NCBI RefSeq assembly: GCF_020966755.1
Contig: NZ_JAJKFT010000002.1
Coordinates: 434,001-498,000 of the forward strand
Source of the DNA: Blastopirellula sediminis
GTDB taxonomy: Bacteria; Planctomycetota; Planctomycetia; Pirellulales; Pirellulaceae
Length of the DNA stretch: 64,000 bases
Reading direction: 5' to 3'
Under the pieces are notes generated by a model. The model did not search any database. It was not told the DNA's origin and saw only the letters and a program-made list of their open reading frames with translations. Made by a program: the position numbers and the translations under genes. Position 1 is the first letter of the stretch. The number at the start of each line of letters is the position of its first letter. Shown here in pieces: positions 1-64,000 of this stretch.

Positions 1-2217
1 CGAAGCGACGACGTCGAGCACCGATTGGGCGTCGACGCCGTACCGAGCCAGCTTCTCCGGCTGCGTTTTGATCGCGATCGTCGCGAGGTTCGCCTGGTAG
101 TCGGCTTTGACGTCGACGGCGCCGGGGATTCCGCGGAGGACCGATTCGATCTCTTTCCCCTTCTTGGCGAGAATCTCCAGATCGTCGCCGTACAAGAGCA
201 CCGCGACGTCGGCTTTCACGCCGGCGACCAACTCGTCGACGCGCATTTCGATCGGTTGAGTGAAACCGAAGGCGACGCCGGGGACGTTCGAGTTGAGCTT
301 TTCCGACATTTCCTCAATCAGCTCGTCGCGAGTCTTGTGATCGGGCCAATCATGCGGCGGCTTCAGCAGCACCCACACGTCGGTTTGATGCACGCCCATC
401 ACGTCATTGGCGATTTCGGGACGACCCGTTTTGCAGAAGACGGTCCGCACCTCAGGGAATTCTTTCAGCAACTTTTCGATCTGCGTCGACATCGCGATCG
501 ATCCTTCGAGCGTGGCGCTCGGCAGACGAACCGCTTCAACCAGAAGGTCCCCTTCGTTCAGTCGCGGCATAAACTCGGCGCCCAGGTCCATCGCGACGGG
601 AATGCTGATCAAGAAGACCGAGAGGGCGACGGCGACCGTTGCGCCGGAGTAGCGAATCGCCCGGGTCACGATCGGATCGTAGATCCACTTGATCCAGCGA
701 ATCAGGAAGATTTCTTTGTCTTCCATCGTTTTCGGCAGCATCAGCGACGCCATCGCCGGCATGAAAGTGAGCGACAGGACGAGCGAACCGGCCAGTGCGA
801 AGAGGACGGTCATCGCCATCGGGCGGAACAGTTTTCCTTCGGTCCCTTGCAGCAGCAAGATCGGAATGAACACGACCGATATGATCAACTCGCCGAACAT
901 CGTCGGCTTGCGAACTTCAATCGCCGCGTCCCGAATCACGTCAGCGTGCAGCTTGTCGCCGTTGTCGTGCGAAAGTCGGTGGATGCAGTTTTCGATCATG
1001 ATCACCGAGCTGTCGACGATCAAACCAAAGTCGATCGCCCCCAAGCTCATCAAGCTGGCGGTCACGCCGACGGTCGCCATAACATTGGTCGCGAACAGCA
1101 TCGAAAGCGGAATCGCCATCGCCACCAGGATGCCGGCGCGAAGACTTCCCAGCATGAACAACAGCACGACGACGACCAAGAGTCCACCTTCGGTCAGGTT
1201 CGTTAAGACCGTTTTCAGCGTTCGGCCGATCAGCGCCGCTCGGTCGTAGGTCACTTCCAGACGGACCCCTTCGGGCAACGTCTTTTCGATTTCCTTCAGG
1301 CGTTCCTTGGTCGCCATCACCACTTCGCGCGAATTCTCGCCGATCAGCATCATCACCAGCCCCGTGACCGCTTCTCCACGACCATCACGCGTCACGGCGC
1401 CTTGCCGCGTCATCGGGGCGATCACCACGTTGGCGACGTCGCCGACCAGGATCGGGGCTCCGTTCGCTTCGCGGCGAATGACGATCGCTTTGATGTCGTC
1501 GATGTCGCGAAGGAGCGAAATCCCGCGGACGAAACGCTGTTCGCCGTAGTGAATCACATAACCGCCGCCGGAAGTGGCGTTGTTGTTCCGCAGACGCTCA
1601 AAGAGCGTTTCCAGCGTAATGCCGTAGCTGGTCATCCGATCGGGATCGGGCTGCACTTCAAACGTCTTGTAGTAGCCGCCGTGCGTGTTGATTTCGGTCA
1701 CGCCCGAGACTTCGCGCAAGCGGGGAGCAATTTCCCATTCCAGCATCGTGCGAAGCGCCATCGGCGAATGGCGATCGCTACGGACCTCGAACTGCAAAAT
1801 TTCGCCGAGCGCCGTCGTCAGCGGGCCAAGCGCCGGAGTCCCGTATCCTTCGGGAATGTTGGCGGTCGCTTCCACCAAACGCTGCGCAACCAAGTTGCGC
1901 GCCCAGTAGATGTCGGTCCCTTCCTGAAAGACGATCGTCACCACCGAGATGCCGAACTTCGAAACGCTGCGGACTTCCTCCACGTTCGGCAGCCCACCCA
2001 TGATGTTTTCGACCGGGTAGGTGACGTAGCGTTCGACTTCGACCGGCGACAGCGAACCAGCGTCGGTGACGACCTGGACCTGAACGTTGGTCATGTCCGG
2101 CACTGCGTCAATCGGCAGCTCGATCGCCGAATAGATGCCGGCGCCGGCCATGAGCAGGGTCAGGATGACGACCAGCCCACGGTTCTTCAGCGAGAATTCG
2201 ATCAGGTGAGTTAGCAT
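1..2217 (-). CDS. Heavy-metal efflux RND transporter, CzcA/CusA type (3' end outside window)
   Basis: This is the inner-membrane pump of a tripartite RND system that uses the proton gradient to export cations such as Co/Zn/Cd or Cu/Ag. The visible 739 residues are about 70% of the usual ~1040. The start MLTHLIEFSLKNRGLVV leads into the first membrane helix, followed by the typical stretch ELPIDAVPDMTNVQVQV near residue 35 and a porter domain. The transmembrane motif GAIDFGLIVDSSVIMIEN lies near residue 390; its acidic residues serve proton relay in heavy-metal RND pumps. A second porter region follows after about residue 540 (PRLNEGDLLVEAVRLPSAT). The ATG is 60 bases downstream of the adaptor gene, so the two form an operon. 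No outer-membrane channel gene is visible upstream; it may lie past the window edge. The family is certain; the exact metal cannot be read from the sequence. Confidence 0.95.
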   Translation of the reverse strand, partial: MLTHLIEFSLKNRGLVVILTLLMAGAGIYSAIELPIDAVPDMTNVQVQVVTDAGSLSPVEVERYVTYPVENIMGGLPNVEEVRSVSKFGISVVTIVFQEGTDIYWARNLVAQRLVEATANIPEGYGTPALGPLTTALGEILQFEVRSDRHSPMALRTMLEWEIAPRLREVSGVTEINTHGGYYKTFEVQPDPDRMTSYGITLETLFERLRNNNATSGGGYVIHYGEQRFVRGISLLRDIDDIKAIVIRREANGAPILVGDVANVVIAPMTRQGAVTRDGRGEAVTGLVMMLIGENSREVVMATKERLKEIEKTLPEGVRLEVTYDRAALIGRTLKTVLTNLTEGGLLVVVVLLFMLGSLRAGILVAMAIPLSMLFATNVMATVGVTASLMSLGAIDFGLIVDSSVIMIENCIHRLSHDNGDKLHADVIRDAAIEVRKPTMFGELIISVVFIPILLLQGTEGKLFRPMAMTVLFALAGSLVLSLTFMPAMASLMLPKTMEDKEIFLIRWIKWIYDPIVTRAIRYSGATVAVALSVFLISIPVAMDLGAEFMPRLNEGDLLVEAVRLPSATLEGSIAMSTQIEKLLKEFPEVRTVFCKTGRPEIANDVMGVHQTDVWVLLKPPHDWPDHKTRDELIEEMSEKLNSNVPGVAFGFTQPIEMRVDELVAGVKADVAVLLYGDDLEILAKKGKEIESVLRGIPGAVDVKADYQANLATIAIKTQPEKLARYGVDAQSVLDVVAS

Positions 2218-2277
2218 GGCGGGATTTCAGGGAATGCGGGAAGGTGATTCTTATCGGCGGGATTGGGACGCAAGCGG

Positions 2278-3762
2278 CTATTCCCCTTCCCCTTCCAATA
2301 GCCACTCGGATTTGAGGACGAAGACCCCTTTCTCGACGACGCGTTGTCCGGCCGTGAGACCCGATTGAACTTCGACCCAGTCTTCCGATCGCAAATCGCC
2401 GCAGACGACCGGCGTCGGCTGAAATTCGCTGTCAGAAACTGCGACGAAGACGAAGTCGCGGTTGTCATGCTGAAAGATCGCTTCGGGGCGAACGGCGAGG
2501 ACCGTTTTCGGCTTGCCGACCGGCAGCGAGACGCGGGCAAACATCCCGGGACGCAAAACTCCGTTTTGATTTGCGATCACAGCGACCAAGGGGACCGCGT
2601 TCGTATCGGCGTGCACTTCGCGACCGACATAGTGAACGCGGGCCGTCATCTGGGTGTCGGGAAGGGCCGGGACAGAAACTAGGATCTCCGCGCCAGGTTC
2701 GATCGAAACCGCTGGCCAATCTTGCTCACGAATGTCCGCGGAAACGTACAGCTTGTCCGTGTTCGCGATGACGAACAAACCATCAGCCCGATAGACCCGT
2801 TCGTTCTCTGCGAACTTGCGGGACTCAACGGTGCCCGCGATCGGCGAGCGAATATCGAGAGTCGACAAGTCGTCTTCGGCCGAACTGACGTACTTAGCGC
2901 CCCCCAGCATCGCATTGAGTTGTTCCCTGGCGATCTCGGTTTGCCGCCGGGCGTTGTCCAGTTCGGCATGCGCTTCACGCTCGGCTTGCGTCGAATCGAA
3001 GATCGCCTGATCGCGGGCCGCCTGATATTCGGCCATGGCGACTTGATACTCGGCGTCACGTTCGCGAATCGTACGTCCCGAAAGGGCGCCGGTACCGGTC
3101 AAGGGGCGAACGTTTTCCAACAGTTCGGACGCCAGGCGATACTTGACGTAAGCGGGTTGCAGCGTTTGGCGATAGTCGCCGATCGTCCGATTTTCGAACG
3201 CAGTTTCGAGCTCCGCCGCATCGATGCGGTCTTCCAGCATGGATGCGAATTGGCGGACGTTCGCGGCGACGTCTTTCGCGCGGTCGTAACGTGCGGCGAC
3301 GAGCTTCTCTTGCGAATCTTGGCGCATCAGTTCGGCACGGGCCTGACCGATTTCGGGGCTGCTGATTTTCGCGATCGTCTGGCCGACGTCGACAACCTCG
3401 CCGGTTTTCACCAACACTTTCGCGAGGACGCCGTCGATCGGCGAACGGACCTCAATATGATGCGATTGGTCGTAGCCGATCCGACCCGGCACCTCGTGAA
3501 TGTGCTGAATCGCATGCGGTTCGGCGAGTCCAAACGCCAATCCGGCCGACGCCAACTTCCCTTCGGTTAACGTGACGCGGTCCGCAATCGGCGCTTCCAC
3601 GTCGGCCGTTGACTCCTCCGCATGGTCGGCCCCTTCGGTGTCCATGTGATGGACCGCCAGCCATCCGGCGCCAAGCAGACTGAGCACGAACAGGGACGAA
3701 AGAACCTTGGAAACCGTCGCCATCATCGGGGATCGCGTCACGAGGTTCGGGGAAGCTGACAT
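2278..3762 (-). CDS. RND efflux periplasmic adaptor (membrane fusion protein), CzcB/CusB type
   Basis: This membrane-fusion protein links the CzcA-type pump to an outer-membrane channel. I chose the ATG at 3762 (MSASPNLVTRSPMMATV), which puts the single N-terminal membrane anchor at about residues 17-38; the frame is open further upstream but that part does not look coding. A short His/Asp/Glu-rich patch (HHMDTEGADHAEE) follows the anchor and could bind metal, as in CzcB/CusB N-termini. A biotinyl/lipoyl-like half motif (HIEVRSPIDGVLAKVLVKTG) comes next, then a long alpha-hairpin rich in Ala, Glu and Arg. The second lipoyl half (DIRSPIAGTVESRKFAENE) and beta-barrel follow, ending in a membrane-proximal domain. 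The predicted product is 494 residues, normal for the family. Co-transcription with the pump is inferred from the 60-base gap. Confidence 0.92.
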   Translation of the reverse strand: MSASPNLVTRSPMMATVSKVLSSLFVLSLLGAGWLAVHHMDTEGADHAEESTADVEAPIADRVTLTEGKLASAGLAFGLAEPHAIQHIHEVPGRIGYDQSHHIEVRSPIDGVLAKVLVKTGEVVDVGQTIAKISSPEIGQARAELMRQDSQEKLVAARYDRAKDVAANVRQFASMLEDRIDAAELETAFENRTIGDYRQTLQPAYVKYRLASELLENVRPLTGTGALSGRTIRERDAEYQVAMAEYQAARDQAIFDSTQAEREAHAELDNARRQTEIAREQLNAMLGGAKYVSSAEDDLSTLDIRSPIAGTVESRKFAENERVYRADGLFVIANTDKLYVSADIREQDWPAVSIEPGAEILVSVPALPDTQMTARVHYVGREVHADTNAVPLVAVIANQNGVLRPGMFARVSLPVGKPKTVLAVRPEAIFQHDNRDFVFVAVSDSEFQPTPVVCGDLRSEDWVEVQSGLTAGQRVVEKGVFVLKSEWLLEGEGE

Positions 3763-4060
3763 GGCACTGTCCAAGCGGGAAGGAAGGGAAGGCGGGTCGA
3801 GACGAAGCGAGGCGATATCGACCTGCAGTCGAAGCCGATAATCGCCCCAAAACATTGTCCGCTGTCGACCCGAAATGAGGCAATTCAGGAGAAGCGGCAA
3901 AGTTTTCAGGAATGTCGGGGTTTCCCTGACGGATGTAAGGGTCACGGCAGGTTGAAACGGCGTTTTTCGGTGTTTTCCGCAGAGCGTCTTCTCCCGAACC
4001 GTCCCTTGGATCGATGTACAATGAGGATCACTTGGACGAACTCACCACCGGAATCGCCTC
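3763..4060. promoter_or_regulatory. Divergent intergenic region between efflux operon and two-component system
   Basis: This 298-base stretch lies between divergently transcribed czc-like genes and the histidine kinase, so it must carry both promoters. I see no convincing -35/-10 pair and no strong inverted repeat. An operator for the adjacent NarL-type regulator is plausible but inferred only from position. Confidence 0.35.
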
Positions 4061-4939
4061 ATGAAAACGTCACGTCTGGAAACCGCTCGCCCGGTGAGGC
4101 CGCTCCTGATCTGTTTGACGATCTTGCTGGTCGTCTTTGTCGCGGAAATCATCGTGATGATGCTCTTACCGTCGGTTTTTGGCGAAAGCGCTCCGTGGAG
4201 CGAAGCGATTGCCGACGCTGGACTGTTGACGATCATTCTGACGCCGGTGCTGTGGTTTACCGCGATTGCCCCGTTGCGTGAAATCGCGACAATGCGAGCA
4301 AGGCTGTTGGAACAATTCGTTTCGCTGCAAGAAGAAGAACGTCGCCGGATCGCTTTCGATCTACACGACGAAATTGGACAATCGCTGACGTCGGTGATGA
4401 TGGGTTTGCGAGCGATGGGAGATCGCCCTGACCCGGAAAACTACCACAAGCGGTTGGCCGATCTGCGCGAGATCGTCAATCAGGCGGTGCACGAAGTGCG
4501 ACGGATTTCCAACGGACTGCGTCCTGCGGCGCTCGATCATTTGGGTTTGCCTCTGGCGCTAGAACGACTAGCGGAAGATGCGAGTCAGGTGCATGATTTG
4601 CAGGTGGAGCGTTTGATCGATGCGAAGGATATCGAATCGCTTTCTCCACCGCTGCAGATCGCCGTTTACCGCATCTTGCAAGAGGCGCTGACGAACGTGG
4701 TGCGTCATGCGGGGGCAGACAAGGTTCGCATCCTGGTCAAACGCCAGGGGGACGAACTGGTTTTGGAAGTCGAGGACAATGGCCACGGGATGCCGGCCGA
4801 AACGACCGAGTCGCCCGACGGGCATCTTGGCCTGGCCGGAATGATGCAGCGCACGGCGCTGCTGGAGGGTGATTTGACCCTCCAGTCGCAGCCGGGCAAA
4901 GGAACTTTACTGCGAGCGAGGTTACCAATACTGCGATGA
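4061..4939 (+). CDS. Sensor histidine kinase, NarX/DegS type (HisKA_3)
   Basis: This 292-residue membrane histidine kinase should autophosphorylate and pass the phosphate to the regulator encoded next. Two transmembrane segments (about residues 14-36 and 53-72) enclose only ~15 periplasmic residues, so there is no room for an extracytoplasmic sensor domain. The HisKA_3 dimerisation box EEERRRIAFDLHDEIGQSLT contains the phospho-acceptor His102. The ATPase part shows the N box (EALTNVVRHAG), G1 box (VEDNGHGM) and G2 box (GHLGLAGM). The stop overlaps the next start as ATGA, indicating translational coupling. It diverges from the metal-efflux genes, which may be its target. The signal is unknown; sensing within the membrane or cytoplasm is inferred. 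Confidence 0.95.
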   Translation: MKTSRLETARPVRPLLICLTILLVVFVAEIIVMMLLPSVFGESAPWSEAIADAGLLTIILTPVLWFTAIAPLREIATMRARLLEQFVSLQEEERRRIAFDLHDEIGQSLTSVMMGLRAMGDRPDPENYHKRLADLREIVNQAVHEVRRISNGLRPAALDHLGLPLALERLAEDASQVHDLQVERLIDAKDIESLSPPLQIAVYRILQEALTNVVRHAGADKVRILVKRQGDELVLEVEDNGHGMPAETTESPDGHLGLAGMMQRTALLEGDLTLQSQPGKGTLLRARLPILR

Positions 4940-5631
4940 CGCCGCCAAAAAAGATCCGACTGGTAGTCGCCGACGATCACACCGTCTTTCGGGCCGGGCT
5001 GAAACTATTGCTCGAAGCGCACGACGACATGGAAGTGATCGGCGAGGTCGCCGACACGCACCATGTGCTTGACGAGGTCGTGCGTTTGCGACCGGACGTC
5101 CTGATCTTGGACCTCACGATGCCCGGCGGCAGCAGCGTTCCGCATATCGAAAAGATCCGTCGCGCGGCGCCAGAGACGCGAATCCTGGTCTTATCGATGC
5201 ACGACGATCTGGGCCTGGTCCGCGCGGTCTTGGCGAGCGGCGCCAGCGGATACGTCGTCAAAGCGGCGGCCGATACCGAAGTGGCGGCCGCGATTCGGAC
5301 CGTCGCCAGCGGCAAGATCTTCGTCGACTTGGATCTCGATCCGACCCAGGTCGGTTCGCTGCTGGTCGCGGAAAGAAAAGAGCCGGCGGGAAAAGTAACC
5401 GGGCCGCTAGAAGGATTGAGCGATCGCGAGAAGGCGGTCTTTACGCGCCTGGCCAAGGGGCACACCAACCAAGAGATCGCCGACGAATTGGAGCTTAGCG
5501 TCAAAACGATTGAGACCTACCGCGGGCGGATCGGCGTGAAGCTGGGGCTCCGCAGCCGGGCCGACTTCGTCCGCTTTGCGATCGAACTGGGACTGATTGG
5601 TCCCGAAAGCTACAGCTCCGACTCGGCCTGA
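4936..5631 (+). CDS. Response regulator, NarL/FixJ family (REC + LuxR-type HTH)
   Basis: This 231-residue DNA-binding response regulator is the cognate partner of the preceding kinase, overlapping it by four bases. The receiver domain (about 7-125) has the acidic pocket VADDH at 11-15, the phospho-acceptor Asp59 in LILDLTMPG and the conserved Lys in GYVVKAAAD. The C-terminal LuxR-type helix-turn-helix begins at LSDREKAVFTRLAKGHTNQE and continues through LSVKTIETYRGRI, the recognition helix. No feature is missing or unusual. Its targets are not shown by the sequence; the divergent efflux operon is the nearest candidate. Confidence 0.95.
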   Translation: MTPPKKIRLVVADDHTVFRAGLKLLLEAHDDMEVIGEVADTHHVLDEVVRLRPDVLILDLTMPGGSSVPHIEKIRRAAPETRILVLSMHDDLGLVRAVLASGASGYVVKAAADTEVAAAIRTVASGKIFVDLDLDPTQVGSLLVAERKEPAGKVTGPLEGLSDREKAVFTRLAKGHTNQEIADELELSVKTIETYRGRIGVKLGLRSRADFVRFAIELGLIGPESYSSDSA

Positions 5632-5864
5632 TCGCCAACCGCTTCCATTCCCGCTCGCTGATCAATGCGACTCTTTTCGCGCAGCAACCTATATTGATAG
5701 GGAAGAGCCAGGCTCTGCCGCGGGACCACTTATCCGGCATAATCGCCCGCATCCTCTTAATCGACCAGAGCATGACGCACTCGTCTTGCATCGCCGAAGG
5801 AGGATAAGAGCCGATCTCGCTCGTTTGTCGCGCCTGCTGTGATTCTGGAGCTTGGATTCCCCCT

Positions 5865-8237
5865 ATGAACGACCGCATCGCCCCTGGCGCTCCTGGAATC
5901 GAACCGCGTTGGACTTCCAGCGCCAAAGATGGTCTCGGAACCGCCTATCACAGCGGCTCGCACGTCTGGTTTACGCTGAGCCACGGCATCGTTAACGAGA
6001 TCTATTATCCGCACGTCGACTCTCCCAATACCCGCGACTTGCAGCTGTTGGTTACTGACGGCGAGAGCTTCTTTCATGAAGAAAAGCGGGATCTGACGCA
6101 CAAGATCGAACGTCCCGAGCCGCACGCGCTCCTCTATCGCTTGACGAACACTTGCCCCAACGAGCGCTATCGCATCGTCAAAGAAGTCATCAGCGAGCCC
6201 CATACCAATGTGGTGCTGATGAACGTCAAGATCGAGATCCTCGATCCGGCGCTCGAGAACAAGCTGAAGATCTTCGTGCTGCTCGCACCCCATCTCGCCG
6301 ATACCGGCGAACACAACACGGCGAAGCTGTTGGACCTTGCAGGCAAGCGACTCCTGCACGCCAAGCACGACATCGTTGACCTGGTGCTCGGCTGCGATAC
6401 CGATTTCGTCCGTCGCTCGGTCGGTTACGTTGGCGTCAGCGACGGCTGGCGCGACTTGCGCGATAACTTTCAGATGGACTGGGAGTACGAATTAGCGGAA
6501 GACGGCAACGTCGCGATGATGGGTGAAGTCGATCTCTCTCGGGGATTGGAATTCAACATCGGCGTCGCCATGGGGCACAATTACAAAGGAGCGGCTACGC
6601 AACTGTTGCAGGCGTTCCTCTTTCCCTTCGAACTGCAGCGAAAGCGCTACATCGAGCAGTGGAAGCGGACGATCTACGAAAACCCGATGCAGCTCGAGGA
6701 TCACGCGACGGCGTCTCTCGTCCGGCTGAGCCAATGCGTTTTGATGGCGCACGAAGATAAGATGTTCGCCGGCGCCACGGTCGCCTCGATGAGCATTCCG
6801 TGGGGAGAAACGAAAGACGACTCCGACTCTGGCGGCTATCACCTCGTTTGGGCCCGCGACATGGTGCAGACCACCACGGCGCTGTTGGCTTGCGGGGAAA
6901 AAGAATCGCCGCTGCGAGCTTTGACGTGGCTCTCGTGCGTGCAGCGCGACGACGGCGGAATGCCTCAAAACAGCCGCATTGACGGGACCGCCTATTGGAA
7001 TGGGGTGCAGCTCGACGAAATTGCGGCGCCGGTCATCCTCGCGTGGCGATTGCAACAAGTGGGGGGACTGGCGAAGTTCGATCCTTCGATCATGGTCCGC
7101 CGCGCCGTTCGCTTCCTGATTCTGCATGGACCGGTGACGGCGCAGGAACGCTGGGAAGAGAACGAAGGGTATTCTCCTTCCACCTTGGCGGCGCTGATCG
7201 CGGCGATTATTTGCGCCGCCGACTTCGCTGATTTGCATAACGATCCGGAACTGGCGGAATTCTTACGCGACTATGGCGACTGGGCCGCGGCGTCCCTCGA
7301 AAAATGGACCGTCACCGATTGCGGCGAACTTGTTCCTGGCAAACCGCGACATTACGTTCGCATCACGCCGGCAAGCCCGCATCCCGGCTGCATTTCGCCC
7401 GACCCGAACCGCGAGTACGTCCAAATCGCCAACGGCGGCGGCGAACATTTGGCCCGCAACATCGTTGACGGCGGTTTTCTGCAATTGGTTCGGCTTGGCG
7501 TGCGGGCTGCGGACGATCCGATCATCGTCGACACGGTCGCCGTGATCGACGAAGTCTTGAAGTATGATCTGCCGCAAGGTCCTTGCTGGCGGCGGTACAA
7601 TCACGACGGCTATGGACAACATCCTGACGGCAGCGCCTTCAATGGAACCGGCGAAGGACGCTGCTGGCCGCTACTGACCGGCGAGCGCGGGTTCTACGAA
7701 ATGGCGGCCGGTCGCGATCCTTCTCCCTACATCAAAGCGATCGAAGGGTTCGCGAATGACGGGGGGATGCTGACCGAGCAAGTCTGGGACGCCGACGACA
7801 TTCCGGAAAAGGAACTCTTCTTCGGCGGTCCAACCGGCGCGGCGATGCCGCTCTGCTGGGCGCATGCCGAATACATTACGCTCGTCCGCAGTCGCTCCGA
7901 CGGCGTCGTCTTTGACCGGATCGAGTCGGTCTACCAGCGCTACGCCGTGGAGAAGACGAAGAATCGGGTCGAGATCTGGACCTTCGCCCATCAGCCGGCC
8001 GAAATGCCGGCCGGCAAACCGCTCCGGATCATCTGCGACGCACCGTTCGTCGCTCACTGGAGCGACGATGAGTGGAAAACGCGCGACGACGTTGAGGCCC
8101 GCGAGAACGCGCTAGGACTGTACGTCGTCGATTTGCCGATCGGCGATCAACCGCCCGGCGCCACCGTTATCTTCACGTTCCACTGGATCGCCGAAGATCG
8201 CTGGGAAGAGCAAGACTACTCGGTGAAGATCGTCTAA
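5865..8237 (+). CDS. GH15 glucoamylase-type glycoside hydrolase
   Basis: This 790-residue protein resembles bacterial glucoamylases and glucodextranases, which release glucose from the non-reducing ends of alpha-glucans. The N-terminal ~260 residues form the beta-sandwich domain (GTAYHSGSHVWFTLSHGIVN; EIYYPHVDSPNTRDLQLLV). The (alpha/alpha)6 catalytic domain follows with GYHLVWARDMVQTTTALLA and RDDGGMPQNSRIDGTAYW. The likely general acid is in WEENEGYSPSTLAAL (Glu431 or Glu432) and the general base is Glu638 in MLTEQVWD. No signal peptide is present, so it probably acts on cytoplasmic glycogen-like glucan. A ROK-type glucokinase fusion lies 670 bases downstream on the other strand, and an amylosucrase lies further on. 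The ATG at 5865 has no strong ribosome-binding site; a GGAGGA about 55 bases upstream is too distant to count. Confidence 0.93.
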   Translation: MNDRIAPGAPGIEPRWTSSAKDGLGTAYHSGSHVWFTLSHGIVNEIYYPHVDSPNTRDLQLLVTDGESFFHEEKRDLTHKIERPEPHALLYRLTNTCPNERYRIVKEVISEPHTNVVLMNVKIEILDPALENKLKIFVLLAPHLADTGEHNTAKLLDLAGKRLLHAKHDIVDLVLGCDTDFVRRSVGYVGVSDGWRDLRDNFQMDWEYELAEDGNVAMMGEVDLSRGLEFNIGVAMGHNYKGAATQLLQAFLFPFELQRKRYIEQWKRTIYENPMQLEDHATASLVRLSQCVLMAHEDKMFAGATVASMSIPWGETKDDSDSGGYHLVWARDMVQTTTALLACGEKESPLRALTWLSCVQRDDGGMPQNSRIDGTAYWNGVQLDEIAAPVILAWRLQQVGGLAKFDPSIMVRRAVRFLILHGPVTAQERWEENEGYSPSTLAALIAAIICAADFADLHNDPELAEFLRDYGDWAAASLEKWTVTDCGELVPGKPRHYVRITPASPHPGCISPDPNREYVQIANGGGEHLARNIVDGGFLQLVRLGVRAADDPIIVDTVAVIDEVLKYDLPQGPCWRRYNHDGYGQHPDGSAFNGTGEGRCWPLLTGERGFYEMAAGRDPSPYIKAIEGFANDGGMLTEQVWDADDIPEKELFFGGPTGAAMPLCWAHAEYITLVRSRSDGVVFDRIESVYQRYAVEKTKNRVEIWTFAHQPAEMPAGKPLRIICDAPFVAHWSDDEWKTRDDVEARENALGLYVVDLPIGDQPPGATVIFTFHWIAEDRWEEQDYSVKIV

Positions 8238-8239
8238 TC

Positions 8240-8262
8240 GCCGCACCGGTCCTGCGGCCCTC
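8240..8262 (+). terminator. Short GC hairpin after the glucoamylase gene
   Basis: GCCGCA and TGCGGC enclose a seven-base loop and are followed by CCTCCTTTT. The stem is short and the T-run weak. It sits between convergent genes, which favours a terminator. Confidence 0.35.
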
Positions 8263-8275
8263 CTTTTGAAGTAGG

Positions 8276-8782
8276 TTAGCGTGACCATCCCTTGGCTCGG
8301 ATATGGTCGAGCCATTCGCTTTCAACCGGCGGTCCTCCAAAAAACTCCGTGTACCACTCACCACAGCAAATATCTTCGATAAGCGTCTGGAAACTATCGC
8401 ACAAGGGAACAGGTTCATCGGGAAGTGGATCGCTGCCAATCGTGGCGATCGAACCGGAACGATGAATCACAAAGGCGTCGCCACTGGGAAGTTGACCGAC
8501 GGCAACCCAGTCGTCTGATCCGTAAGGCTTGACGTAGAATTCTGACCTGGCGATTGGAAAAACATGTCCATTCGCAAGGCCGTAGAACACAAACATCTCG
8601 AGTACCGCCCCGTCCGTCATTCGAAGAAACTCAAGGTAATCGTGGGGCAACCACGGGCGAGTCGCCAGTAGCTTCGTGATTTCCTCTTCGGGAGCAGGAG
8701 GATATGTATTGAACCAGCATGCGAGAAACCTTTCCGTCATGCCTTCGCGTCGCATGAGCTCTTGGAGTCGGGGAAACGCCAT
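8276..8782 (-). CDS. SMI1/KNR4 (SUKH superfamily) protein
   Basis: A small protein of about 168 residues with SUKH hallmarks: an acidic helix PAPEEEITKLLATRPW followed by LPHDYLEFLRMTDGAVL, then FPIARSEF and the strand GDAFVIHRSGSIATIGSD. In other bacteria SUKH proteins are often immunity factors against contact-dependent or secreted nuclease toxins, but many are housekeeping. No toxin gene adjoins this copy. The start is uncertain: ATG 8782 (MAFPRLQELM) places the first helix where expected, while ATG 8851 and a TTG at 8878 are in frame upstream without a ribosome-binding site. The stretch looks less GC-rich than its neighbours, which may indicate acquisition by transfer. It converges on the glucoamylase gene. 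Confidence 0.75.
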   Translation of the reverse strand: MAFPRLQELMRREGMTERFLACWFNTYPPAPEEEITKLLATRPWLPHDYLEFLRMTDGAVLEMFVFYGLANGHVFPIARSEFYVKPYGSDDWVAVGQLPSGDAFVIHRSGSIATIGSDPLPDEPVPLCDSFQTLIEDICCGEWYTEFFGGPPVESEWLDHIRAKGWSR

Positions 8783-8907
8783 GAATCGCAGTGCCCATTG
8801 ATATGCGGATAGAGAGGTGTTCGGCACGGCCCCTGATGTTGGGAGGACCATGCTTGATAGTCTAGACTCCAGCCGCAAGAAGTTCCATTGCCGTTTCGTC
8901 GCCGCGC

Positions 8908-10245
8908 CTACACGTCGACGTCGAGCCCCAGCGCGAGCAGCGAATGTTTCGTTTCCCGCAGCGAGCGATGGCAGATCCCGTTGATCCCTAGCGCTCGGGC
9001 GATCTCCACGAACATCGGACGATCGTCGACATAGGCGATTTGCTTCGGCTGGGCGTGGGCGACGTCCATCGCCAGGCGATACATTTCGACATCCGGCTTC
9101 CGCAGATGGACGAAGCAGGACGAAATGAAGCAGTCGAAGAGATTGCCGAGCTGGAAGTTTTTGATCCGATACTCGTTCAGCTCGCGTCCTTCGTTGCTGA
9201 CCGCGATCACGTGCAGGCGATTCTTCTTTTTGACGGCGGTCATGAACTCCAACATCTCCGGCAGTTCCTGAGACTGGTTGAGCATGAACTCTTGGAAGTC
9301 ACGACGGCTGAACGTTCGCTGTTGATAGAAGACGACGCGATCGAGGTACTCGTCCAGACTCAGCCGCCCGGTTTCGAGCTTGTCGAACGTGAGGTGATGT
9401 CGTTCGTCAAGCTGTGCGTAGTCGAGGTGAAATTCCTTCGCGGCCAGGATGCGGGCGTTGTGATCCCAACCGTTGGTCAGCAGCACGCCGCCGATATCGA
9501 GGAACAGCGTCGTGATCTTATTGTCCGATTCGCCGGTATGTCGGATAACGCGAGGAGCTTCCCGCTCTTCCACTCGTAGCGAGGCGCCGCCGATCGATTG
9601 ATCCCACATGCGGAACCCGCCGAGGAAGGCGTTGTTGTTGTTCCCCAGGGTCGTGTTCGGCGGTGGTTCGTCGACCAGACGCGCGTTGCCGCCGCCAAGA
9701 ATCACATACTCCGCTTCGAGCGCCGCTTTCAGCAGTTTGACCACTTCCAGCACGGTGGCGCGCCATTTCTTTTTGCCGAGCCGCTCCAGCCCACGCACGC
9801 CGATGTAATCTTCGAATGTTTTGCTGTTCTTGAAGGGAAGGTGCGCGAGTTCCATCGGCTGCAAGATGCCGTCGACGATCATCGCCGAACCGAGTCCGGT
9901 TCCCAGACCCAGGAAGAGCATCCGCCCGCCGTGGTAGTCCCCCATCGCCTGCATCGCGGCGTCGTTGGTCATCTTGGTCGGCTTGCCGAGCGCCGCTTCA
10001 AAATCGAACCCGACCCAACCTTTGCCCAGGTTATGCGGTTCGCGGAAGATCTTGCCCTGGACGACCGGAGTGGGAACGCCGATCGAAATGACGTCATATT
10101 CCAGGTCGGCCGTCTTCTCTTTGACCCCTGCGACCATTTGCTCCGGCGTCAGATCGGGGCCGGACGGAAAGGCTCGCTTTTCGTCGATCGCCGTGGTGAG
10201 CATTTTGACATTGGTGCCGCCGACGTCGATGGTCAAGATAATCAT
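8908..10245 (-). CDS. ROK-family glucokinase fused to a HAD-superfamily hydrolase
   Basis: This 445-residue protein joins two enzymes. Residues ~1-235 are a ROK/polyphosphate-glucokinase-like sugar kinase: phosphate loop IDVGGTNVKMLTT, catalytic Asp in MTNDAAMQAMGDY, LFLGLGTGLGSAMIVDG and adenine-site VILGGGNARL. The CxCGxxGC zinc motif of many ROK proteins is absent, as in PPGK-type kinases. Residues ~246-445 form a HAD subfamily IA phosphatase: motif I LFLDIGGVLL (Asp250), motif II VIAVSNEG, motif III Lys in LRKPDVEMY and motif IV YVDDRPMF. Motif I with Gly two residues after the nucleophile resembles the glucose-1-phosphatase YihX (DLGNV). A kinase and a sugar-phosphate phosphatase in one chain suggests handling of glucose phosphates near the glucoamylase; the substrates are inferred. 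There is no frame break at the junction. Confidence 0.85.
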   Translation of the reverse strand: MIILTIDVGGTNVKMLTTAIDEKRAFPSGPDLTPEQMVAGVKEKTADLEYDVISIGVPTPVVQGKIFREPHNLGKGWVGFDFEAALGKPTKMTNDAAMQAMGDYHGGRMLFLGLGTGLGSAMIVDGILQPMELAHLPFKNSKTFEDYIGVRGLERLGKKKWRATVLEVVKLLKAALEAEYVILGGGNARLVDEPPPNTTLGNNNNAFLGGFRMWDQSIGGASLRVEEREAPRVIRHTGESDNKITTLFLDIGGVLLTNGWDHNARILAAKEFHLDYAQLDERHHLTFDKLETGRLSLDEYLDRVVFYQQRTFSRRDFQEFMLNQSQELPEMLEFMTAVKKKNRLHVIAVSNEGRELNEYRIKNFQLGNLFDCFISSCFVHLRKPDVEMYRLAMDVAHAQPKQIAYVDDRPMFVEIARALGINGICHRSLRETKHSLLALGLDVDV

Positions 10246-10367
10246 GATGTCCCTTCAATGCGATTCACGACCGAGCTTCCAAATTCTACCGAAAACCTGC
10301 CGTGATACGCCATTGCTATTCGCTGCGAAAGGGGAGGCGAAAAGAAGAATAACTCACCGACGCTCGT

Positions 10368-11018
10368 TTACGCCTGCCCCACGCTTCCCCACGCGAGTCC
10401 GAGCGTAAACGCGATAAGATGAGCAATGTCTGCGGACAGATCTGGCTCGTTTTTTCCCACGAAAAATAGGCTCCGCACGATCCGGAGCGCCAGATAGAGC
10501 GCTACGATCCCGATGAAGGGCGCTGAAAAGCCGCTCAAAGAAAGTACGGCGCCAAAGCATCCGTAGTAACCGGCCGAAGGCCCGACATCGTGCGTTAAAT
10601 GGAGAGCGTTTCCGAGCGGATGCCGGAAGAAGCGGAGCGGAGCGATAATCGCCGCCGATTCGATCAGTAGCGTCGCCACATGAATCGCGAAAAAGAAGAC
10701 CGCCGTCCGCGTGGCGCCGTAGATCCATTCCAGCCGTCCGACAAAGACCGCCGTCGCTAGCAGCGACGCGTAAAATCGCCAGCCGCCGACGGTCATGAAG
10801 ATCGAGGAAAAGATCCGCCGCCACTCAAAGCCCAAAAGATGTCGGGGAGCGTACCCGTAATCGCGTAAATCGTCCTCGCCGATCGCACCGCGATGCGTGT
10901 TGGTCCAGATCGCAGTCCCCACCAGCGCCGCGAGCAGCGTCAGCGTGAACGGCAAGCGAAGCGGCGGCATGTCGGAATTGGCGAGCAGCAGGAGCGACAC
11001 AGGGCTTAATGCGTCCAT
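10368..11018 (-). CDS. Rhomboid-family intramembrane serine protease
   Basis: A 216-residue polytopic membrane protein with about six hydrophobic helices. The rhomboid nucleophile motif appears as GPSAGYYGCFGAV (Ser148; the usual form is GxSG) in the fourth helix region, and the partner His200 lies in ADIAHLIAFTLGLAWG in the last helix. WR residues in the first loop (EWIYG region) fit the family loosely. The ATG at 11018 overlaps the 3' end of the mtfA-like gene by 13 bases, which implies translational coupling; a second in-frame ATG at 10970 is possible. Active-site Ser and His are both present, so it is probably a functional protease. The substrate is unknown. Confidence 0.8.
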   Translation of the reverse strand: MDALSPVSLLLLANSDMPPLRLPFTLTLLAALVGTAIWTNTHRGAIGEDDLRDYGYAPRHLLGFEWRRIFSSIFMTVGGWRFYASLLATAVFVGRLEWIYGATRTAVFFFAIHVATLLIESAAIIAPLRFFRHPLGNALHLTHDVGPSAGYYGCFGAVLSLSGFSAPFIGIVALYLALRIVRSLFFVGKNEPDLSADIAHLIAFTLGLAWGSVGQA

Positions 11019-11779
11019 CGCAGCGGATCTTGGCGGTAATAAGTGCGGAGCACGTCGTACAGGCCAGGATCGTGCGTTGAGAGCGGTTTGGGCGTCTGGA
11101 AGAACGCCTCGGACAAGACGGCGAAGAACTCCGCCTCGTTGGTGGCGCCGTATCGGTCGACAAGTGGCCGATGACCGGTTTGGCAGTCATGCACCTGTTG
11201 CTCGTAGGCGCGGCGGAAGTTGGCGATCCACGCTTCCGCTTGCTCCTTCGTCTCCATCGGCGGAATGCCGTCGGCGACGCTGCAGTTGAGCATGTCGAGC
11301 TGATGGGCGAACTCGTGAATCACCAAGTTGCGGGCATGGTTGGGGCTCTGAGATCCTTCGAAGACGTCCGGCAACGACAAAATGACTGGACCGCGATACC
11401 AGGCTTCTCCTAGTCGATCGGACTGCGTCGACATCACGATGCCGCCGGTCGCAACCTGCGATTCGGCCCGATAGGCCGCAGGGTAGATCAGGACCGACAT
11501 CACCTTGTCGAAATACTCTTCCCCCAACCCCAAGGTCATCAAGCCGACCTGAGCGGCGACCGCCACTTTGGAGATGTCATTCAGCTCCAAACCGTTGCAC
11601 CCTTCCCAATTCTTCTCGGCGAACAAAATCGCGATCGAGTGCTGCAGTTTCTCACGCTCCTGGGCATTGAGCGCCGGATATTGCCACAGGTGAGCTGCGA
11701 CGAACGCCTTCCAATCGTCAGGAAAGGGCTGCCCCTTGATCCTGTCGCGCGACCGTCGTTTCAACCAGGAAAAAAACAT
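11006..11779 (-). CDS. mtfA: MtfA-type zinc metallopeptidase (M90 family)
   Basis: This is about 257 residues long and resembles E. coli MtfA, a cytoplasmic zinc peptidase that also binds the glucose repressor Mlc. The zinc motif HEFAH (His155-Glu156-His159) is followed by QLDMLN, and a downstream Glu ligand lies in TNEAEFFAVLSEAFF. The N-terminal part WLKRRSRDRIKGQPFPDDW and LLAxKxWEG-like segment (FAEKNWEGCNGLELND) match the family. The ATG at 11779 (MFFSWLKRR) is preferred over an upstream TTG at 11797. It forms an overlapping pair with the rhomboid gene. The link to glucose signalling known for E. coli cannot be assumed here, although sugar-kinase and glucoamylase genes are nearby. Confidence 0.88.
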   Translation of the reverse strand: MFFSWLKRRSRDRIKGQPFPDDWKAFVAAHLWQYPALNAQEREKLQHSIAILFAEKNWEGCNGLELNDISKVAVAAQVGLMTLGLGEEYFDKVMSVLIYPAAYRAESQVATGGIVMSTQSDRLGEAWYRGPVILSLPDVFEGSQSPNHARNLVIHEFAHQLDMLNCSVADGIPPMETKEQAEAWIANFRRAYEQQVHDCQTGHRPLVDRYGATNEAEFFAVLSEAFFQTPKPLSTHDPGLYDVLRTYYRQDPLRWTH

Positions 11780-12003
11780 CCGATGATCCCGACTCAACTG
11801 TTTGGCTTGCAGTTTTCGACTCGACTTATGATCCCCCCTGGTCCCGGCGCCGTAAAGCGGGGCGAACGGTACGACTCGCTTCGATTGGACCGGGCTGGAA
11901 GGGCGATTTCAATTTGATCGTCGAATCGGGGACTCAATCTTGACGCCCCTTGCGTCATCACTCAAACTAGCGGCATGCAAGAACCATTCGGGTGGCAAGG
12001 CGC

Positions 12004-13410
12004 ATGCGCGGTTGTTTTCTCTTGATTGTCGTTCTCTCGCTCCTATGCGGTGGGGACATGGTATGCGCCGACGCGTTTTCGCCGATCATTCGTTCGCTTC
12101 CCCCCAAGCTGAAAGAGGCTTTGCCGAGTCCGCAGCCGATCGGCGTCGACGATGCGGGGCCAAAGTTGGTGGGGATCCGCCGCTGGAAAAACGCTAGCGG
12201 CGAGTTTTCGACGTTGGCTTCGCTGGAAGGAATCGAAGCGGGAAAGATCCAGCTGAAGAAGGAAGATGGCCAGCTGATCAGCATCGACGCGCGACAGCTC
12301 CACGAAGAGGACCAACGCTTTCTGCGCGAGACGTGGTCTCTTTCGCCGACCGATAAGATCCACCTTGGCGTGATCGCGCCCGACGAGTTGACGGAGATGG
12401 CCGATGGATGCCATCGGGCCGGCGACGCGCTCGCTCTGTACGAAGCGTTCCTCGAAGCCCCCAATCTCGAAGACGCTCTTCGTCCGCAGCTGCAACTTCG
12501 GATTGTCGACCTCAAACAGGCGGCCGAGCTTCAGCAGGTAAAGCTGAACAGTCGGTGGGTCTCGACCGGAGAATGGAATCAGGCGCGCCAGCGGCAGATT
12601 CGAATGCTCAGCGACGCCGAACGGACCCACAATCCGCAACAATCGCAGGAATTCAAAACGGCGATCGAGCGCGCCGCTCGCGAAGTTCCGGAGAACGTGC
12701 ACCCCAGCTTCTTGCTCGGCGTCTATCACATCCAAGTCTCCCGACTGCCGAAATACGCCATCATCGAACTCAATCGGTGCGAGCGTAGTTTGCTCGCTCG
12801 GCAGCAGTCGCTAGCGCCGTTTGAAAAGGCGAATCTCGTCGCCGTCAATCACAACCTCTCGGTCGCCCATTTGCGCAGCGGCAATGTCGCGACCGCGATC
12901 GCTTGCATGACTCGCCTGCGTGAGTATGGCGTCGTGCCGGTCGAAACGGTGCAGAATATTCGCCGCATGATCTGGCTGGCCGATACCGCCGAACAAAAGG
13001 GAATGGCTCGCGGAACAGGCGTTCTGTCGACCCGGCAGCGCGGGCAGCTGCTCGACATTATCGCCGAGGCGCCGACCAGCTCGCAGAATTATCAGCGCAG
13101 CTGGAAACTGATGAGCTACGTCGAGAGCGTCCCGAGCGACGATTGGCGCGATTCCGAGCGATGGGAGATGGCGCCCAGTTCGCTCCTCTCTTTCGAAGAC
13201 GACTGGTGCCTGGCTTGTTACGGCGCCGGGAAGGTGTCGTGCCCCGTCACCGGTTGTTCCGGCGGGACGGTCCGCAGCTACACGCGAACCGTCACCCAGA
13301 CGGCGAACGGTCCGATCATTCACGACACGCCGACCCGTGCCCCCTGCAAGAATTGCCGCGGCACCGGCGGGGTCGATTGCCCGATGTGCATCAACGGCAA
13401 ATTCAGGTAG
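12004..13410 (+). CDS. Secreted protein with C-terminal DnaJ-type zinc fingers
   Basis: I do not recognise this 468-residue protein as a named family. ATG 12004 (MRGCFLLIVVLSLLCGG) begins a clear signal peptide; an in-frame GTG at 11992 would add four residues. A small SH3/SHD1-like segment (about 55-105) reads FSTLASLEGIEAGKIQLKKE and IDARQLHEEDQRFL, as in planctomycete SHD1 domains. A helical middle of about 280 residues looks TPR-like (NLVAVNHNLSVAHLRSGN). The C-terminus has cysteine clusters of DnaJ central-domain type: CLACYGAGKVSCPVTGC starting at Cys402 and CKNCRGTGGVDCPMC starting at Cys448. These CxxCxGxG patterns bind zinc in DnaJ. The gene converges on the J-like operon 10 bases away, which may be more than coincidence. 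Confidence 0.75.
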   Translation: MRGCFLLIVVLSLLCGGDMVCADAFSPIIRSLPPKLKEALPSPQPIGVDDAGPKLVGIRRWKNASGEFSTLASLEGIEAGKIQLKKEDGQLISIDARQLHEEDQRFLRETWSLSPTDKIHLGVIAPDELTEMADGCHRAGDALALYEAFLEAPNLEDALRPQLQLRIVDLKQAAELQQVKLNSRWVSTGEWNQARQRQIRMLSDAERTHNPQQSQEFKTAIERAAREVPENVHPSFLLGVYHIQVSRLPKYAIIELNRCERSLLARQQSLAPFEKANLVAVNHNLSVAHLRSGNVATAIACMTRLREYGVVPVETVQNIRRMIWLADTAEQKGMARGTGVLSTRQRGQLLDIIAEAPTSSQNYQRSWKLMSYVESVPSDDWRDSERWEMAPSSLLSFEDDWCLACYGAGKVSCPVTGCSGGTVRSYTRTVTQTANGPIIHDTPTRAPCKNCRGTGGVDCPMCINGKFR

Positions 13411-13420
13411 CGGACCCCAG

Positions 13421-15097
13421 TTAGCGCGGAAGCTTTTCTTCGTGCGCTGCGATCCGCTTGGTCGCCGCCTCTCGCTTGAGGCCGCTCAGCTGGGGCAGGA
13501 TCTTCTGGTAAAGTTCGACCGCGTGATGTTCGATCGCCAACTGCTCCCATTCGTCCCCCCGCGATTGAGAAGCGCTCCACCAGAGACCGGCCGAAGTTTC
13601 AACCCCTTGGACGTCGCCGGTGCGCGTCGCGGATTCGGTTTCGGCGGCCTGCTTTAGTTGTGGGTCCGTTCCGCTGGCCAAATGACTGATTCCGGCCGTC
13701 CAATCATTCTTGTAAAAGCAGAGCCATTCCCCCAGCGTTTGATTCGCTGTGGTCGCTTGCCCGGGATCGTTCAATGCGGATCGCGCCTGGTTTGCGGCGA
13801 CGCTCTGTTCCGCATATTTGTCGAGACGCCGTAGATTGATTTGCGCGATCATGCGGGTATCGGGATCGGCCGTCTGAGCGACGATCCGCCCGACGTCGAC
13901 TGTGAGCTGCTGCCGGAGCGAATAGTCGTCGTCCGCGATCGCGCGCTCCATCAAATCGTAGGAGAACTGGAGCCCTAAATCGGCGCATTCCGAATCAGGC
14001 GAGCCGGCGATCTGATTTATCACCGGCAACTTCAATTTCTGTTCATCCAGCTCATAGCGTTTCAACAACTCCGACGCGGCGATCTCTACCTGCATCGGAC
14101 TCCCCGAATCGAGCGCCATCGCTAGCGCATGCTGATAAAGCACGAACGTGGAGTTCGGATCATCCATCGTCTGGCGAGCGAGTTGAATCCATTGCTGCGC
14201 CAACTGGCGGCTCAGCGCCTGGTCCTCTTTCGCCGCTTTCCGCTGGTCGCCGTACAACTCGTCGAATAACGCCTCCGCCTCGGCCAGCGCGGTACCAGTT
14301 GGCGCTGGTAAGCGACTCGCGGTCGAAGAATTGACGGTCGGACTTGTCGGCAGCGACGACGCGTCGCTCATTTGTGGGATCTTCGGCGGCGTGAATGAGT
14401 TCTGCGCCGGAGGAGCGACGACGTTATTCGGCGTTGAATTCGAATTTGGCTGCGTCGGCTTGGTAGGGGGAACGACCGGCTGTCGCGGGATTTCGATCTT
14501 TTCCCGTTTGGCGACCGGCGCCGGTTTCTTGGCAGGCTCTGGATTCAGGTATGACTTCACGTGCGGCGCCGCCCACAGCGCCAAGAGAATGCCGCATACT
14601 GGGCCTGAGAGGAAAAACAAGGCTCGCAGCCACATCGGCACTCGAACCCGAGCCGGGACCGCGGCAGGAGCTCTGCGGGCCGGCGGAACGCTCGCCGACT
14701 TTGCGGCCGGTTGCGATTGCGGTCGCGGACTGCCGATCGCAAAGACCCCAGAATCGGTAAGGAGCTGGCGATATTCGTCAAATTCAGAAAGCGCCCGGTG
14801 GAGTTGCCGGTCGATCAGGCGTCGATCGTAAGCCGCTTGCCGCTGCGGATCTTGAAGGACGGCGAACGCCTTATTCATCAGGTTGATCACCTGCATGCAG
14901 GCTTCCCCTTCCGGCCCGGCCAACCGCATTTGCAGCTGCTCCATCCGGTACCGCAGGCCGATCTCAAGCCGCTGCCGATCTCGCTCGAAAATTCGTACGC
15001 CCAACAGCGCATAGAGGTGGACCGGCGTCTCCAGCTCAGTAAATCCGAGCCAGGTACGCATCATCTGAATCGATTGAGGAGAAATGCTGGTGCTCAT
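13421..15097 (-). CDS. J-like domain membrane protein, last gene of the J-like operon
   Basis: This 558-residue protein starts at ATG 15097 (MSTSISPQSIQMM), which overlaps the previous stop as ATGA. Residues ~20-90 form a degenerate J-like helical domain: VHLYALLGVRIFERDRQRLE and INLMNKAFAVLQDPQRQAAYD; the HPD motif needed to stimulate Hsp70 is absent. A membrane helix (LRALFFLSGPVCGILLALW) follows a Pro/Ala linker, then a Pro/Asn/Thr-rich extracytoplasmic linker (PTKPTQPNSNSTPNNV) and a helical C-terminal domain of about 300 residues. That domain shares short motifs such as QIAGSPDSECADLGLQFSYDL and ASGTDPQLKQAAETES with the planctomycete family. Function is unknown. The layout suggests an inner-membrane protein with a cytoplasmic J-like head and a large periplasmic part. 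Confidence 0.7.
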   Translation of the reverse strand: MSTSISPQSIQMMRTWLGFTELETPVHLYALLGVRIFERDRQRLEIGLRYRMEQLQMRLAGPEGEACMQVINLMNKAFAVLQDPQRQAAYDRRLIDRQLHRALSEFDEYRQLLTDSGVFAIGSPRPQSQPAAKSASVPPARRAPAAVPARVRVPMWLRALFFLSGPVCGILLALWAAPHVKSYLNPEPAKKPAPVAKREKIEIPRQPVVPPTKPTQPNSNSTPNNVVAPPAQNSFTPPKIPQMSDASSLPTSPTVNSSTASRLPAPTGTALAEAEALFDELYGDQRKAAKEDQALSRQLAQQWIQLARQTMDDPNSTFVLYQHALAMALDSGSPMQVEIAASELLKRYELDEQKLKLPVINQIAGSPDSECADLGLQFSYDLMERAIADDDYSLRQQLTVDVGRIVAQTADPDTRMIAQINLRRLDKYAEQSVAANQARSALNDPGQATTANQTLGEWLCFYKNDWTAGISHLASGTDPQLKQAAETESATRTGDVQGVETSAGLWWSASQSRGDEWEQLAIEHHAVELYQKILPQLSGLKREAATKRIAAHEEKLPR

Positions 15098-15390
15098 TGC
15101 GGCAGGTTCGCTTGACTGACGAGCCACTGGTCGTAAGCGGCGCGACCGACGGGATCGGAAAGGGCGTAGTAGGCGCCATGCAAAATGGCGTTGGCGCGGG
15201 CGAGTGCATCGCCGGTCGCTCCGACTTGCGCCAGTTGTTGACGGCGGATGTCGTATCCTTGGGTGATGGCGGCCGCGCTGGTTTCGAACGCGCGAACGCC
15301 CAGCCAACGATAATAGTCGGCCGGCAATTCCATCGGCGTGATTCCGAACCAGGCGGCGATTTGAGGGTCGTAGATTTCCATAGATTCCAT
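15094..15390 (-). CDS. Small soluble J-like protein (98 aa)
   Basis: A short protein beginning MESMEIYDPQIAAWFGI. Its ATG overlaps the preceding stop (TAATG) and its own stop overlaps the next start (ATGA), so it is translationally coupled on both sides. Nearly the whole protein is one degenerate J-like domain: LPADYYRWLGVRAFETSAAA, then ARANAILHGAYYALSDPVGR and AAYDQWL. It has no membrane segment and no HPD motif. It resembles the N-terminal domains of its operon partners, so it may pair with them in the cytoplasm. This is inference; no activity can be assigned. Confidence 0.75.
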   Translation of the reverse strand: MESMEIYDPQIAAWFGITPMELPADYYRWLGVRAFETSAAAITQGYDIRRQQLAQVGATGDALARANAILHGAYYALSDPVGRAAYDQWLVSQANLPQ

Positions 15391-17141
15391 TAGGGCGCTT
15401 TGGCCGCGGCGTCGATCCGTTGGGTAAGCAGCACTTTGTTGGCGCCGGTTACGTTGGGAAGCGCCCGTTGATACCATCCTGCCGCGTGACGTAACAGGGC
15501 GCCGCGATACTCTTCTCGGACCTTATCCCTGCGCTCCCACCATTCATCCCCAATCGCAATCTGCTTTTCTGGGGTGTCGGCGGGGCCAAGTTCGAGCTGT
15601 GCCCCGTAAGAAAGACCGCCATAGTTGGATTTGGCGAGATACGGAAGTCCGGTCGCCCAGTCGTCATGCAAAAAACAATAAATGAACCCAAGGTCTAGGT
15701 TCGCGCGAAAACTATCCGGATGTCGCCGAAAACGCTTTAGGACACCGGCCAGTTGCGCGCGTTTGGACAGCACTTCGTCGACTTGCTTCACCAGAATTGC
15801 CGCCTCTTGGTGATATTGGTCAAGTTTCCGATCCGCTTTCGCGTAGGTGAGAATGAATTCGAGATATCCTAGGGCTTGTTCCGGCGCCACCGGAATTCTT
15901 TGACGCGCGTTCGAGAGACAATATTCGAACCAGACCAGCCGGTCGACTAACGAAGATTTAGAGTCAACGCGGGTAAACGAGATGTTCTTCACGAGTAGTT
16001 GATACTCTTCATCGTAGGAATCGACGTCATACAAACAGATTCGGACGTAAGTCGCCATTAGCATGTCCGGAACGTTACGTCGATATTTCGAAACATTTTC
16101 GGCAACGTCCAGGATCCCCGCAGCGTCGGCGCCGCTATCTTTAGTTTCCAAGGCGAGCTTGATCGATTCCAAGAAATAATACTGATGTTGATCGTGAGCC
16201 TTGGGACCTTCCACATATTCCTCGAAGATCTTTTTCGCCGAATCTTGACTGCGCTTTAAATCCGCATTGTTCGGAAATGGCCGACGACCACCGGCAGCGG
16301 CCTTCTGCGCCTCCTGAATATAGGGTCGAAATTCGTCGAATTGCATGAGATAGCTGACGAGATCGATTTGCCGATTCGTTGGTTGGAAATCCGCTGTGTC
16401 GATCGGCTTCCAAGTATCCAATTTGGCGACGCTGGCTCCATTGGCTTGTGCCGGCGGCATCGGCGACGTGGGCGTAGTCGTCTGCATCGGTTGAGCCGGA
16501 GGAGTCATGTTCGTCTGCGGCGCGGGGGCTGGCGTCCTCGGCTCTGGCGCGGGTTCCGGCGAATTCGTCTGCGGTTCCGGTGATGGCTTGGAGACCGGCG
16601 AAACGTCGATCGACTTATTCCGAGTCGCAACGGCTTTCGGCAGATCGGCGCGCCCCAACCCGAACGCCTCCGGACGCAAAAACATTACTGTCATAAGCGT
16701 CGTGACGACAAAGAGAATCGCCATCAATCCCAATCTAGTTGCGACCGACGTTTCCTTTCGTTTGGGAGTTGAATTCTCTCTTTTCGGCGTTTTGGAATGC
16801 GGTCGCGGCGGAGTGGATGCGGCAGTCGTCGGCGTAGCCGGCGACTGCCCTGGGGCAGCGGGGCGTACGTGTTGCAGCGCCGCGTCGTAGGCTTCCTTGG
16901 TAGCGCTATTGAGCAGCGTCGTTCGCGCCTGCTGCAACTTGTTGAGCAAGTCGACGCACTGGACGACGTCGGGCCCGCTGATATGCGGCTGCACGCTGGC
17001 GACTTGGCGCTGGTAGGCCGCTTCAATAGCGCCAGGATCGGCGGCAAAAAGCGGAAGATCCAGCAGTCGATAAAACGTTGGCGGGTACTCTGCCGGCGAA
17101 ATGCCCAACAACTTCCATTGGATTGCGGCTTCAGGAGTCAT
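15390..17141 (-). CDS. J-like domain membrane protein, paralogue B (tandem duplicate)
   Basis: This 583-residue protein opens with MTPEAAIQWKLLGISPAEY, nearly identical to the upstream paralogue at 17367-19703. The J-like head (~1-95) contains VQCVDLLNKLQQARTTLL and ends in KEAYDAAL, without HPD. A Lys/Arg/Pro-rich linker leads to a membrane helix (GLMAILFVVTTLMTVMFL), then a Pro-rich linker with PEPAPEPRTPAPAPQ. The C-terminal domain of about 330 residues starts near WKPIDTADFQPTNRQIDLV, matching WEPVDKNDFSPKHDQFDMV in the paralogue. It lacks the ~150-residue middle segment found in the longer copy. Upstream of the ATG is a region also duplicated with the gene. Function unknown; the family is planctomycete-specific as far as I know. 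Confidence 0.75.
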   Translation of the reverse strand: MTPEAAIQWKLLGISPAEYPPTFYRLLDLPLFAADPGAIEAAYQRQVASVQPHISGPDVVQCVDLLNKLQQARTTLLNSATKEAYDAALQHVRPAAPGQSPATPTTAASTPPRPHSKTPKRENSTPKRKETSVATRLGLMAILFVVTTLMTVMFLRPEAFGLGRADLPKAVATRNKSIDVSPVSKPSPEPQTNSPEPAPEPRTPAPAPQTNMTPPAQPMQTTTPTSPMPPAQANGASVAKLDTWKPIDTADFQPTNRQIDLVSYLMQFDEFRPYIQEAQKAAAGGRRPFPNNADLKRSQDSAKKIFEEYVEGPKAHDQHQYYFLESIKLALETKDSGADAAGILDVAENVSKYRRNVPDMLMATYVRICLYDVDSYDEEYQLLVKNISFTRVDSKSSLVDRLVWFEYCLSNARQRIPVAPEQALGYLEFILTYAKADRKLDQYHQEAAILVKQVDEVLSKRAQLAGVLKRFRRHPDSFRANLDLGFIYCFLHDDWATGLPYLAKSNYGGLSYGAQLELGPADTPEKQIAIGDEWWERRDKVREEYRGALLRHAAGWYQRALPNVTGANKVLLTQRIDAAAKAP

Positions 17142-17185
17142 CAGGTTGGTCGGGGCGGCAAGAACGAGACGTCGTACGGAATGGG

Positions 17186-17266
17186 CATGATTTATCTAAA
17201 TCATCTACCAAACGGACGTTTCGGGCAAGTCTTTTAGGGGGGCGTCGCCTGCCGCGTTCGTCTCCC
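17186..17266 (-). repeat. Duplicated upstream region, copy A (promoter of paralogue B)
   Basis: About 80 bases here match 19746-19827 with few differences, including the run TCTTTTAGGGGGGCGTCGCC. It lies 45 bases upstream of the start of the 583-residue J-like protein. Within it, CCAAAC-GGAC-GTTTCG (17208-17223) is an imperfect version of the palindrome in copy B. The leader next to the ATG is also conserved between copies (17142-17160 and 19704-19722). It probably carries the promoter and an operator. Confidence 0.7.
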
Positions 17267-17366
17267 TCCAACCTGTGAATCGGAAAGGGCGAGATGTCGA
17301 CATGCAAAATGACGTTGGCGGCGGCGGATATGCGATTTGTGGGTCTTACGCTTCCACGGAAGTCGT

Positions 17367-19703
17367 CTAGTTGTTCCCCTTCGGAGTCGATTCCTTGATA
17401 CCCAATTCCGCCTTCTTCTTCGCGAGTCCCGTGAGATTCGGCTCGGCGCGTTCAAACCACTCGCGGGCATGCTTCAGCACCGCATCGCGTCGCCCGTCTC
17501 CCACGATGCCTTTGCACGAATACCAAGCCTCCGCGATCGCGAGTTGTTGCTCGCCGGTACTGCTGTCTCCCAGTTCTAAGCGGGCCGCGCGACTGTAGGG
17601 GTATTCCGCCGACTTGGCCAACATCGGCAGGCCGACGTCCCAATCGTCCAGCACCAGGCAATGAATGATGCCGAGCGCATGGTTTACGTACCGATCGTCC
17701 GGATTCTGTTGCAAACGCTGATGCGCCGCGGACAGCGCGGCCGGTGCTGCGAAGGTCGCGTCGACCTGATTCATCAGGTTCAGCGCTTCGTCTTGGTAGA
17801 GTTTAAACTGGCGAAGCAATAGACAATTCACCCAAATCAATTCCAGGTATCCATTCGCTTCTTCGGGCGCCGTCTGCAATCGATGCCGCGCATTCCCCAG
17901 ACAATAGTGGAGCCCGTAGAGACGATTGGCGTTCTGATCCGGAAGATGCCCGTTCTGGAGCAAAAGATATCGGTGCACGGTGCGATATTCAATCGTCTTC
18001 GCATCCAATTGGAACAAGCGCGCTTTGACCATGCCGGCCATCAGTTGATGCGGAAAGTTGCGAGCACGTTCGGAATCCTCGATGACGAGTTCGAGAAGCC
18101 CTGCGCTTTCGTCTGGATCGGCCCGCATATCCAACACGGCGTCGATGGCGTCGACGAAAAATGCGTCATGATCCTTCCGTTCTTTGGGACCGTTTAGGTA
18201 ACCTTGATAGACTTTCTTGGCGGCGTCCTTGGCCTTGAACACTTTTTCCGAGACCGGATACTTTTGCCGCTCTTGCGGTGGGACCTGGAGCGCTTTGAGC
18301 ACCAGCGGCCGCAGCTCAGCAAACTTCATCAAGTAGGTGACCATGTCGAACTGATCGTGCTTCGGGCTGAAGTCGTTCTTGTCGACAGGCTCCCAAACGC
18401 CGCCTGGCGCAAACTTGCTGTGAGGAACCATCGCCGCGGCAGGGGGCATCGCGACCGAAACGGCGCTCGGGCCGATCCCCAACATCTCTTGCTTCAGCTT
18501 CACGATGTCGGCTTCCGGCATCAGGCCGTTGTTGTTGGCGTCGCGGGCGATAAAGAGGGTCTTCAGGATCGTCACCTTCCCCGATCCGACAAATTGCAAC
18601 TTTCCGCCGGCGACATCCTTCGGACGAGAAACGGCCATGCTCAACGAGCGGGACGCCATCGCGTCGGGAAAGAGAATCACTTGACGCATCGGACCACGCT
18701 GCGAGAGCCCCATCACAAAAAGGTCGTTGAGCGTGCTGATCGGCGGACTGTCGGGAGCGAACTTGACGTCCGACGCGCTGGCGGCCACCGTCTTCGGATC
18801 ATCGAGAAAACCAATCTTGAACAAATAAGCGTCGCGCCAAAAAGTTGCCCCGTTCGCGCACAAGCTGACGCCGTCGCCCGCGCCGCTGCAAAGAAAGAGG
18901 ACGTCAAAGTTCTGCGCGGCTTGTTCGAATTCAAGCTTGGCGCCATGCTCGCCGTTGGGCTGCAGTCCACTACCGACCTTCCGCCAACTTCCGTCGATCA
19001 CGTACTGACTCTCAAAAAACATCCCGAGATCGACCGGTTGATCGTGCGGAAAGTCGAGACGCCCTTGCGCTTCGCTCAGCGTGGTCGCTTGCGGCAGTTT
19101 GGGGGGCGAAAATACTGGCGTCGGGGCCGGCTTTGGCGAAACCTCAGGCGTCGCAGGCGCGGCGACAATGGTCGGCTCCGGCTGCGGAGTCTCGGAAGTT
19201 GCGACATCGGTTGGCTTACCCCCAATTCCGAACGCTTCGGGGCGGAGGAATGCGACCGTCATGACGACGGTGACGACAAAGAGAACCGCCATCAGCCCCA
19301 TCCGCGCGGCAACCGGCATTTCTTTGCGCTTGGGCGGTTGTTTCTTTGGCCGGGCTGAATTCGGACGTGGGGAGGGGGCCGCTTTCGGCTGTGACGCAGC
19401 CGCCGGCGACGAAGGGGCAGAGGGGCGCGCTTGTTGAAGCGCGGCGTCGTACGCCGCCTTCGTCGTGCTGTCGAGCAACGTCGTTCGCGCCTGCTGCAAT
19501 TTGTTCAGCAGATCGACGCACTGGACGACGTCCGGCCCGCTGATGTAGGGCTGAACGCGTGCGATTTGACGTTGATAGGCCGCTTCGATCGCGGCGGGAT
19601 CACTGGTGAACAGGGGCAACTCGAGCAGCCGATAGAGCGACGGCGGATATTCGGCCGGCGAAATGCCCAACAACTTCCATTGGATTTCGGCTTCAGGAGT
19701 CAT
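17367..19703 (-). CDS. J-like domain membrane protein, paralogue A (778 aa)
   Basis: First gene of the J-like operon, starting MTPEAEIQWKLLGISPAEY. Residues ~1-95 are the degenerate J-like head (YRLLELPLFTSDPAAIEAAY; STTKAAYDAALQQA), with no HPD. A basic linker (PRPNSARPKKQPPKRKE) precedes a membrane helix (LMAVLFVVTVVMTVAFL). After a Pro-rich linker comes a segment absent from paralogue B, about residues 210-410 (SQYVIDGSWRKVGSGLQPN; KLQFVGSGKVTILKTLFIAR), with mainly beta-type sequence and a DANNNG turn. The last ~300 residues align with paralogue B (KNDFSPKHDQFDMVTYLMKF onward). The separation to the next gene is 225 bases containing a copied promoter region, so each paralogue may be transcribed on its own. 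Function unknown. Confidence 0.75.
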   Translation of the reverse strand: MTPEAEIQWKLLGISPAEYPPSLYRLLELPLFTSDPAAIEAAYQRQIARVQPYISGPDVVQCVDLLNKLQQARTTLLDSTTKAAYDAALQQARPSAPSSPAAASQPKAAPSPRPNSARPKKQPPKRKEMPVAARMGLMAVLFVVTVVMTVAFLRPEAFGIGGKPTDVATSETPQPEPTIVAAPATPEVSPKPAPTPVFSPPKLPQATTLSEAQGRLDFPHDQPVDLGMFFESQYVIDGSWRKVGSGLQPNGEHGAKLEFEQAAQNFDVLFLCSGAGDGVSLCANGATFWRDAYLFKIGFLDDPKTVAASASDVKFAPDSPPISTLNDLFVMGLSQRGPMRQVILFPDAMASRSLSMAVSRPKDVAGGKLQFVGSGKVTILKTLFIARDANNNGLMPEADIVKLKQEMLGIGPSAVSVAMPPAAAMVPHSKFAPGGVWEPVDKNDFSPKHDQFDMVTYLMKFAELRPLVLKALQVPPQERQKYPVSEKVFKAKDAAKKVYQGYLNGPKERKDHDAFFVDAIDAVLDMRADPDESAGLLELVIEDSERARNFPHQLMAGMVKARLFQLDAKTIEYRTVHRYLLLQNGHLPDQNANRLYGLHYCLGNARHRLQTAPEEANGYLELIWVNCLLLRQFKLYQDEALNLMNQVDATFAAPAALSAAHQRLQQNPDDRYVNHALGIIHCLVLDDWDVGLPMLAKSAEYPYSRAARLELGDSSTGEQQLAIAEAWYSCKGIVGDGRRDAVLKHAREWFERAEPNLTGLAKKKAELGIKESTPKGNN

Positions 19704-19745
19704 CAGGTTGGTCGGGGCGGCAGGGAAAAGACGTCAATCGAAAAG

Positions 19746-19827
19746 GGCATGATTTATGTAAATATCTACCAAACCGACGTTTGGGGCAAGTCTTTTAGGG
19801 GGGCGTCGCCTGCCACGTTCGTCTCCC
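19746..19827 (-). repeat. Duplicated upstream region, copy B (promoter of paralogue A) with palindrome
   Basis: Direct-repeat partner of 17186-17266. It holds a perfect palindrome, CCAAAC-CGAC-GTTTGG, at 19769-19784, a likely operator or promoter-proximal protein site. The region sits 43 bases upstream of the paralogue A start and diverges from the sulfatase gene at 19942. Confidence 0.7.
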
Positions 19828-19941
19828 CTACGACCAGCCATGGGGAAAGTGCGCTTCCTCGGCACTAAAATCAGGCGTTCAACTCGACTATGTTGGTAAC
19901 AACGCCAATCTCAGTTCCCTCTCGATTCGGAGAATCGACGC

Positions 19942-21402
19942 ATGCGCCGTCTCTTCCCCCTCGCCATCTCGTTCGCCCTGTTGTTTCTTGGGACGGCGCT
20001 GGCCGCCAAGAAACCGAACATCGTGCTGATCTTCGCCGACGATCAGGGGTGGATGGATACCGGCTACCAGGGACGAGGCTTCATCGAGACGCCCAATCTC
20101 GACCGTCTCGCCAAACAAGGGATGACGTTCACCTCCGCTTACGCCGCCGCCGGCAACTGCGCTCCGAGTCGCGCCTGTCTTATCTCCGGCACCTATACGC
20201 CGCGGCATGACGTCTACGCCGTCGGCAGCACCGACCGCGGCAAGAAACGCGAGATGCGTCTGGTCCCGATCCCGAACAAAAGCGGTTTGGCCAAATCGAA
20301 CATTACGATCGCCGAGGCGCTCAAAGAGGCTGGCTACGTCACCGGACATTTCGGCAAGTGGCATCTGGCTGGCCCCGATGGCGCCCTGCCAAGCGAGCAA
20401 GGTTTCGACGTCACCATGGATTCGTTCGGCGAAGGGAAACTGAAAGAGGGAACCGAGACCAACAAGAAAGGTCCGCCGGAAGATCCGAAAGGGGTCTTCA
20501 CCCTCACCCGCAAAGCGTGCGAGTTCATTGAGGAGAACAAAGATCGTCCCTTCTTCTGCTATCTCGCGCATCACGCGATCCACACGCCGCTGCAAGGACG
20601 ACCCGATTCGCTCGACAAGTTCAAAGCGAAGACCAGCGGCAAGCTCGACCCCAGCGCGATGTACGCCGCCTGCACGTATGACCTGGATGCGAGCGTCGGG
20701 ATGTTGCTCGACAAACTGGACGAGTTGAAGTTGACCGACAATACGCTGGTCGTCTTCACCAGTGATAACGGCGCGACGCAAGCCGCCGACCAGAAACCGC
20801 TGCGCGGCAGCAAGGGCGGCTATTACGAAGGGGGAATTCGCGAACCGTTCATCGTTCGCTGGCCCGGCGTCACCAAGCCCGGCAGCAAATCGGACGTGCC
20901 GGTAATCAACGTCGACCTTTATCCCACGTTTCTAGCCGCCGCCGGCGCGAGCGTGCCGGCAGGAAAGACGCTCGATGGCGAGTCGCTGCTGCCGCTCCTC
21001 TCCGGCGAAGGCCCGCTCAAGCGGACCGGCATCTTCTGGCACTTCCCCGGATATCTCGATTCGCCGGTGATTCGCGGCCGCGAGCTCGACGTGCAGACCG
21101 GATTCCGCTCTCGCCCGGTCACGGTGATTCGCAAAGGGGACTGGAAGCTCCACCTCTTCCACGAAGAGTGGCAGCTGGACGGCGGACGTGAGCGCCTGGC
21201 GACCAACAATGCCGTCGAACTCTACAATCTGGCGGACGATCTCGGCGAGCGGAACAATCTCGCCAACGCAGAACTCGCCAAACGCGACGAACTGCTCGGC
21301 GATTTGCTCGCTTGGCTGACGGCAGTCGAAGCCAAAGTTCCCACCGACAAGAATTCGAAATACGACCCCGCGCCGCGAAAAGCAGGCGAAAAATCGCAGT
21401 AA
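19942..21402 (+). CDS. Secreted sulfatase (arylsulfatase A family, S1)
   Basis: A 486-residue exported sulfatase with signal peptide MRRLFPLAISFALLFLGTALA. The metal site reads PNIVLIFADDQGW (Asp33, Asp34). Cys73 in CAPSRACLISG is the C-x-P-x-R site converted to formylglycine, so activity requires a maturase; none is visible in the window. Further family motifs are GHFGKWHL and TLVVFTSDNGATQ, which supply the distal metal ligands. Length and motif order are normal. Planctomycetes carry many such enzymes for sulfated polysaccharides; the substrate of this one cannot be told. It diverges from the J-like operon. Confidence 0.95.
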   Translation: MRRLFPLAISFALLFLGTALAAKKPNIVLIFADDQGWMDTGYQGRGFIETPNLDRLAKQGMTFTSAYAAAGNCAPSRACLISGTYTPRHDVYAVGSTDRGKKREMRLVPIPNKSGLAKSNITIAEALKEAGYVTGHFGKWHLAGPDGALPSEQGFDVTMDSFGEGKLKEGTETNKKGPPEDPKGVFTLTRKACEFIEENKDRPFFCYLAHHAIHTPLQGRPDSLDKFKAKTSGKLDPSAMYAACTYDLDASVGMLLDKLDELKLTDNTLVVFTSDNGATQAADQKPLRGSKGGYYEGGIREPFIVRWPGVTKPGSKSDVPVINVDLYPTFLAAAGASVPAGKTLDGESLLPLLSGEGPLKRTGIFWHFPGYLDSPVIRGRELDVQTGFRSRPVTVIRKGDWKLHLFHEEWQLDGGRERLATNNAVELYNLADDLGERNNLANAELAKRDELLGDLLAWLTAVEAKVPTDKNSKYDPAPRKAGEKSQ

Positions 21403-21624
21403 CGGCGTTCACCCTCGCGCCCTGCTACGATAGGCTATTAGCGACCGCTCGATACTCCGCAACTGAGAATTGCGGCGTCATTTCCTGCGGCGATGCGGCC
21501 AGTGGCAATGGTCAGGCGGCTACCATTGGCGCACTGGCACAAGATTTTCACCCCTGGGAAGGGATGCGGTAACGAAAGAGAGAGACTTGTCGCACTCGGC
21601 AGGCGAGCTAGATTTGCTTCGATG

Positions 21625-21629
21625 GAGGA
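21625..21629 (+). promoter_or_regulatory. Ribosome-binding site of the amylosucrase gene
   Basis: GGAGG lies five bases before the ATG at 21634 and decides that start over the in-frame ATG at 21622 and earlier codons. Confidence 0.7.
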
Positions 21630-21633
21630 TGCT

Positions 21634-23589
21634 ATGCACTCGACGCCACCAGCCAGGAATCTTACGCGCGAAGCGACAGCGCTGCGGCGACTGATCCCAC
21701 GACTGAAGAAAACGTTCGCCGACCGAATTGAGCCGACCGAGTGGGAAACGTACTCCCGCCGCATCGACGAACACTTTCCCGAATTGTTTCGTCAGCTCTT
21801 CGCCCTCTACGGCCACCAGTACGACTTCTACTACCATCTCGAAGGGATCCTGACGTCGATCACCGAGATGTGGCTCGATCGCTCGTCCGAGCTGAAAGCG
21901 CTCGACGCGCTCCGCGAAGCCGATCCGCATTGGTATCAGTCGCAACGAATGACCGGCGCGATGTGCTACGTCGACCTCTTCGCCGACAATCTTAAAGGGG
22001 TCCGCGACAACATTCCCTATCTGACCGAAATGGGGATCACGTACCTTCACTTGATGCCGATCTTTCGTTCGCCGAAAGGAGACAATGACGGCGGCTATGC
22101 AGTCAGCAGCTATCGCGAAGTGAATCCCGATCTCGGCACGATGGAAGAGCTGGCCGATCTGGCCGGCGAATTGCGGCATCGCGGCATTTCCCTCTGTCTC
22201 GACTTCGTCCTCAATCATACGTCGGACGAACATGAGTGGGCTCGCAAGGCGCTGCTCGGCGACGAAGAGTGCCAAGAGTATTACCGGATGTATCCCGACC
22301 GGACGATGCCCGCGGCATTCGAGAAGAGCATGGGAGCGATCTTTCCCGAAGAGCATCCCGGCGCGTTCACCTATCGCAGCCAACTGCGCAAGTGGATCTG
22401 GACGACGTTCCACAACTACCAATGGGATTTGAACTACGAAAACCCGGCTCTCTTCAACCGGATGATCGAAGAGGCCCTCTTCCTGGCGAACCAGGGTGTC
22501 GAGATCCTGCGAATGGACGCCGTGGCGTTCCTCTGGAAGCGGCTCGGAACGACTTGTCAGAACTTGCCCGAAGCGCATTGGGTGCTGCGCGCCATGAACG
22601 CCGCGGTTCGCATTGCGGCGCCGGCGATGGTCTTCAAGTCGGAAGCGATCGTCCATCCCGACGACGTCCGCTCGTACATTAGCGAAAAAGAATGCCAGCT
22701 CTCCTACAACCCGCAACTGATGGCGCTCCTGTGGAACTCCCTCGCGACGCGGGAGACGCGGACTCTTCGCGACGCCCTCGAGAAGCGGTTCAAGATTGAC
22801 CCCGGCTGCGAGTGGGTCAACTACGTTCGCTGCCATGACGACATCGGCTGGGCCTTTTCCAATGAAGATGTCGAAGGGGCCGGGTTCGACGCCAACTCGC
22901 ATCGTCGCTTTCTGACCGACTTCTACTGCGGCAAGTTTAAAGGAACCTTCGCCTCCGGATTGCCGTTTCAGGAAGATCCAACCACCGGCGACGCCCGGGT
23001 CTCAGGCACCTGCGCCTCATTAGCAGGTCTAGAAAAGGCGATCGCGGAAAACGACGAGGAAGAGATTGACCTGGCGATTCGCCGGATTCACTTGCTGCAC
23101 GGCGTGATCATGACGATCGGCGGCATTCCGCTCATCTATCTCGGCGATGGCATCGCGTCGCTCAACGACTACAGCTATGAGCAAGACGTCGACAAGATGG
23201 GGGACACGCGCTGGGTCCATCGCGGTCAATTCGATTGGGAGCGTGCGAAGGAGCGTCACAACCCGGATTCGATCGTCGGCCGCGTCTACGAAGGGATCCT
23301 GCGTCTGGTCCACTTGCGTCATCAAACCCGCGCATTGAATCGAGCGCAGACCGAGTTCGTCGACGCCGGCAATAGTCACGTTCTGGGCTACTTCCGCAAT
23401 TCGGTCGACTCTTCGGTGCTGGTGTTGGCGAACTTCTCGGAGAGCCCGCAGCAGATCGAAGGGCGTCATCTCCGAATGCTGGGACTTCGCAAAACGGTGA
23501 TCGACATCTTGGCCGGCCAGACCGTCACCGCGATGCACGAACTGAGCATCGCGCCCTACCAGATGTTGGTGTTGATGCGGCCAGGCTAG
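21634..23589 (+). CDS. Amylosucrase-type glycoside hydrolase (GH13_4)
   Basis: A 651-residue cytoplasmic GH13 enzyme resembling amylosucrase (636 residues in Neisseria polysaccharea), which transfers glucose from sucrose onto alpha-1,4-glucan. The N-terminal helical domain (YGHQYDFYYHLEGIL) is typical. Motifs: GDNDGGYAVSSYREVNPDLG, region I DFVLNHTSDEHEWA, region II GVEILRMDAVAF with nucleophile Asp295, acid/base Glu337 in FKSEAI, and Asp402 in RCHDDIGW. The C-terminal beta domain contains SVLVLANFSE. The start is fixed by a good ribosome-binding site. No signal peptide. With the GH15 and glucokinase genes it suggests alpha-glucan synthesis and turnover. Sucrose hydrolase is a close alternative. 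Its stop codon TAG overlaps the convergent gene's stop. Confidence 0.9.
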   Translation: MHSTPPARNLTREATALRRLIPRLKKTFADRIEPTEWETYSRRIDEHFPELFRQLFALYGHQYDFYYHLEGILTSITEMWLDRSSELKALDALREADPHWYQSQRMTGAMCYVDLFADNLKGVRDNIPYLTEMGITYLHLMPIFRSPKGDNDGGYAVSSYREVNPDLGTMEELADLAGELRHRGISLCLDFVLNHTSDEHEWARKALLGDEECQEYYRMYPDRTMPAAFEKSMGAIFPEEHPGAFTYRSQLRKWIWTTFHNYQWDLNYENPALFNRMIEEALFLANQGVEILRMDAVAFLWKRLGTTCQNLPEAHWVLRAMNAAVRIAAPAMVFKSEAIVHPDDVRSYISEKECQLSYNPQLMALLWNSLATRETRTLRDALEKRFKIDPGCEWVNYVRCHDDIGWAFSNEDVEGAGFDANSHRRFLTDFYCGKFKGTFASGLPFQEDPTTGDARVSGTCASLAGLEKAIAENDEEEIDLAIRRIHLLHGVIMTIGGIPLIYLGDGIASLNDYSYEQDVDKMGDTRWVHRGQFDWERAKERHNPDSIVGRVYEGILRLVHLRHQTRALNRAQTEFVDAGNSHVLGYFRNSVDSSVLVLANFSESPQQIEGRHLRMLGLRKTVIDILAGQTVTAMHELSIAPYQMLVLMRPG

Positions 23590-25940
23590 TCCGCCAGCTC
23601 CTCGAACGTCGCATTCCCAATCCGATACGACTTCCAGTCCTTGTAGTCGAAGTGCCACCACTCGAACTCGTAGACGGCGAAACCTTCCGACTCCATCGCA
23701 CGGCGCAGGTTTTGGCGGTACCAGCGTTGTCGCGACGTACCGCCGGGGTAGGCCGGAAACGATCGGGACGAGAATTCATCGTAGGTCGCGACCATTTCAA
23801 TCGGTCGTTTCGTTTCGAGATCGTAGAGCGTCAGGTCAACCGCGCATCCCCGATTGTGCCGTGATCCATTCGCTGGGTTCGCCACGAAGTCGCGCATTTC
23901 GTTGGGGGTCGCATCCCAGAACATTTTCGTCACGTGCCACGGTCGGTAAGCGTCGTGAATTAACAGCCCCAGTCCTTGTTCACGCAAACGCTCGTTAACC
24001 CGCACGAGCGCTTCCGCGGCCGGCCGCTGAAGGTACGCTTTGGCCTGCTTGTAAAAAACTTCCCCCATGAAGTTGTTGTTGGTCGCGTAGCGAATATCCA
24101 GGCGAATCGTCGGATCAAGCGACGTCACGTCGACCAACTCGGGCGCGCGGAACTCGCCCGATTCTTTCGGCGGAGTCGCGGCAAGCGCCGCCGTCCGCAG
24201 TTCGCCAATCGGTTTCAGCGGGGTGATTTTGAAGGTCTCGCCATGTTTGGTTCCCACTTCGCGGCGATCGAAGCGAACGCTGGCTGCGGTCGCCGCGATC
24301 GGCTTCCCTTCGGCGTCACGAACGAAATGAATGCGTTCGCCGTGATAGAGTCCATAGTCCGGAAATGCGTACTCGTCGTCCCCAAGGGGCGTCAGCGGAT
24401 ACTCGTAGAACCATTCGATCAACGCGTGGAGCTTGCCATCCCGTTCCAGGATGTAGAGGACGTTGTGGTCCCAGCCATATTCGCCGATCAGGTCGTTCCA
24501 TTCCGCTGGGGACGCAACCGGAGGAACGTCGGGGAGCCGTACGAACGATTTCTCCCCAATCGACAGGCCATTGTCACCCTTCAGTGCGACTTTTGCGCCC
24601 GATCCAAAAACGTCGTCGATCCGAATCTCGCCATTCGCCAGATCGGCTTTCAGCTTGCGGCGGAACGTTCCATTCTGCAGATAGACTTCGCCCCCGAGCG
24701 CTTCAATTTCGGCACGCTCTTCTCCATCCGCTTCGCGATAGCTGCCAACCAAGCGTTGAGCCCGCTCGGCAGCGATTGGCGCCGTCGACGGATACTCGGG
24801 GAGCGGCTTCCGATCCTGAACTGCCAGCATCAATCGCAAGGCGTAGTTCGCCAGCGATTGGACGACCCCGTTGGCCCCATCCAGCGACGTCGCGGCGGCG
24901 ACTCCCAATTTACGCTCCGGCAGCGCTTCCAATTGCGTCGCGAACCCATACACCGCGCCGCCATGTCCCACTTTCTGATGACCGTCGAACTCCGAGACAT
25001 GAAAGCCGATGCCGAATTCGCGACGCTCTGCGTGATGCTCGTCAGGCGTCGGCGAGATCATCTGGTGCAGCGTCTCCGGCTTCAAAACGGCTGAGCTCTT
25101 CCCCGCGTTGCACTGAAAGAGCCAGACCAGAAACTTGGCGAGATCGTCCGTGCTGGAATAGAGATTGCCGGCCGGCGCAGTTCCCAGCGCGAAGGTTGGC
25201 GCCTCAAACCGGGTCCCGTCATACGTCCACATCCAACCAGTCGCGGTCTGACCGGCCGGGACCTGTCCGGCGACGAAGGCGCTATTCTCCATCTTCAGCG
25301 GCTGCAAGATGGACTGGCGAATCTGCTCGTCGTAGGTGCGACCGGCCACTTTTTCCAAAACGGAACCGACAACCGCAATCGCCGCATTGGAGTACTTCGT
25401 CTTCGTCCCCGGCGGATAGACGAGCTTGGTGTCGTTCAAGCTCGCGACGGTCGCCGTCAACGACGGTTCGTCGGGATCGAAGTAGTTTCCGATCGGCGAT
25501 TCGCGGACAAGCCCGGAACGATGGCACATCAATTGTCGCAGGGTGATCGGCGTTTCGGTCGGATTCGGAACTTGGAAATCTGGCAAGTATTGCGTCACCG
25601 GCGCGTCGAGATCGAGCTGGCCGGACTCGACCTTTTGCATCACGGCGATGTCGGTGAACAATTTCGAGATCGACCCGACGCGATAAATCGTCGCCGCCGT
25701 CGCTTTCATCTTCTCGTCGGCATCTTGATGGCCGAATCCCCCCGACCAGACGACGCGATCGTCGTCGACCAGCGAGATCGAAAACGCCGGCAGTCGCTGT
25801 TGCTCCACTTCGCGCTCAATTGCGCTTTGCAGGAGCCGGACAGCGTCGCCGTAATCGGGTTGTTGTGCGAACAGTGGTTTCGCTCCCATGACAAACAATA
25901 GCAAGCCCATCCAGAGAAGACGAGAAAGGGAGGAGGTCAT
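23586..25940 (-). CDS. Serine hydrolase (beta-lactamase class C fold) fused to VanX-type D-Ala-D-Ala dipeptidase
   Basis: A 784-residue exported fusion. ATG 25940 starts a signal peptide (MTSSLSRLLWMGLLLFVMGA). The first ~370 residues are a class C beta-lactamase/DD-peptidase-like domain with YRVGSISKLFTD (nucleophile Ser90, Lys93), Tyr in TKYSNAAIAVVG and the His-Gly-Gly of VGHGGAVYGF in place of KTG. A beta-rich linker of about 170 residues follows (DLIGEYGWDHNVLYILERDG). The last ~190 residues are an M15D dipeptidase: DIRYATNNNFMG, IHDAYRPWHVTKMFW, zinc site SRHNRGCAVDL and catalytic FEWWHFDYKDW. VanX and DdpX cut D-Ala-D-Ala. Both halves act on D-amino-acid peptides, so a role in peptidoglycan salvage or remodelling is inferred. 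No frame break at the junction. Confidence 0.9.
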   Translation of the reverse strand: MTSSLSRLLWMGLLLFVMGAKPLFAQQPDYGDAVRLLQSAIEREVEQQRLPAFSISLVDDDRVVWSGGFGHQDADEKMKATAATIYRVGSISKLFTDIAVMQKVESGQLDLDAPVTQYLPDFQVPNPTETPITLRQLMCHRSGLVRESPIGNYFDPDEPSLTATVASLNDTKLVYPPGTKTKYSNAAIAVVGSVLEKVAGRTYDEQIRQSILQPLKMENSAFVAGQVPAGQTATGWMWTYDGTRFEAPTFALGTAPAGNLYSSTDDLAKFLVWLFQCNAGKSSAVLKPETLHQMISPTPDEHHAERREFGIGFHVSEFDGHQKVGHGGAVYGFATQLEALPERKLGVAAATSLDGANGVVQSLANYALRLMLAVQDRKPLPEYPSTAPIAAERAQRLVGSYREADGEERAEIEALGGEVYLQNGTFRRKLKADLANGEIRIDDVFGSGAKVALKGDNGLSIGEKSFVRLPDVPPVASPAEWNDLIGEYGWDHNVLYILERDGKLHALIEWFYEYPLTPLGDDEYAFPDYGLYHGERIHFVRDAEGKPIAATAASVRFDRREVGTKHGETFKITPLKPIGELRTAALAATPPKESGEFRAPELVDVTSLDPTIRLDIRYATNNNFMGEVFYKQAKAYLQRPAAEALVRVNERLREQGLGLLIHDAYRPWHVTKMFWDATPNEMRDFVANPANGSRHNRGCAVDLTLYDLETKRPIEMVATYDEFSSRSFPAYPGGTSRQRWYRQNLRRAMESEGFAVYEFEWWHFDYKDWKSYRIGNATFEELAD

Positions 25941-26283
25941 AGATCTAGTCGCGACAGGAATGGAGGGAAGTCGATTGTTCACCACGGAATAGAGGTCTCT
26001 ATTCTCGGTGCATAGCGGGAGATGTTCGACCTGCATTTGCAGAAAAGTTTTTCAAAAATGCGCAGGTCGCGAGAAACCTCCGTGGGATGGAGGGCCATCT
26101 GACTTCGGAATCCGTTCCGAGGATCGGTCCAACTCCGCTGGCTGATCCCCAGGGCCAGATCGAGCCCCTTGGACCACACGCTTGCGACACTTGAAATCCC
26201 CGATAGCGGAAGCTACTGTAAGGCCAACCGAGTTCCCGCCTTGTGATTTTTTCCGCACTAACACCCACCAAACGCCCCATAAA
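25941..26283. other. Divergent intergenic region, no gene seen
   Basis: These 343 bases separate the hydrolase fusion from the CxxCH protein gene. Open frames on both strands here have no coding character. Both genes need promoters in it, but I cannot single one out. Confidence 0.5.
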
Positions 26284-29200
26284 ATGAAACATCTTACCTG
26301 CCTGCTGAGCGCCTTTGCGCTAATCGGAATGGGTCTCGCATCGACTGCGAATGCTCAGAGATGCCTCCTCCCCAACTTCGAGGTAAAACTCCTTTCTCAG
26401 GTCCCCGAAATCGAACATCCGTCGGTCGTAACCTGCGATGAAAAAGGAAATTTGTTCGTCGGGCTCGATCCGATGGATATGCGTGGTCCAGCCACCAAAG
26501 AGTTCGATCAAATCGTCCGCTTTGAGATGGACGCCGACGGCAACCCGGTCCGCAAGACCGTCTTCTGCGAAGATCTGGCGGCCGTCTTCGGCATGATCTG
26601 GCATGACGGCGCTCTCTATGTGCTGCACGCGCCTCACTACACGATGTTTCGCGATACCAACGGCGACGGCGTCGCCGACGAGCGAATAGAGCTCGCCGAC
26701 GGCTTCGGTCCTCCGGCCGGCGTCTATGGCTTCAACGACCACATCGTGACCGGCACCCACCTTGGAATGGATGGTCGCGTCTATATCAGCATCGGCGACA
26801 AAGGGGTTCCCAAAGCGGTTGGCGCCGATGGTTCGACGGTCACCTTGGAAGGGGGCGGCATCGTCCGGATGAAGCTGGACGGTACGGAACTGGAGATCGT
26901 CTCTTCCGGCACGCGTAACCACTTGGACGTGGCGATGGACTCGCTCGACAACATGTTCACCTACGACAACACCGACGACGGCGTCGGCTGGTGGACCCGC
27001 TTCACGCATCATGTCCCGACTGGCTACTTTGGCTATCCGTACGACTACCATCCCCATCCGGAACGTCATCTCCCCCGCATCTCGGAACATGGGGGAGGTT
27101 CGCCGGTCGGCGCCGACGCCTATCGCGAAGCGGCGTGGCCTGCCGATCTGGTCGACGTGCCGTTCATGTGCGAATGGGGAAAACAAAAGGTGCAGCTCTT
27201 CCGTCTGACCCGCGACGGCGCCACCTTCACGGCGCAGATGGAAGACTTCCTCGTTCCGGACGAAACCGGCGAACCGTTCCGTCCGCAAGACCTCTGCTTT
27301 AGCCCCAACGGCAAGCATATGTACGTCGCCGACTGGAACTACAACGGCTGGGTCAACGCCGCCGTCAAAGGACGACTCTACCGCGTCACCTACACCGGCG
27401 ACAAACCGGCGGTCTCCAAAGAACCGGCTCACGCTCCGCTGCAAGGCGCTACCACCGCCCAGTGGATCGGTTCGCTCGCTCATCCGTCGCACGCCGAACG
27501 GATGCGGGCCGAATTCGCCATCGCCCGCTCGGCCGACGCTGTTCGTCGGGCGAACAAGTTGATCACCGACGCCAGCGCCGCTCCGCTCGCCAAGATCCAC
27601 GCCATCTGGGCCGGTTCGGTACACAGCGAAAGCGACGCGATCCCAGCCGCCGACAAAGTCGATTCAACCCCCGTTTGGATATCCGCACTGAACGACGCCA
27701 ACGGCGACGTTCGGGCTCAAGCGGCCCGCGCCCTGGGCCTGCATCGTACGCAGCAGGCAACCCAGGCGCTCGCCCAGCATCTGCAAAATGACGGCGATGC
27801 GACCGTTCGCTTGCAGTGTGCCGTCGCCCTCGGCCGAATCGGCGATGTGCTGGCGGAGAAAAAGTGGCGGAACGTCGACAGCATCGAGTCTGGCGTCATT
27901 CGGGCTCGGGAAGACGACAAGAATTACATCTGGCCGACGCAAGGAAATCGCGATCTAGCGAAGCTCCTCTGGCCGGCCCTCGCGGACGAAGATCCGACCG
28001 TCCGCCACGTGACGATGCAGGCCTTGCGTCTGGTCAACAATTGGCAAGACGCCCCGGAATACTTGAAAGACGACAAGACCGCCGCGACCGCGCTGGTCAC
28101 CCTGACCGGCGTCTATGATCTCGACGCGATCGAAACGCTGCGGCAGTTTGCTCTCACCGGTTCGAATTCTGCCGAACAAGCCAAAGCGGTCGCCGCTTTG
28201 AAAGAAGTCTATAAGCAGTCCCAACCGTATGAAAAAGGATGGTGGGGAACGCAGCCTGCCCGCGGCAAACCGGCCCGCAGCAAGAATATCGCCTGGTCGG
28301 GGACCGAACCGGTCGCTGCGACTTTCCGCGACGTGCTGAACGCGTCGCAGGTTAGCGAGGTTCGCCTGGCCGCGATCGAAGCGCTGCAAGACGTTCAAGA
28401 CGAACAATGCATCGAACTCCTCCGTCAGATCGCCGCGAGCGGCAAATCGGCCGATGAGTCGACCGCTGCGATCATGGCGCTCGCCCAGCTGAAAGACCGC
28501 GCGTCGGCCGAACTTTTCGCGTCAATCGCCGGCAATGACAAACTGGCCGACGCCACTCGCCGCGAAGCGATTCGGGGCCTGGCGATTCTCGGTTCCGACA
28601 CCGCCATCGACCAGTTGTTGGCAATTACCGCTTCCAGCGGCGGAACTCCCGAACTGAAAATCGTCGCCTTGGAAACATTGAGCACCCTCAAGAACGCCAA
28701 GTCGGTTGATCCGGTTCGCAAGCTGCTGGCGGACGGAACGCCGGCGATTCGCGCCTCGGCGATCAAGGCGCTCGGCCACATTCAAGGGGCGGACGCAGTC
28801 GCGGCGATTTTGCCGACGCTGAAGGATGAGAACGCTGATGTCCGTAAAGCGGCCCTCAAAACCCTCTCGTCCCTTCAGTCAGCCGAGGCGGTTCCCGCGA
28901 TGTTGACCGCGGCGGATGATCCGGAAGTTCAGTTTGAAGCGCAGATGGCGCTGGCCGCTGTGCCTGATCGCCGGGCTCTGCCGCATTACATTCGCGGCGT
29001 CACCAGCGCGAATCAAGAGCTGCGCACCGCGACGATGAACGCCCTGCTCGCGATTCGCGACTCGATCCGAGACGATATCGTCGCCCTCAACACGACCGGC
29101 GAACTGGCCAACAATGCCCGTCGTCCACTGCAGGGCGTCTTCGAAAAGCCAGCGCCGATCCTGAAGTGGGATCTGATCGGCTCGTTCCCGAAAGAAGGGG

Positions 29201-30126
29201 ACAACAGCGAGCCGCCGGGCTTCAACTTTGCGGGGGCGCCTGACCTGGGAGAATCATTCCACGTCGGCACGCGCAGCGTTGCGTGGCAAAAGATCGAAAC
29301 CCAGGACAAGGATGGCCGCGTTTCGCCGGCCAACTATCTCAAAGGACCGCGCGAAGGAGTTTGGTGTTACGCCTATGCCCCGGTCGAACGCGACGAAGCC
29401 GGCCTGGCGACGCTGCAAATCGGCAGTGACGACCAGTTGATGATCTGGGTCAACGGCAAGCAAGTCTACGACTTCAATCGCAACAGCGGCTGGTCGAAGG
29501 ATCGCGATACGATCAGCGTTGAGTTCAACGCCGGCGTCAATCATCTCTGGCTCCGCTGCGGCAACGACGGCGGACCGTGGGACTTCTCGGTGGCGATCGG
29601 CCAGCGCGACAAGAAGCTGGCGTTCCTTTACCAGGATGTTCCCGAGAAGCTCGACATCGCCTCGTTCCGCGACTTCGCCGGCAAGAACTCCGGCGACGTG
29701 ACTCGCGGCAAGAAGTTCTTTGAGAACACCCAAGGCGCTGCCTGCGTGAAGTGTCACGCCGTCAACGGCGTCGGCGGTAAGGTTGGTCCTGACCTGGTCG
29801 GAATTGGCTCGAAGTATCCGCGGGAAGAGCTGATCCGGTCGATCCTCGAACCGTCGCTGCGTATCGCCAACGGTTACGACACCGGCGTCGTGATGACGGT
29901 CGACGGCACGGTCGTCACCGGCGTCTTGAAACTGGAAAGCCCCGAAGCGGTCGAACTGATGACCGCCGACGGCAAGACGATTCGCATCGCCGATGACGAC
30001 ATCGAAGACTTCAAGCGCAGCCCGCTGTCGTCGATGCCGAACGGCATTCAGGAAGGAATGCAGCTGCAGGACTTCGCCGATATCGTGTCGTACCTGGAAA
30101 GTCTGAAGATTGCGGACAAGCCGTAG
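26284..30126 (+). CDS. PVC-type haem-binding CxxCH protein (membrane-bound dehydrogenase type) with HEAT repeats
   Basis: A 1280-residue exported protein; ATG 26284 begins a signal peptide (MKHLTCLLSAFALIGMG). The first ~370 residues form a PQQ-dehydrogenase-like beta propeller (VTCDEKGNLFVGLDPMDM; FRDTNGDGVADE). About residues 410-960 are HEAT repeats (RAQAARALGLHRTQQATQAL and similar units). A beta-sandwich follows (LQIGSDDQLMIWVNGKQVYD). The C-terminus is a cytochrome c domain with one haem site, CVKCH at 1154-1158, then GPDLVGIGSKYPREELIRSI and the distal Met candidate near SSMPNGIQ. Such proteins are abundant in Planctomycetes and are thought to oxidise sugars or alcohols in the periplasm; the substrate is unknown. 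A sulfatase gene follows after an intrinsic terminator. Confidence 0.92.
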   Translation: MKHLTCLLSAFALIGMGLASTANAQRCLLPNFEVKLLSQVPEIEHPSVVTCDEKGNLFVGLDPMDMRGPATKEFDQIVRFEMDADGNPVRKTVFCEDLAAVFGMIWHDGALYVLHAPHYTMFRDTNGDGVADERIELADGFGPPAGVYGFNDHIVTGTHLGMDGRVYISIGDKGVPKAVGADGSTVTLEGGGIVRMKLDGTELEIVSSGTRNHLDVAMDSLDNMFTYDNTDDGVGWWTRFTHHVPTGYFGYPYDYHPHPERHLPRISEHGGGSPVGADAYREAAWPADLVDVPFMCEWGKQKVQLFRLTRDGATFTAQMEDFLVPDETGEPFRPQDLCFSPNGKHMYVADWNYNGWVNAAVKGRLYRVTYTGDKPAVSKEPAHAPLQGATTAQWIGSLAHPSHAERMRAEFAIARSADAVRRANKLITDASAAPLAKIHAIWAGSVHSESDAIPAADKVDSTPVWISALNDANGDVRAQAARALGLHRTQQATQALAQHLQNDGDATVRLQCAVALGRIGDVLAEKKWRNVDSIESGVIRAREDDKNYIWPTQGNRDLAKLLWPALADEDPTVRHVTMQALRLVNNWQDAPEYLKDDKTAATALVTLTGVYDLDAIETLRQFALTGSNSAEQAKAVAALKEVYKQSQPYEKGWWGTQPARGKPARSKNIAWSGTEPVAATFRDVLNASQVSEVRLAAIEALQDVQDEQCIELLRQIAASGKSADESTAAIMALAQLKDRASAELFASIAGNDKLADATRREAIRGLAILGSDTAIDQLLAITASSGGTPELKIVALETLSTLKNAKSVDPVRKLLADGTPAIRASAIKALGHIQGADAVAAILPTLKDENADVRKAALKTLSSLQSAEAVPAMLTAADDPEVQFEAQMALAAVPDRRALPHYIRGVTSANQELRTATMNALLAIRDSIRDDIVALNTTGELANNARRPLQGVFEKPAPILKWDLIGSFPKEGDNSEPPGFNFAGAPDLGESFHVGTRSVAWQKIETQDKDGRVSPANYLKGPREGVWCYAYAPVERDEAGLATLQIGSDDQLMIWVNGKQVYDFNRNSGWSKDRDTISVEFNAGVNHLWLRCGNDGGPWDFSVAIGQRDKKLAFLYQDVPEKLDIASFRDFAGKNSGDVTRGKKFFENTQGAACVKCHAVNGVGGKVGPDLVGIGSKYPREELIRSILEPSLRIANGYDTGVVMTVDGTVVTGVLKLESPEAVELMTADGKTIRIADDDIEDFKRSPLSSMPNGIQEGMQLQDFADIVSYLESLKIADKP

Positions 30127-30152
30127 TTTCTGACCTGCAAATCTGACGAACG

Positions 30153-30187
30153 AAAAGCCGCTGGCGCTCGCGCCGGCGGCTTTTTTC
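30153..30187 (+). terminator. Intrinsic terminator after the CxxCH protein gene
   Basis: AAAAGCCGCTGGCGC and GCCGGCGGCTTTTTT form a GC-rich stem with a T-run (TTTTTT at 30181-30186), 27 bases after the stop codon. This is a textbook rho-independent terminator. Confidence 0.9.
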
Positions 30188-30358
30188 TGTCTCATGGTTT
30201 GGATGGTCAACGTCGCACCAACCATGGGGAGCGTATTCAACACGTCATTCTTTGTCCGACTTTCCCCAATTCTCCCAACAATTTCCGAGCCTTGCGCATC
30301 TAACCTACAATAGAGTTGGTCGCGAAGAAGAAACGCGGCCTGAACTTCGACTTCTGAC

Positions 30359-30363
30359 GAGGG
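30359..30363 (+). promoter_or_regulatory. Ribosome-binding site supporting a TTG start
   Basis: GAGGG lies eight bases before TTG 30372. It is the only good site before the signal peptide of the sulfatase and decides its start. Confidence 0.6.
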
Positions 30364-30371
30364 ATAACGTT

Positions 30372-31721
30372 TTGATTGCTGCTCTTAGAATCGACCGTCG
30401 TGCGCTGCTGATTGCGGCGACTTTGTCTGTAATCGCGCCGCTTGGGCTGAAAATCTGCAACGCCGCGGAGAAAACCCCCGACCGGCCGAACGTGATCTTT
30501 CTGTTGGCGGACGATCTCGGCTACGGCGATCTAGGCTGCTTCGGTCAAAAGCTGATCAAGACGCCGCACATTGATCAGCTGGCTGCCGAGGGGATGCGAT
30601 TCACCCAGGCGTATGCCGGTTCGACCGTCTGCGCTCCGGCTCGCTGCTCGCTGATGACCGGTCTGCATACCGGGCATAGTGCGATTCGGGGCAATAAGGA
30701 ACTCCCCGGCGAAGGGCAAACCCCGATGCCCGGCGACACCTTTACGATCGCCCAACTGATGAAGCAGGCCGGCTACGCCACCGGACTGATCGGCAAATGG
30801 GGTCTTGGCTATCCCGGGTCGGAAAGTACGCCCAACAAAATGGGCTTCGACTATTTCTATGGATACAACTGCCAGCGCCAGGCGCATGAATACTACCCAG
30901 AATACCTGTGGCGGAACGACGACAAGGTGATGCTACTCGGCAAAGAGTACTCGCACGACCTGATGGCGGACGAGATGTTGCAGTTCGTCAAGCAGCATCA
31001 GGAAGAGCCCTTCTTTCTGTACGTCGCGTTCACCATTCCTCACTCGAAGCTGCAAGTGCCAGAGCTGGGTGAGTACGAAGACAAAGAGTGGAGCGATCCC
31101 GAGAAAAAGGTGGCGGCGATGATCACCCGGATGGACAAGGATGTCGGCCGCTTGATGAGCCTCTTGAAAGAGTTGAAGCTCGACGACAACACGCTCGTCT
31201 TCTTCGCCAGCGATAACGGAGCGGCGCATAACTTCAAGCGATTTGATCACTCGGGCCCGCTGAAAGGTCGCAAGCGTTCGATGTACGAAGGGGGAATTCG
31301 CTCGCCCAGCATCGCACGTTGGCCCGGTCACATTCCGGCCGGCGTCGTCAGCGAGCAAATCTGGTCGTTCTGGGACATGATGCCGACCTTGGCCGATCTC
31401 ACCCAGCAGAAGCTGAAAGTCGAAACCGACGGGATCTCCTTCTTGCCGGCGATGGTCGAGAACCGCGTCGTCGAACACCCGCCCCTTTACTGGGAGTTCC
31501 ACGAAGGCGGCTTCTCGCAAGGGGCGCGGATCGGCGACTGGAAAGCGGTACGCACCGGAGTCGGAAAGCCGATCGAGATTTACGATCTCACCCAGGATAT
31601 CGGCGAAGAGCGTAATCTGGCCGCCGAGCGTCCCGAGCTGGTGAAACAGTTCGCCGCTTATCTCGATTCGGCCCGCGTCGATTCCGATAACTGGAAGGTA
31701 AAAGCGAAGCCGAAGCGTTAA
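30372..31721 (+). CDS. Secreted sulfatase (arylsulfatase family, S1), TTG start
   Basis: A 449-residue sulfatase. The start is taken as TTG 30372, which has a GAGGG site and opens directly into an export signal (IAALRIDRRALLIAATLSVI, twin Arg followed by a hydrophobic core). Metal site PNVIFLLADDLGYGDLG; Cys87 in CAPARCSLMTG is the formylglycine site. GLIGKWGLGYPGS and TLVFFASDNGAAHN provide the other conserved ligands. It belongs to a different subgroup from the sulfatase at 19942: about a quarter of the residues align by eye outside motifs. The substrate is unknown. It converges on the peroxidase gene with nine bases between stop codons. Confidence 0.92.
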   Translation: MIAALRIDRRALLIAATLSVIAPLGLKICNAAEKTPDRPNVIFLLADDLGYGDLGCFGQKLIKTPHIDQLAAEGMRFTQAYAGSTVCAPARCSLMTGLHTGHSAIRGNKELPGEGQTPMPGDTFTIAQLMKQAGYATGLIGKWGLGYPGSESTPNKMGFDYFYGYNCQRQAHEYYPEYLWRNDDKVMLLGKEYSHDLMADEMLQFVKQHQEEPFFLYVAFTIPHSKLQVPELGEYEDKEWSDPEKKVAAMITRMDKDVGRLMSLLKELKLDDNTLVFFASDNGAAHNFKRFDHSGPLKGRKRSMYEGGIRSPSIARWPGHIPAGVVSEQIWSFWDMMPTLADLTQQKLKVETDGISFLPAMVENRVVEHPPLYWEFHEGGFSQGARIGDWKAVRTGVGKPIEIYDLTQDIGEERNLAAERPELVKQFAAYLDSARVDSDNWKVKAKPKR

Positions 31722-31730
31722 CCGCTGCGG

Positions 31731-34700
31731 CTAGACGATTTCTTCCATGCTGGTATCTTCCGCAAACACCTGGTCGACATCCTCGTCGGCCAGGTTCTCC
31801 GAATCGGTTGATTCTCCTTCGAGCAAGTCGATCAACGAGAGGACCTCGTCGACATACTCGCTGCTGAAGTAGACCGAGCTGCCGACCATCTCGAAGTATT
31901 CGATTCCGGCCGCCAACACTTGCGAGAACTGCGAGTTGCCGGAGACGACCGCCCGTTGGAACGAGAAGCTGTACGCCGTGAATGGGTTGCCGGCAGGATC
32001 GGTGAAGGCGCTGCCGAACACGACCGAGAAGCTGGTATCCGGCAGCGACCCGCTCAGATCGAAGCTGAAGATCCGCGTCAAATTATTCCAGCGCGGATTG
32101 AGCGGCGTGACGATGCCGGAGATATTCCCGATGACGGTCATCGCCGCCAGGATATCGGAGAGCGGCGCGAATTCGTTCAGCTGCACCTGAAGGGTGAAGT
32201 TGCTGGTGTTGGCGCTAACGACCAGGCCGTCGGAGCTCGGCCCGGTTGCGACGACGTGCGGCGCGATCGTATCTAGCGTCAATGTCAGCTTGCGGGTGAG
32301 CGTCTGACCGAACTCGTCGGTCGCGGTCACGATGACGTGATTCGCTCCTTCGGTCAGCGTCACGTCGAAGCCGTAGCTCGCCCCATTTTCGTACATGCCG
32401 GCGATCATTTGCCCGTCGATCACGCCGTCACCGTTGACGTCAACGGTGACCAGCGCACCCGGCGTGGCGACGCCGCACAGATGCACCATCGCGGTCGAAG
32501 TGATTCCATCGCCGAGAATGCCGGTATCGGAGGCGGGATCCAATTGCGCCGACAAGTAGATCGGCTGCAGCGTGGTGCCGCTCCAAAGGTTACCGGCCAT
32601 ATATTCGATGTCCGATTCGGTCAGAAAACCGTCGAGATCGACATCGAATCGCGAAAGTAAGTAGTTGCTGGCGCTACCGGAGATGCTGGACGCAATCGCG
32701 TGCTCCAAGGCTCTGACGACATTCAGAACACTGACCGTACCGCCCCCTTCCGAATCTCCAGTGAGCAAGGCCTGCAAAATGAAGCTGCCGGTCGTTCCAT
32801 TCTGGCCGGTGACGACGATGTGATAATCGCCGGGAGTCAGGTTGGCCATGACGAAGCTGGAGTTGCCGTCGCTGGGCGTATTTTGCCAGACGATGCTCCG
32901 CGGAACGAGCTGTCCCTGTGAATTAAAAATCAAAACCGCCGCTGGATCGAGCGAACTCCCTCCAGTCGCGATCACCTTCCAGCCGATCTTGATCCCACCT
33001 TCAGCCATGCTGAAGTCGCTGGCCGAAACGGAAATGTCGAACGTCTGCGGCAGTCCCGGAAACTTGATATCGCCCGAGAAGTGGGCGAATACGTGCCCCG
33101 ATTCCGATTCGTCCTGCGCAAGTTGGATCGCAGGGAGAATGACGTTTTCGGCGCCGGAGTAAACCTCGTGCCCCAGCAAAACGTTCACCTTGCCGGAGGT
33201 GTACTCGTAGGTGACGTTGGTCACCGGGTCGACGTAAGCGGAGCCGTCGATGTTCAGATCGTTGCTGACGCCGCCGGGGGTCAAATCGAGGTCGTGATCA
33301 AGCAACTGTCCCCAGAAGACGAAGAAGCCGCTCGTTCCCCCGGAGTTTGGAACCGACGCCGACTGGGCCATGACGGTATTGCTGATCTCGCGCGTGCCGG
33401 GACGATCGGCGCCGGCCGGCGTAAAGTAACCGTCGCCGTAGGAGACGGTGAAGTTTAGCGCGAGATTGTCATTCGTCGCCCCGGCGCTCGGATCAAGCAA
33501 ATTGTTACCGGAGCCGTCCGCAGTTCGGTAGTCGGTCGAAACGATCGTCGCCAACGTAGGATTGGCGGTCGGCGACGTCCCGGCTCCGCTCAGCAAAAAT
33601 GCGTTGGAGTTCATTCCGGTGATCGACGTGTTTCGCTCGATCAACGACGTCAGCGTGGTCCCTTGGATTAGCGCCAATTCAGCGGCGGTAAACTGACCGT
33701 TTTCAAAGTAAAAGCGGTCGCCGTCCCGAGAGCGTTCAAACTGGTCGGCGATGATCTTCTGGAAGAGAGGACCAACTTGGGCGCCGGCGACGTGATCTTC
33801 GGCGATGCCGCCGACCCATACGTCGATCAAGTCGACGTCACCATAAGCCGCTTCCAAACGCATCGCGACGACAGGATCGGACGTAATCTCGCTGAACGAG
33901 GTGACGGCCGGGAGACCGAAATCAAGCCGCGCCTGGTTATAGCTGGGCAAGCCAAAATCGCGACCGCGCTGAATATTAATTGCGGGCAGGTCGAGTCCGC
34001 CGGCGCCGGGCGGGCCGAACAGGAAGTTCCGCACGTCGTCGATCACGAAAGCGTCGATCTCTTCTGATTGGCTCTGGAACAAACCTCGCAAATAGGGTTC
34101 GATACCGTCATCGGCAACCGCTTGTGGATTGAAGAACGCAAACTTCAGCTCTAGCGATCCGCCAGGTAATGAATCGAGGTTCTCGTCCAGACGCTGGATC
34201 TCACTGAACAACTGCGTGTGTCCAACGCGGTAAGCGGCGCTGGAGAATATTGCGCTCACGGCGGGATCTACCGCGTCATCGTAGCCGGAATACGTCGGCA
34301 AAGCGTTCGTACCAAGCATGATCGGCAGATATTCGTAATAGGTAATCTGCTGCACGATCCCGCCAACCAGGCGGCGCGCTTGCTGGTAGATCTCTTCATC
34401 GGTCAGCGAAGGACTCGCCGTTTTGATTTCGTCGGCCAGGCGATTGTGCTCGCGCACCAGCAGCGTGTGAAGCGACGTGAGAGCGACGTTTTCGTTGGCC
34501 CGCACGTCGCCGCCGACGAACAAGCTCGCTGCGTCGTACGGACCCGCGTTGTCATTGTCGAGCATGCCGTCCGGGAACGTCGCCAGATTGTTGAGCGGCA
34601 GCAGTTCGCCGTCGCTCGTCTTCAGCTTGCCGTCCACAAACGTGCGCAGCGCCGCGGCGCGATCAGCATCGCTCCCATAGACCATGCTCGCGTCGAGGAA

Positions 34701-35129
34701 GCTGGTGATCAGGTTTTGATGTTGCAGCGGATTGGCCACGCTATCGCCGGTCGTCCCATCGTACCGAGCGCGCTGCATCGGTATGGTGACGGTTCCCGTG
34801 TTATACGGATCAAAGTAGGGATCGCCTGCCGGAACGGGAATATTGAAAGAGTCGGTGGGTAAGGCGCTCCAGGGCAACTCGATGGTGAAAAAGCCTTGCG
34901 AGTCGGTCACCGTCATGCGACCAGCCAACTCGACCGGTACGCCTGCGAGCGGCTCGTTGTTCTCGCTGAGGATTTGCCCCGTGATCAACGTGCTGGAGCC
35001 GGCCGGTCCCAGCTCGGTCGCGTCTTCGCCAAGCTGCGCCACGGCGAACATGGCCCGCTGTTCGAGCTGCTCGTATCGAACTTCGGAAACCGTTTCCATC
35101 CAACGTCGGTTTCGGGGTGACCTTCGCAT
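31731..35129 (-). CDS. Giant exported animal-type haem peroxidase with circularly permuted catalytic domain
   Basis: About 1132 residues from ATG 35129 (MRRSPRNRRWMETVSEV); ATG 35195 is an in-frame alternative. YEQLEQRAMFAV near residue 22 is the planctomycete LEPR-like export motif. After a carboxypeptidase-regulatory-like fold (ITGQILSENNEPLAGVPVEL) comes a haem peroxidase: FNIPVPAGDPYFDP, MVYGSDADR, Arg210 and Glu213 in GDVRANE, LREHNR-like LVREHNRLA, proximal His304 in YRVGHT and INIQRGRDFGLPSYN. The segment that should precede all this, YRTADGSGNN to WGQLLDHDLDLTP with Gln608, Asp611 and distal His612, occurs instead after it at 532-618. A pre-peptidase-like beta domain, a dockerin-like repeat (FDVDLDGFLTESD) and Ig-like domains complete the protein. 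All catalytic residues are present. Confidence 0.88.
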   Translation of the reverse strand: MRRSPRNRRWMETVSEVRYEQLEQRAMFAVAQLGEDATELGPAGSSTLITGQILSENNEPLAGVPVELAGRMTVTDSQGFFTIELPWSALPTDSFNIPVPAGDPYFDPYNTGTVTIPMQRARYDGTTGDSVANPLQHQNLITSFLDASMVYGSDADRAAALRTFVDGKLKTSDGELLPLNNLATFPDGMLDNDNAGPYDAASLFVGGDVRANENVALTSLHTLLVREHNRLADEIKTASPSLTDEEIYQQARRLVGGIVQQITYYEYLPIMLGTNALPTYSGYDDAVDPAVSAIFSSAAYRVGHTQLFSEIQRLDENLDSLPGGSLELKFAFFNPQAVADDGIEPYLRGLFQSQSEEIDAFVIDDVRNFLFGPPGAGGLDLPAINIQRGRDFGLPSYNQARLDFGLPAVTSFSEITSDPVVAMRLEAAYGDVDLIDVWVGGIAEDHVAGAQVGPLFQKIIADQFERSRDGDRFYFENGQFTAAELALIQGTTLTSLIERNTSITGMNSNAFLLSGAGTSPTANPTLATIVSTDYRTADGSGNNLLDPSAGATNDNLALNFTVSYGDGYFTPAGADRPGTREISNTVMAQSASVPNSGGTSGFFVFWGQLLDHDLDLTPGGVSNDLNIDGSAYVDPVTNVTYEYTSGKVNVLLGHEVYSGAENVILPAIQLAQDESESGHVFAHFSGDIKFPGLPQTFDISVSASDFSMAEGGIKIGWKVIATGGSSLDPAAVLIFNSQGQLVPRSIVWQNTPSDGNSSFVMANLTPGDYHIVVTGQNGTTGSFILQALLTGDSEGGGTVSVLNVVRALEHAIASSISGSASNYLLSRFDVDLDGFLTESDIEYMAGNLWSGTTLQPIYLSAQLDPASDTGILGDGITSTAMVHLCGVATPGALVTVDVNGDGVIDGQMIAGMYENGASYGFDVTLTEGANHVIVTATDEFGQTLTRKLTLTLDTIAPHVVATGPSSDGLVVSANTSNFTLQVQLNEFAPLSDILAAMTVIGNISGIVTPLNPRWNNLTRIFSFDLSGSLPDTSFSVVFGSAFTDPAGNPFTAYSFSFQRAVVSGNSQFSQVLAAGIEYFEMVGSSVYFSSEYVDEVLSLIDLLEGESTDSENLADEDVDQVFAEDTSMEEIV

Positions 35130-35623
35130 CTGACTTCGCTTCCAATTTTGACTCGGGGAGGACAAACCAGGTGACTCAATCGCAAGCAACTTCATCCGGC
35201 GCGCTGACGCTGCGGATCAAAGTGGGTCAAGAAGCGGGATCGTGACCGTGTGCCGGGAGAGATGGCTCCGCGAACCTGAGAATCAACGACGTTTACCACT
35301 GCGGGAAACATGAAAGCTTCCTCGGCAAAAAAGGGTACGTCTGGGGGGTGTCATATAGAACTGATCATATAAAACCCCTCTTAAGCAAGCAATAGGCTGG
35401 CGGTAATAACCCGCAAATTTTACCTGACATTCCCAACCGCACCATTCACTCGGACTATTGGGGGGAATCAAGAGAGAAGTCGAACCTGAGAAGGCGTTCG
35501 ACCATTCGAGGCGAAATCAGCCTCATTACCTAAGGGCAAACGTGAAGAATGCGTGAAGCTGAGTTCAACGCGGCCGCGATTCGTCAATTCGAACCGCGGC
35601 TCGGCGACGTTGCTGTGAAGCGC
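35130..35623. other. Intergenic region upstream of the peroxidase gene, AT-richer, no gene seen
   Basis: 494 bases without a credible coding frame. The centre (about 35340-35410) is markedly AT-richer than the surroundings and contains a possible promoter reading toward the peroxidase gene. If translation starts at 35195 the region is 66 bases shorter. Confidence 0.5.
35364..35392 (-). promoter_or_regulatory. Possible sigma70-type promoter of the peroxidase gene
   Basis: On the minus strand TTGCTT (35392-35387) is followed after 17 bases by TATGAT (35369-35364). The -10 matches five of six consensus bases, the -35 only three. The leader to ATG 35129 would be about 230 bases. Confidence 0.3.
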
Positions 35624-36067
35624 CTATTGCTCGCTCTCTTGAGCCAACCAATCGGAAGCTTTGCGCGACGGCTTGCTGACCAGATTGAAATCGAATTGCC
35701 GTCCCTCTTTCGCATCGACAGTCACGGCGGCGACTCCTTTTTCGCTGTAGATCTTCGGAATCGTCACCTTCTTGCCGGACCCGCCAAATGAGGTTTTGTC
35801 AGTCATAAAGATCTTGGCCGTGTAGTTCCCTGGAGAAGCTCCCTTACCATAGCGCCGCGTCGACAACTCATATTTCCCTTCGGCGTCGGTAATCCCAAAC
35901 GCCATCGGCAATTCGTCCGATTGAAACGCAACTTCGACGTTTTCGACCGGTTTCCCCTCCAGCTGAACGATTCCCTGTACCGAAATCGTTTCGATTTGGC
36001 TGGAATACATGTTGCAGCCGCTCATGGCGAACAAGGCGCCCAGATAGATCGGCAAGTATCGTTTCAT
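35624..36067 (-). CDS. Small lipoprotein with carboxypeptidase-regulatory-like (transthyretin-like) fold
   Basis: A 147-residue lipoprotein. ATG 36067 (MKRYLPIYLGALFAMSGCN) gives a signal ending in a lipobox with Cys18. The rest is a single beta-sandwich: VQGIVQLEGKPVENVEVAFQ, then FGITDAEGKYELSTRRYGKG and GNYTAKIFM, the usual pattern of planctomycete carboxypeptidase-regulatory-like lipoproteins. These commonly follow DUF1559 genes, as here. The gap to the DUF1559 gene is 152 bases. The fold is confident; the role is unknown, perhaps binding to the pseudopilin-like partner at the outer membrane. Confidence 0.85.
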   Translation of the reverse strand: MKRYLPIYLGALFAMSGCNMYSSQIETISVQGIVQLEGKPVENVEVAFQSDELPMAFGITDAEGKYELSTRRYGKGASPGNYTAKIFMTDKTSFGGSGKKVTIPKIYSEKGVAAVTVDAKEGRQFDFNLVSKPSRKASDWLAQESEQ

Positions 36068-36219
36068 GCGGTTGACTCTTGGCAAGCGAGGTTTGCGGGC
36101 GTCGGCTAACGTTACTTCGACGCAAAACTCAGTTCTCCTCGGGCGGCTCTCGGCGTCCGCAATTTGGATCGCCGAGAACGATTTGAACGCGCCTTATGCT
36201 CTTGCGTACCGGCCCCGGT

Positions 36220-37227
36220 TTAGAATTCGCCGACCACTTCGCCGTCATCGCGGACCGCAATCCGGTTGACCAAAGCTGGATCGATGGTCGCGGCGATGAA
36301 ACGAGCGCTGGCGTCCGCCAGCACGAACTGCGCGCCGCCGCTATGATGCGAACCGAACGCGTTGCTGTTGGTGCCGTTGATGATGTACTCTTTACTGGTC
36401 GAACCGCTGGCGATGACTCCGCGGAAGGTTTGAATCGTCGCGACGTTGCTACGGACGCCGGCCGACGAAGCGCCGTTGGCTGTGATGCCGATCCAGACGG
36501 CGCCACGATAGTCGATCAACGAGCCGGAGCTGTTGGTCGTTCCGTTCGGACCGTAGGGGACCTCGCCGACCATGACCGTGTTGGTGGTGCCGTCCGTAAT
36601 ATCGCGGAAGCGAACTTTGCTGTTGGGCGAGAAAACGCCATTGCCGCCATCGACGCAACTGCCCGCGTAGTAGGAGCAATTCGGGAGCGTCGAGCTGTAG
36701 CTCGCTTGCGTGTTGCGATCGCCGAAGACCCCTTTGTAGGTCGAAAGGCCATGCGCCGGCACGGTCGACGAACTGGGAAGCGACTCGTTCAGGTCGCCGC
36801 CCGGGGTGCTCGGACAACGATAGGCGCTGATCGGCGACTGCGAATAGGTGAGAATGCTCGCGTCATCCGAGGCCGGACGCGTGTTAGGGCTGAGCCCGTC
36901 GAACCGGTTGTTCTCTTCGATTTGGGGCAGAATCATCGCTCCCCAACCCCAGCCTGGACCATTGAAGGCCGAAACGCTCGAGTCGTCATTGTGACGATAG
37001 TATCCGGCCGGAAACGACCCATGAATGTCGTGGTAGTTGTGCAGGGCCAAGCCCATCTGCTTCAGGTTGTTGCGGCACTGCATCCGTCGGGCCGCTTCGC
37101 GGGCTTGTTGTACCGCCGGCAAGAGGAGAGCGATCAACACGCCGATGATGGCGATCACGACCAGCAGTTCGACCAGCGTAAACCCGCGACGAGCGGCAGC
37201 GGTCTGCGAGAGATTTCGCGAAGTCAT
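36220..37227 (-). CDS. DUF1559 protein with prepilin-type N-terminus
   Basis: A 335-residue member of a family hugely expanded in Planctomycetes. ATG 37227 follows AAGGGGAAACG and gives MTSRNLSQTAAARRGFTLVE. The prepilin cleavage site is RRG|FTLVELL, followed by a hydrophobic helix (VVIAIIGVLIALLLPAVQQA) and the conserved AREAARRMQCRNNLKQMGLA. The rest is the DUF1559 head: LHNYHDIHGSFPAGY near the start and, near the end, SHHSGGAQFVLADASARFIA, the conserved H-x-GG-x-x-x-x-x-x-DG-like segment (here D-A in place of DG). The protein is presumably processed by a prepilin peptidase and assembled in a type II secretion-like or pilus-like structure; function unproven. Confidence 0.95.
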   Translation of the reverse strand: MTSRNLSQTAAARRGFTLVELLVVIAIIGVLIALLLPAVQQAREAARRMQCRNNLKQMGLALHNYHDIHGSFPAGYYRHNDDSSVSAFNGPGWGWGAMILPQIEENNRFDGLSPNTRPASDDASILTYSQSPISAYRCPSTPGGDLNESLPSSSTVPAHGLSTYKGVFGDRNTQASYSSTLPNCSYYAGSCVDGGNGVFSPNSKVRFRDITDGTTNTVMVGEVPYGPNGTTNSSGSLIDYRGAVWIGITANGASSAGVRSNVATIQTFRGVIASGSTSKEYIINGTNSNAFGSHHSGGAQFVLADASARFIAATIDPALVNRIAVRDDGEVVGEF

Positions 37228-37600
37228 CGTTTCCCCTTTTTCCGCATTCGATAAATGGATGGATAAAAAACAAAAAAAGGTCCCAAGCGTCACGGTTTGC
37301 TTGCCTGGCAGAGATTAAGTTACGTTCACATTCCGGCCGCTCCTATGGTCGTTCACGCAAAATGATTAACCAATTTTGCAAGGCCGGCTCAGTTTTTTAT
37401 TTCATCGAGGTCGTCCGCACATTTCTTGGGCGCCAGAGGAACGGCACACGTCAATTCAGTCCGCAGTAGTCGGAACGAAACGATAAAATTCGAAGCCGAC
37501 GCAGAGTGTAGAAATGCTTGAAAACCAAGCATTTGTCTATCGAGCGCACGTAAAAAAGAGAGTCGTCTGCGCAATACGATCACTTCGCGCGGACTACAAA
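37228..37600. other. Intergenic region, no gene seen
   Basis: 373 bases between the DUF1559 gene and the end of the AraC-type regulator, both on the minus strand. A 64-codon open frame inside (37389-37583, minus) has no signal, motif or start context. The part near 37260-37280 is an A-rich tract (T-rich in the transcript leader of DUF1559). Confidence 0.5.
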
Positions 37601-38794
37601 TTAAGAATGCGAAGCGCTGACCGGGTCGTAGTTGCGGCGATATTCGCCGGGGGTCATTCCGGTCATCCGTTTGAAGAAGCGAAGGGTGGCGTTCTCGCAG
37701 CTAAAGCCGGATCTCGCGCTGATTTCCGCCAATGAAAGATTCGTCTGGCGCAGATAGTCTTTCAGCACCAACAGCCGCGCATGGCGGATCTCTTCGGCCG
37801 GCGTTCGGTTGAGCGCCTTGCGAAAGCGGTCTTCCAGCGAACGCCGCGAGACGTCCAGGTACCGCGTCAGATCCGAGACGTTAATCGCCGTGTCCGAATT
37901 CCGTTTGATGAACGCTACGGCGTCTTGAACCATCGCATCGGCCGCAAAAATCGTATCGGTCGACGGCTTTTCGATGATTCCTTCCGGAGCGATGCAGATC
38001 GGTTCTTCCCGCGGCGTTCCCCCGGCAATCAGCCGGCGAAGTTCGCGAGCCGCCTCGTATCCGACCAGTTCCGGACGTTGCTGGATATACGAAATTGGCA
38101 TCGGCGAAAGCTGCGAAATGAGCGGATCATGCTCGACGGCCAGCACGGCGACGTCGTTCGGGACATTGATTCCTTCGGCAGAGCAAGTCAGCATCACTTC
38201 CCGGGCGACCAGCGTCGAAAAGGCGACGATTCCGATCGGTTTCGGCAGCGCCCGGACCCATTCGACCAGGCGAGCCCGTTGATAATCGTAGTCGGACGAA
38301 GGGGAGGCCGGATCCGGCGAAAAGGCAGAGACCGAAAAGCCGGCCTGGTTCACCACCCGCTCGACCGCCGGCAGCACCGGGTCGCGATAGTTGAAACAGA
38401 GGGGCGGACCGATGTAGCCAAAATGCTGAAATCCCCGCTCCACAAAAAAATTACCCGCCAATTGACCGCATCCCTGGGGATCAGCGATCACCTTGGGAAA
38501 GCGATTGGAATGTGCGCTGTGCCACGAAACATTGACAGTGGGGAGTTTGTGACACTCGAGCGACTCCTGGACGCGCTCGTCGGAAATCCGCGCAATGATC
38601 CCTTCTCCCTTCCAGTCGGACGGCATCAGCGCCTGCGTCTTCATGCCGCGGGGATTCAGCCAGAAGTCCCAGCCGCCGTGCTCGGCTGCAAACCGTGAAA
38701 TCCCTTCGAGAATCGAGCGACTCCAGTGACTTTCGTTCAAAACCAAGAGCGCGATGCGGAGTCGATCAGGGTATACCGAGAGTCGTTGGATCAT
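37601..38794 (-). CDS. XylR-type AraC-family transcriptional regulator
   Basis: A 397-residue regulator combining a LacI/periplasmic-binding-like sensor with an AraC-type DNA-binding domain, the architecture of E. coli XylR, which is frequent in Planctomycetes. Residues ~10-275 are the sensor: RIALLVLNESHWSRSILEGI, FGYIGPPLCFNYRD and DVAVLAVEHDPLISQLSPMP. The last ~105 residues hold two helix-turn-helix units: TAINVSDLTRYLDVSRRSLE and LSLAEISARSGFSCENATLR, ending in FFKRMTGMTPGEYRR. The ligand is probably a sugar or sugar acid, from family knowledge only. No sugar operon adjoins it directly, so the targets are unknown. Confidence 0.92.
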   Translation of the reverse strand: MIQRLSVYPDRLRIALLVLNESHWSRSILEGISRFAAEHGGWDFWLNPRGMKTQALMPSDWKGEGIIARISDERVQESLECHKLPTVNVSWHSAHSNRFPKVIADPQGCGQLAGNFFVERGFQHFGYIGPPLCFNYRDPVLPAVERVVNQAGFSVSAFSPDPASPSSDYDYQRARLVEWVRALPKPIGIVAFSTLVAREVMLTCSAEGINVPNDVAVLAVEHDPLISQLSPMPISYIQQRPELVGYEAARELRRLIAGGTPREEPICIAPEGIIEKPSTDTIFAADAMVQDAVAFIKRNSDTAINVSDLTRYLDVSRRSLEDRFRKALNRTPAEEIRHARLLVLKDYLRQTNLSLAEISARSGFSCENATLRFFKRMTGMTPGEYRRNYDPVSASHS

Positions 38795-39177
38795 GCGGAG
38801 TAATTCTTACTCGGTTGAAAATTTGGCCCGTGGGGAACTGGTGAGAGCGGCTGAAAGCTTCCTCCTCCGCCCGAGGATCCAGCCTGCCGTTCCAATCATC
38901 GCCTTAGAATAGCAATTCCCGGACCGAAAATGGGTGCGGGTTTCGCCACTAGCCGTTTTTCATGGGTGATGATTCCTTCACACATCGAGTTTCGATTTCG
39001 CCATCTGGCCGGAAAAAACGAACATTTTTCTGCGCATAAAATCATTGTGACGATTTCCGCCAAAGCGATACTTCATAAAAAGCAGGCGAGCCTGCACAGA
39101 ATAAGTGCAGTCGCCTCATTGCCATTACCCACCGATGCGTCTGAACGCTTCCCCCAAACGAACTTCTGGGAACCAAC
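38795..39177. other. Divergent intergenic region with leader hairpin, no gene seen
   Basis: 383 bases between the AraC-type regulator (minus) and the secreted Ntn hydrolase (plus). It contains AT-rich runs around 39010-39080 and a strong hairpin at 39084-39116 described separately. No coding frame is convincing. Confidence 0.5.
39084..39116 (+). promoter_or_regulatory. Strong hairpin in the leader of the Ntn hydrolase gene
   Basis: AGGCGA (39084-39089) pairs with TCGCCT (39111-39116), and CTGCAC (39092-39097) pairs with GTGCAG (39105-39110) around the loop AGAATAA, with a GC bulge at 39090-39091. A competing five-pair stem GCAGG-CGAG-CCTGC (39082-39095) is mutually exclusive. It ends 61 bases before the ATG. 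No T-run follows, so it is not a simple terminator; it may be a leader control element or a protein-binding site. Confidence 0.45.
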
Positions 39178-40482
39178 ATGGATCGACGAACCTGCGCCCA
39201 TCCCACATCGATTCTCCTTGGTTTGTTGGCGATGTCGGCAAGCTTGTTGAGCGGCGTCGAAAGCCGAGCTTGCACGACGGCCGTCATCAGCGGCAAAGCG
39301 ACCATCGACGGTCGGCCGATTCTTTGGAAGAACCGCGACACGACTTCGTCGATTCATAACGAAGTCGCGCTGTTCGAAGAGGGCAAGTACAAAGCGATCG
39401 GCATCGTCAACGCCGGCAATCGGGGCGCGATCTGGATGGGGATGAACGAAGCCGGCTTCTGCATCGAGAACTCGGTCAGCCGAGATCTTTCGGTGCAAGG
39501 GGAAGGGAAGGGGCCCGGCAACGGCGGCTTGATGAAAAAAGCGCTGCAAACCTGCGCCACCGTCGAAGACTTCGTCAAATTGCTCGAAGAAACGAATCAA
39601 TCAGGGCGCAGCACCGTCGCCAACTTCGGCGTGATCGACGCTTCCGGCGGCGCAGCGCTCTTTGAAACCGGCCCGAAATCGTACAAGAAGTTCGACGCCA
39701 ACGATCCCGAAATCGCGCCGAACGGCTACGTCGTTCGCTCCAACTTCTCAACGACTGGACGGAATCTCGACGCGAATCCGACGCCGGAAGAATTAGGCGA
39801 AATCTACTCGGCCGAGCGTTACCTGCGAGCTTGCTCGCTGATGAAGATCGAAGATGGCTCAAAGCTCTCGGTGGAACATGTCGTTCGTCGTTGCACGCGC
39901 GACATGGCGGCGATTGATGGTCCCCATCCCGGCACCGTCAATTCGCCGGAAGGGAAGCTTCCGGAAACGATCGCCACGACCAATACCATCAGCCGGACGA
40001 CCACCGTTTCGGCCGCCGTCTTCCAAGGCGTGCTGCCTGGCGAAGACGCCTCGCTGACCACGATGTGGGCGATCCTGGGAGACCCCAAGTTTTCGATCGC
40101 CGTTCCTTGCTGGGTCGCCGGCGGAGTCGCCGACGAGTTGGAAGACAAGCGGGGCGGAGAGTTGGGAGAGATTGCGATCTCGCTTCGCGACTGGAACCTG
40201 ACCCCGGACAAAGATGGCGTTTTCACCCACGCCCTGCCGGGAATCTGGAATGACCTGTGGGCGACCGAAGACGCGCTGCTGGCCGAGACGAAAAAAGTGA
40301 AAGAGTCGTGGGCCAAACGCAAGATCGCGCCGGCTGTCGTCGCTCGCTATCACGCAAATAGCGCCAAGCGGGCGATGAAGGCGATGGAAAAAGAATTTGT
40401 TGAGACGAAAGAGGCCGCGCTCGCGGTTCCGCAGCCTGCAGTTCCGGCGTTCGCTCCGGAAGCGACGTCGACCAATCCGTAG
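39178..40482 (+). CDS. Secreted C45-type Ntn hydrolase / acyltransferase-like protein
   Basis: A 434-residue exported protein. After the signal (ILLGLLAMSASLLSGVESRA) the mature chain would begin at Cys32 in CTTAVISGKATIDGRPILWK, followed by NRDT. A Cys at the new N-terminus followed by GRPILWKNRD is the pattern of N-terminal-nucleophile hydrolases of the choloylglycine/C45 class, which cut or transfer amide-linked acyl groups. Downstream motifs are IWMGMNEAGFCIENS, ANFGVIDASGGAALFETGP and YVVRSNFS, all usual. Signal cleavage rather than autoproteolysis may expose the Cys here, which is inference. The next gene, 58 bases on, encodes another secreted enzyme-like protein and may be co-transcribed. 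The substrate is unknown. Confidence 0.8.
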   Translation: MDRRTCAHPTSILLGLLAMSASLLSGVESRACTTAVISGKATIDGRPILWKNRDTTSSIHNEVALFEEGKYKAIGIVNAGNRGAIWMGMNEAGFCIENSVSRDLSVQGEGKGPGNGGLMKKALQTCATVEDFVKLLEETNQSGRSTVANFGVIDASGGAALFETGPKSYKKFDANDPEIAPNGYVVRSNFSTTGRNLDANPTPEELGEIYSAERYLRACSLMKIEDGSKLSVEHVVRRCTRDMAAIDGPHPGTVNSPEGKLPETIATTNTISRTTTVSAAVFQGVLPGEDASLTTMWAILGDPKFSIAVPCWVAGGVADELEDKRGGELGEIAISLRDWNLTPDKDGVFTHALPGIWNDLWATEDALLAETKKVKESWAKRKIAPAVVARYHANSAKRAMKAMEKEFVETKEAALAVPQPAVPAFAPEATSTNP

Positions 40483-40540
40483 TGACGTTTCGCGCGGAAC
40501 CTTCGACTTCCCTTCGATTCTCTCAGGATAAAAATACGCT

Positions 40541-41344
40541 ATGACCTCTCGCTTCCTCCAGATCGTTTCGCTTCGCCTGATTGTTGGCTTGACCCTGTCG
40601 CTGGCGGCGGCGCCAGCCATCGCTTTGGCGGAAAAAGACGCCAGCGAATCTTCGAGCGAACTGATTCGCGTCGCGATCTACAGCCACTCGGTTCCTGACG
40701 GTCCCACCTCAGGACCGACCAATCTGCAGCGTTTCCTTTCGTCCGAGAATGGCTTCCAAGCGGTCGTCGTCTCGCCTGAGGATATTCGCGGCGGCGTCCT
40801 GAAAGACTTCGACGTCTTGGTCATGCCCGGCGGATCGGCCAGTCTGCAGGCCAAGAAGCTGGAAGAGAGCGGCTGCGAAAACGTGAAAAACTTCGTTCGC
40901 GAAGGAGGGGGCTATGTCGGCATCTGTGCCGGCGCCTATCTCGCTTCGGCCCAGTATTCGTGGTCGCTGGGGATTGTGAACGCCAAAGTTTGGGATCGTT
41001 CCCACTGGGCTCGCGGTACCGGCGAAGTTTCGCTTTGCCTCACTCCGGCCGGCTGCGACGTGTTGCAGTCGAAGAATGCGAACCTCGACGTTTATTACGG
41101 TCAGGGCCCATTGCTCGTTCCGCACAATTCGCCGGAACTGCCGGGCTACGAAGTGCTGGCGACCTACAAGACCGAAATCGCGGAGAAGGGGGCTCCAGCG
41201 GGGGCGATGGTTGGAACGCACGCGATTATCCGTACGATGTATGAAGATGGTCGCGTTATTTGCTTCAGCCCGCACCCGGAAAAATCGGGCGGTCCCAACT
41301 CCATCATGATGGAAGGGATTCGCTGGGCCGGATCGGGGCGCTAA
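40541..41344 (+). CDS. Secreted BPL-N / class I amidotransferase-like protein
   Basis: A 267-residue protein with signal peptide (LIVGLTLSLAAAPAIALA) and a flavodoxin-like amidotransferase fold related to the N-terminal domain of eukaryotic biotin-protein ligase. VAIYSHSVPDGPTSGPTNLQ opens the fold; FDVLVMPGGSASLQAKKL is followed by the nucleophile elbow GGGYVGICAGAYLAS with Cys in the GxCAG position; the His in VICFSPHPEKSGGPNS matches the catalytic His-Pro-Glu of class I glutamine amidotransferases. Cys, His and Glu are thus all present. A secreted version suggests hydrolysis of an amide rather than ammonia transfer, which is inference. It follows the Ntn hydrolase closely in the same direction. 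Confidence 0.82.
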   Translation: MTSRFLQIVSLRLIVGLTLSLAAAPAIALAEKDASESSSELIRVAIYSHSVPDGPTSGPTNLQRFLSSENGFQAVVVSPEDIRGGVLKDFDVLVMPGGSASLQAKKLEESGCENVKNFVREGGGYVGICAGAYLASAQYSWSLGIVNAKVWDRSHWARGTGEVSLCLTPAGCDVLQSKNANLDVYYGQGPLLVPHNSPELPGYEVLATYKTEIAEKGAPAGAMVGTHAIIRTMYEDGRVICFSPHPEKSGGPNSIMMEGIRWAGSGR

Positions 41345-41462
41345 TCACGCCGCGAAGTTAGGCGGAACCTGGAATTCGCGTTTTCGTCATCGAGGATCAG
41401 TCGTTTTGTTTCGTTCTCGTCACGCTCCGTTGCCGTTGCTTGCAAGTCAAAAGCTGGCGAGC

Positions 41463-42104
41463 ATGCCGTCTCTCTGCACGGCGCGGCATGCAATCGAGTA
41501 CCACTATCCGTGGTCGATTGACGACTTGTTCGATTCGCCCGGCAAACGATTGCCGCTGATCGGATATGGGAGCCTGATGAATTTGGCCTCGGCGCGACGC
41601 TCGCTCAACGCACAATGTTTGGCTTCGGCCAAGCCGGTGATCGTGCTCGGCGCTCGGCGCGTCTACGAATATGTGATGAGTCCGAAAGGACGCGGCGTCT
41701 ACGGCGACTCCGTCGCGCACGACCAATTCGGCGTTTTGAATGCACAGTCGACCGGCGATCGTTCCGATTGGTTCAACGGCGTGATGTTTCAGGTTGGCGC
41801 GGATGATATTCCGGCGCTTCTCTCGCGCGAATCGGCCTACGATTTGATGCCGGCGTGGACTCTCTCTTGGAATGAAGCCTCGCCGCAGCCGTATATCGCC
41901 TATTTCCTGTCGTGCCGCCGCACCTCATACGCGGGTCGACAGCTCATAGATTCGCAGATTCTGCCCCATCCGCATTATCATGCGATTTGCGAAGAAGGGT
42001 GCCAGGCGATTTCTAAAGACTTTCTGCACGCCTTCCGTACGACGACGTGGGTCCGTCAGTCGCGACTGATCGACGCCGCCGATTACCAATTGGAATCGGC
42101 TTAG
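41463..42104 (+). CDS. Gamma-glutamylcyclotransferase-like (GGCT-fold) protein
   Basis: About 213 residues from ATG 41463 (MPSLCTARHAIEY); an in-frame TTG at 41406 would extend it. The phosphate-loop-like signature of the GGCT/AIG2 fold is LPLIGYGSLMNLASARR, followed by KPVIVLGARRVYEYV, FNGVMFQVGADDIPALLSRE and SAYDLMPAW. The Glu in LLSRESAYD is at the position of the catalytic Glu of the family. Enzymes of this fold form 5-oxoproline from gamma-glutamyl peptides or amines; the specific substrate is unknown. No signal peptide. Neighbouring genes do not clarify the role. Confidence 0.75.
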   Translation: MPSLCTARHAIEYHYPWSIDDLFDSPGKRLPLIGYGSLMNLASARRSLNAQCLASAKPVIVLGARRVYEYVMSPKGRGVYGDSVAHDQFGVLNAQSTGDRSDWFNGVMFQVGADDIPALLSRESAYDLMPAWTLSWNEASPQPYIAYFLSCRRTSYAGRQLIDSQILPHPHYHAICEEGCQAISKDFLHAFRTTTWVRQSRLIDAADYQLESA

Positions 42105-42141
42105 GCGTCGTCGCTTTTTCAATCGTCGCTCGCCAAGTCGG

Positions 42142-42627
42142 TTACTTGGCGAACAGATTCCCCAGGTCGCGAAATCCTTTGATTTCGATCGCATTCCCTG
42201 ACGGATCGAAGAAGAACATCGTTCCTTGTTCGCCCGGTTGGCCGGCAAAGCGGATGTAGGGAGCGATCACAAACTCGATGCCGAGCGACTTCAAGCGTTC
42301 GGCAAGTTCCGCCCAAGTTTCTAGGTCAAGTACGACGCCAAAGTGCGGAACAGGAACGCCATGTCCGTCGACTTCGTTATAGGCCGGCGTATCTTTTTTG
42401 TTCTTGTTCACGTGGCAGACGAACTGATGACCGAAGAAGTCGAAGTCGACCCAGGTCTCGGCGCTTCGTCCTTCCGGACACCCCAACAGCTCACCATAAA
42501 ACTGACGTGCTGAGGCCAAGTCATGCACTTGAACCGCCAGGTGAAAGGGGCGAAGCGGCTTGTCGGCTTGCGCGGTAACGGCGCCCGCTGAAACTTGCGT
42601 CACATCATCTGCTGAAGAATTCGGCAT
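42142..42627 (-). CDS. VOC-family (glyoxalase/bleomycin resistance fold) protein
   Basis: A 161-residue protein from ATG 42627 ([11 protein letters not shown]). The vicinal-oxygen-chelate fold is visible as paired beta-alpha-beta-beta-beta units: [19 protein letters not shown] with the first metal-ligand His, then [11 protein letters not shown]; second unit [20 protein letters not shown] and [17 protein letters not shown] with the final Glu ligand. His and Glu metal positions are retained, so an enzyme is likely. These proteins include glyoxalases, dioxygenases and thiol transferases; the one here is most like the uncharacterised bacterial subgroup. It converges on the GGCT-like gene. Confidence 0.85.
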
Positions 42628-43085
42628 CGGTGGTTTCTGTGTGGGGTAAATGTTGATTTTTCGCAACCAAGCGAGAGTATCCAAAAGAAAACGCAAGAAT
42701 CATACCGGCAGATGCTCTATCTAGGCGAAATTACGCATGGAAAACGCCGGATGTTTGCGTAGGTCGGACGCAGCTTAAAACGCGCAGGTTCGTGGTCGGA
42801 TTCGGGCGCCAAATGAGATTTTTCCAGCAAACTCCCTGAAGATTGTTACGGATGTTCCCTTGGTGCAGATTGGTCGGCCACCGCCGCAAGCGTTCTCCGT
42901 CTCATCGCGATTTGTCGCTCCCGCCGCAGGCGGGCGTTTTCTGGCAAATTTGATCTGAAGCGACAAAATTGCTAGTTAGGCGAAACTATGTTTTACTTAA
43001 CGTAAGCGTCACCCACAGCCGGAGGAGGATGCCGGTTTCTTGGTCGCAGGACTGCGGCGATTCCCCCTCATTATGGATTGCACCC
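42628..43085. other. Divergent intergenic region, no gene seen
   Basis: 458 bases between the VOC gene (minus) and the SnoaL-like gene (plus). It is AT-richer near 42640-42740. A short hairpin, CCCGCC-GCA-GGCGGG, at 42920-42934 is followed by CGTTTT and could be a weak terminator or attenuator on the plus strand. If the SnoaL-like gene starts upstream of GTG 43086, part of this stretch is coding. Confidence 0.45.
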
Positions 43086-44024
43086 GTGACTACTCTCTTT
43101 ACAGCGACGCGAGCCGCGTTGCTCGCCGCCCTCTTGTTGCCGATGACCGTATTCGGCGCCGAAGGGGATGCGAAAGAAGCCCCGGTCGCTCAAACCGACC
43201 AAAACGAAGACCTCTCTGCGATTCGCGAACAGTCGAAAGCGTTCGTGACCGCCTTTAATGCCGGCGACGCCGCGGCCGTCGCCGCGATGTGGACCGAGCA
43301 TGGTCAGTATGTCGACGACTCGGGCCGCAGCTACATCGGGCGCAAAGCGATCGAAGCGGCGTATGCCGATCACTTTAAACAGCACCCGGGGATGAAAATC
43401 GACCTGAAGATCGATTCGCTTCACTTGCTGAGTGACGAAGCGGCGCTCGAAGAAGGGCGGACGCTCGTCACCCCGGTCTCCGACGGCGACCCAGGTTTTA
43501 ACGCCTACTCGGCGATTCATGTGAAGATTGACGGCAAGTGGCAGATGGCGTCAGTTCGCGATCGTTGGGTCGCGATGCCTTCGGCCCATCGCAACATCGC
43601 TGACCTCGAGTGGCTGATCGGCAAATGGTCTGCGGAAGAGTTTGGCGTGCAAATCGATTCCGAATGCCGCTGGATCGCCAACAAGAGCTTCGTGGAACGG
43701 AGTTACACGACGACGAGCCCCGGCGGAGCGAAAGCTTCCGGCGTTCAGCTGATCGGTTGGAATCCAATTCAAGGACGGATTCAATCGTGGAACTTCAGCC
43801 CGGACGGAGGTCATGCCGTCGGCTTGTGGACTCCGATCAAAAACGGCTTTGTCGCCGAAATGCGCGGCGTGACCGGCGGCGGACTGCCGACCGAATCGGT
43901 CAACACGCTGACCAAACTGGACGACAACGCGTACGTCTGGCAATCGACCGGTCGTTCGATCGGCGGTACGCCTCTTCCCGATACCGGCGAAGTGGTGATC
44001 AAGCGTCAAACCTCGCAGCCGTAA
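43086..44024 (+). CDS. Secreted SnoaL-like (DUF4440) protein, probable GTG start
   Basis: About 312 residues from GTG 43086, chosen because it leads straight into a signal peptide (TATRAALLAALLLPMTVFGA); in-frame ATG 43029 is an alternative. Residues ~35-160 form a SnoaL/NTF2-like cone: IREQSKAFVTAFNAGDAAAV, AAMWTEHGQYVDDSGRSYIG and YSAIHVKIDGKWQMASVRD. The second half (about 170-310) starts with LEWLIGKWSAEEFGVQID and resembles a lipocalin-like DUF1579 barrel (GWNPIQGRIQSWNFSPDGG). No catalytic assignment is possible. It begins a run of four secreted proteins in one direction with short gaps. Confidence 0.8.
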   Translation: MTTLFTATRAALLAALLLPMTVFGAEGDAKEAPVAQTDQNEDLSAIREQSKAFVTAFNAGDAAAVAAMWTEHGQYVDDSGRSYIGRKAIEAAYADHFKQHPGMKIDLKIDSLHLLSDEAALEEGRTLVTPVSDGDPGFNAYSAIHVKIDGKWQMASVRDRWVAMPSAHRNIADLEWLIGKWSAEEFGVQIDSECRWIANKSFVERSYTTTSPGGAKASGVQLIGWNPIQGRIQSWNFSPDGGHAVGLWTPIKNGFVAEMRGVTGGGLPTESVNTLTKLDDNAYVWQSTGRSIGGTPLPDTGEVVIKRQTSQP

Positions 44025-44062
44025 TTCTCCTCCCCAATTCAAACGCATAACGGATATTAGCC

Positions 44063-45646
44063 ATGAAACGTCATCTTTCCTGGACGGTAACCTGCGGGCT
44101 TGTGCTCGCAATCGCCAGCACGCAATGTTGGGCGCGCGGCGGCTTTGGCGGCGGCGGCGGCGGATTCCACGGCAGCATGGGTGGCGGCGGCTTCGGCGGC
44201 GGCATGCATGGTGGAATGGGAGGCGGCTTCGGCGGCGGCGGCGGAATGCCTCACGGCGGTAACTTTGGCGGCCTCGGAGGAGGCGGTCTTCCTCACGGCG
44301 GCGATTTCGGCGGCCTGGGTGGCGGCGGAGGCAACTTCGGCGGTCTGGGCGGCGGTGGAGGCAACTTCGGCGGACTGGGCGGCGGTGGTCTCGATCACGG
44401 CGGAAACTTTGGCGGCCTTGGCGCTGGGGGACTTGGCGCCGGCGGTCTGGGCGCTGGAGGTCTCGGCGGCGGTCTCGACCGCGGCAATTTCGGCGGCCTT
44501 GGCGGCGGCGCTGGTCTTGATCGCGGCGGTCTCGGCGCCGGCGCGTTCGGCGGAGCGGCCCCAAGTCGCAGCCAATTGAACAGCTTCCTGGGGCTTCCTT
44601 CCGACGGCGGAATGCATGGCCTCGGCACGAACGTGAATCATTACAGCCACGACGGCAACTACTTTGACGTCAACCACGCGTCGGTCGATGGTCCGCGCGG
44701 CGGCGCTGCCGCCGGAACGACGGTCACCGGCCCGCGCGACAATACGGTTGGTCGCGGCGCTGCCGTTGGTCCTAATGGCGGCGCAGTCGCGGGACGTGGT
44801 TTTGAAGGCGCCGGCGGAGCTGCCGGCGGTCAAGCGGTCGCTCGCGGTCCGCGCGGCGATGTTGCGGCCGGGGGCGCGGTTCGCGGTCCCAACGGCGGAG
44901 TCGCCGCTCGCGGCGCGGTGGTCGGGCCTCATGGCGCGGCGGCCGGTTTCGTCCGCGTTTCTCCGTCCGATCGGTATAGCTGCGCCGTCGGCGTTCGCAC
45001 CAACTTCAATCATTGGGGCGTCTATGGTCCTGGCTGGTACACCAATCATCCTGGCGCCTGGTTCGCCGCGGGTTGGACGGCCGGCTATTGCTGGCGAGCC
45101 GCCACTTGGGGTTCGGTCGACGCATGGATGGGCTACTATCCGGTCGCGCCGATCTACTATGATTATGGGAACACGGTCGTCTATCAGAACGATTCGGTTT
45201 ACGTGAACGGCCAGAGCGTCGGCACGCCGGAACAGTATTACGATTCGGCCAGTACGCTCGCCGAAGATGGCGCTCAGGCCGACGCCTCGTCGGACGGCGA
45301 TTGGATGCCGCTCGGGGTTTTCGCCCTGTCGAAGTCAGGCGAAACGACCTCGGACGTGACGATCCAATTGGCGGTCAACAAACAAGGGATCATCCGCGGC
45401 AACTATACCGACACCACGTCCGGCAAGACGCAAGTGATCCAAGGTTCGGTCGACAAGAAGACGCAGCGCGTTGCGTTCACCGTCGGCGACAATACGAACA
45501 ACGTCGTCGAGACCGGACTCTACAACCTGACCAAGGATGAAGCGCCGGTTCTGATTCACTTCGGCAAGGACAAGACCGAGCAATGGCTCCTCGTTCGCTT
45601 GAAGAAGCCGGACGATTCCAACTCGGAAGATCCCTTGAGCGAATAA
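44063..45646 (+). CDS. Secreted glycine-rich repeat protein
   Basis: A 527-residue exported protein with signal peptide MKRHLSWTVTCGLVLAIAS. Residues ~25-165 are Gly-rich repeats of the type NFGGLGGGG with His and Phe between, low complexity and probably disordered. Residues ~195-300 have a second repeat, RGAAVGPNGGAVAGRG-like units (GPRGGAAAG, GPRGDVAAGG, GPNGGVAARG). The rest includes the Trp/Tyr-rich WYTNHPGAWFAAGWTAGYCW and YYPVAPIYYDYGNTVVYQND found in planctomycete surface proteins, then a beta-rich C-terminal domain of about 130 residues (WMPLGVFALSKSGETTSDVT). Function unknown. The gap to the SnoaL-like gene is 38 bases, so they are probably co-transcribed. Confidence 0.82.
   Translation: MKRHLSWTVTCGLVLAIASTQCWARGGFGGGGGGFHGSMGGGGFGGGMHGGMGGGFGGGGGMPHGGNFGGLGGGGLPHGGDFGGLGGGGGNFGGLGGGGGNFGGLGGGGLDHGGNFGGLGAGGLGAGGLGAGGLGGGLDRGNFGGLGGGAGLDRGGLGAGAFGGAAPSRSQLNSFLGLPSDGGMHGLGTNVNHYSHDGNYFDVNHASVDGPRGGAAAGTTVTGPRDNTVGRGAAVGPNGGAVAGRGFEGAGGAAGGQAVARGPRGDVAAGGAVRGPNGGVAARGAVVGPHGAAAGFVRVSPSDRYSCAVGVRTNFNHWGVYGPGWYTNHPGAWFAAGWTAGYCWRAATWGSVDAWMGYYPVAPIYYDYGNTVVYQNDSVYVNGQSVGTPEQYYDSASTLAEDGAQADASSDGDWMPLGVFALSKSGETTSDVTIQLAVNKQGIIRGNYTDTTSGKTQVIQGSVDKKTQRVAFTVGDNTNNVVETGLYNLTKDEAPVLIHFGKDKTEQWLLVRLKKPDDSNSEDPLSE
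44141..44556 (+). repeat. Glycine-codon repeat tract inside the Gly-rich protein gene
   Basis: GGC-rich imperfect repeats encode NFGGLGGGG and GAGGLG units. They are in frame throughout, with no regular spacer, so they are coding repeats rather than a structural DNA repeat. Confidence 0.8.
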
Positions 45647-45671
45647 TCACGTCGCGCTCATCGAAAACTCA

Positions 45672-45705
45672 CAAATCGGCGATCTCTTCGGAGAGCGCCG
45701 ATTTG
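45672..45705 (+). promoter_or_regulatory. Intercistronic hairpin capped by a UUCG tetraloop
   Basis: CAAATCGGCG (45672-45681) pairs with CGCCGATTTG (45696-45705), and an inner TCTC/GAGA stem closes the loop TTCG, with single A and G facing each other. No T-run follows, so it may stabilise or process the mRNA between the Gly-rich gene and the next, rather than terminate it. Confidence 0.55.
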
Positions 45706-45750
45706 CATTCTCCTCCAAGATTCACTTCTCGATCCTAGAGAGTTCGCAAA

Positions 45751-46410
45751 ATGAAACTGATGTGGTATTCGCTCCCGGTCCTCCTCCTTGCAGGCGTCGC
45801 CTTGGCGCAGCCGGCCGGCTATCCGCCTCCGGGATACGGCTATCCTTACTATGGCGGCGGCTATCACGCTGCGACCGCCGAAGAATCAGCGATGAATGGG
45901 ATGGCGAATCTGACGAGCGCTCAAGGTTCGTACAACCTGCAAACCGCTCAAGCCGCCGTCTATGCGACGCAAGCGCAGAGCCAAGAGATCGCCAATCACC
46001 AGCAATACGCCAACACTTACTTCCAGATGCGTGAGCAGCGCGACGCCTATGAAGCGACGAAGCGCGTTCACCCATCCGAAGAACAGCTGGCCTATCTCGC
46101 CCGCGAAGCGGCGCCGAAACCGCTGACGCCCGACCAGGTCAACGCCGTCAGCGGCCAGGTGAAATGGCCGACCTTGCTGCAATATCCCTCCTTCGAAGCC
46201 GAGCGTCAGGAATTGACCTCGCTGTTGGAAAAGAAGGCGACCAACGGCGACCTCGGTTACCAGGACGTCAATGCGTTTATCCAAACGGCGGACGATATGA
46301 ACGCCAAGTTGAAGAGCGGCATCCAGAAAGTTCCGCCGCAGCAGTATGTCGAAGCGAGCTCCTTCTTGAAGAGCTTACTCTATCAGACCTGCCAGGTTGG
46401 TTTGCAGTAA
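45751..46410 (+). CDS. Secreted helical protein of unknown function
   Basis: I do not recognise this 219-residue protein. It has a signal peptide (MKLMWYSLPVLLLAGVALAQ), then a Pro/Gly/Tyr stretch (PAGYPPPGYGYPYYGGGYH) and a long Ala/Gln-rich helical region, TSAQGSYNLQTAQAAVYATQ followed by AQSQEIANHQQYANTYFQMR, likely coiled coil. The last ~100 residues contain LTPDQVNAVSGQVKWPTLLQ and SFEAERQELTSLLEKK, a pattern I have seen in planctomycete exported proteins without known function. It lies between the Gly-rich and HEAT proteins in a presumed operon. Confidence 0.75.
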   Translation: MKLMWYSLPVLLLAGVALAQPAGYPPPGYGYPYYGGGYHAATAEESAMNGMANLTSAQGSYNLQTAQAAVYATQAQSQEIANHQQYANTYFQMREQRDAYEATKRVHPSEEQLAYLAREAAPKPLTPDQVNAVSGQVKWPTLLQYPSFEAERQELTSLLEKKATNGDLGYQDVNAFIQTADDMNAKLKSGIQKVPPQQYVEASSFLKSLLYQTCQVGLQ

Positions 46411-46443
46411 TTCATCGACGCCCTCATCCCAGAGATTTCAACC

Positions 46444-48090
46444 ATGCGTATTTCTTTCCCCCGCTTTCTGGCGTCGATCGCGATAACCGCGTCGCTGGCG
46501 TTTGCCGGCACGGCCTATTGCGCTCCGTCAACGGTCGAACAATCGATCGCAGCGCTCTCGTCGACCGACGAAGAGACGCAGATTTCCGCCATTAGCCAGT
46601 TGGGCGTTGCCGGCAATACCGCCGCCGTCGCTCCGCTGACCAAACAACTCATGTCGACGTCCCCGCTGATTCGCGCTCACGCGGCTCATGCCCTGGGAGC
46701 GATCGGCCACGACGCCGCGCCGGCCGTCGACGAACTCGTCAAACTGGTCGGCGATGCCGATCCGCTCGTTCGCCGTCAGGCGATCGACGCGCTGCAAGCG
46801 ATTCATCCTGATCGCCAAAAAGTGATTGGTCTGTTCGCCACTTTGCTCAGCGACTCCGATCCGGCGGTTCGCCTGCGGGTGATGCACGCGATTTCCGACG
46901 CCGGCAAAGCGGCTGTTCCCGGTTTGTCCGCAGCGCTGAAGAATGAAAAGGCGGCCTTCTGGGCTTGCTTGATCTTGCGTGAGATGGGACCGGAAGCGAG
47001 CGAAGCGGCCCCGGCCCTGACCGCGCTACTATCCGAAGCGCCGATCGAAACGCAGCGCGAAGCGATTTTGGCTCTAGCCGCGATGCCAGAAGCCGCGGAA
47101 AAATCAATCCCCGCGATCTCGAAGTGCCTGGATGCCGACCATTTGAAACTTGCTTCGACTTTCGCTTTGGGTCGGATCGGCAAGATTCCGCCGGAAGCCA
47201 GCGAACGAGTCATGGCCAACGTCAACAGCCCGGATCCGCTCCTCGGCCTGATGAGCCGCTGGGCTTTGGCGCGTGCCAATCCGACGGACGAACCGTTGCA
47301 GAAAGACGTGGTCGAGCGGTTGGCCAAGGGAGTCGCTAGCGAAAACGGCTGGATTCGCTCTGCGTCGGCTCAGGCCCTGATCTCGCTGCACGCGAAGCCG
47401 GACTTGGTGATCGCCGAACTGCACAAGACGCTCCCTGGCGCCGATCCGGCGATTCTCGGCGATGCGATCCAAGTGCTGGCCAGCCTTGGTCCGGAAGCGA
47501 TTCCGCACCTGACGGCGGCCCTGAAGAATCCGCAACTCCGTCAACCGGTCGCGGCGATTCTCGGCGAAATGGGCGCCAAAGCGGCCCCGGCTGTGCCAGC
47601 GCTGATCGGTCTGATCGACGACGAGAATCCGCGTACCGCCAACGCCGCGATCTTGGCGATCGGCAAGATTGGTCCGGCCGCCAAAGAGGCGGTGCCGCGT
47701 TTGACGAAAGCGCTCGAAGAAGGGGAAGGGCAGACGCCTCATGATGCGGCGCTGGCCCTCGGCCAAATCGGCCCCGACGCCAAAACGGCCGAGCCGGCCC
47801 TGACGAAAGCGATGACCAGCAGCGAAGACGTGACGCTTCGCGTATTGTCCGCTTGGGCGCTGCTGAAGATCGACGGCAAGTCGGCGGCGGAGAAAATCTT
47901 GCCGGAGCTGACGGCGGCGATCAAAGCGAAAGCCCCGCTCGCTCGCAAAGGCGCCGCAGAGTTGCTCGGCCAATTGGGAGCCGCCGCGAAAGAAGCGGCG
48001 CCAGGCCTAAAAGGTCTGTTACAGGATGACGACGCGGCGGTTCGCGACGCGGCCGCACAAGCGCTGCAATCGATCGACGGCGAAAAGTAA
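46444..48090 (+). CDS. Exported HEAT-repeat protein
   Basis: A 548-residue protein with signal peptide (MRISFPRFLASIAITASLAF) and then HEAT/PBS-lyase repeats to the end. About sixteen units of ~30-37 residues are visible, for example SPLIRAHAAHALGAIGHDAA, PAVPALIGLIDDENPRTANA and APGLKGLLQDDDAAVRDAAA. Such solenoids bind proteins and have no catalytic site. It is the last gene of the secreted-protein run and is followed by a strong terminator. It may serve as a scaffold for its neighbours; inference from position only. Confidence 0.9.
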   Translation: MRISFPRFLASIAITASLAFAGTAYCAPSTVEQSIAALSSTDEETQISAISQLGVAGNTAAVAPLTKQLMSTSPLIRAHAAHALGAIGHDAAPAVDELVKLVGDADPLVRRQAIDALQAIHPDRQKVIGLFATLLSDSDPAVRLRVMHAISDAGKAAVPGLSAALKNEKAAFWACLILREMGPEASEAAPALTALLSEAPIETQREAILALAAMPEAAEKSIPAISKCLDADHLKLASTFALGRIGKIPPEASERVMANVNSPDPLLGLMSRWALARANPTDEPLQKDVVERLAKGVASENGWIRSASAQALISLHAKPDLVIAELHKTLPGADPAILGDAIQVLASLGPEAIPHLTAALKNPQLRQPVAAILGEMGAKAAPAVPALIGLIDDENPRTANAAILAIGKIGPAAKEAVPRLTKALEEGEGQTPHDAALALGQIGPDAKTAEPALTKAMTSSEDVTLRVLSAWALLKIDGKSAAEKILPELTAAIKAKAPLARKGAAELLGQLGAAAKEAAPGLKGLLQDDDAAVRDAAAQALQSIDGEK

Positions 48091-48116
48091 CATCATCACT
48101 CGCTGATGAAAAAACA

Positions 48117-48154
48117 AAAGCCGCAGTCCTTCCTGACAGACTGCGGCTTTTTTT
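48117..48154 (+). terminator. Intrinsic terminator after the HEAT-repeat gene
   Basis: AAAGCCGCAGTC (48117-48128) and GACTGCGGCTTT (48139-48150) form a perfect 12-pair stem with a ten-base loop, followed by TTTT. It separates the secreted-protein run from the SWIM/MoxR module. Confidence 0.93.
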
Positions 48155-48284
48155 CTGCGCGAATCGAATTCAAAAATTTCAATCAATCTCCACGTTCGCA
48201 ACTTGAAAGTCACTTCCCCCCCGGCAACAATGCGGCGGTCCCGGATGGACGGTCTCCTCTAGTCAATGCGTGGGATGGATTTTC

Positions 48285-49727
48285 ATGATTTCGATTGACG
48301 CCGACTTCGTCGCTGCCGCAGCGCCGAACGCCGCAGCCGCCGCCAATGGTCGCGGTCTCGTCCTGAAAAATAAGTTCGTCAAACTGCATCAGTCGGACGA
48401 CGAAACGTTGTTGTTCGGCGAATGCCAGGGAAGCGGGAAGACGCCGTATCTCTGCTCGGCCGACTTCACCAATCCCGAAACGGTCACCTATCGCTGCAGC
48501 TGTCCCAGCCGGCAGTTTCCCTGCAAGCATTCGCTCGGACTTCTCTACGCCTATGTCGAAGGGAAAAAGTTCACCGAAGCCGAAGTCCCCGCGGCGATCG
48601 CCGACAAGCGGGAGAAAGCGGCGGTGCGAGCCGAGAAGAAGAAGGCGGACGCCGACAAACCACGGACCGTCAACAAATCGGCCCTCTCCAAAAAGATCAA
48701 AGCGCAGCTCGCAGGGCTCGACCTGCTCGAAAAGCTGACGCACGATCTGGTGAAGCTCGGCATCGGCAATATGAACGCCAAGTCGGCGGCCGAAATCGAG
48801 AAACAAGCCAAGCAACTAGGCAACGCCTATCTCCCCGGCGCCCAATCGGCCCTGCACAGCTACACGAAGCTCTTCGCTGACCACGACGAGGACAAGAGCT
48901 CCACCCAGCGCGAGTCGGTTTACAGCGAAGCGCTCGATCAATTGGGACGGCTCAGCTCACTGGTTAAGCAAGGACGCGCCTACCTGGAAAAGCGTCTGGC
49001 TGACCCCGAACTCGCCCCCGAAACCGAGTCGAGCATCGCCGCGTGGCTGGGACATGCGTGGCAATTGCGCGAGCTGAAAGATGCCGGACTGGTTCAGGAA
49101 AACGTCGAACTCGTGCAGCTCGCCTTCAATGCGTATGACGACGTCGCACGACGCGAGTACGTTGATACCGGCATCTGGATGAACCTCAGCAACGGCGCGA
49201 TTCAACTGACGCAAACGTTCCGTCCCTACAAAGCGGCGAAGCATATCAAAGCGGAAGACAGCTTCTTTCAGGTCGCGTCGGTCAGCGAACTTTGCGTTTA
49301 TCCCGGCGACGTTAACCCGCGAATTCGCTGGGAAGGGATGACGATGCGGCCGTTGGACAAGAAGGACTTCAAGAAAGTCCAAAGCTGCGGTCACGCCAGC
49401 TTTACCGACGTCATCAAACAGGTCAAAACGCAGCTGAAGAATCCGCTCGCCGACAAGCTGCCGATTTACGCTTTGAACTACGCCCAGATCGGCATGGTGG
49501 GAGATCAGTACGTCGCGGAAGACGCCAAAGGAGAGCGTCTGGTGCTGACCGAAACAGGCCTCGACGAAGAGCCAAAGACCTGCAATTTGCTGGCGCTGCT
49601 CCCGTCCGACTTGCTGAAAAAGCAAACGCTGATCGCACGGTTCCGGCACGACCTCGATACCGGCAAGCTGCAGATCAAACCGTTGTCGATCGTCACGGCC
49701 GACGCGATCCACCGTCTCACCTTCTAA
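48285..49727 (+). CDS. SWIM zinc-finger protein, YehQ-like (first gene of the MoxR-VWA module)
   Basis: A 480-residue cytoplasmic protein. ATG 48285 (MISIDADFVAAAA) is preferred over GTG 48270. The SWIM zinc finger CxCx6CxH is C71-S-C73...C80-K-H82 in YRCSCPSRQFPCKHSLGL. A basic stretch (KREKAAVRAEKKKADADKPR-like) and a long helical region with LDLLEKLTHDLVKLGIGNMN follow; the C-terminal ~200 residues are mixed (WEGMTMRPLDKKDFKKVQ). SWIM fingers bind DNA or protein. This protein family travels with MoxR-type ATPases and VWA proteins, as E. coli YehQ does with YehL and YehP. The next gene begins 37 bases on. Confidence 0.85.
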   Translation: MISIDADFVAAAAPNAAAAANGRGLVLKNKFVKLHQSDDETLLFGECQGSGKTPYLCSADFTNPETVTYRCSCPSRQFPCKHSLGLLYAYVEGKKFTEAEVPAAIADKREKAAVRAEKKKADADKPRTVNKSALSKKIKAQLAGLDLLEKLTHDLVKLGIGNMNAKSAAEIEKQAKQLGNAYLPGAQSALHSYTKLFADHDEDKSSTQRESVYSEALDQLGRLSSLVKQGRAYLEKRLADPELAPETESSIAAWLGHAWQLRELKDAGLVQENVELVQLAFNAYDDVARREYVDTGIWMNLSNGAIQLTQTFRPYKAAKHIKAEDSFFQVASVSELCVYPGDVNPRIRWEGMTMRPLDKKDFKKVQSCGHASFTDVIKQVKTQLKNPLADKLPIYALNYAQIGMVGDQYVAEDAKGERLVLTETGLDEEPKTCNLLALLPSDLLKKQTLIARFRHDLDTGKLQIKPLSIVTADAIHRLTF

Positions 49728-49764
49728 CTTCGTCTTTTCTCGCTTCGGCTGAAGGAGTCTTCCG

Positions 49765-51561
49765 ATGAGCATTCCCGTGCTGACCCAGGTCTACGACGAA
49801 GTCCGACGGTTGTCGATCGCCGGCAGCAGCGTCGCGTGCGGCGACTTTCGTCTGAAAAAGCTCGTACCGCCGCTCCAAAAGGCAGGCGAAAAGGCCCCGG
49901 TCTTCGCCAAGGTGGCCGAAGCGGTCAACAACGTCGTGGAAAGTAACGAAAAAACCGCGCCAGAGGCGCTGCTCAGCCTCAGCACGCTGATTAACGCGAT
50001 CCTCTACACGCAAGGGGCGACTGGCGCCGAAGGGAAACTGGCGCCGATCGAGCGCGTCGGCGAGGGGATCACACCGAAACGTTCCCCGGCCAGTCTGCTG
50101 AAGTCGGTCGCGACCGCGCTGACCAGTACCGGTTCCGGTCGGTTGGAAGTAATTCGGGAATCGCTCGAGCGAAACCCGTTTCCCGATCCGCGCCTGTTGG
50201 GTCCCGCAATCGCGGCGCTCGACGGCTCGTATCACGAGGTTTGCGATTTCGTCGAAGCGAACGTATTGGCGCAGTACGGCAAGTCGATCGTGCCGATGAT
50301 CGTCGAGAAGTTCGATCAAAAGGGTGGGGCAGGGGACGCGCGGCGGTTATCGCTCCTCTATCGCGTCGATCCCAAAGGCGCCGACAAGTATGTCCGCAAC
50401 GCCCTGAAAGAAGGCTCCAAAGAGGTCAAAGTGGTCGCGATCGCCAAGCTCCGCGATCCGAGCGACGTCCCCTTCTTGATCGAGCAATCGTCCGCCAAAG
50501 CGGCCGACGTTCGCGAGGCCGCCTATTTGGCCCTCGCCGAAATCAACTCGAAGGAAGCCGCTACCGCGCTCGCTGAAGGAATCCAAAAGCCGCGCAATTT
50601 GCAAGCGCTAAAAGCGGCCCGTCAAGGGAAGCATCCCCTCGTCGTCGCCGCCCTTCATTCGGAAACGCGGACGGCTCTCGCCGAATACCTGGCGACCAAG
50701 CCGAAAGACAAAAACCTCGCCGCGCGCAGCGCCCGCTTGCATGAGCTGCTCCAGGCCCTGCGAGATCGTAGCGACAAGGATACCGAAGCGCTCCTCATCG
50801 AACTGTTCGAGCAGCGTGCCGCGATTACCAAGTTGGAAGGAACCGGCTCGTACGATTCGATCGTCTTGCTAATCCTTCGCGCCATGGCGACCTCGACCGA
50901 CAAAACGCGCGACTTGGTGATCGCCAACCATGAGTCGCTCGACGAACATGGACTCGACATCGCAGTCGAAGCCGCGATCCGCCAAGAAAAACCGAAACGA
51001 TTCTACGATCTCTTTCATGGCTATCTGATCCCGCCCAAGGATGGCAAGAAGGGGAAAGCGGCGGCAGCGGCCAATGCGAAGGCGGAGGCGGTCTCGAGCA
51101 CGCTGATCAGCCATACGCGGCTCCCGAATCTTCTGTACGACTATCAGCCTGAGATACGGAATGTGGTCGAACTCGATCCGCGTTGGCTCGACCTGGCGAT
51201 CGAGGTCGACGATCTGCCGCTGGCGATTCAGATCGCTCGGCCGAAACACCCCGGCGTTCAGAAGTACCTAGAGGAGAATGTCCAGGCTTTCCTGAAGGGC
51301 AAGACCGAATCGTACGAGATGCTCGAAGCGCTCCAGGCGATGATTCGCATCAATCATCCCAAGGCGGTCGACTGTTTAACCCAGGCGATGCTCAAAAAAG
51401 TGAAGTACGCCGTCAGTTACTACTCCGGAATATTCAGCCGGCTCATCGGAATGCTCACGCCGGCCGACGTTCCGAAGCTGGAAGCCTGCATCGCCAAAAT
51501 GGACGAAGCGGACGCCGACCGCTACATCGTTGCAATCGCCGACCTGAAGAACCGCACCTAA
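49765..51561 (+). CDS. HEAT-like repeat protein of the MoxR-VWA module
   Basis: A 598-residue cytoplasmic protein without a signal peptide, with an AAGGAG site eight bases before the ATG. The N-terminal ~130 residues are helical (LTQVYDEVRRLSIAGSSVAC). Helical repeats follow, clearest at ELVKVVAIAKLRDPS-like VKVVAIAKLRDPSDVPFLIE and DVREAAYLALAEINSKEAAT; more in the C-terminal half (LEALQAMIRINHPKAVDCLT). An insert (KDGKKGKAAAAANAKAEA) lies near residue 430. I cannot assign it to a named family; in related loci in other phyla a protein called DUF5691 takes this place, and it may be a remote relative. Position between the SWIM and ATPase genes suggests an adaptor in the complex. Confidence 0.75.
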   Translation: MSIPVLTQVYDEVRRLSIAGSSVACGDFRLKKLVPPLQKAGEKAPVFAKVAEAVNNVVESNEKTAPEALLSLSTLINAILYTQGATGAEGKLAPIERVGEGITPKRSPASLLKSVATALTSTGSGRLEVIRESLERNPFPDPRLLGPAIAALDGSYHEVCDFVEANVLAQYGKSIVPMIVEKFDQKGGAGDARRLSLLYRVDPKGADKYVRNALKEGSKEVKVVAIAKLRDPSDVPFLIEQSSAKAADVREAAYLALAEINSKEAATALAEGIQKPRNLQALKAARQGKHPLVVAALHSETRTALAEYLATKPKDKNLAARSARLHELLQALRDRSDKDTEALLIELFEQRAAITKLEGTGSYDSIVLLILRAMATSTDKTRDLVIANHESLDEHGLDIAVEAAIRQEKPKRFYDLFHGYLIPPKDGKKGKAAAAANAKAEAVSSTLISHTRLPNLLYDYQPEIRNVVELDPRWLDLAIEVDDLPLAIQIARPKHPGVQKYLEENVQAFLKGKTESYEMLEALQAMIRINHPKAVDCLTQAMLKKVKYAVSYYSGIFSRLIGMLTPADVPKLEACIAKMDEADADRYIVAIADLKNRT

Positions 51562-51601
51562 TCGCACAACTCTCCCAACTTTCGCTTGCAAGGAATCGCC
51601 C

Positions 51602-52723
51602 ATGGCGAAGAAATCGAGTTCCGCCGCCGCCAAACCTTCCTCGGGAGGCGACCTTCGCTCTCCAGCCGAAGAGCTCTACGCTCACGAGATCGAAGCCCTC
51701 ATCGAGCAAGACAAATACGACAAGCCGCCAGGCTGGCGAATGTCGGCTCGGGCTGTTCATACCTATATCTGCGGCGGCAAGGCAGGGAAGCTCGACATCA
51801 CGCCAAAGTACATCGGCTACAACCGTCTGGTCGAGATCGCCATCGCAACGCTGGTGACCGACCGCGCGCTGCTGTTGATCGGCGAACCAGGGACCGCGAA
51901 GAGCTGGCTCTCGGAACACTTGGCCGCGGCGATCAACGGCGACTCGACCAAAGTGGTGCAGGGAACCGCCGGCACGACCGAAGAGCAGATTCGTTATACC
52001 TGGAACTACGCGATGTTGATCGCCCGTGGTCCCAGTCATGAAGCCCTCATCAAAAGCCCGGTGCTGCGAGCGATGGAGTCCGGCTCACTCGCGCGGTTCG
52101 AGGAAATTTCCCGCTGCGCCTCCGAAGTGCAAGACGCGATGATCTCGCTCCTCTCGGAAAAGCGGGTTTCGATTCCGGAACTCGCGACCGAAGTGCCGGC
52201 CCAAAAGGGATTCTCGGTCATCGCGACCGCCAACACCCGCGACCGCGGCGTCAACGACATGTCGGCCGCCCTCAAACGACGCTTCAACATTATCGTGTTG
52301 CCGACGCCGAGCACGATCGAAACCGAGATCGAAATCGTCGGCAAACGGGTCGCCGAACTCGCCTCCAACCTATCACTCAAGTCGGACCTCCCCTCCGAAG
52401 ATGCGATCGAGCAGGTCGTCACGATCTTCCGCGAACTTCGCACTGGCCAAACGCTCGACGGCAAGAACAAACTGAAGTCTCCTTCCGGCGTCCTTTCGAC
52501 CGCCGAGGCGATCTCGGTGCTCGCCAACAGCATGGCTCTGTCGGCTAGCTTCGGCAGCGGGTCCGTTTCGGCCGAAGATGTCGCCGCCGGTCTGCAAGGC
52601 GCCGTCGTCAAGGACGAAGAGAAGGACAAGGTCGCGTGGCAAGAGTATTTGACCAACGTCTTGAAGAAGCGGGGCTCCGCTTGGCGTCCGTTGTTCAACG
52701 CCTGTTCGGAGCATAACGGTTGA
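51602..52723 (+). CDS. MoxR-family AAA+ ATPase, YehL-like
   Basis: A 373-residue AAA+ ATPase. Walker A is GEPGTAKS at 94-101; the Walker B region reads LARFEEISRCASEVQDAMIS with Glu167-Glu168, the MoxR pattern with Phe-Glu-Glu in place of Leu-Asp-Glu. Sensor 1 lies in FSVIATANTRDRGVNDMSAA and the arginine-finger segment in LKRRFNIIVLPTPS. Sensor 2/lid helices follow (LKSPSGVLSTAEAISVLANS). MoxR ATPases act as chaperones together with VWA partners. An AAGGA site precedes the start. Its stop overlaps the next start (TTGA), a sign of coupled translation with the DUF5682 protein. Confidence 0.93.
   Translation: MAKKSSSAAAKPSSGGDLRSPAEELYAHEIEALIEQDKYDKPPGWRMSARAVHTYICGGKAGKLDITPKYIGYNRLVEIAIATLVTDRALLLIGEPGTAKSWLSEHLAAAINGDSTKVVQGTAGTTEEQIRYTWNYAMLIARGPSHEALIKSPVLRAMESGSLARFEEISRCASEVQDAMISLLSEKRVSIPELATEVPAQKGFSVIATANTRDRGVNDMSAALKRRFNIIVLPTPSTIETEIEIVGKRVAELASNLSLKSDLPSEDAIEQVVTIFRELRTGQTLDGKNKLKSPSGVLSTAEAISVLANSMALSASFGSGSVSAEDVAAGLQGAVVKDEEKDKVAWQEYLTNVLKKRGSAWRPLFNACSEHNG
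52708..52711 (+). promoter_or_regulatory. Ribosome-binding site for the TTG start of the DUF5682 gene
   Basis: GGAG lies eight bases before TTG 52720, inside the end of the ATPase gene. It supports the unusual start codon. Confidence 0.55.
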
Positions 52724-55074
52724 GTTGGAAGATCCACGTATTCGGCGTTCGCCATCTCTCTCCGATGGGAGCCTGGCAGCTGCGCGCTTATCTCGATCAG
52801 ATCAAGCCTGACGTCGTGCTGATCGAAGGGATCGACGACGCGACGCCGCTGATCGCCGACATGACGCGTCCAGAGACGAAGCCGCCGATCGCGATTCTCG
52901 CATACACCGATTCGCTGCCGGTTCGCACGATCGTCACGCCGCTGGCCCGCTACAGTCCCGAATACCAGGCGATCTGCTGGGCCAAAGAAAATGACGCCGA
53001 CGCCCAGTTCTTCGATCTTCCGTCCGAATGCTTCCTTGGCCTTCTCGACGCCGAATATGAGCAGCGGGAAATCGAACGAAGGGAAGCGTTGCTGAAGCAG
53101 GAAGAAGAGAAGGAATCGCCGCCGGAGGAAACCGCCGAAACCTCGGAGATCGCCGCTGAGCTCGACGAACCGAAGGTCTCGCTGTATCAGCAAGTCGCCC
53201 ACGCCGCCGGCGAGACCGACTTTGAAACCTACTGGGAGCGCCAGTTCGAGCACAACGTTTCGCTCGGCAGCTATCGGGGCGGCGCCTATGAGTTCGGCCA
53301 GGCCGTACGCGAGCTGGAAGAAGACCGCCCCCGCTGGCGTGCCGAAAACCTGGTTCGCGAAGCCTACATGCGACGTCGGATCGAAGAGACGATCGCCGCC
53401 GGTACGCCGCCGGAAAAGATCGTCGCCGTCGTTGGCGCCTTCCATGCCTCTGCGCTGACCTCCGACTTGCCTGCGATGACCGACGAAGAGCTGGAGTCGC
53501 TTCGTCGCCGCACCAGCAAGTTGACGCTGATGCCGTACTCCTACTTCAAGCTCTCGTCGCAGTCGGGCTACGGCGCCGGAAATCAGGCGCCTGCCTACTT
53601 CGAGCTGATGTGGGACGCGCTCAACGAAGGGAACGTCCGCGGGCTCTCGCATCGCTACCTGTCGAGCGTCGCTCAGCATCTCCGCAAGGCCGGCACCCAT
53701 CGCTCGACTGCCGAAGTGATCGAAAGCGTCCGTTTGGCCGAAACCCTCTCCGCGCTCAAAGATGGCCTGGCGCCGACGCTCTCTGACCTGCGCGACGCGG
53801 CAATTACGCTCCTCGGTCAGGGAGAAATAACAACCGTCAAAGAGGCGCTCGCTCATGTCGACGTCGGTACCGAGATCGGCGAACTGCCGGACGGGGTCAG
53901 CCAAACTTCGATCCAGGCCGACTTCCAGCGGGAACTGAAACGGCTCAAGCTAGAAAAGTACAAAACGACGGTCGAAACGCCGCTCGATTTGGACCTGCGA
54001 GAGAATCGCCAGGCCAAGAGCGAAGAGGCGGCCTATCTCGACCTGAATCGTTCGTCGCTGTTTCATCGTTTGCGGATCCTGGAAGTTCCGTTCGCCAAGT
54101 GGACACACGCTCGGCAAGAGTCGACCACGTGGGCTGAGCGGTGGATGATGCAGTGGACGCCGGAGAGCGAAATTGCCCTGGTCGAAGCGGTGCTGGAAGG
54201 GGAAACGATCCTGCTAGCGACGGCGTTTCGCTTCAACTCGCGGCTCGAAAAGTGCGTCACCATCGCCGACGCGGCGCACCTGGTCAACGACGCTTGCCAG
54301 TGCGGCATGATGGCCGCGATGGATCAAGCCCGCGCGCGACTGCAGGAACTGGCCGTCGTCACCTCCGACTTTGGCGCGATCGCCGATGCGGCGTTTGAGC
54401 TGATGCAGGTCGTGCGCTACGGCAGCGTCCGCCGCTTCGATCCGGAGCCGCTATTGCCGCTGCTGGAAGAACTGTTTGTCGAAGGCGCCCTTTCGCTCTA
54501 CAACGCCGCAGGCTGCGACGACAAGGCCGCGAAGGTCTTGCTCGAAGCGATCGATAAGCTGAATCGGGTCGGGTTGGAGTTCGCCGAACTGGTCGACGAA
54601 ACGCTTTGGACGACCCGTCTGCAACAATTGGCCGACTCCGACGATCGAAACCCGCTCCTATCGGGCTATGCGTGTGCGATTCTGCTGGAGCGTGGTTTGA
54701 TCCCGAACGAAGATCTGTCGCGGGAGGTATCGCGACGTCTTTCCCCTGGCGTTCCAGCCGATCTTGGCGCCGGCTGGTTTGAAGGACTCGCGCAGCGGAA
54801 TCGTTACGCGTTGATCGCGCGGCAAGCCCTGTGGGAACAACTGGCCGACTACGTATCCTCGCTTGACGACGATCAATTCGCCCGGGCCCTCGTGTTCCTT
54901 CGCCGTGCCTTCAGTACGTTCGTCCCGCGCGAGCGCCGGCAGATCTGCGAGAACCTCGGCGAACATTGGGGGCTGAACAAAGACCAGACGGCCGAACTGC
55001 TGGAAGCGCCTCTCTCCGAAGAGGAAGAGGAAAAGCTCTCCGACCTGAACGACTTCGATTTCGGCGATTTCTAG
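52720..55074 (+). CDS. DUF5682-family protein, YehM-like, TTG start
   Basis: A 784-residue cytoplasmic protein starting SWKIHVFGVRHLSPMGAWQL. The first ~240 residues have the pattern of a TraB/ChaN/EreA-like fold: VRHLSPMGAW, PDVVLIEGIDDATPLI and IVAVVGAFHASALTSDLP; conserved His and Glu residues may form a metal or active site, which is inference. An acidic insert (KQEEEKESPPEETAETSEIA) sits near residue 130. The remaining ~540 residues are helical (ADAAHLVNDACQCGMMAAMD; FARALVFLRRAFSTFVPRER) and unique to this family. DUF5682 proteins occur with MoxR and VWA genes in many phyla; E. coli YehM is the counterpart. Function unknown. Its stop lies 15 bases before the VWA gene. Confidence 0.85.
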   Translation: MSWKIHVFGVRHLSPMGAWQLRAYLDQIKPDVVLIEGIDDATPLIADMTRPETKPPIAILAYTDSLPVRTIVTPLARYSPEYQAICWAKENDADAQFFDLPSECFLGLLDAEYEQREIERREALLKQEEEKESPPEETAETSEIAAELDEPKVSLYQQVAHAAGETDFETYWERQFEHNVSLGSYRGGAYEFGQAVRELEEDRPRWRAENLVREAYMRRRIEETIAAGTPPEKIVAVVGAFHASALTSDLPAMTDEELESLRRRTSKLTLMPYSYFKLSSQSGYGAGNQAPAYFELMWDALNEGNVRGLSHRYLSSVAQHLRKAGTHRSTAEVIESVRLAETLSALKDGLAPTLSDLRDAAITLLGQGEITTVKEALAHVDVGTEIGELPDGVSQTSIQADFQRELKRLKLEKYKTTVETPLDLDLRENRQAKSEEAAYLDLNRSSLFHRLRILEVPFAKWTHARQESTTWAERWMMQWTPESEIALVEAVLEGETILLATAFRFNSRLEKCVTIADAAHLVNDACQCGMMAAMDQARARLQELAVVTSDFGAIADAAFELMQVVRYGSVRRFDPEPLLPLLEELFVEGALSLYNAAGCDDKAAKVLLEAIDKLNRVGLEFAELVDETLWTTRLQQLADSDDRNPLLSGYACAILLERGLIPNEDLSREVSRRLSPGVPADLGAGWFEGLAQRNRYALIARQALWEQLADYVSSLDDDQFARALVFLRRAFSTFVPRERRQICENLGEHWGLNKDQTAELLEAPLSEEEEEKLSDLNDFDFGDF

Positions 55075-55089
55075 AAAGCGACGATCAAC

Positions 55090-56289
55090 ATGGATGCGGA
55101 ACAACTCGCTCGCTGGCGACTGATTCTCGGGGCAAGTTCCCAGGAGTCGCTCTGCAATATGGGATCGGGCTTCCAGCTCTCGTCGCAGCAGATGGAAATG
55201 GACGCCGCGCTCGCCGAAATCTACGGCGGCGACGATTCCGAGTTGTCGCAAGAAGAATGGTCGGAAAAGCGCGTCGGGCACGGACCAGCCAAAGGGCGCG
55301 TCGCGCCGAAAGTGGCAAAGTGGCTCGATCAGATTCGCAATTTCTTTCCGACCGACGTCGTCACCCTGATTCAACATGACGCCATCGAGCGCCGCGGGAT
55401 GAAGGAGCTGTTGTTCGAGCCGGAGATCTTGTCGAAGGTCGAACCGTCGCTCGATCTCGCCAGCACGGTCCTGCAGCTAAAGAACCTGGTTCCCGACAAA
55501 GCGAAAGCGGCCGCCCGTGAACTGGTCAGCAAGGTGGTCGACGACATTCGCAAACGGCTCGAGCAGCGATTCGTGCAAGCGGTCCGCGGCGCCCTCAATC
55601 GCAATCGTCATTCGCCGTTTCGCAGTCTGCCGAATCTCGACTGGACGCGCACGATTAGTCAGAACATCAAAAACTACAACCCGACGATCAAGACGATCAT
55701 CCCCGAGCAAATGTCGTTCTTTAGCCGCCAGCAGCGGCAGAACGACTGGAACATTATCATTGCGATGGACCAGTCTGGATCGATGCACTCGTCTCTTATC
55801 TTTGGCGGCATCATGGGAGCGATCCTCGCCAGCATGCCGGCGGTCGAGACCCACGTCGTCGCTTTCAACCATCATGAGGTGGTCGATCTAACCGAACATT
55901 GTCACGATCCGGTAGATCTTCTGTTTGGCGTGCAGCTAAGCGGGGCCGAAGACTACTGGATGGCGACCAGCTACTGCGAACGCTTTATGCATACGCCAGA
56001 CAAGACCCTCTATATCGTGTTGGGGGATCTCTATGACACCAGCCCCAACGAGAATCGCTTCGTCCGCAAAATGGAGGCGTTGCTCGAAGGGGGGTTAAAG
56101 GCAGTCGGGCTACTGGCGATTTCCGATCAAGGGCGCCCCTCGTTCAACGAGAACCTCGCCAACAAGTTGGCGAAGCTGGGAATGCCCTGTTTCGCGTGCA
56201 CGCCGAACCATCTTCCCGACATGCTGGAAGCCGTATTACGGGGTCAGGACCTGAAAAAGTTCGCGGAAATCGCCTCTCAGAAGGAGTAG
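55090..56289 (+). CDS. VWA-domain protein, YehP-like (last gene of the MoxR-VWA module)
   Basis: A 399-residue cytoplasmic protein. The first ~200 residues are helical and basic (WLDQIRNFFPTDVVTLIQHD; RKRLEQRFVQAVRGALNRNR). The von Willebrand A domain begins NDWNIIIAMDQSGSMHSSLI, with the metal-ion site Asp227-x-Ser229-x-Ser231; the later metal residues are in ISGAEDYW-like QLSGAEDYWMATSYCERFM and YIVLGDLYDTSPNE. All ligands appear intact. VWA proteins of this type partner with MoxR ATPases to insert metal or remodel targets (for example CoxE-CoxD). Translation is probably coupled to the DUF5682 gene 15 bases upstream. Confidence 0.93.
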   Translation: MDAEQLARWRLILGASSQESLCNMGSGFQLSSQQMEMDAALAEIYGGDDSELSQEEWSEKRVGHGPAKGRVAPKVAKWLDQIRNFFPTDVVTLIQHDAIERRGMKELLFEPEILSKVEPSLDLASTVLQLKNLVPDKAKAAARELVSKVVDDIRKRLEQRFVQAVRGALNRNRHSPFRSLPNLDWTRTISQNIKNYNPTIKTIIPEQMSFFSRQQRQNDWNIIIAMDQSGSMHSSLIFGGIMGAILASMPAVETHVVAFNHHEVVDLTEHCHDPVDLLFGVQLSGAEDYWMATSYCERFMHTPDKTLYIVLGDLYDTSPNENRFVRKMEALLEGGLKAVGLLAISDQGRPSFNENLANKLAKLGMPCFACTPNHLPDMLEAVLRGQDLKKFAEIASQKE

Positions 56290-56425
56290 TGCACAGATTT
56301 CGGAAGTTGTGATCAATAGCGGCGAAATGACCACGCAACGGTTTGCAACAACCCCCGGAATCTTGCCTTAGCCTGGAATTGACGTAGGTTTGAGTTTAAG
56401 ATTGGCCTCACCTCCACTCTTATTC

Positions 56426-56442
56426 ACGTAGGGTAACTACGT
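56426..56442. promoter_or_regulatory. Perfect inverted repeat upstream of the second CxxCH gene
   Basis: ACGTAG-GGTAA-CTACGT, 37 bases before the ATG at 56479. It may be an operator or a leader stem; too short to judge further. Confidence 0.3.
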
Positions 56443-56478
56443 CATTTCCAACTCCCGCCCCGATTGAGAATTGACTCT

Positions 56479-59400
56479 ATGCGAATCGCCCTCCCGTCTT
56501 TGATGGCGTGCCTGTTGCTGTTGGTCGCCACGAGCGCTAACGCGGAACCGCTCACTTTGAAACAGGGAGACCACGTCTCCGTCATCGGCAACACCACCGC
56601 CGATCGAATGCAACATCACGGTTGGCTGGAAACCTACATCCATGCCCTCCATCCGGAACTGAATCTCACCTTCCGGAATCTTGCGTTCCCCGGCGACGAA
56701 CTGAAGAGCCGCCCGCGTGAAGATAACTTCGGCAGCGCCGACGAGTGGTTGGCCAAGAACAAGACCGACGTCGTCTTCGCCTTCTTTGGATACAACGAAG
56801 CGCTGCGCGGACCCGCCAACCTGGCGACCTTCAAGAAGGACCTGGAAGAAACAATCGACGGAATGCGCGCTCAAAAGTACAACGGCGCCAGCGCTCCGCA
56901 GCTTGTCTTCTTCTCGCCGATCGCTCACGAGAATCTTTACAGCCGCCATCTCCCCGACGGTTCGGCCAACAACGTCAACCTGAAGGCCTACACCGAAGCG
57001 ATGCAGCAAGTCTGCGCTGCGAAGGACGTCAAATTCGTCGACCTCTTTACGCCGACGCAAGAGATGTACGCCGCCGCGAAGAAGCCGTTGACGATGAACG
57101 GCGTTCACCTGCTGGAGAACGGCGACAAAGCGGTCGCCCAAGCGGTGGTGAAAGAACTGTTCGGCAAGGGGGCGCCTGCCGACTCGGACCTGATCGCCAA
57201 ACTACACGACGCGGTTCTCGAAAAGAACTATTACTGGTTCAGCCGCTATCGCGTGGTCGACGGCTACAACGTCTTCGGCGGTCGCTCGAAGCTCGCGTGG
57301 TTCGGCCAGTCGAACGCCGACGTGATGCTGCGTGAAATGGAAATCTTCGACGTGATGACCGCCAACCGCGACAAGGTCGTGTGGGGTGCGGCCAACGGTC
57401 AGCAGATCGCTCCCCAAGACGACAACCTGCCGGAAGAGTTGGTCGTCAAAGCGAACCGCGAAGGGGACAAGCCGGACGGCAGCTTCTCGTACCTGACCGC
57501 GGAAGGGGGTCTCGAAAAGCTGCAAATGGCCGAAGGGCTGCAAGCGAACATCTTCGCGTCGGAAGAAATGTTCCCCGAGCTGATCAACCCGGTGCAGATG
57601 GCGGTCGATCCGAACGGACGTTTGTTCGCTTCGGTCTGGCCGAGCTATCCGCACTGGAATCCGGTCCAGCCGCGTCATGATCGCATCGTCTGCTTGCCGG
57701 ATGACGACGGCGACGGCGTCGCCGATCGCTGCACCATTTTCGCCGACGGCTTGAACAGCGTCACCGGTTTCGAGTTCTGGGGTGGCGGCATGATCGTCGC
57801 CGCGCTGCCGGAACTCTGGTTCCTGAAAGACACCGACGGCGACGACAAGGCCGACGTCAAGATTCGCATCCTGCAAGGTCTTTCCAGCGCTGACTCGCAC
57901 CACTCGGCCAATGCGATGGTTCTTGGTCCGGACGGCTGGATCTATTGGTCGCGCGGTATCTTCAACGTCGCGGCGATGGAAACTCCGACGCAGACCTATC
58001 ACTCGACCACCAGCGGCGTTCACCGCTTTAACCCGCGGACCTACGAAATGGAGTTCCATTTCCCGATCGGTCCGAACCCGCACGGCGACGTCTTTGACAA
58101 ATGGGGCTTCCAGTTCGCCAACGACGGCACCAGCGGTACCGGTTCGTACGTCAACATCGGCAAAGGACGCGGCAACAAGCAATGGTTTGACAAGCGTGTT
58201 CGTCCTGTCGCCGCAACCGGCATCCTCAACAGCAGCCACTTTCCCGAGAAGTTTCAGAACAACTTCCTGATCTGCAACTGCATCGGGTTCCTCGGCGTGT
58301 TGCAGCATGAAGTGAAGTACAACGGCGCCGACATTCGGGCCGAAGAGATCGAGCCGATCCTCGTCTCGTCCGATCCCAACTTCCGTCCCTCCGACGTCGA
58401 AATCGGTTCGGACGGCGCCCTCTATGTCGCTGACTGGGCGAACGCGCTGATCGGGCATATGCAGCACAACATGCGTGACCCGAACCGCGATCATCAGCAC
58501 GGCCGCATCTTCCGCGTCACTGCGAAGGATCGCCCGCTGGTCAAACCGGTCAAGCTGAAGGACAAACCGCTCGCAGAAGTTCTTAACGCCTTCTACGCAC
58601 AGGAAAGCGCGACCCGCTACCGCGCTCGTATCGAATTGAGCGGCCGCGATTCGGACGAAGTGGCCGATGCGGTCGCCAAGTTCGTCGATACCAAGGACGT
58701 CAACAATCCGGAAGACGCCCAGGCGATGCTCGAATGCATCTGGGTCCACGAAGAACACCGTCTGCCGAACCGCGATCTGGTCGCCCGCGTTTGCGGCGCC
58801 GCCGAACCGCGGGTTCGCGCCGCCGCGATTCGCTCGCTCGGTCACTGGGCCGGTAAGGTCGACGACTGGGCCGAGCTGCTGCTTGCCGCGGCGCAAGACT
58901 CGGAACCGCTGGTTCGGGCCGAAGCGATCAAAGCGGCCGTCAACTTCGAAGGCCCCGACGCGGCGGAAGTGATCTTCCTCGCCGCTTCGCAGCCGACCGA
59001 TCCCGAAATCGACGCCGTGCTGGCCTATGCCCGCGGTCAGATTAACGTCGACGCGATGATCACCGACGCGATCGCTTCGGGTAAAACCCTCTCGCCGGCA
59101 GCCGTTTCGTACGCGTTGCAAAAGGCGAGCACCAACCTCTTGCTGAAGTTGGACCGGACGCCGGAAGTTTATCAGGCGATTCTGAGCCGCAGCGGCGTGC
59201 CGGCCGACGTTCGCGTTGAAGCGATCGCCGCCCTCGCGCAAGCGTCGGGCCGCACTCCGATCGCCGAAACGTTCTTCTGGGTCGGCAAGGCGGAGCAGGA
59301 CAAGCTCGCCAGCCTGAATGACCTGACCAACCTCCTGGCGAAAACTTCGCCCGAGAAGCTGACCGGCTCGGAAGAGCTGCTGGCGGAACTAGCCGATACG

Positions 59401-61401
59401 GCGTCGACGTCGAAGGTTCGCTCCGCCGCGTACCAGGCCTGGATTCAATCGGGCCGGGCCGAAGACGCTTGGGCCAATGCGATCGAATCGCGCGATGCCC
59501 TCGCCGATTTCCTGGCTGCCGCCAAGCAAGTGAGCAAGGCGCCGCAAGCTTCGTCGCTCTACGCTCACATTCGCCCGCTGATGTTCCAGCTGCCGGCCGC
59601 GTTGCAGCCGATGGGACAGACCGCCGCGACTTCGGACGCTCCGGCGGTTGCGTTTGAATACTACGAACCGCACCCCGCGCAGAACTGCGCGAAGGAAACG
59701 CTTGACGCCGTCAAACCGACGATGGTCGGCCGAATGGAGAACTTCAACAAGTACGTTCCGAAGGGACGTCATGATGAGTTCGCCACGCGAATGACCGCCG
59801 CGATCGACATTCCCGCGGCCGGCGACTACACCTTCTTCACCGCTTCGGACGACGGTTCGCGGATCTATATCGACGGCGCCTTGCTGGTCGATCATGACGG
59901 TCTGCACGGCATGACCGAAAAGGGAGGCAAGCTCAACCTGACCGCTGGTCTGCACGAAATGGTCGTCACCTACTTTGAAAATGGCGGCGGCGACGGACTG
60001 CGGATTTCGTGGGACGGACCTGGCATCAAGAAGCAGCCGATCCCGACCTCATTCCTCCGTCCGGCTGGACAGACGGACCTTCGCCTGGCCGCGATCGATA
60101 CGATTTCGGCCTGGCCCGGTCATCAGGCCGACAAGATCGCCGACTTTACCAAGCTGAGCTTGGGCAAAGAGAACGCGGCCGCTGGTCTGGAAGCGCTCGC
60201 CGCTTTGCCGTCGAAGCCGGTCATCGATGGCCTGGCTCCGGTGGTTCGCGCCGAAGTGCTGAACAAGCTGATCGAACTCGCCAATCAGGCGACGCCGGTC
60301 GATCGTCAGGCCGACCGCTATTCGCGGCAATTGAATCTGGGCGAAGCGCTCGCTCGCACCATGACTTCGGATCAAGACAAGTACGCCAAGACGCTCCGCG
60401 ATCTGCGTAATAGCATCCCGGTCAAAGTCGATCCGCAGATCCTGGCCATGGGCAAGGAAGTCTACCTGCGAGAAAGCCACTGCGCCACGTGCCATCAACC
60501 GCACGGCCAGGGGATGCCGAACCTTTACCCGCCGTTGGACGGCAGCATCTGGGCGACTGGTTCGGAAGATCGATTGATCAGCATGGCGCTCGACGGCATG
60601 CACGGTACGATCGAAGTGAAAGGAAAGCGTTATAGCTCGCCGCCGCTTCCGCCGATGACTGGTTTCCGCCAGTTGCTGAACGACGAAGAGATGGCCGCGG
60701 TGCTAACGTACGTCCGCAACAACTGGACGAACCGCGCCAAGCCGATCACGCCCCAGCAAGTGGCGAAGATCCGCGCTGTCGATCGTGGCGACGCCACCTT
60801 CTGGTTCGCCAACGACTTGCTCGCCAAGTTCCCGCTGGAAGATGGCAGCAAGCCGATTATCGCCGAATCGACCGGAGACGGCTGGACGCCGAAGTTCGTC
60901 AAAGAATGGAAGCTGGCCGACCTGACCGCCGACAAAGTGACGAGCGAAAAACGTTCGTTCGCCACCGGTCAGGTTTACTTTGCTCGCCTTGGTTGCGCCC
61001 AGTGCCATCAGTTGAACGGCAAGGGGGGCAACTTTGGTCCGGATCTGTCGAAGCTCGATCCGCGCCGTCAAACCGCGGCCCATGTGCTGGAATCGATCCT
61101 CGATCCTTCCAAGCAGATCGACCCGCAGTATCGGATGCAGTCGGTCTTGACGGTCGACGGCAAAGCGATTTCCGGCATGGTGATCAAGGAGACCGATAAA
61201 GAGCTCCACCTCCTCACCGATCCGCTCAGCCCTGACAAGCCGACGGTCATCAAGCAGGACGATATCGACGACGTCGCCAAAACCAACACCACGATCATGC
61301 CGAACGGCCTGACCAACTGGTTGACCGAGGAAGAGATCTACGATCTGGCCGCCTTCGTGCTGTCAGGCGGAGACGAGAAGAGCAAGGTCTACGGCAAGTA
61401 G
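56479..61401 (+). CDS. Giant PVC-type CxxCH protein: SGNH + propeller + HEAT + PA14 + two cytochrome c domains
   Basis: A 1640-residue exported protein; ATG 56479 starts a signal peptide (RIALPSLMACLLLLVATSAN). Residues ~25-215 are an SGNH/GDSL-hydrolase-like domain (VSVIGNTTADRMQHHGWLE; NLAFPGDELKSR; TDVVFAFFGYNEAL; late LTMNGVHL), though the first block lacks the usual GDS. A beta propeller of the membrane-bound dehydrogenase type follows (LEKLQMAEGLQANIFASEEM; LVSSDPNFRPSDVEIG), then HEAT repeats (~750-1060). A PA14 domain (~1087-1190) reads TFFTASDDGSRIYIDGALLV. The C-terminus has two cytochrome c domains: CATCH at 1335-1339 and CAQCH at 1506-1510. Probably a periplasmic sugar oxidase-like protein; the substrate is unknown. 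ThuA follows 56 bases on. Confidence 0.92.
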   Translation: MRIALPSLMACLLLLVATSANAEPLTLKQGDHVSVIGNTTADRMQHHGWLETYIHALHPELNLTFRNLAFPGDELKSRPREDNFGSADEWLAKNKTDVVFAFFGYNEALRGPANLATFKKDLEETIDGMRAQKYNGASAPQLVFFSPIAHENLYSRHLPDGSANNVNLKAYTEAMQQVCAAKDVKFVDLFTPTQEMYAAAKKPLTMNGVHLLENGDKAVAQAVVKELFGKGAPADSDLIAKLHDAVLEKNYYWFSRYRVVDGYNVFGGRSKLAWFGQSNADVMLREMEIFDVMTANRDKVVWGAANGQQIAPQDDNLPEELVVKANREGDKPDGSFSYLTAEGGLEKLQMAEGLQANIFASEEMFPELINPVQMAVDPNGRLFASVWPSYPHWNPVQPRHDRIVCLPDDDGDGVADRCTIFADGLNSVTGFEFWGGGMIVAALPELWFLKDTDGDDKADVKIRILQGLSSADSHHSANAMVLGPDGWIYWSRGIFNVAAMETPTQTYHSTTSGVHRFNPRTYEMEFHFPIGPNPHGDVFDKWGFQFANDGTSGTGSYVNIGKGRGNKQWFDKRVRPVAATGILNSSHFPEKFQNNFLICNCIGFLGVLQHEVKYNGADIRAEEIEPILVSSDPNFRPSDVEIGSDGALYVADWANALIGHMQHNMRDPNRDHQHGRIFRVTAKDRPLVKPVKLKDKPLAEVLNAFYAQESATRYRARIELSGRDSDEVADAVAKFVDTKDVNNPEDAQAMLECIWVHEEHRLPNRDLVARVCGAAEPRVRAAAIRSLGHWAGKVDDWAELLLAAAQDSEPLVRAEAIKAAVNFEGPDAAEVIFLAASQPTDPEIDAVLAYARGQINVDAMITDAIASGKTLSPAAVSYALQKASTNLLLKLDRTPEVYQAILSRSGVPADVRVEAIAALAQASGRTPIAETFFWVGKAEQDKLASLNDLTNLLAKTSPEKLTGSEELLAELADTASTSKVRSAAYQAWIQSGRAEDAWANAIESRDALADFLAAAKQVSKAPQASSLYAHIRPLMFQLPAALQPMGQTAATSDAPAVAFEYYEPHPAQNCAKETLDAVKPTMVGRMENFNKYVPKGRHDEFATRMTAAIDIPAAGDYTFFTASDDGSRIYIDGALLVDHDGLHGMTEKGGKLNLTAGLHEMVVTYFENGGGDGLRISWDGPGIKKQPIPTSFLRPAGQTDLRLAAIDTISAWPGHQADKIADFTKLSLGKENAAAGLEALAALPSKPVIDGLAPVVRAEVLNKLIELANQATPVDRQADRYSRQLNLGEALARTMTSDQDKYAKTLRDLRNSIPVKVDPQILAMGKEVYLRESHCATCHQPHGQGMPNLYPPLDGSIWATGSEDRLISMALDGMHGTIEVKGKRYSSPPLPPMTGFRQLLNDEEMAAVLTYVRNNWTNRAKPITPQQVAKIRAVDRGDATFWFANDLLAKFPLEDGSKPIIAESTGDGWTPKFVKEWKLADLTADKVTSEKRSFATGQVYFARLGCAQCHQLNGKGGNFGPDLSKLDPRRQTAAHVLESILDPSKQIDPQYRMQSVLTVDGKAISGMVIKETDKELHLLTDPLSPDKPTVIKQDDIDDVAKTNTTIMPNGLTNWLTEEEIYDLAAFVLSGGDEKSKVYGK

Positions 61402-61457
61402 TCCCTTCTCGTTCCCCGTCGTTAGTCTCTCGAATCACACTTTTGGAAAGTCCCGAC

Positions 61458-62483
61458 ATGATCCGCTTTGGTTTGCTGCTGATCGCTTCCCTGTTCGTCT
61501 TCCCGACGGCGATTCTCGCTGAATCGCTCGTCTACGAAGGGGAAGCCGGCGTCGGCAAGGGAAAACATATCGTCTTCCTCGCTGGCGATCATGAATATCG
61601 TTCGGAAGAAGCCCTCCCGGCGCTGGCCCGTATTTTGGCCAAGCGTCACGGCTTCAAGTGCACCGTCCTCTTTTCGGTCGATCCGAAGACCGGCGACATC
61701 CTCCCCGGTTCCAGCTATATGCCGGGAACCGAGGCGCTCGAGACCGCCGATCTGATGGTGATCTTCCTCCGCTTCCAGAACTTTCCGGAAGAGCAGATGC
61801 AGCCGATCGTCGATTACCTGGAACGCGGCGGTCCGGTGATCGGCATGCGAACCGCTACCCACGCGTTCAAAATCCCCGGCGACGCAAAGTTCGCTCGCTT
61901 CGACACGAACTTCAAAGGGAAAGAGTACGAAAAAGGATTCGGACGCCAAGTGCTTGGCGAGACGTGGGCCGGCCACTACGGCACGAACCACAAGATGAGC
62001 ACGCGGCTCGATATCATTCCCGAGCAAAAGGATCACCCGATCCTCCGCGGCGTCGAAAAGCCGTGGGTTCAATCAGGCGGCTACTGGGCCGATCCGATGC
62101 CCGATAGCGTCGTCCTGGCCAACGCGCAGCCGCTCAGCGCCATGACTCCCGACGCCGCCCCGGCCGAAGGGAAAATGCCGTGCCCCGGCGTTTGGGTTCG
62201 CACTTACGAAGGAAAAGATGGCGCCGTCGGTCGCGTCTTCACCACCACCAACGGCGCGTCGGAAGATTTGCTCGACGACGACTTCCGCCGGATGCTGATC
62301 AATGCGACTTATTGGTCGCTTGGTCTGGAAGAGAAGATCACGCCCGAGTTGGCGATCGACTTCGTCGGCCCGTATCAGCCGGTTACGTTCAGCTTTGGCG
62401 GACACCGCAAAGGGGTGCAGCCGCTCGAGCTGAAAGGTTGGGACTCGCCGATCCTGCCCGACCATTCGCAAGAAAAGAAATAG
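61458..62483 (+). CDS. Secreted ThuA-domain protein
   Basis: A 341-residue exported protein; ATG 61458 follows GGAAAG by seven bases and starts a signal peptide (MIRFGLLLIASLFVFPTAIL). The ThuA fold is a class I amidotransferase-like (flavodoxin-like) domain: GKHIVFLAGDHEYRSEEALP, ETADLMVIFLRFQNFPEEQM, GPVIGMRTATHAFKI and WAGHYGTNHKM. The position of the amidotransferase Cys is Arg/Thr here, as in ThuA, so no amidase activity is expected. ThuA proteins take part in disaccharide (trehalose/3-keto sugar) metabolism. Genes for CxxCH proteins and ThuA commonly neighbour each other in Planctomycetes. It is probably co-transcribed with the preceding gene. Confidence 0.9.
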   Translation: MIRFGLLLIASLFVFPTAILAESLVYEGEAGVGKGKHIVFLAGDHEYRSEEALPALARILAKRHGFKCTVLFSVDPKTGDILPGSSYMPGTEALETADLMVIFLRFQNFPEEQMQPIVDYLERGGPVIGMRTATHAFKIPGDAKFARFDTNFKGKEYEKGFGRQVLGETWAGHYGTNHKMSTRLDIIPEQKDHPILRGVEKPWVQSGGYWADPMPDSVVLANAQPLSAMTPDAAPAEGKMPCPGVWVRTYEGKDGAVGRVFTTTNGASEDLLDDDFRRMLINATYWSLGLEEKITPELAIDFVGPYQPVTFSFGGHRKGVQPLELKGWDSPILPDHSQEKK

Positions 62484-62509
62484 ACGAGAGCCAGGCGGAC
62501 TCTCGTCTA
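62469..62509 (-). terminator. Intrinsic terminator of the rtcB gene, overlapping the ThuA stop
   Basis: TAGACGAGAG (62481-62490) and CTCTCGTCTA (62500-62509) form a perfect ten-pair stem with a nine-base loop. Read on the minus strand it is followed by TTTCTTTTCTT, a T-rich tract, eight bases past the rtcB stop. On the plus strand no T-run follows. The stem contains the ThuA stop codon. Confidence 0.75.
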
Positions 62510-62516
62510 TTCGTGG

Positions 62517-63908
62517 TTAATCTTCGGCCTTGCTGCCGTCATCGCACATCTTCACGATCTTGGGATCGAAGCGGGCGATGATGTCGACCAGGTCGGCCTG
62601 CTCGTTCATCACCTGGCGAATATCTTTGTACGCGCCAGGCACTTCGTCCGCGCCGGCCGAGAGTACGCGAACGCCCTTCCTTTCGAGGTCGTTCTTCACC
62701 GCTTTCCAGCTGTACTTCTCCTTGGCCTTGGTGCGCGACATTTGCCGGCCTGCGCCGTGCGACGCCGAGCCGAGCGACGCAGGATTTCCCTTGCCGCGGA
62801 CGACGAACGCCGGGTCAGCCATCGAACCGGGAATCACGCCCAATTCGCCCTTCGCGGCCGGCGTCGCTCCCTTGCGGTGAACGATCACTTCCTTGCCGCC
62901 GTGCGTTTCCTTCCAGGCGAAGTTGTGGTGATTCTCGACTCCAGCGATGATGTGCGAACCCAACAGCTTCGACACCTGACGGTGAATCACATCGTGATTC
63001 GCCGCGGCGTAGTCGCCCATCAAGTTCATCGCCGCCCAGTATTCCTGACCCGCTTCCGAGTTCAGGTCGAGCCACGCCAACCGGCCGAAATCTTCGTACC
63101 GCTTTGGCAGCGACGTTTGCGCGATCGAGCTGTACGTCGAGCAAACCGCGGCGCCGGCGCCACGGCTTCCGCTATGGCTTAGCAGCGCTACGTAGTTACC
63201 CGCGTCCAGGCCCAACTCGTCATCTCGCTCGGCCAGCGTTAGCAGACCGAACTCGACGAAGTGGTTGCCCGAACCCGACGTACCTAGCTGCTTCCACGCG
63301 CGGTCCTTCTTCTCGCGCGTAATCCGCGTGATCGACCAGTCGGCGTCCATCACGTCGTGCGACATCGGCTTTTGATACTCGCCGCCGACGCCGAACCGCG
63401 TACCGCCTTCCAGCGCTTCTTTGAAGCGATTGAACTCCGAATCCATCGACTCCGGCGCAATGTCCAGAACCGACAGCTTCATACGGCACGCAATATCAAC
63501 GCCAACCGCGTACGGGATGACCGCGTTTTCGCACGCCAACACGCCGCCGATCGGCAAACCGTACCCGACGTGCGCATCCGGCATCAGCGCGCCAGCGACC
63601 GCTACCGGTACGCTGCATGCTTGCCGCATTTGGTAGTGCGACTCCAGGTCGATCCCTTCGCGACCCCACGTTTCGTACGCAACCGGTTCCGGCCGGACGA
63701 AATCGCGGTCTTCAATCAGCGCTTGCGCGAACTGGCCGAAGTGCTCGTCCGCCACATAGGCTTCCGGAGCATCCAGGATCTGCTTGATCGTCGTCTTGAT
63801 CTGCTTGCTGTTGGTCGCACCCGAAGAAATCGCGAATTGAATCGCCGTGATCGCCTCGCGGTGACACGTATCCGGTACGCCGAGCTTTTGCAGTTGCCGT
63901 CCGTTCAT
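62517..63908 (-). CDS. rtcB: RtcB-family RNA ligase
   Basis: A 463-residue RNA-splicing ligase joining 3'-phosphate (or cyclic phosphate) and 5'-OH RNA ends with GTP and Mn. ATG 63908 (MNGRQLQKLGVP) is chosen over TTG 63926. The signature motifs are all present: MPDAHVGYGLPIGGVLACEN, VGVDIACRM (Mn-binding Asp-x-x-Cys), LGTSGSGNHFVEFG, ENHHNFAW (metal His), VHRKGATPA, GSMADPAFVVRGKGN and the guanylylated His384 in SLGSASHGAGRQ. It belongs to the shorter RtcB2-like subgroup. No archease or rtcA/rtcR gene is visible next to it. In bacteria RtcB acts in RNA repair after stress; the regulation here is unknown. Confidence 0.95.
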   Translation of the reverse strand: MNGRQLQKLGVPDTCHREAITAIQFAISSGATNSKQIKTTIKQILDAPEAYVADEHFGQFAQALIEDRDFVRPEPVAYETWGREGIDLESHYQMRQACSVPVAVAGALMPDAHVGYGLPIGGVLACENAVIPYAVGVDIACRMKLSVLDIAPESMDSEFNRFKEALEGGTRFGVGGEYQKPMSHDVMDADWSITRITREKKDRAWKQLGTSGSGNHFVEFGLLTLAERDDELGLDAGNYVALLSHSGSRGAGAAVCSTYSSIAQTSLPKRYEDFGRLAWLDLNSEAGQEYWAAMNLMGDYAAANHDVIHRQVSKLLGSHIIAGVENHHNFAWKETHGGKEVIVHRKGATPAAKGELGVIPGSMADPAFVVRGKGNPASLGSASHGAGRQMSRTKAKEKYSWKAVKNDLERKGVRVLSAGADEVPGAYKDIRQVMNEQADLVDIIARFDPKIVKMCDDGSKAED

Positions 63909-64000
63909 AAAATCAACGCTATCCAAATGGGAAATGGTCGCCGCTCCTCTGGGCGACCTGTAGTCTATCGCACTTTACGATGAAAATCTTCTAAGCCAAC

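Follow-up and report, generated by a model that had tools for sequence, protein, structure and literature searches.

Evidence for a circularly permuted animal-type haem peroxidase domain nested in a beta domain of a Blastopirellula protein

Introduction

In the peroxidase-cyclooxygenase superfamily, the bacterial peroxicins and peroxidockerins make up families 5 and 6 (PMC4420034). Within this fold, eosinophil peroxidase (EPO) is described as naturally cut, the light chain, which carries Gln229 and His233, ending at residue 244/245 and the heavy chain starting at 250/251, with myeloperoxidase (MPO) processed alike (PMC10679500). DdPoxA of Dictyostelium (PDB 6erc) combines a distal Gln-His-Arg with a proximal His-Asn-Arg triad and is reported to be active despite lacking the ester-forming Asp (PMC5787809). 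On the side of protein architecture, inserted domains are said to have generally close termini and usually to span 50-200 residues (PMC13114784), and bacterial teneurin-like proteins follow the order BIG-TTR-TIP-FN-plug-NHL-YD-shell, in a paper whose text does not contain the word "peroxidase" (PMC13018210).

Here we analyse a 64,000-nucleotide stretch of the Blastopirellula sediminis genome (hereafter the window), in which one gene very probably encodes a multi-domain haem peroxidase, presumably exported, whose catalytic domain is truly circularly permuted and nested in another domain. Its two peroxidase blocks are shared with the human immune enzyme MPO, with EPO and with the peroxidase of Cyanobacterium TDX16 (PDB 8s6c), all of which differ in having the canonical order; 8s6c has no known surrounding host domain, and in MPO and EPO proteases make the break, not gene order. 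By our own mapping via PDB alignments, the EPO/MPO processing site appears to fall in the same connecting loop as the new ends of the permuted domain. DdPoxA shares both triads with the window protein and lacks the ester Asp, as do half of the permuted copies, but is likewise canonical in order. The sequence-only reading had regarded the permutation as undescribed as far as known, and our literature search, limited in depth, turned up no account of natural permutation within the myeloperoxidase/cyclooxygenase superfamily.

Results

The two peroxidase blocks are encoded in swapped order

Both blocks lie in a single open frame (35195-31731, minus strand, 1154 residues), and two congeners have homologous open frames, 1135 and 1125 residues long. 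Its features are:

31731..35195, minus strand: whole ORF, ATG start; an in-frame Met23 would give a 1132-residue form
35043..35075, minus strand: N-terminal motif YEQLEQRAMFA, residues 41-51, read from the sequence
34866..34991, minus strand: host CarboxypepD_reg-like beta domain, half 1, residues 69-110 (PF13620 positions 2-46 of 82)
33591..34853, minus strand: peroxidase core, residues 115-535 (PF03098 positions 107-530; 8s6c residues 89-509)
33537..33590, minus strand: 18-residue linker between the former C- and N-termini, residues 536-553 (PDB alignment borders)
33276..33536, minus strand: distal block, YRTADGSGNN to WGQLLDHD, residues 554-640 (8s6c residues 3-87)
33102..33260, minus strand: host beta domain, half 2, residues 646-698 (profile A2 positions 36-102, E 6.9e-12, the window's own row being in A2)
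32598..32705, minus strand: dockerin/EF-hand-like stretch, residues 831-866 (PF00404, E 0.03, under the Pfam cut-off)
32268..32552, minus strand: bacterial Ig-like Big_13, residues 882-976 (PF19077, E 2.9e-9)
31959..32273, minus strand: bacterial Ig-like Big_5, residues 975-1079 (PF13205, E 2.7e-4, under the cut-off)

The Big_5 model matches congener G003 at E 3e-10, while an NCBIfam scan of the window protein gave no informative name. LE-x-R motifs like YEQLEQRAMFA also lie close to the start of several canonical paralogues, and we take the motif to resemble the planctomycete "LEPR-XLL" motif.

The window protein passes the cut-off of PF03098 (An_peroxidase) with E 6.4e-147, the best stretch pairing residues 115-533 with profile positions 107-530 and a second stretch also matching. 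In a phmmer search against the PDB, chain 8s6c matches twice: its residues 89-509 pair with residues 111-537 of the window protein (4.5e-130) and its residues 3-87 with residues 556-640 (8.3e-13). The later stretch of the window protein thus matches the earlier one of 8s6c, so that the block order is swapped. Because the core, with FNIPVPAGD, Arg232, Glu235, the proximal His326 and NIQRGRD, precedes the distal block, with Gln630, Asp633, His634 and Asp635, the usual distal-before-core order is reversed and the protein is a variant rather than an ordinary member of the superfamily; a canonical paralogue at C10:2993743-2995257 of the same genome has the distal block first and then the core.

Each of the 18 planctomycete copies with both blocks has exactly one core and, after it, exactly one distal block. 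Taken together, the alignments support an animal-type haem peroxidase that is truly circularly permuted, its chain being cut just before FNIPVPAGD. The sequence-only reading had proposed this permutation and this cut, with the core (34847-33591, residues 117-535) encoded ahead of the distal block (33536-33276, residues 554-640) and about 18 residues between them; its borders proved right, the spacer is 18 residues long, and the block-by-block alignment it suggested extends to proteins of the MPO/EPO type.

Active-site residues are kept while ester-forming residues vary

The six residues that the sequence-only reading had listed as kept (Gln608, Asp611, His612, Arg210, Glu213 and His304, numbered from Met23) are all present and correspond, counted from Met1, to Gln630, Asp633, His634, Arg232, Glu235 and His326. 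Among the permuted rows, the distal Gln, the distal His and the Ca-site Asp are each found in 18/18, and the distal Arg, the proximal His and the Arg of NIQRGRD each in 19/19, the invariance of the distal Gln, His and Arg and of the proximal His and Arg referring to the planctomycete copies. The residues predicted to form the covalent links vary within the permuted family: the ester Asp occurs in 9/18 permuted against 43/43 canonical rows and the ester Glu in 17/19 against 42/43, while the proximal Asn occurs in 12/19 against 41/43. All three are retained in the window protein.

With the ester Asp absent from 9/18 and the proximal Asn changed in 7/19 permuted rows, the domain might be a real fold that is no longer an active peroxidase and now has a structural or binding role. 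This we consider improbable, since no planctomycete row departs from the distal His, Gln and Arg or from the proximal His, the window protein retains all of these residues, and DdPoxA is active although it, too, lacks the ester Asp (PMC5787809).

The permuted chain is predicted to fold as one compact domain

The AlphaFold2 model has a pLDDT of 90.3 and a pTM of 0.89, in keeping with the earlier proposal that the permuted chain could fold. The distal helix is predicted, eight of the nine ten-residue blocks of the distal block reach pLDDT >=90, and those of host half 2 lie at 87-91. The best Foldseek match is 8s6c (E 3.3e-41, 49% identity), a chain-order alignment that covers the core and is silent on the distal block. 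L051, which contains X, was omitted from the structure alignment.

Tandem canonical peroxidases that lost their outer parts could also leave a core ahead of a distal block, as two pieces rather than one site, and true distal-core-distal-core proteins, a possible kind of intermediate, are found at 5 of 80 loci, all in Bacteroidota (best 80 of 506 relatives). However, each of the 18 planctomycete ORFs has a single core and a single distal block, both with their catalytic residues intact, which a dead remnant would hardly retain across such divergence, and the model is single, confident and compact; a remnant of this kind is therefore quite improbable. No distal block lies upstream of the core within any of the 18 planctomycete frames, and a tandem canonical array read across its middle was rejected on this ground. 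Slightly less probable still is a domain swap in which the haem site completed by the distal block belongs to an adjacent chain: nothing speaks for it directly and the 18-residue linker makes it possible, but the monomer pTM is high.

The swapped order recurs in a single clade

The sequence-only reading had suggested that the order be sought in related genomes, and it is present both in congeners and in further planctomycetes. Within the genus it occurs in two of three further genomes (82% and 78% identity), one of them a single-contig genome, with conserved neighbours on one side of each locus within the 20 kb examined; the third, G001, has the canonical gene only. Among the matches listed, at least 18 permuted planctomycete copies with both blocks occur in 13 genomes, and one further copy ends at a contig end. 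Among the best 80 of 506 confirmed relatives, at least six permuted copies are cyanobacterial, including two from one strain (L132 and L133) whose contigs begin inside the core and hence past the place where an upstream distal block would stand. The cut is the same, and the linkers are similar, across planctomycete and cyanobacterial copies. The order, class and phylum surveys were samples of 396, 397 and 392 genomes, and weak permuted copies may be missing from the counts because these comprise only the matches listed.

In a tree of the core alone, from which L080, a clipped copy of L046, was removed, all 19 permuted rows form one clade against 43 canonical rows (support 100/99), and with cyanobacteria added the 25 permuted rows again form one clade (100/99); the canonical rows are the best matches to a permuted query rather than a random sample. 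The tree with cyanobacteria, which had 84 rows, included 15/43 and 24/49 canonical rows and omitted nine duplicate contigs, only weakly split the first permuted clade plus the tandem proteins from the rest (66/45).

Several candidates were set aside. G274:C35 and G167, suspected from alignments reaching beyond query position 440, are canonical and overhang by chance, and G978 and G925, suspected for their long frames, are canonical as well; other overhanging matches (L038, L097) were judged by distal-first order where locus sequence existed.

The combination of canonical homologues with a misassembly, which the sequence-only reading had named as the case against it, did not materialise, as canonical homologues branch outside the permuted clade and the order recurs in independent assemblies. 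Although many homologues come from fragmented metagenome assemblies, the chance that the swapped order is a misassembly or binning artefact is negligible, because it is repeated with the same cut in two congeners (one a single-contig genome), in 13 genomes and in cyanobacteria.

A host beta domain surrounds the permuted peroxidase

In 17 of the 18 planctomycete copies the peroxidase lies inside a CarboxypepD_reg-like beta domain, of type A in 15 (judged by flanks) and of type B in two; in the remaining one, L051 (G049), no host halves could be recognised where the peroxidase begins and ends. Pfam alone could not prove nesting: on joined flanks the CarboxypepD_reg match was not extended into host half 2, which no Pfam model matches even in uninterrupted copies. 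The host domain was therefore defined by homology to its uninterrupted copies, and it is these that show the nesting.

For type A, a profile (A2) was built from eight joined flanks, the window row included. Half 1 of the window host matches A2 positions 1-49 (E 2.6e-15, its own row being among the eight), and half 2 of congeners outside A2 matches at E 1.5e-8 and 2.1e-11. Seven contiguous full-length copies match positions 1-104 of 104 (E 6.2e-32 to 2.2e-25), with no peroxidase within the stretches examined, which for L093 and L094 were partial sequences. Of 98 bearing/empty pairs that aligned on both sides, 74 have a gap of 466-540 residues in the bearing and <=11 in the empty protein; L044, L047 and L049 yielded no pair.

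Type B host homologues carry a different insertion loop from type A. The two bearing proteins are split at 1-26/24-91 and 1-27/23-91. An empty type B site was absent from the ORFs first examined and appeared in the later family survey, in which 23 contiguous copies, from 13/239 genomes, span at least positions 3-90 of 91; these ORFs were scored for contiguity, peroxidases elsewhere in them lying outside the scan. Hosts of both types thus occur uninterrupted elsewhere, contiguous across the insertion site.

A second permutation appears in Verrucomicrobiota

Judged from sequence and phylogeny, the Verrucomicrobiota hold a second, independent permutation (AU test, p=0.004, run after the tree was seen), cut about 40 residues further on than the planctomycete one, and the fold would thus have been permuted at least twice. 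Nesting in this group is suggestive only, because no uninterrupted Glucodextran_B-like host was found in nine genomes and joining the flanks raised the Glucodextran_B match by just 0.4 to 1.3 bits. The sequence-only reading had overlooked the nesting in a host beta domain, the at least two permutations of the fold and the absence of the ester Asp from 9/18 permuted copies.

Some permuted peroxidases lie in giant YD-repeat proteins

The Pfam scans covered eight of the 18 permuted ORFs (window protein, L057, L049, L041, L042, L043, L047 and L114). Four giant permuted proteins have the host domain ahead of YD/RHS repeats, three of them also having a dockerin and three Big domains, and are in this respect like bacterial teneurin-like proteins. 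A regular expression found YD motifs in 7/19 permuted ORFs, though contig ends truncate many of these frames. The window protein differs in that no YD-shell follows, neither Pfam nor the regular expression detecting YD repeats in it. The host matches the Pfam teneurin TTR model (PF25020) at E 0.0036-0.13, under the cut-off, and the same model weakly matches three of seven empty host copies (E 0.03-0.11).

Discussion

A short linker joins the old N- and C-termini of the permuted domain, and the new ends would fall within the loop that connects the distal helix to FNIPVPAGD. As both derive from one loop, they are presumably close together, so that an enzyme of about 525 residues, far larger than the usual inserted domain, could replace a hairpin of the CarboxypepD_reg-like beta sandwich and leave the latter unbroken. 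The folded domain would most likely rebuild the usual haem pocket, with Gln630, His634 and Arg232 on the distal and His326 on the proximal side and putative haem ester links through Asp633 and Glu235. The protein is probably exported and would most likely act outside the cytoplasm, where halides, pseudohalides or organic substrates would be oxidised with H2O2. The permutation itself may have arisen through a duplication whose outer parts were then lost.

A conserved permuted family and a second permutation thus come together with a nesting that suggests a structural reason, for which the empty sites serve as a control. That permutation frees a large domain for insertion by bringing its ends together is an old idea, and this natural before-and-after series makes it testable. 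The family also offers natural variants that differ in having one haem-ester residue or two, and through it a myeloperoxidase-like enzyme becomes part of teneurin-resembling YD-repeat proteins of bacteria. More tentatively, and with our judgement falling just short of an even balance, circular permutation may be a repeated evolutionary route that makes a 520-residue haem enzyme insertable as a cassette. Among planctomycetes and cyanobacteria the enzyme would have entered two loops of related beta domains, sometimes in teneurin-like YD-repeat proteins, where it may equip a giant surface or secreted protein with an oxidising activity; in Verrucomicrobiota it would have entered, by an independent event, the last hairpin of a Glucodextran_B-like domain.

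Order of the peroxidase blocks

The protein under study is encoded by a single open reading frame:

35195-31731, minus strand: open reading frame of 1154 residues

A profile scan assigned residues 115-533 to Pfam An_peroxidase, from profile position 107 onward to its end, and matched a second stretch as well. In an alignment with the canonical structure PDB 8s6c, which Foldseek titles as the Cyanobacterium TDX16 peroxidase, residues 111-537 match 89-509 of the structure, whereas its residues 3-87 match 556-640 of the protein; thus, the usual N-terminal part of an animal-type peroxidase comes after the remainder, which bears out the swapped block order claimed in the sequence-only reading. The sole further match within the source genome is a canonical paralogue (C10:2993743-2995257). 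Scanning the permuted frames with separate core and distal queries returned one of each, core first, with no distal block upstream of the core in 18/18 planctomycete frames; two cyanobacterial contigs begin within the core.

An AlphaFold2 model of residues 58-735, built from 58 aligned rows (the window protein with 17 further permuted regions, plus 20 cores and 20 distal fragments of canonical proteins), reached pLDDT 90.3 and pTM 0.89, with good prediction of the distal helix and of the two halves of the host; the canonical paralogue was modeled at pLDDT 83.3. With this model, Foldseek returned 8s6c as top match (E 3.3e-41), followed by the Dictyostelium peroxidase DdPoxA and myeloperoxidases (MPO).

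Residues were named by MPO numbering. The permuted rows show no variation at the distal Gln and His, the Ca-site Asp, the Arg, the proximal His or the Arg of NIQRGRD; the ester Glu is retained in 17/19, the proximal Asn in 12/19 and the ester Asp in 9/18; the latter is present in all 43 canonical rows. Judged from their residues, the nine permuted copies lacking it are candidates for natural single-ester peroxidases:

L016, L017, L020, L021, L046, L048, L050, L052, L109: loci without the haem-ester Asp

In five cyanobacterial copies examined, the Gln and His-Asp are retained and the ester Asp is substituted. According to the parts of PMC5787809 consulted, DdPoxA is an active peroxidase despite having no ester Asp, with a lower redox potential.

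Among the open-licence papers listed by the literature searches, none described an animal-type peroxidase in permuted form. The term "permut" is absent from the accessible part of PMC4420034 and "peroxidase" from that of PMC12667903 (term search), while the available text of PMC3779223 describes myeloperoxidase as a structural outlier for reasons other than permutation.

Recurrence and phylogeny

The swapped gene is present in three of four genomes of the genus (the source genome, G002 and G003; 82% and 78% identity), the fourth, G001, carrying a canonical gene only. Over the 20 kb compared, G002 shares with the window the upstream small protein, DUF1559 protein and AraC-type regulator, and G003 the downstream sulfatase and HEAT/cytochrome protein. 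An assembly artefact is ruled out, since the order recurs in congeners with conserved neighbors and in further genomes. The search in related Pirellulales proposed earlier found the same order in G002, G003 and other genomes of the family: among 241 surveyed, at least 117 had any match and at least 11 full-length co-linear permuted matches, the copy in G066 being interrupted by a contig end. Among the matches listed, an order sample (396 genomes) gave no permuted copy beyond the family, and a class sample (397 genomes) added two further families (G587 and G612); a phylum sample (392 genomes) gave no additional copy.

A scan of named genomes classified the best 80 of 506 relatives as 49 canonical, 15 permuted, five tandem double, 10 of a third order and one core-only. 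Nine of the 15 permuted loci lie on contigs already known; the six new ones are cyanobacterial, from Nodosilinea, Vasconcelosia, two Leptolyngbya and one Phormidesmis strain (two contigs):

L125, L128, L129, L131, L132, L133: cyanobacterial permuted loci

In a core-only tree, 19 permuted rows lie on one side of a branch and 43 canonical rows opposite (support 100/99), and 25 permuted rows still group (100/99) once cyanobacteria and other phyla are included. Because the cyanobacterial copies fall inside the planctomycete clade, adjoining G587 (99/92), their sequences suggest transfer of the permuted, nested peroxidase between phyla.

Nesting in host beta domains

The permuted peroxidase is nested in host domains. 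In 15/18 copies its flanks look like the two halves of one CarboxypepD_reg-like beta domain (type A), the first half in the window protein covering CarboxypepD_reg positions 2-46 of 82. In 2/18, they look like halves of a related domain (type B), with the peroxidase in another loop:

L044:1-5817: type B copy
L047:7488-19958: type B copy

The sole remaining copy, L051:6786-9986 (G049), has flanks without a recognizable host domain of either type.

A type A profile built from eight joined flanks and searched in 11 genomes matched peroxidase-bearing proteins in two pieces either side of the insert, and found seven contiguous full-length copies (E 6.2e-32 to 2.2e-25) in G011, G210 and G065, five of them in G065; G001 gave no match. 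The stretches analysed around these seven empty copies contain no peroxidase. L043, with the insert, aligns to L088, without it, over 11-551/6-543 and 1068-1740/530-1199, the second segment at 52% identity. Of 98 bearing-empty pairs that aligned on both sides, 74 have 466-540 residues between the alignments in the bearing protein versus at most 11 in the empty one. The type B host is contiguous in 23 copies from 13/239 genomes. Given contiguous copies of both hosts, the same permuted domain therefore occupies two insertion sites.

In the window and in G003, shorter proteins with Ig-like domains and without YD repeats house the cassette. In four larger, giant planctomycete homologues (L041, L042, L043, L114), host and peroxidase are followed by YD/RHS repeats; all but L041 also have a dockerin, and all but L042 have Big domains. 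G055 by itself has four permuted copies. This domain order resembles that of bacterial teneurin-like proteins (PMC13018210), the available text of which contains neither "peroxidase" nor "planctomycet". The host matches the Pfam teneurin TTR model weakly. By Pfam, L047 lacks RHS repeats and instead has domains of the Ig, PKD and cadherin-like types.

A second permutation and the position of the cut

The 10 loci of the third order, among the best 80 of 506 relatives, run from NPRQ through the core to the distal block, which is followed by FNIPVPAGD and the ~40 residues after it:

L163, L166, L168, L170, L179, L181, L183, L185, L189, L197: second-permutation loci, cut directly before NPRQ

Almost all are named Verrucomicrobiota, L185 being titled merely "bacterium". 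They form a separate clade (100/99) deep among canonical sequences, and a constrained tree grouping them with the first permuted family was rejected (p-AU 0.004). Upstream of the peroxidase, they have what looks like a Glucodextran_B-like domain without its final strand, and downstream a strand-like tail, so that nesting in such a domain is probable; no empty copy was found in nine genomes searched. Tandem pairs of canonical peroxidases occur in five loci of the same best 80, in Bacteroidota (Saprospiraceae, Lewinellaceae):

L140, L156, L160, L169, L177: tandem double-peroxidase loci

Such tandems could exemplify the kind of intermediate able to yield a permutation.

In the consulted parts of PMC10679500, the mature light chain of eosinophil peroxidase (EPO) carries Gln229 and His233 and ends at 244/245, the heavy chain begins at 250/251, and MPO is processed similarly. 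PDB alignments place this break in the same connecting loop as the new ends of the permuted peroxidase; therefore, a chain break there is already tolerated in nature. Inserted domains usually span 50-200 residues and have unusually close ends (median 14.3 vs 29.8 Å), as far as the available text of PMC13114784 reports. A cut within a single loop would leave the new ends close together by construction, which may be why the permuted peroxidase suits nesting.
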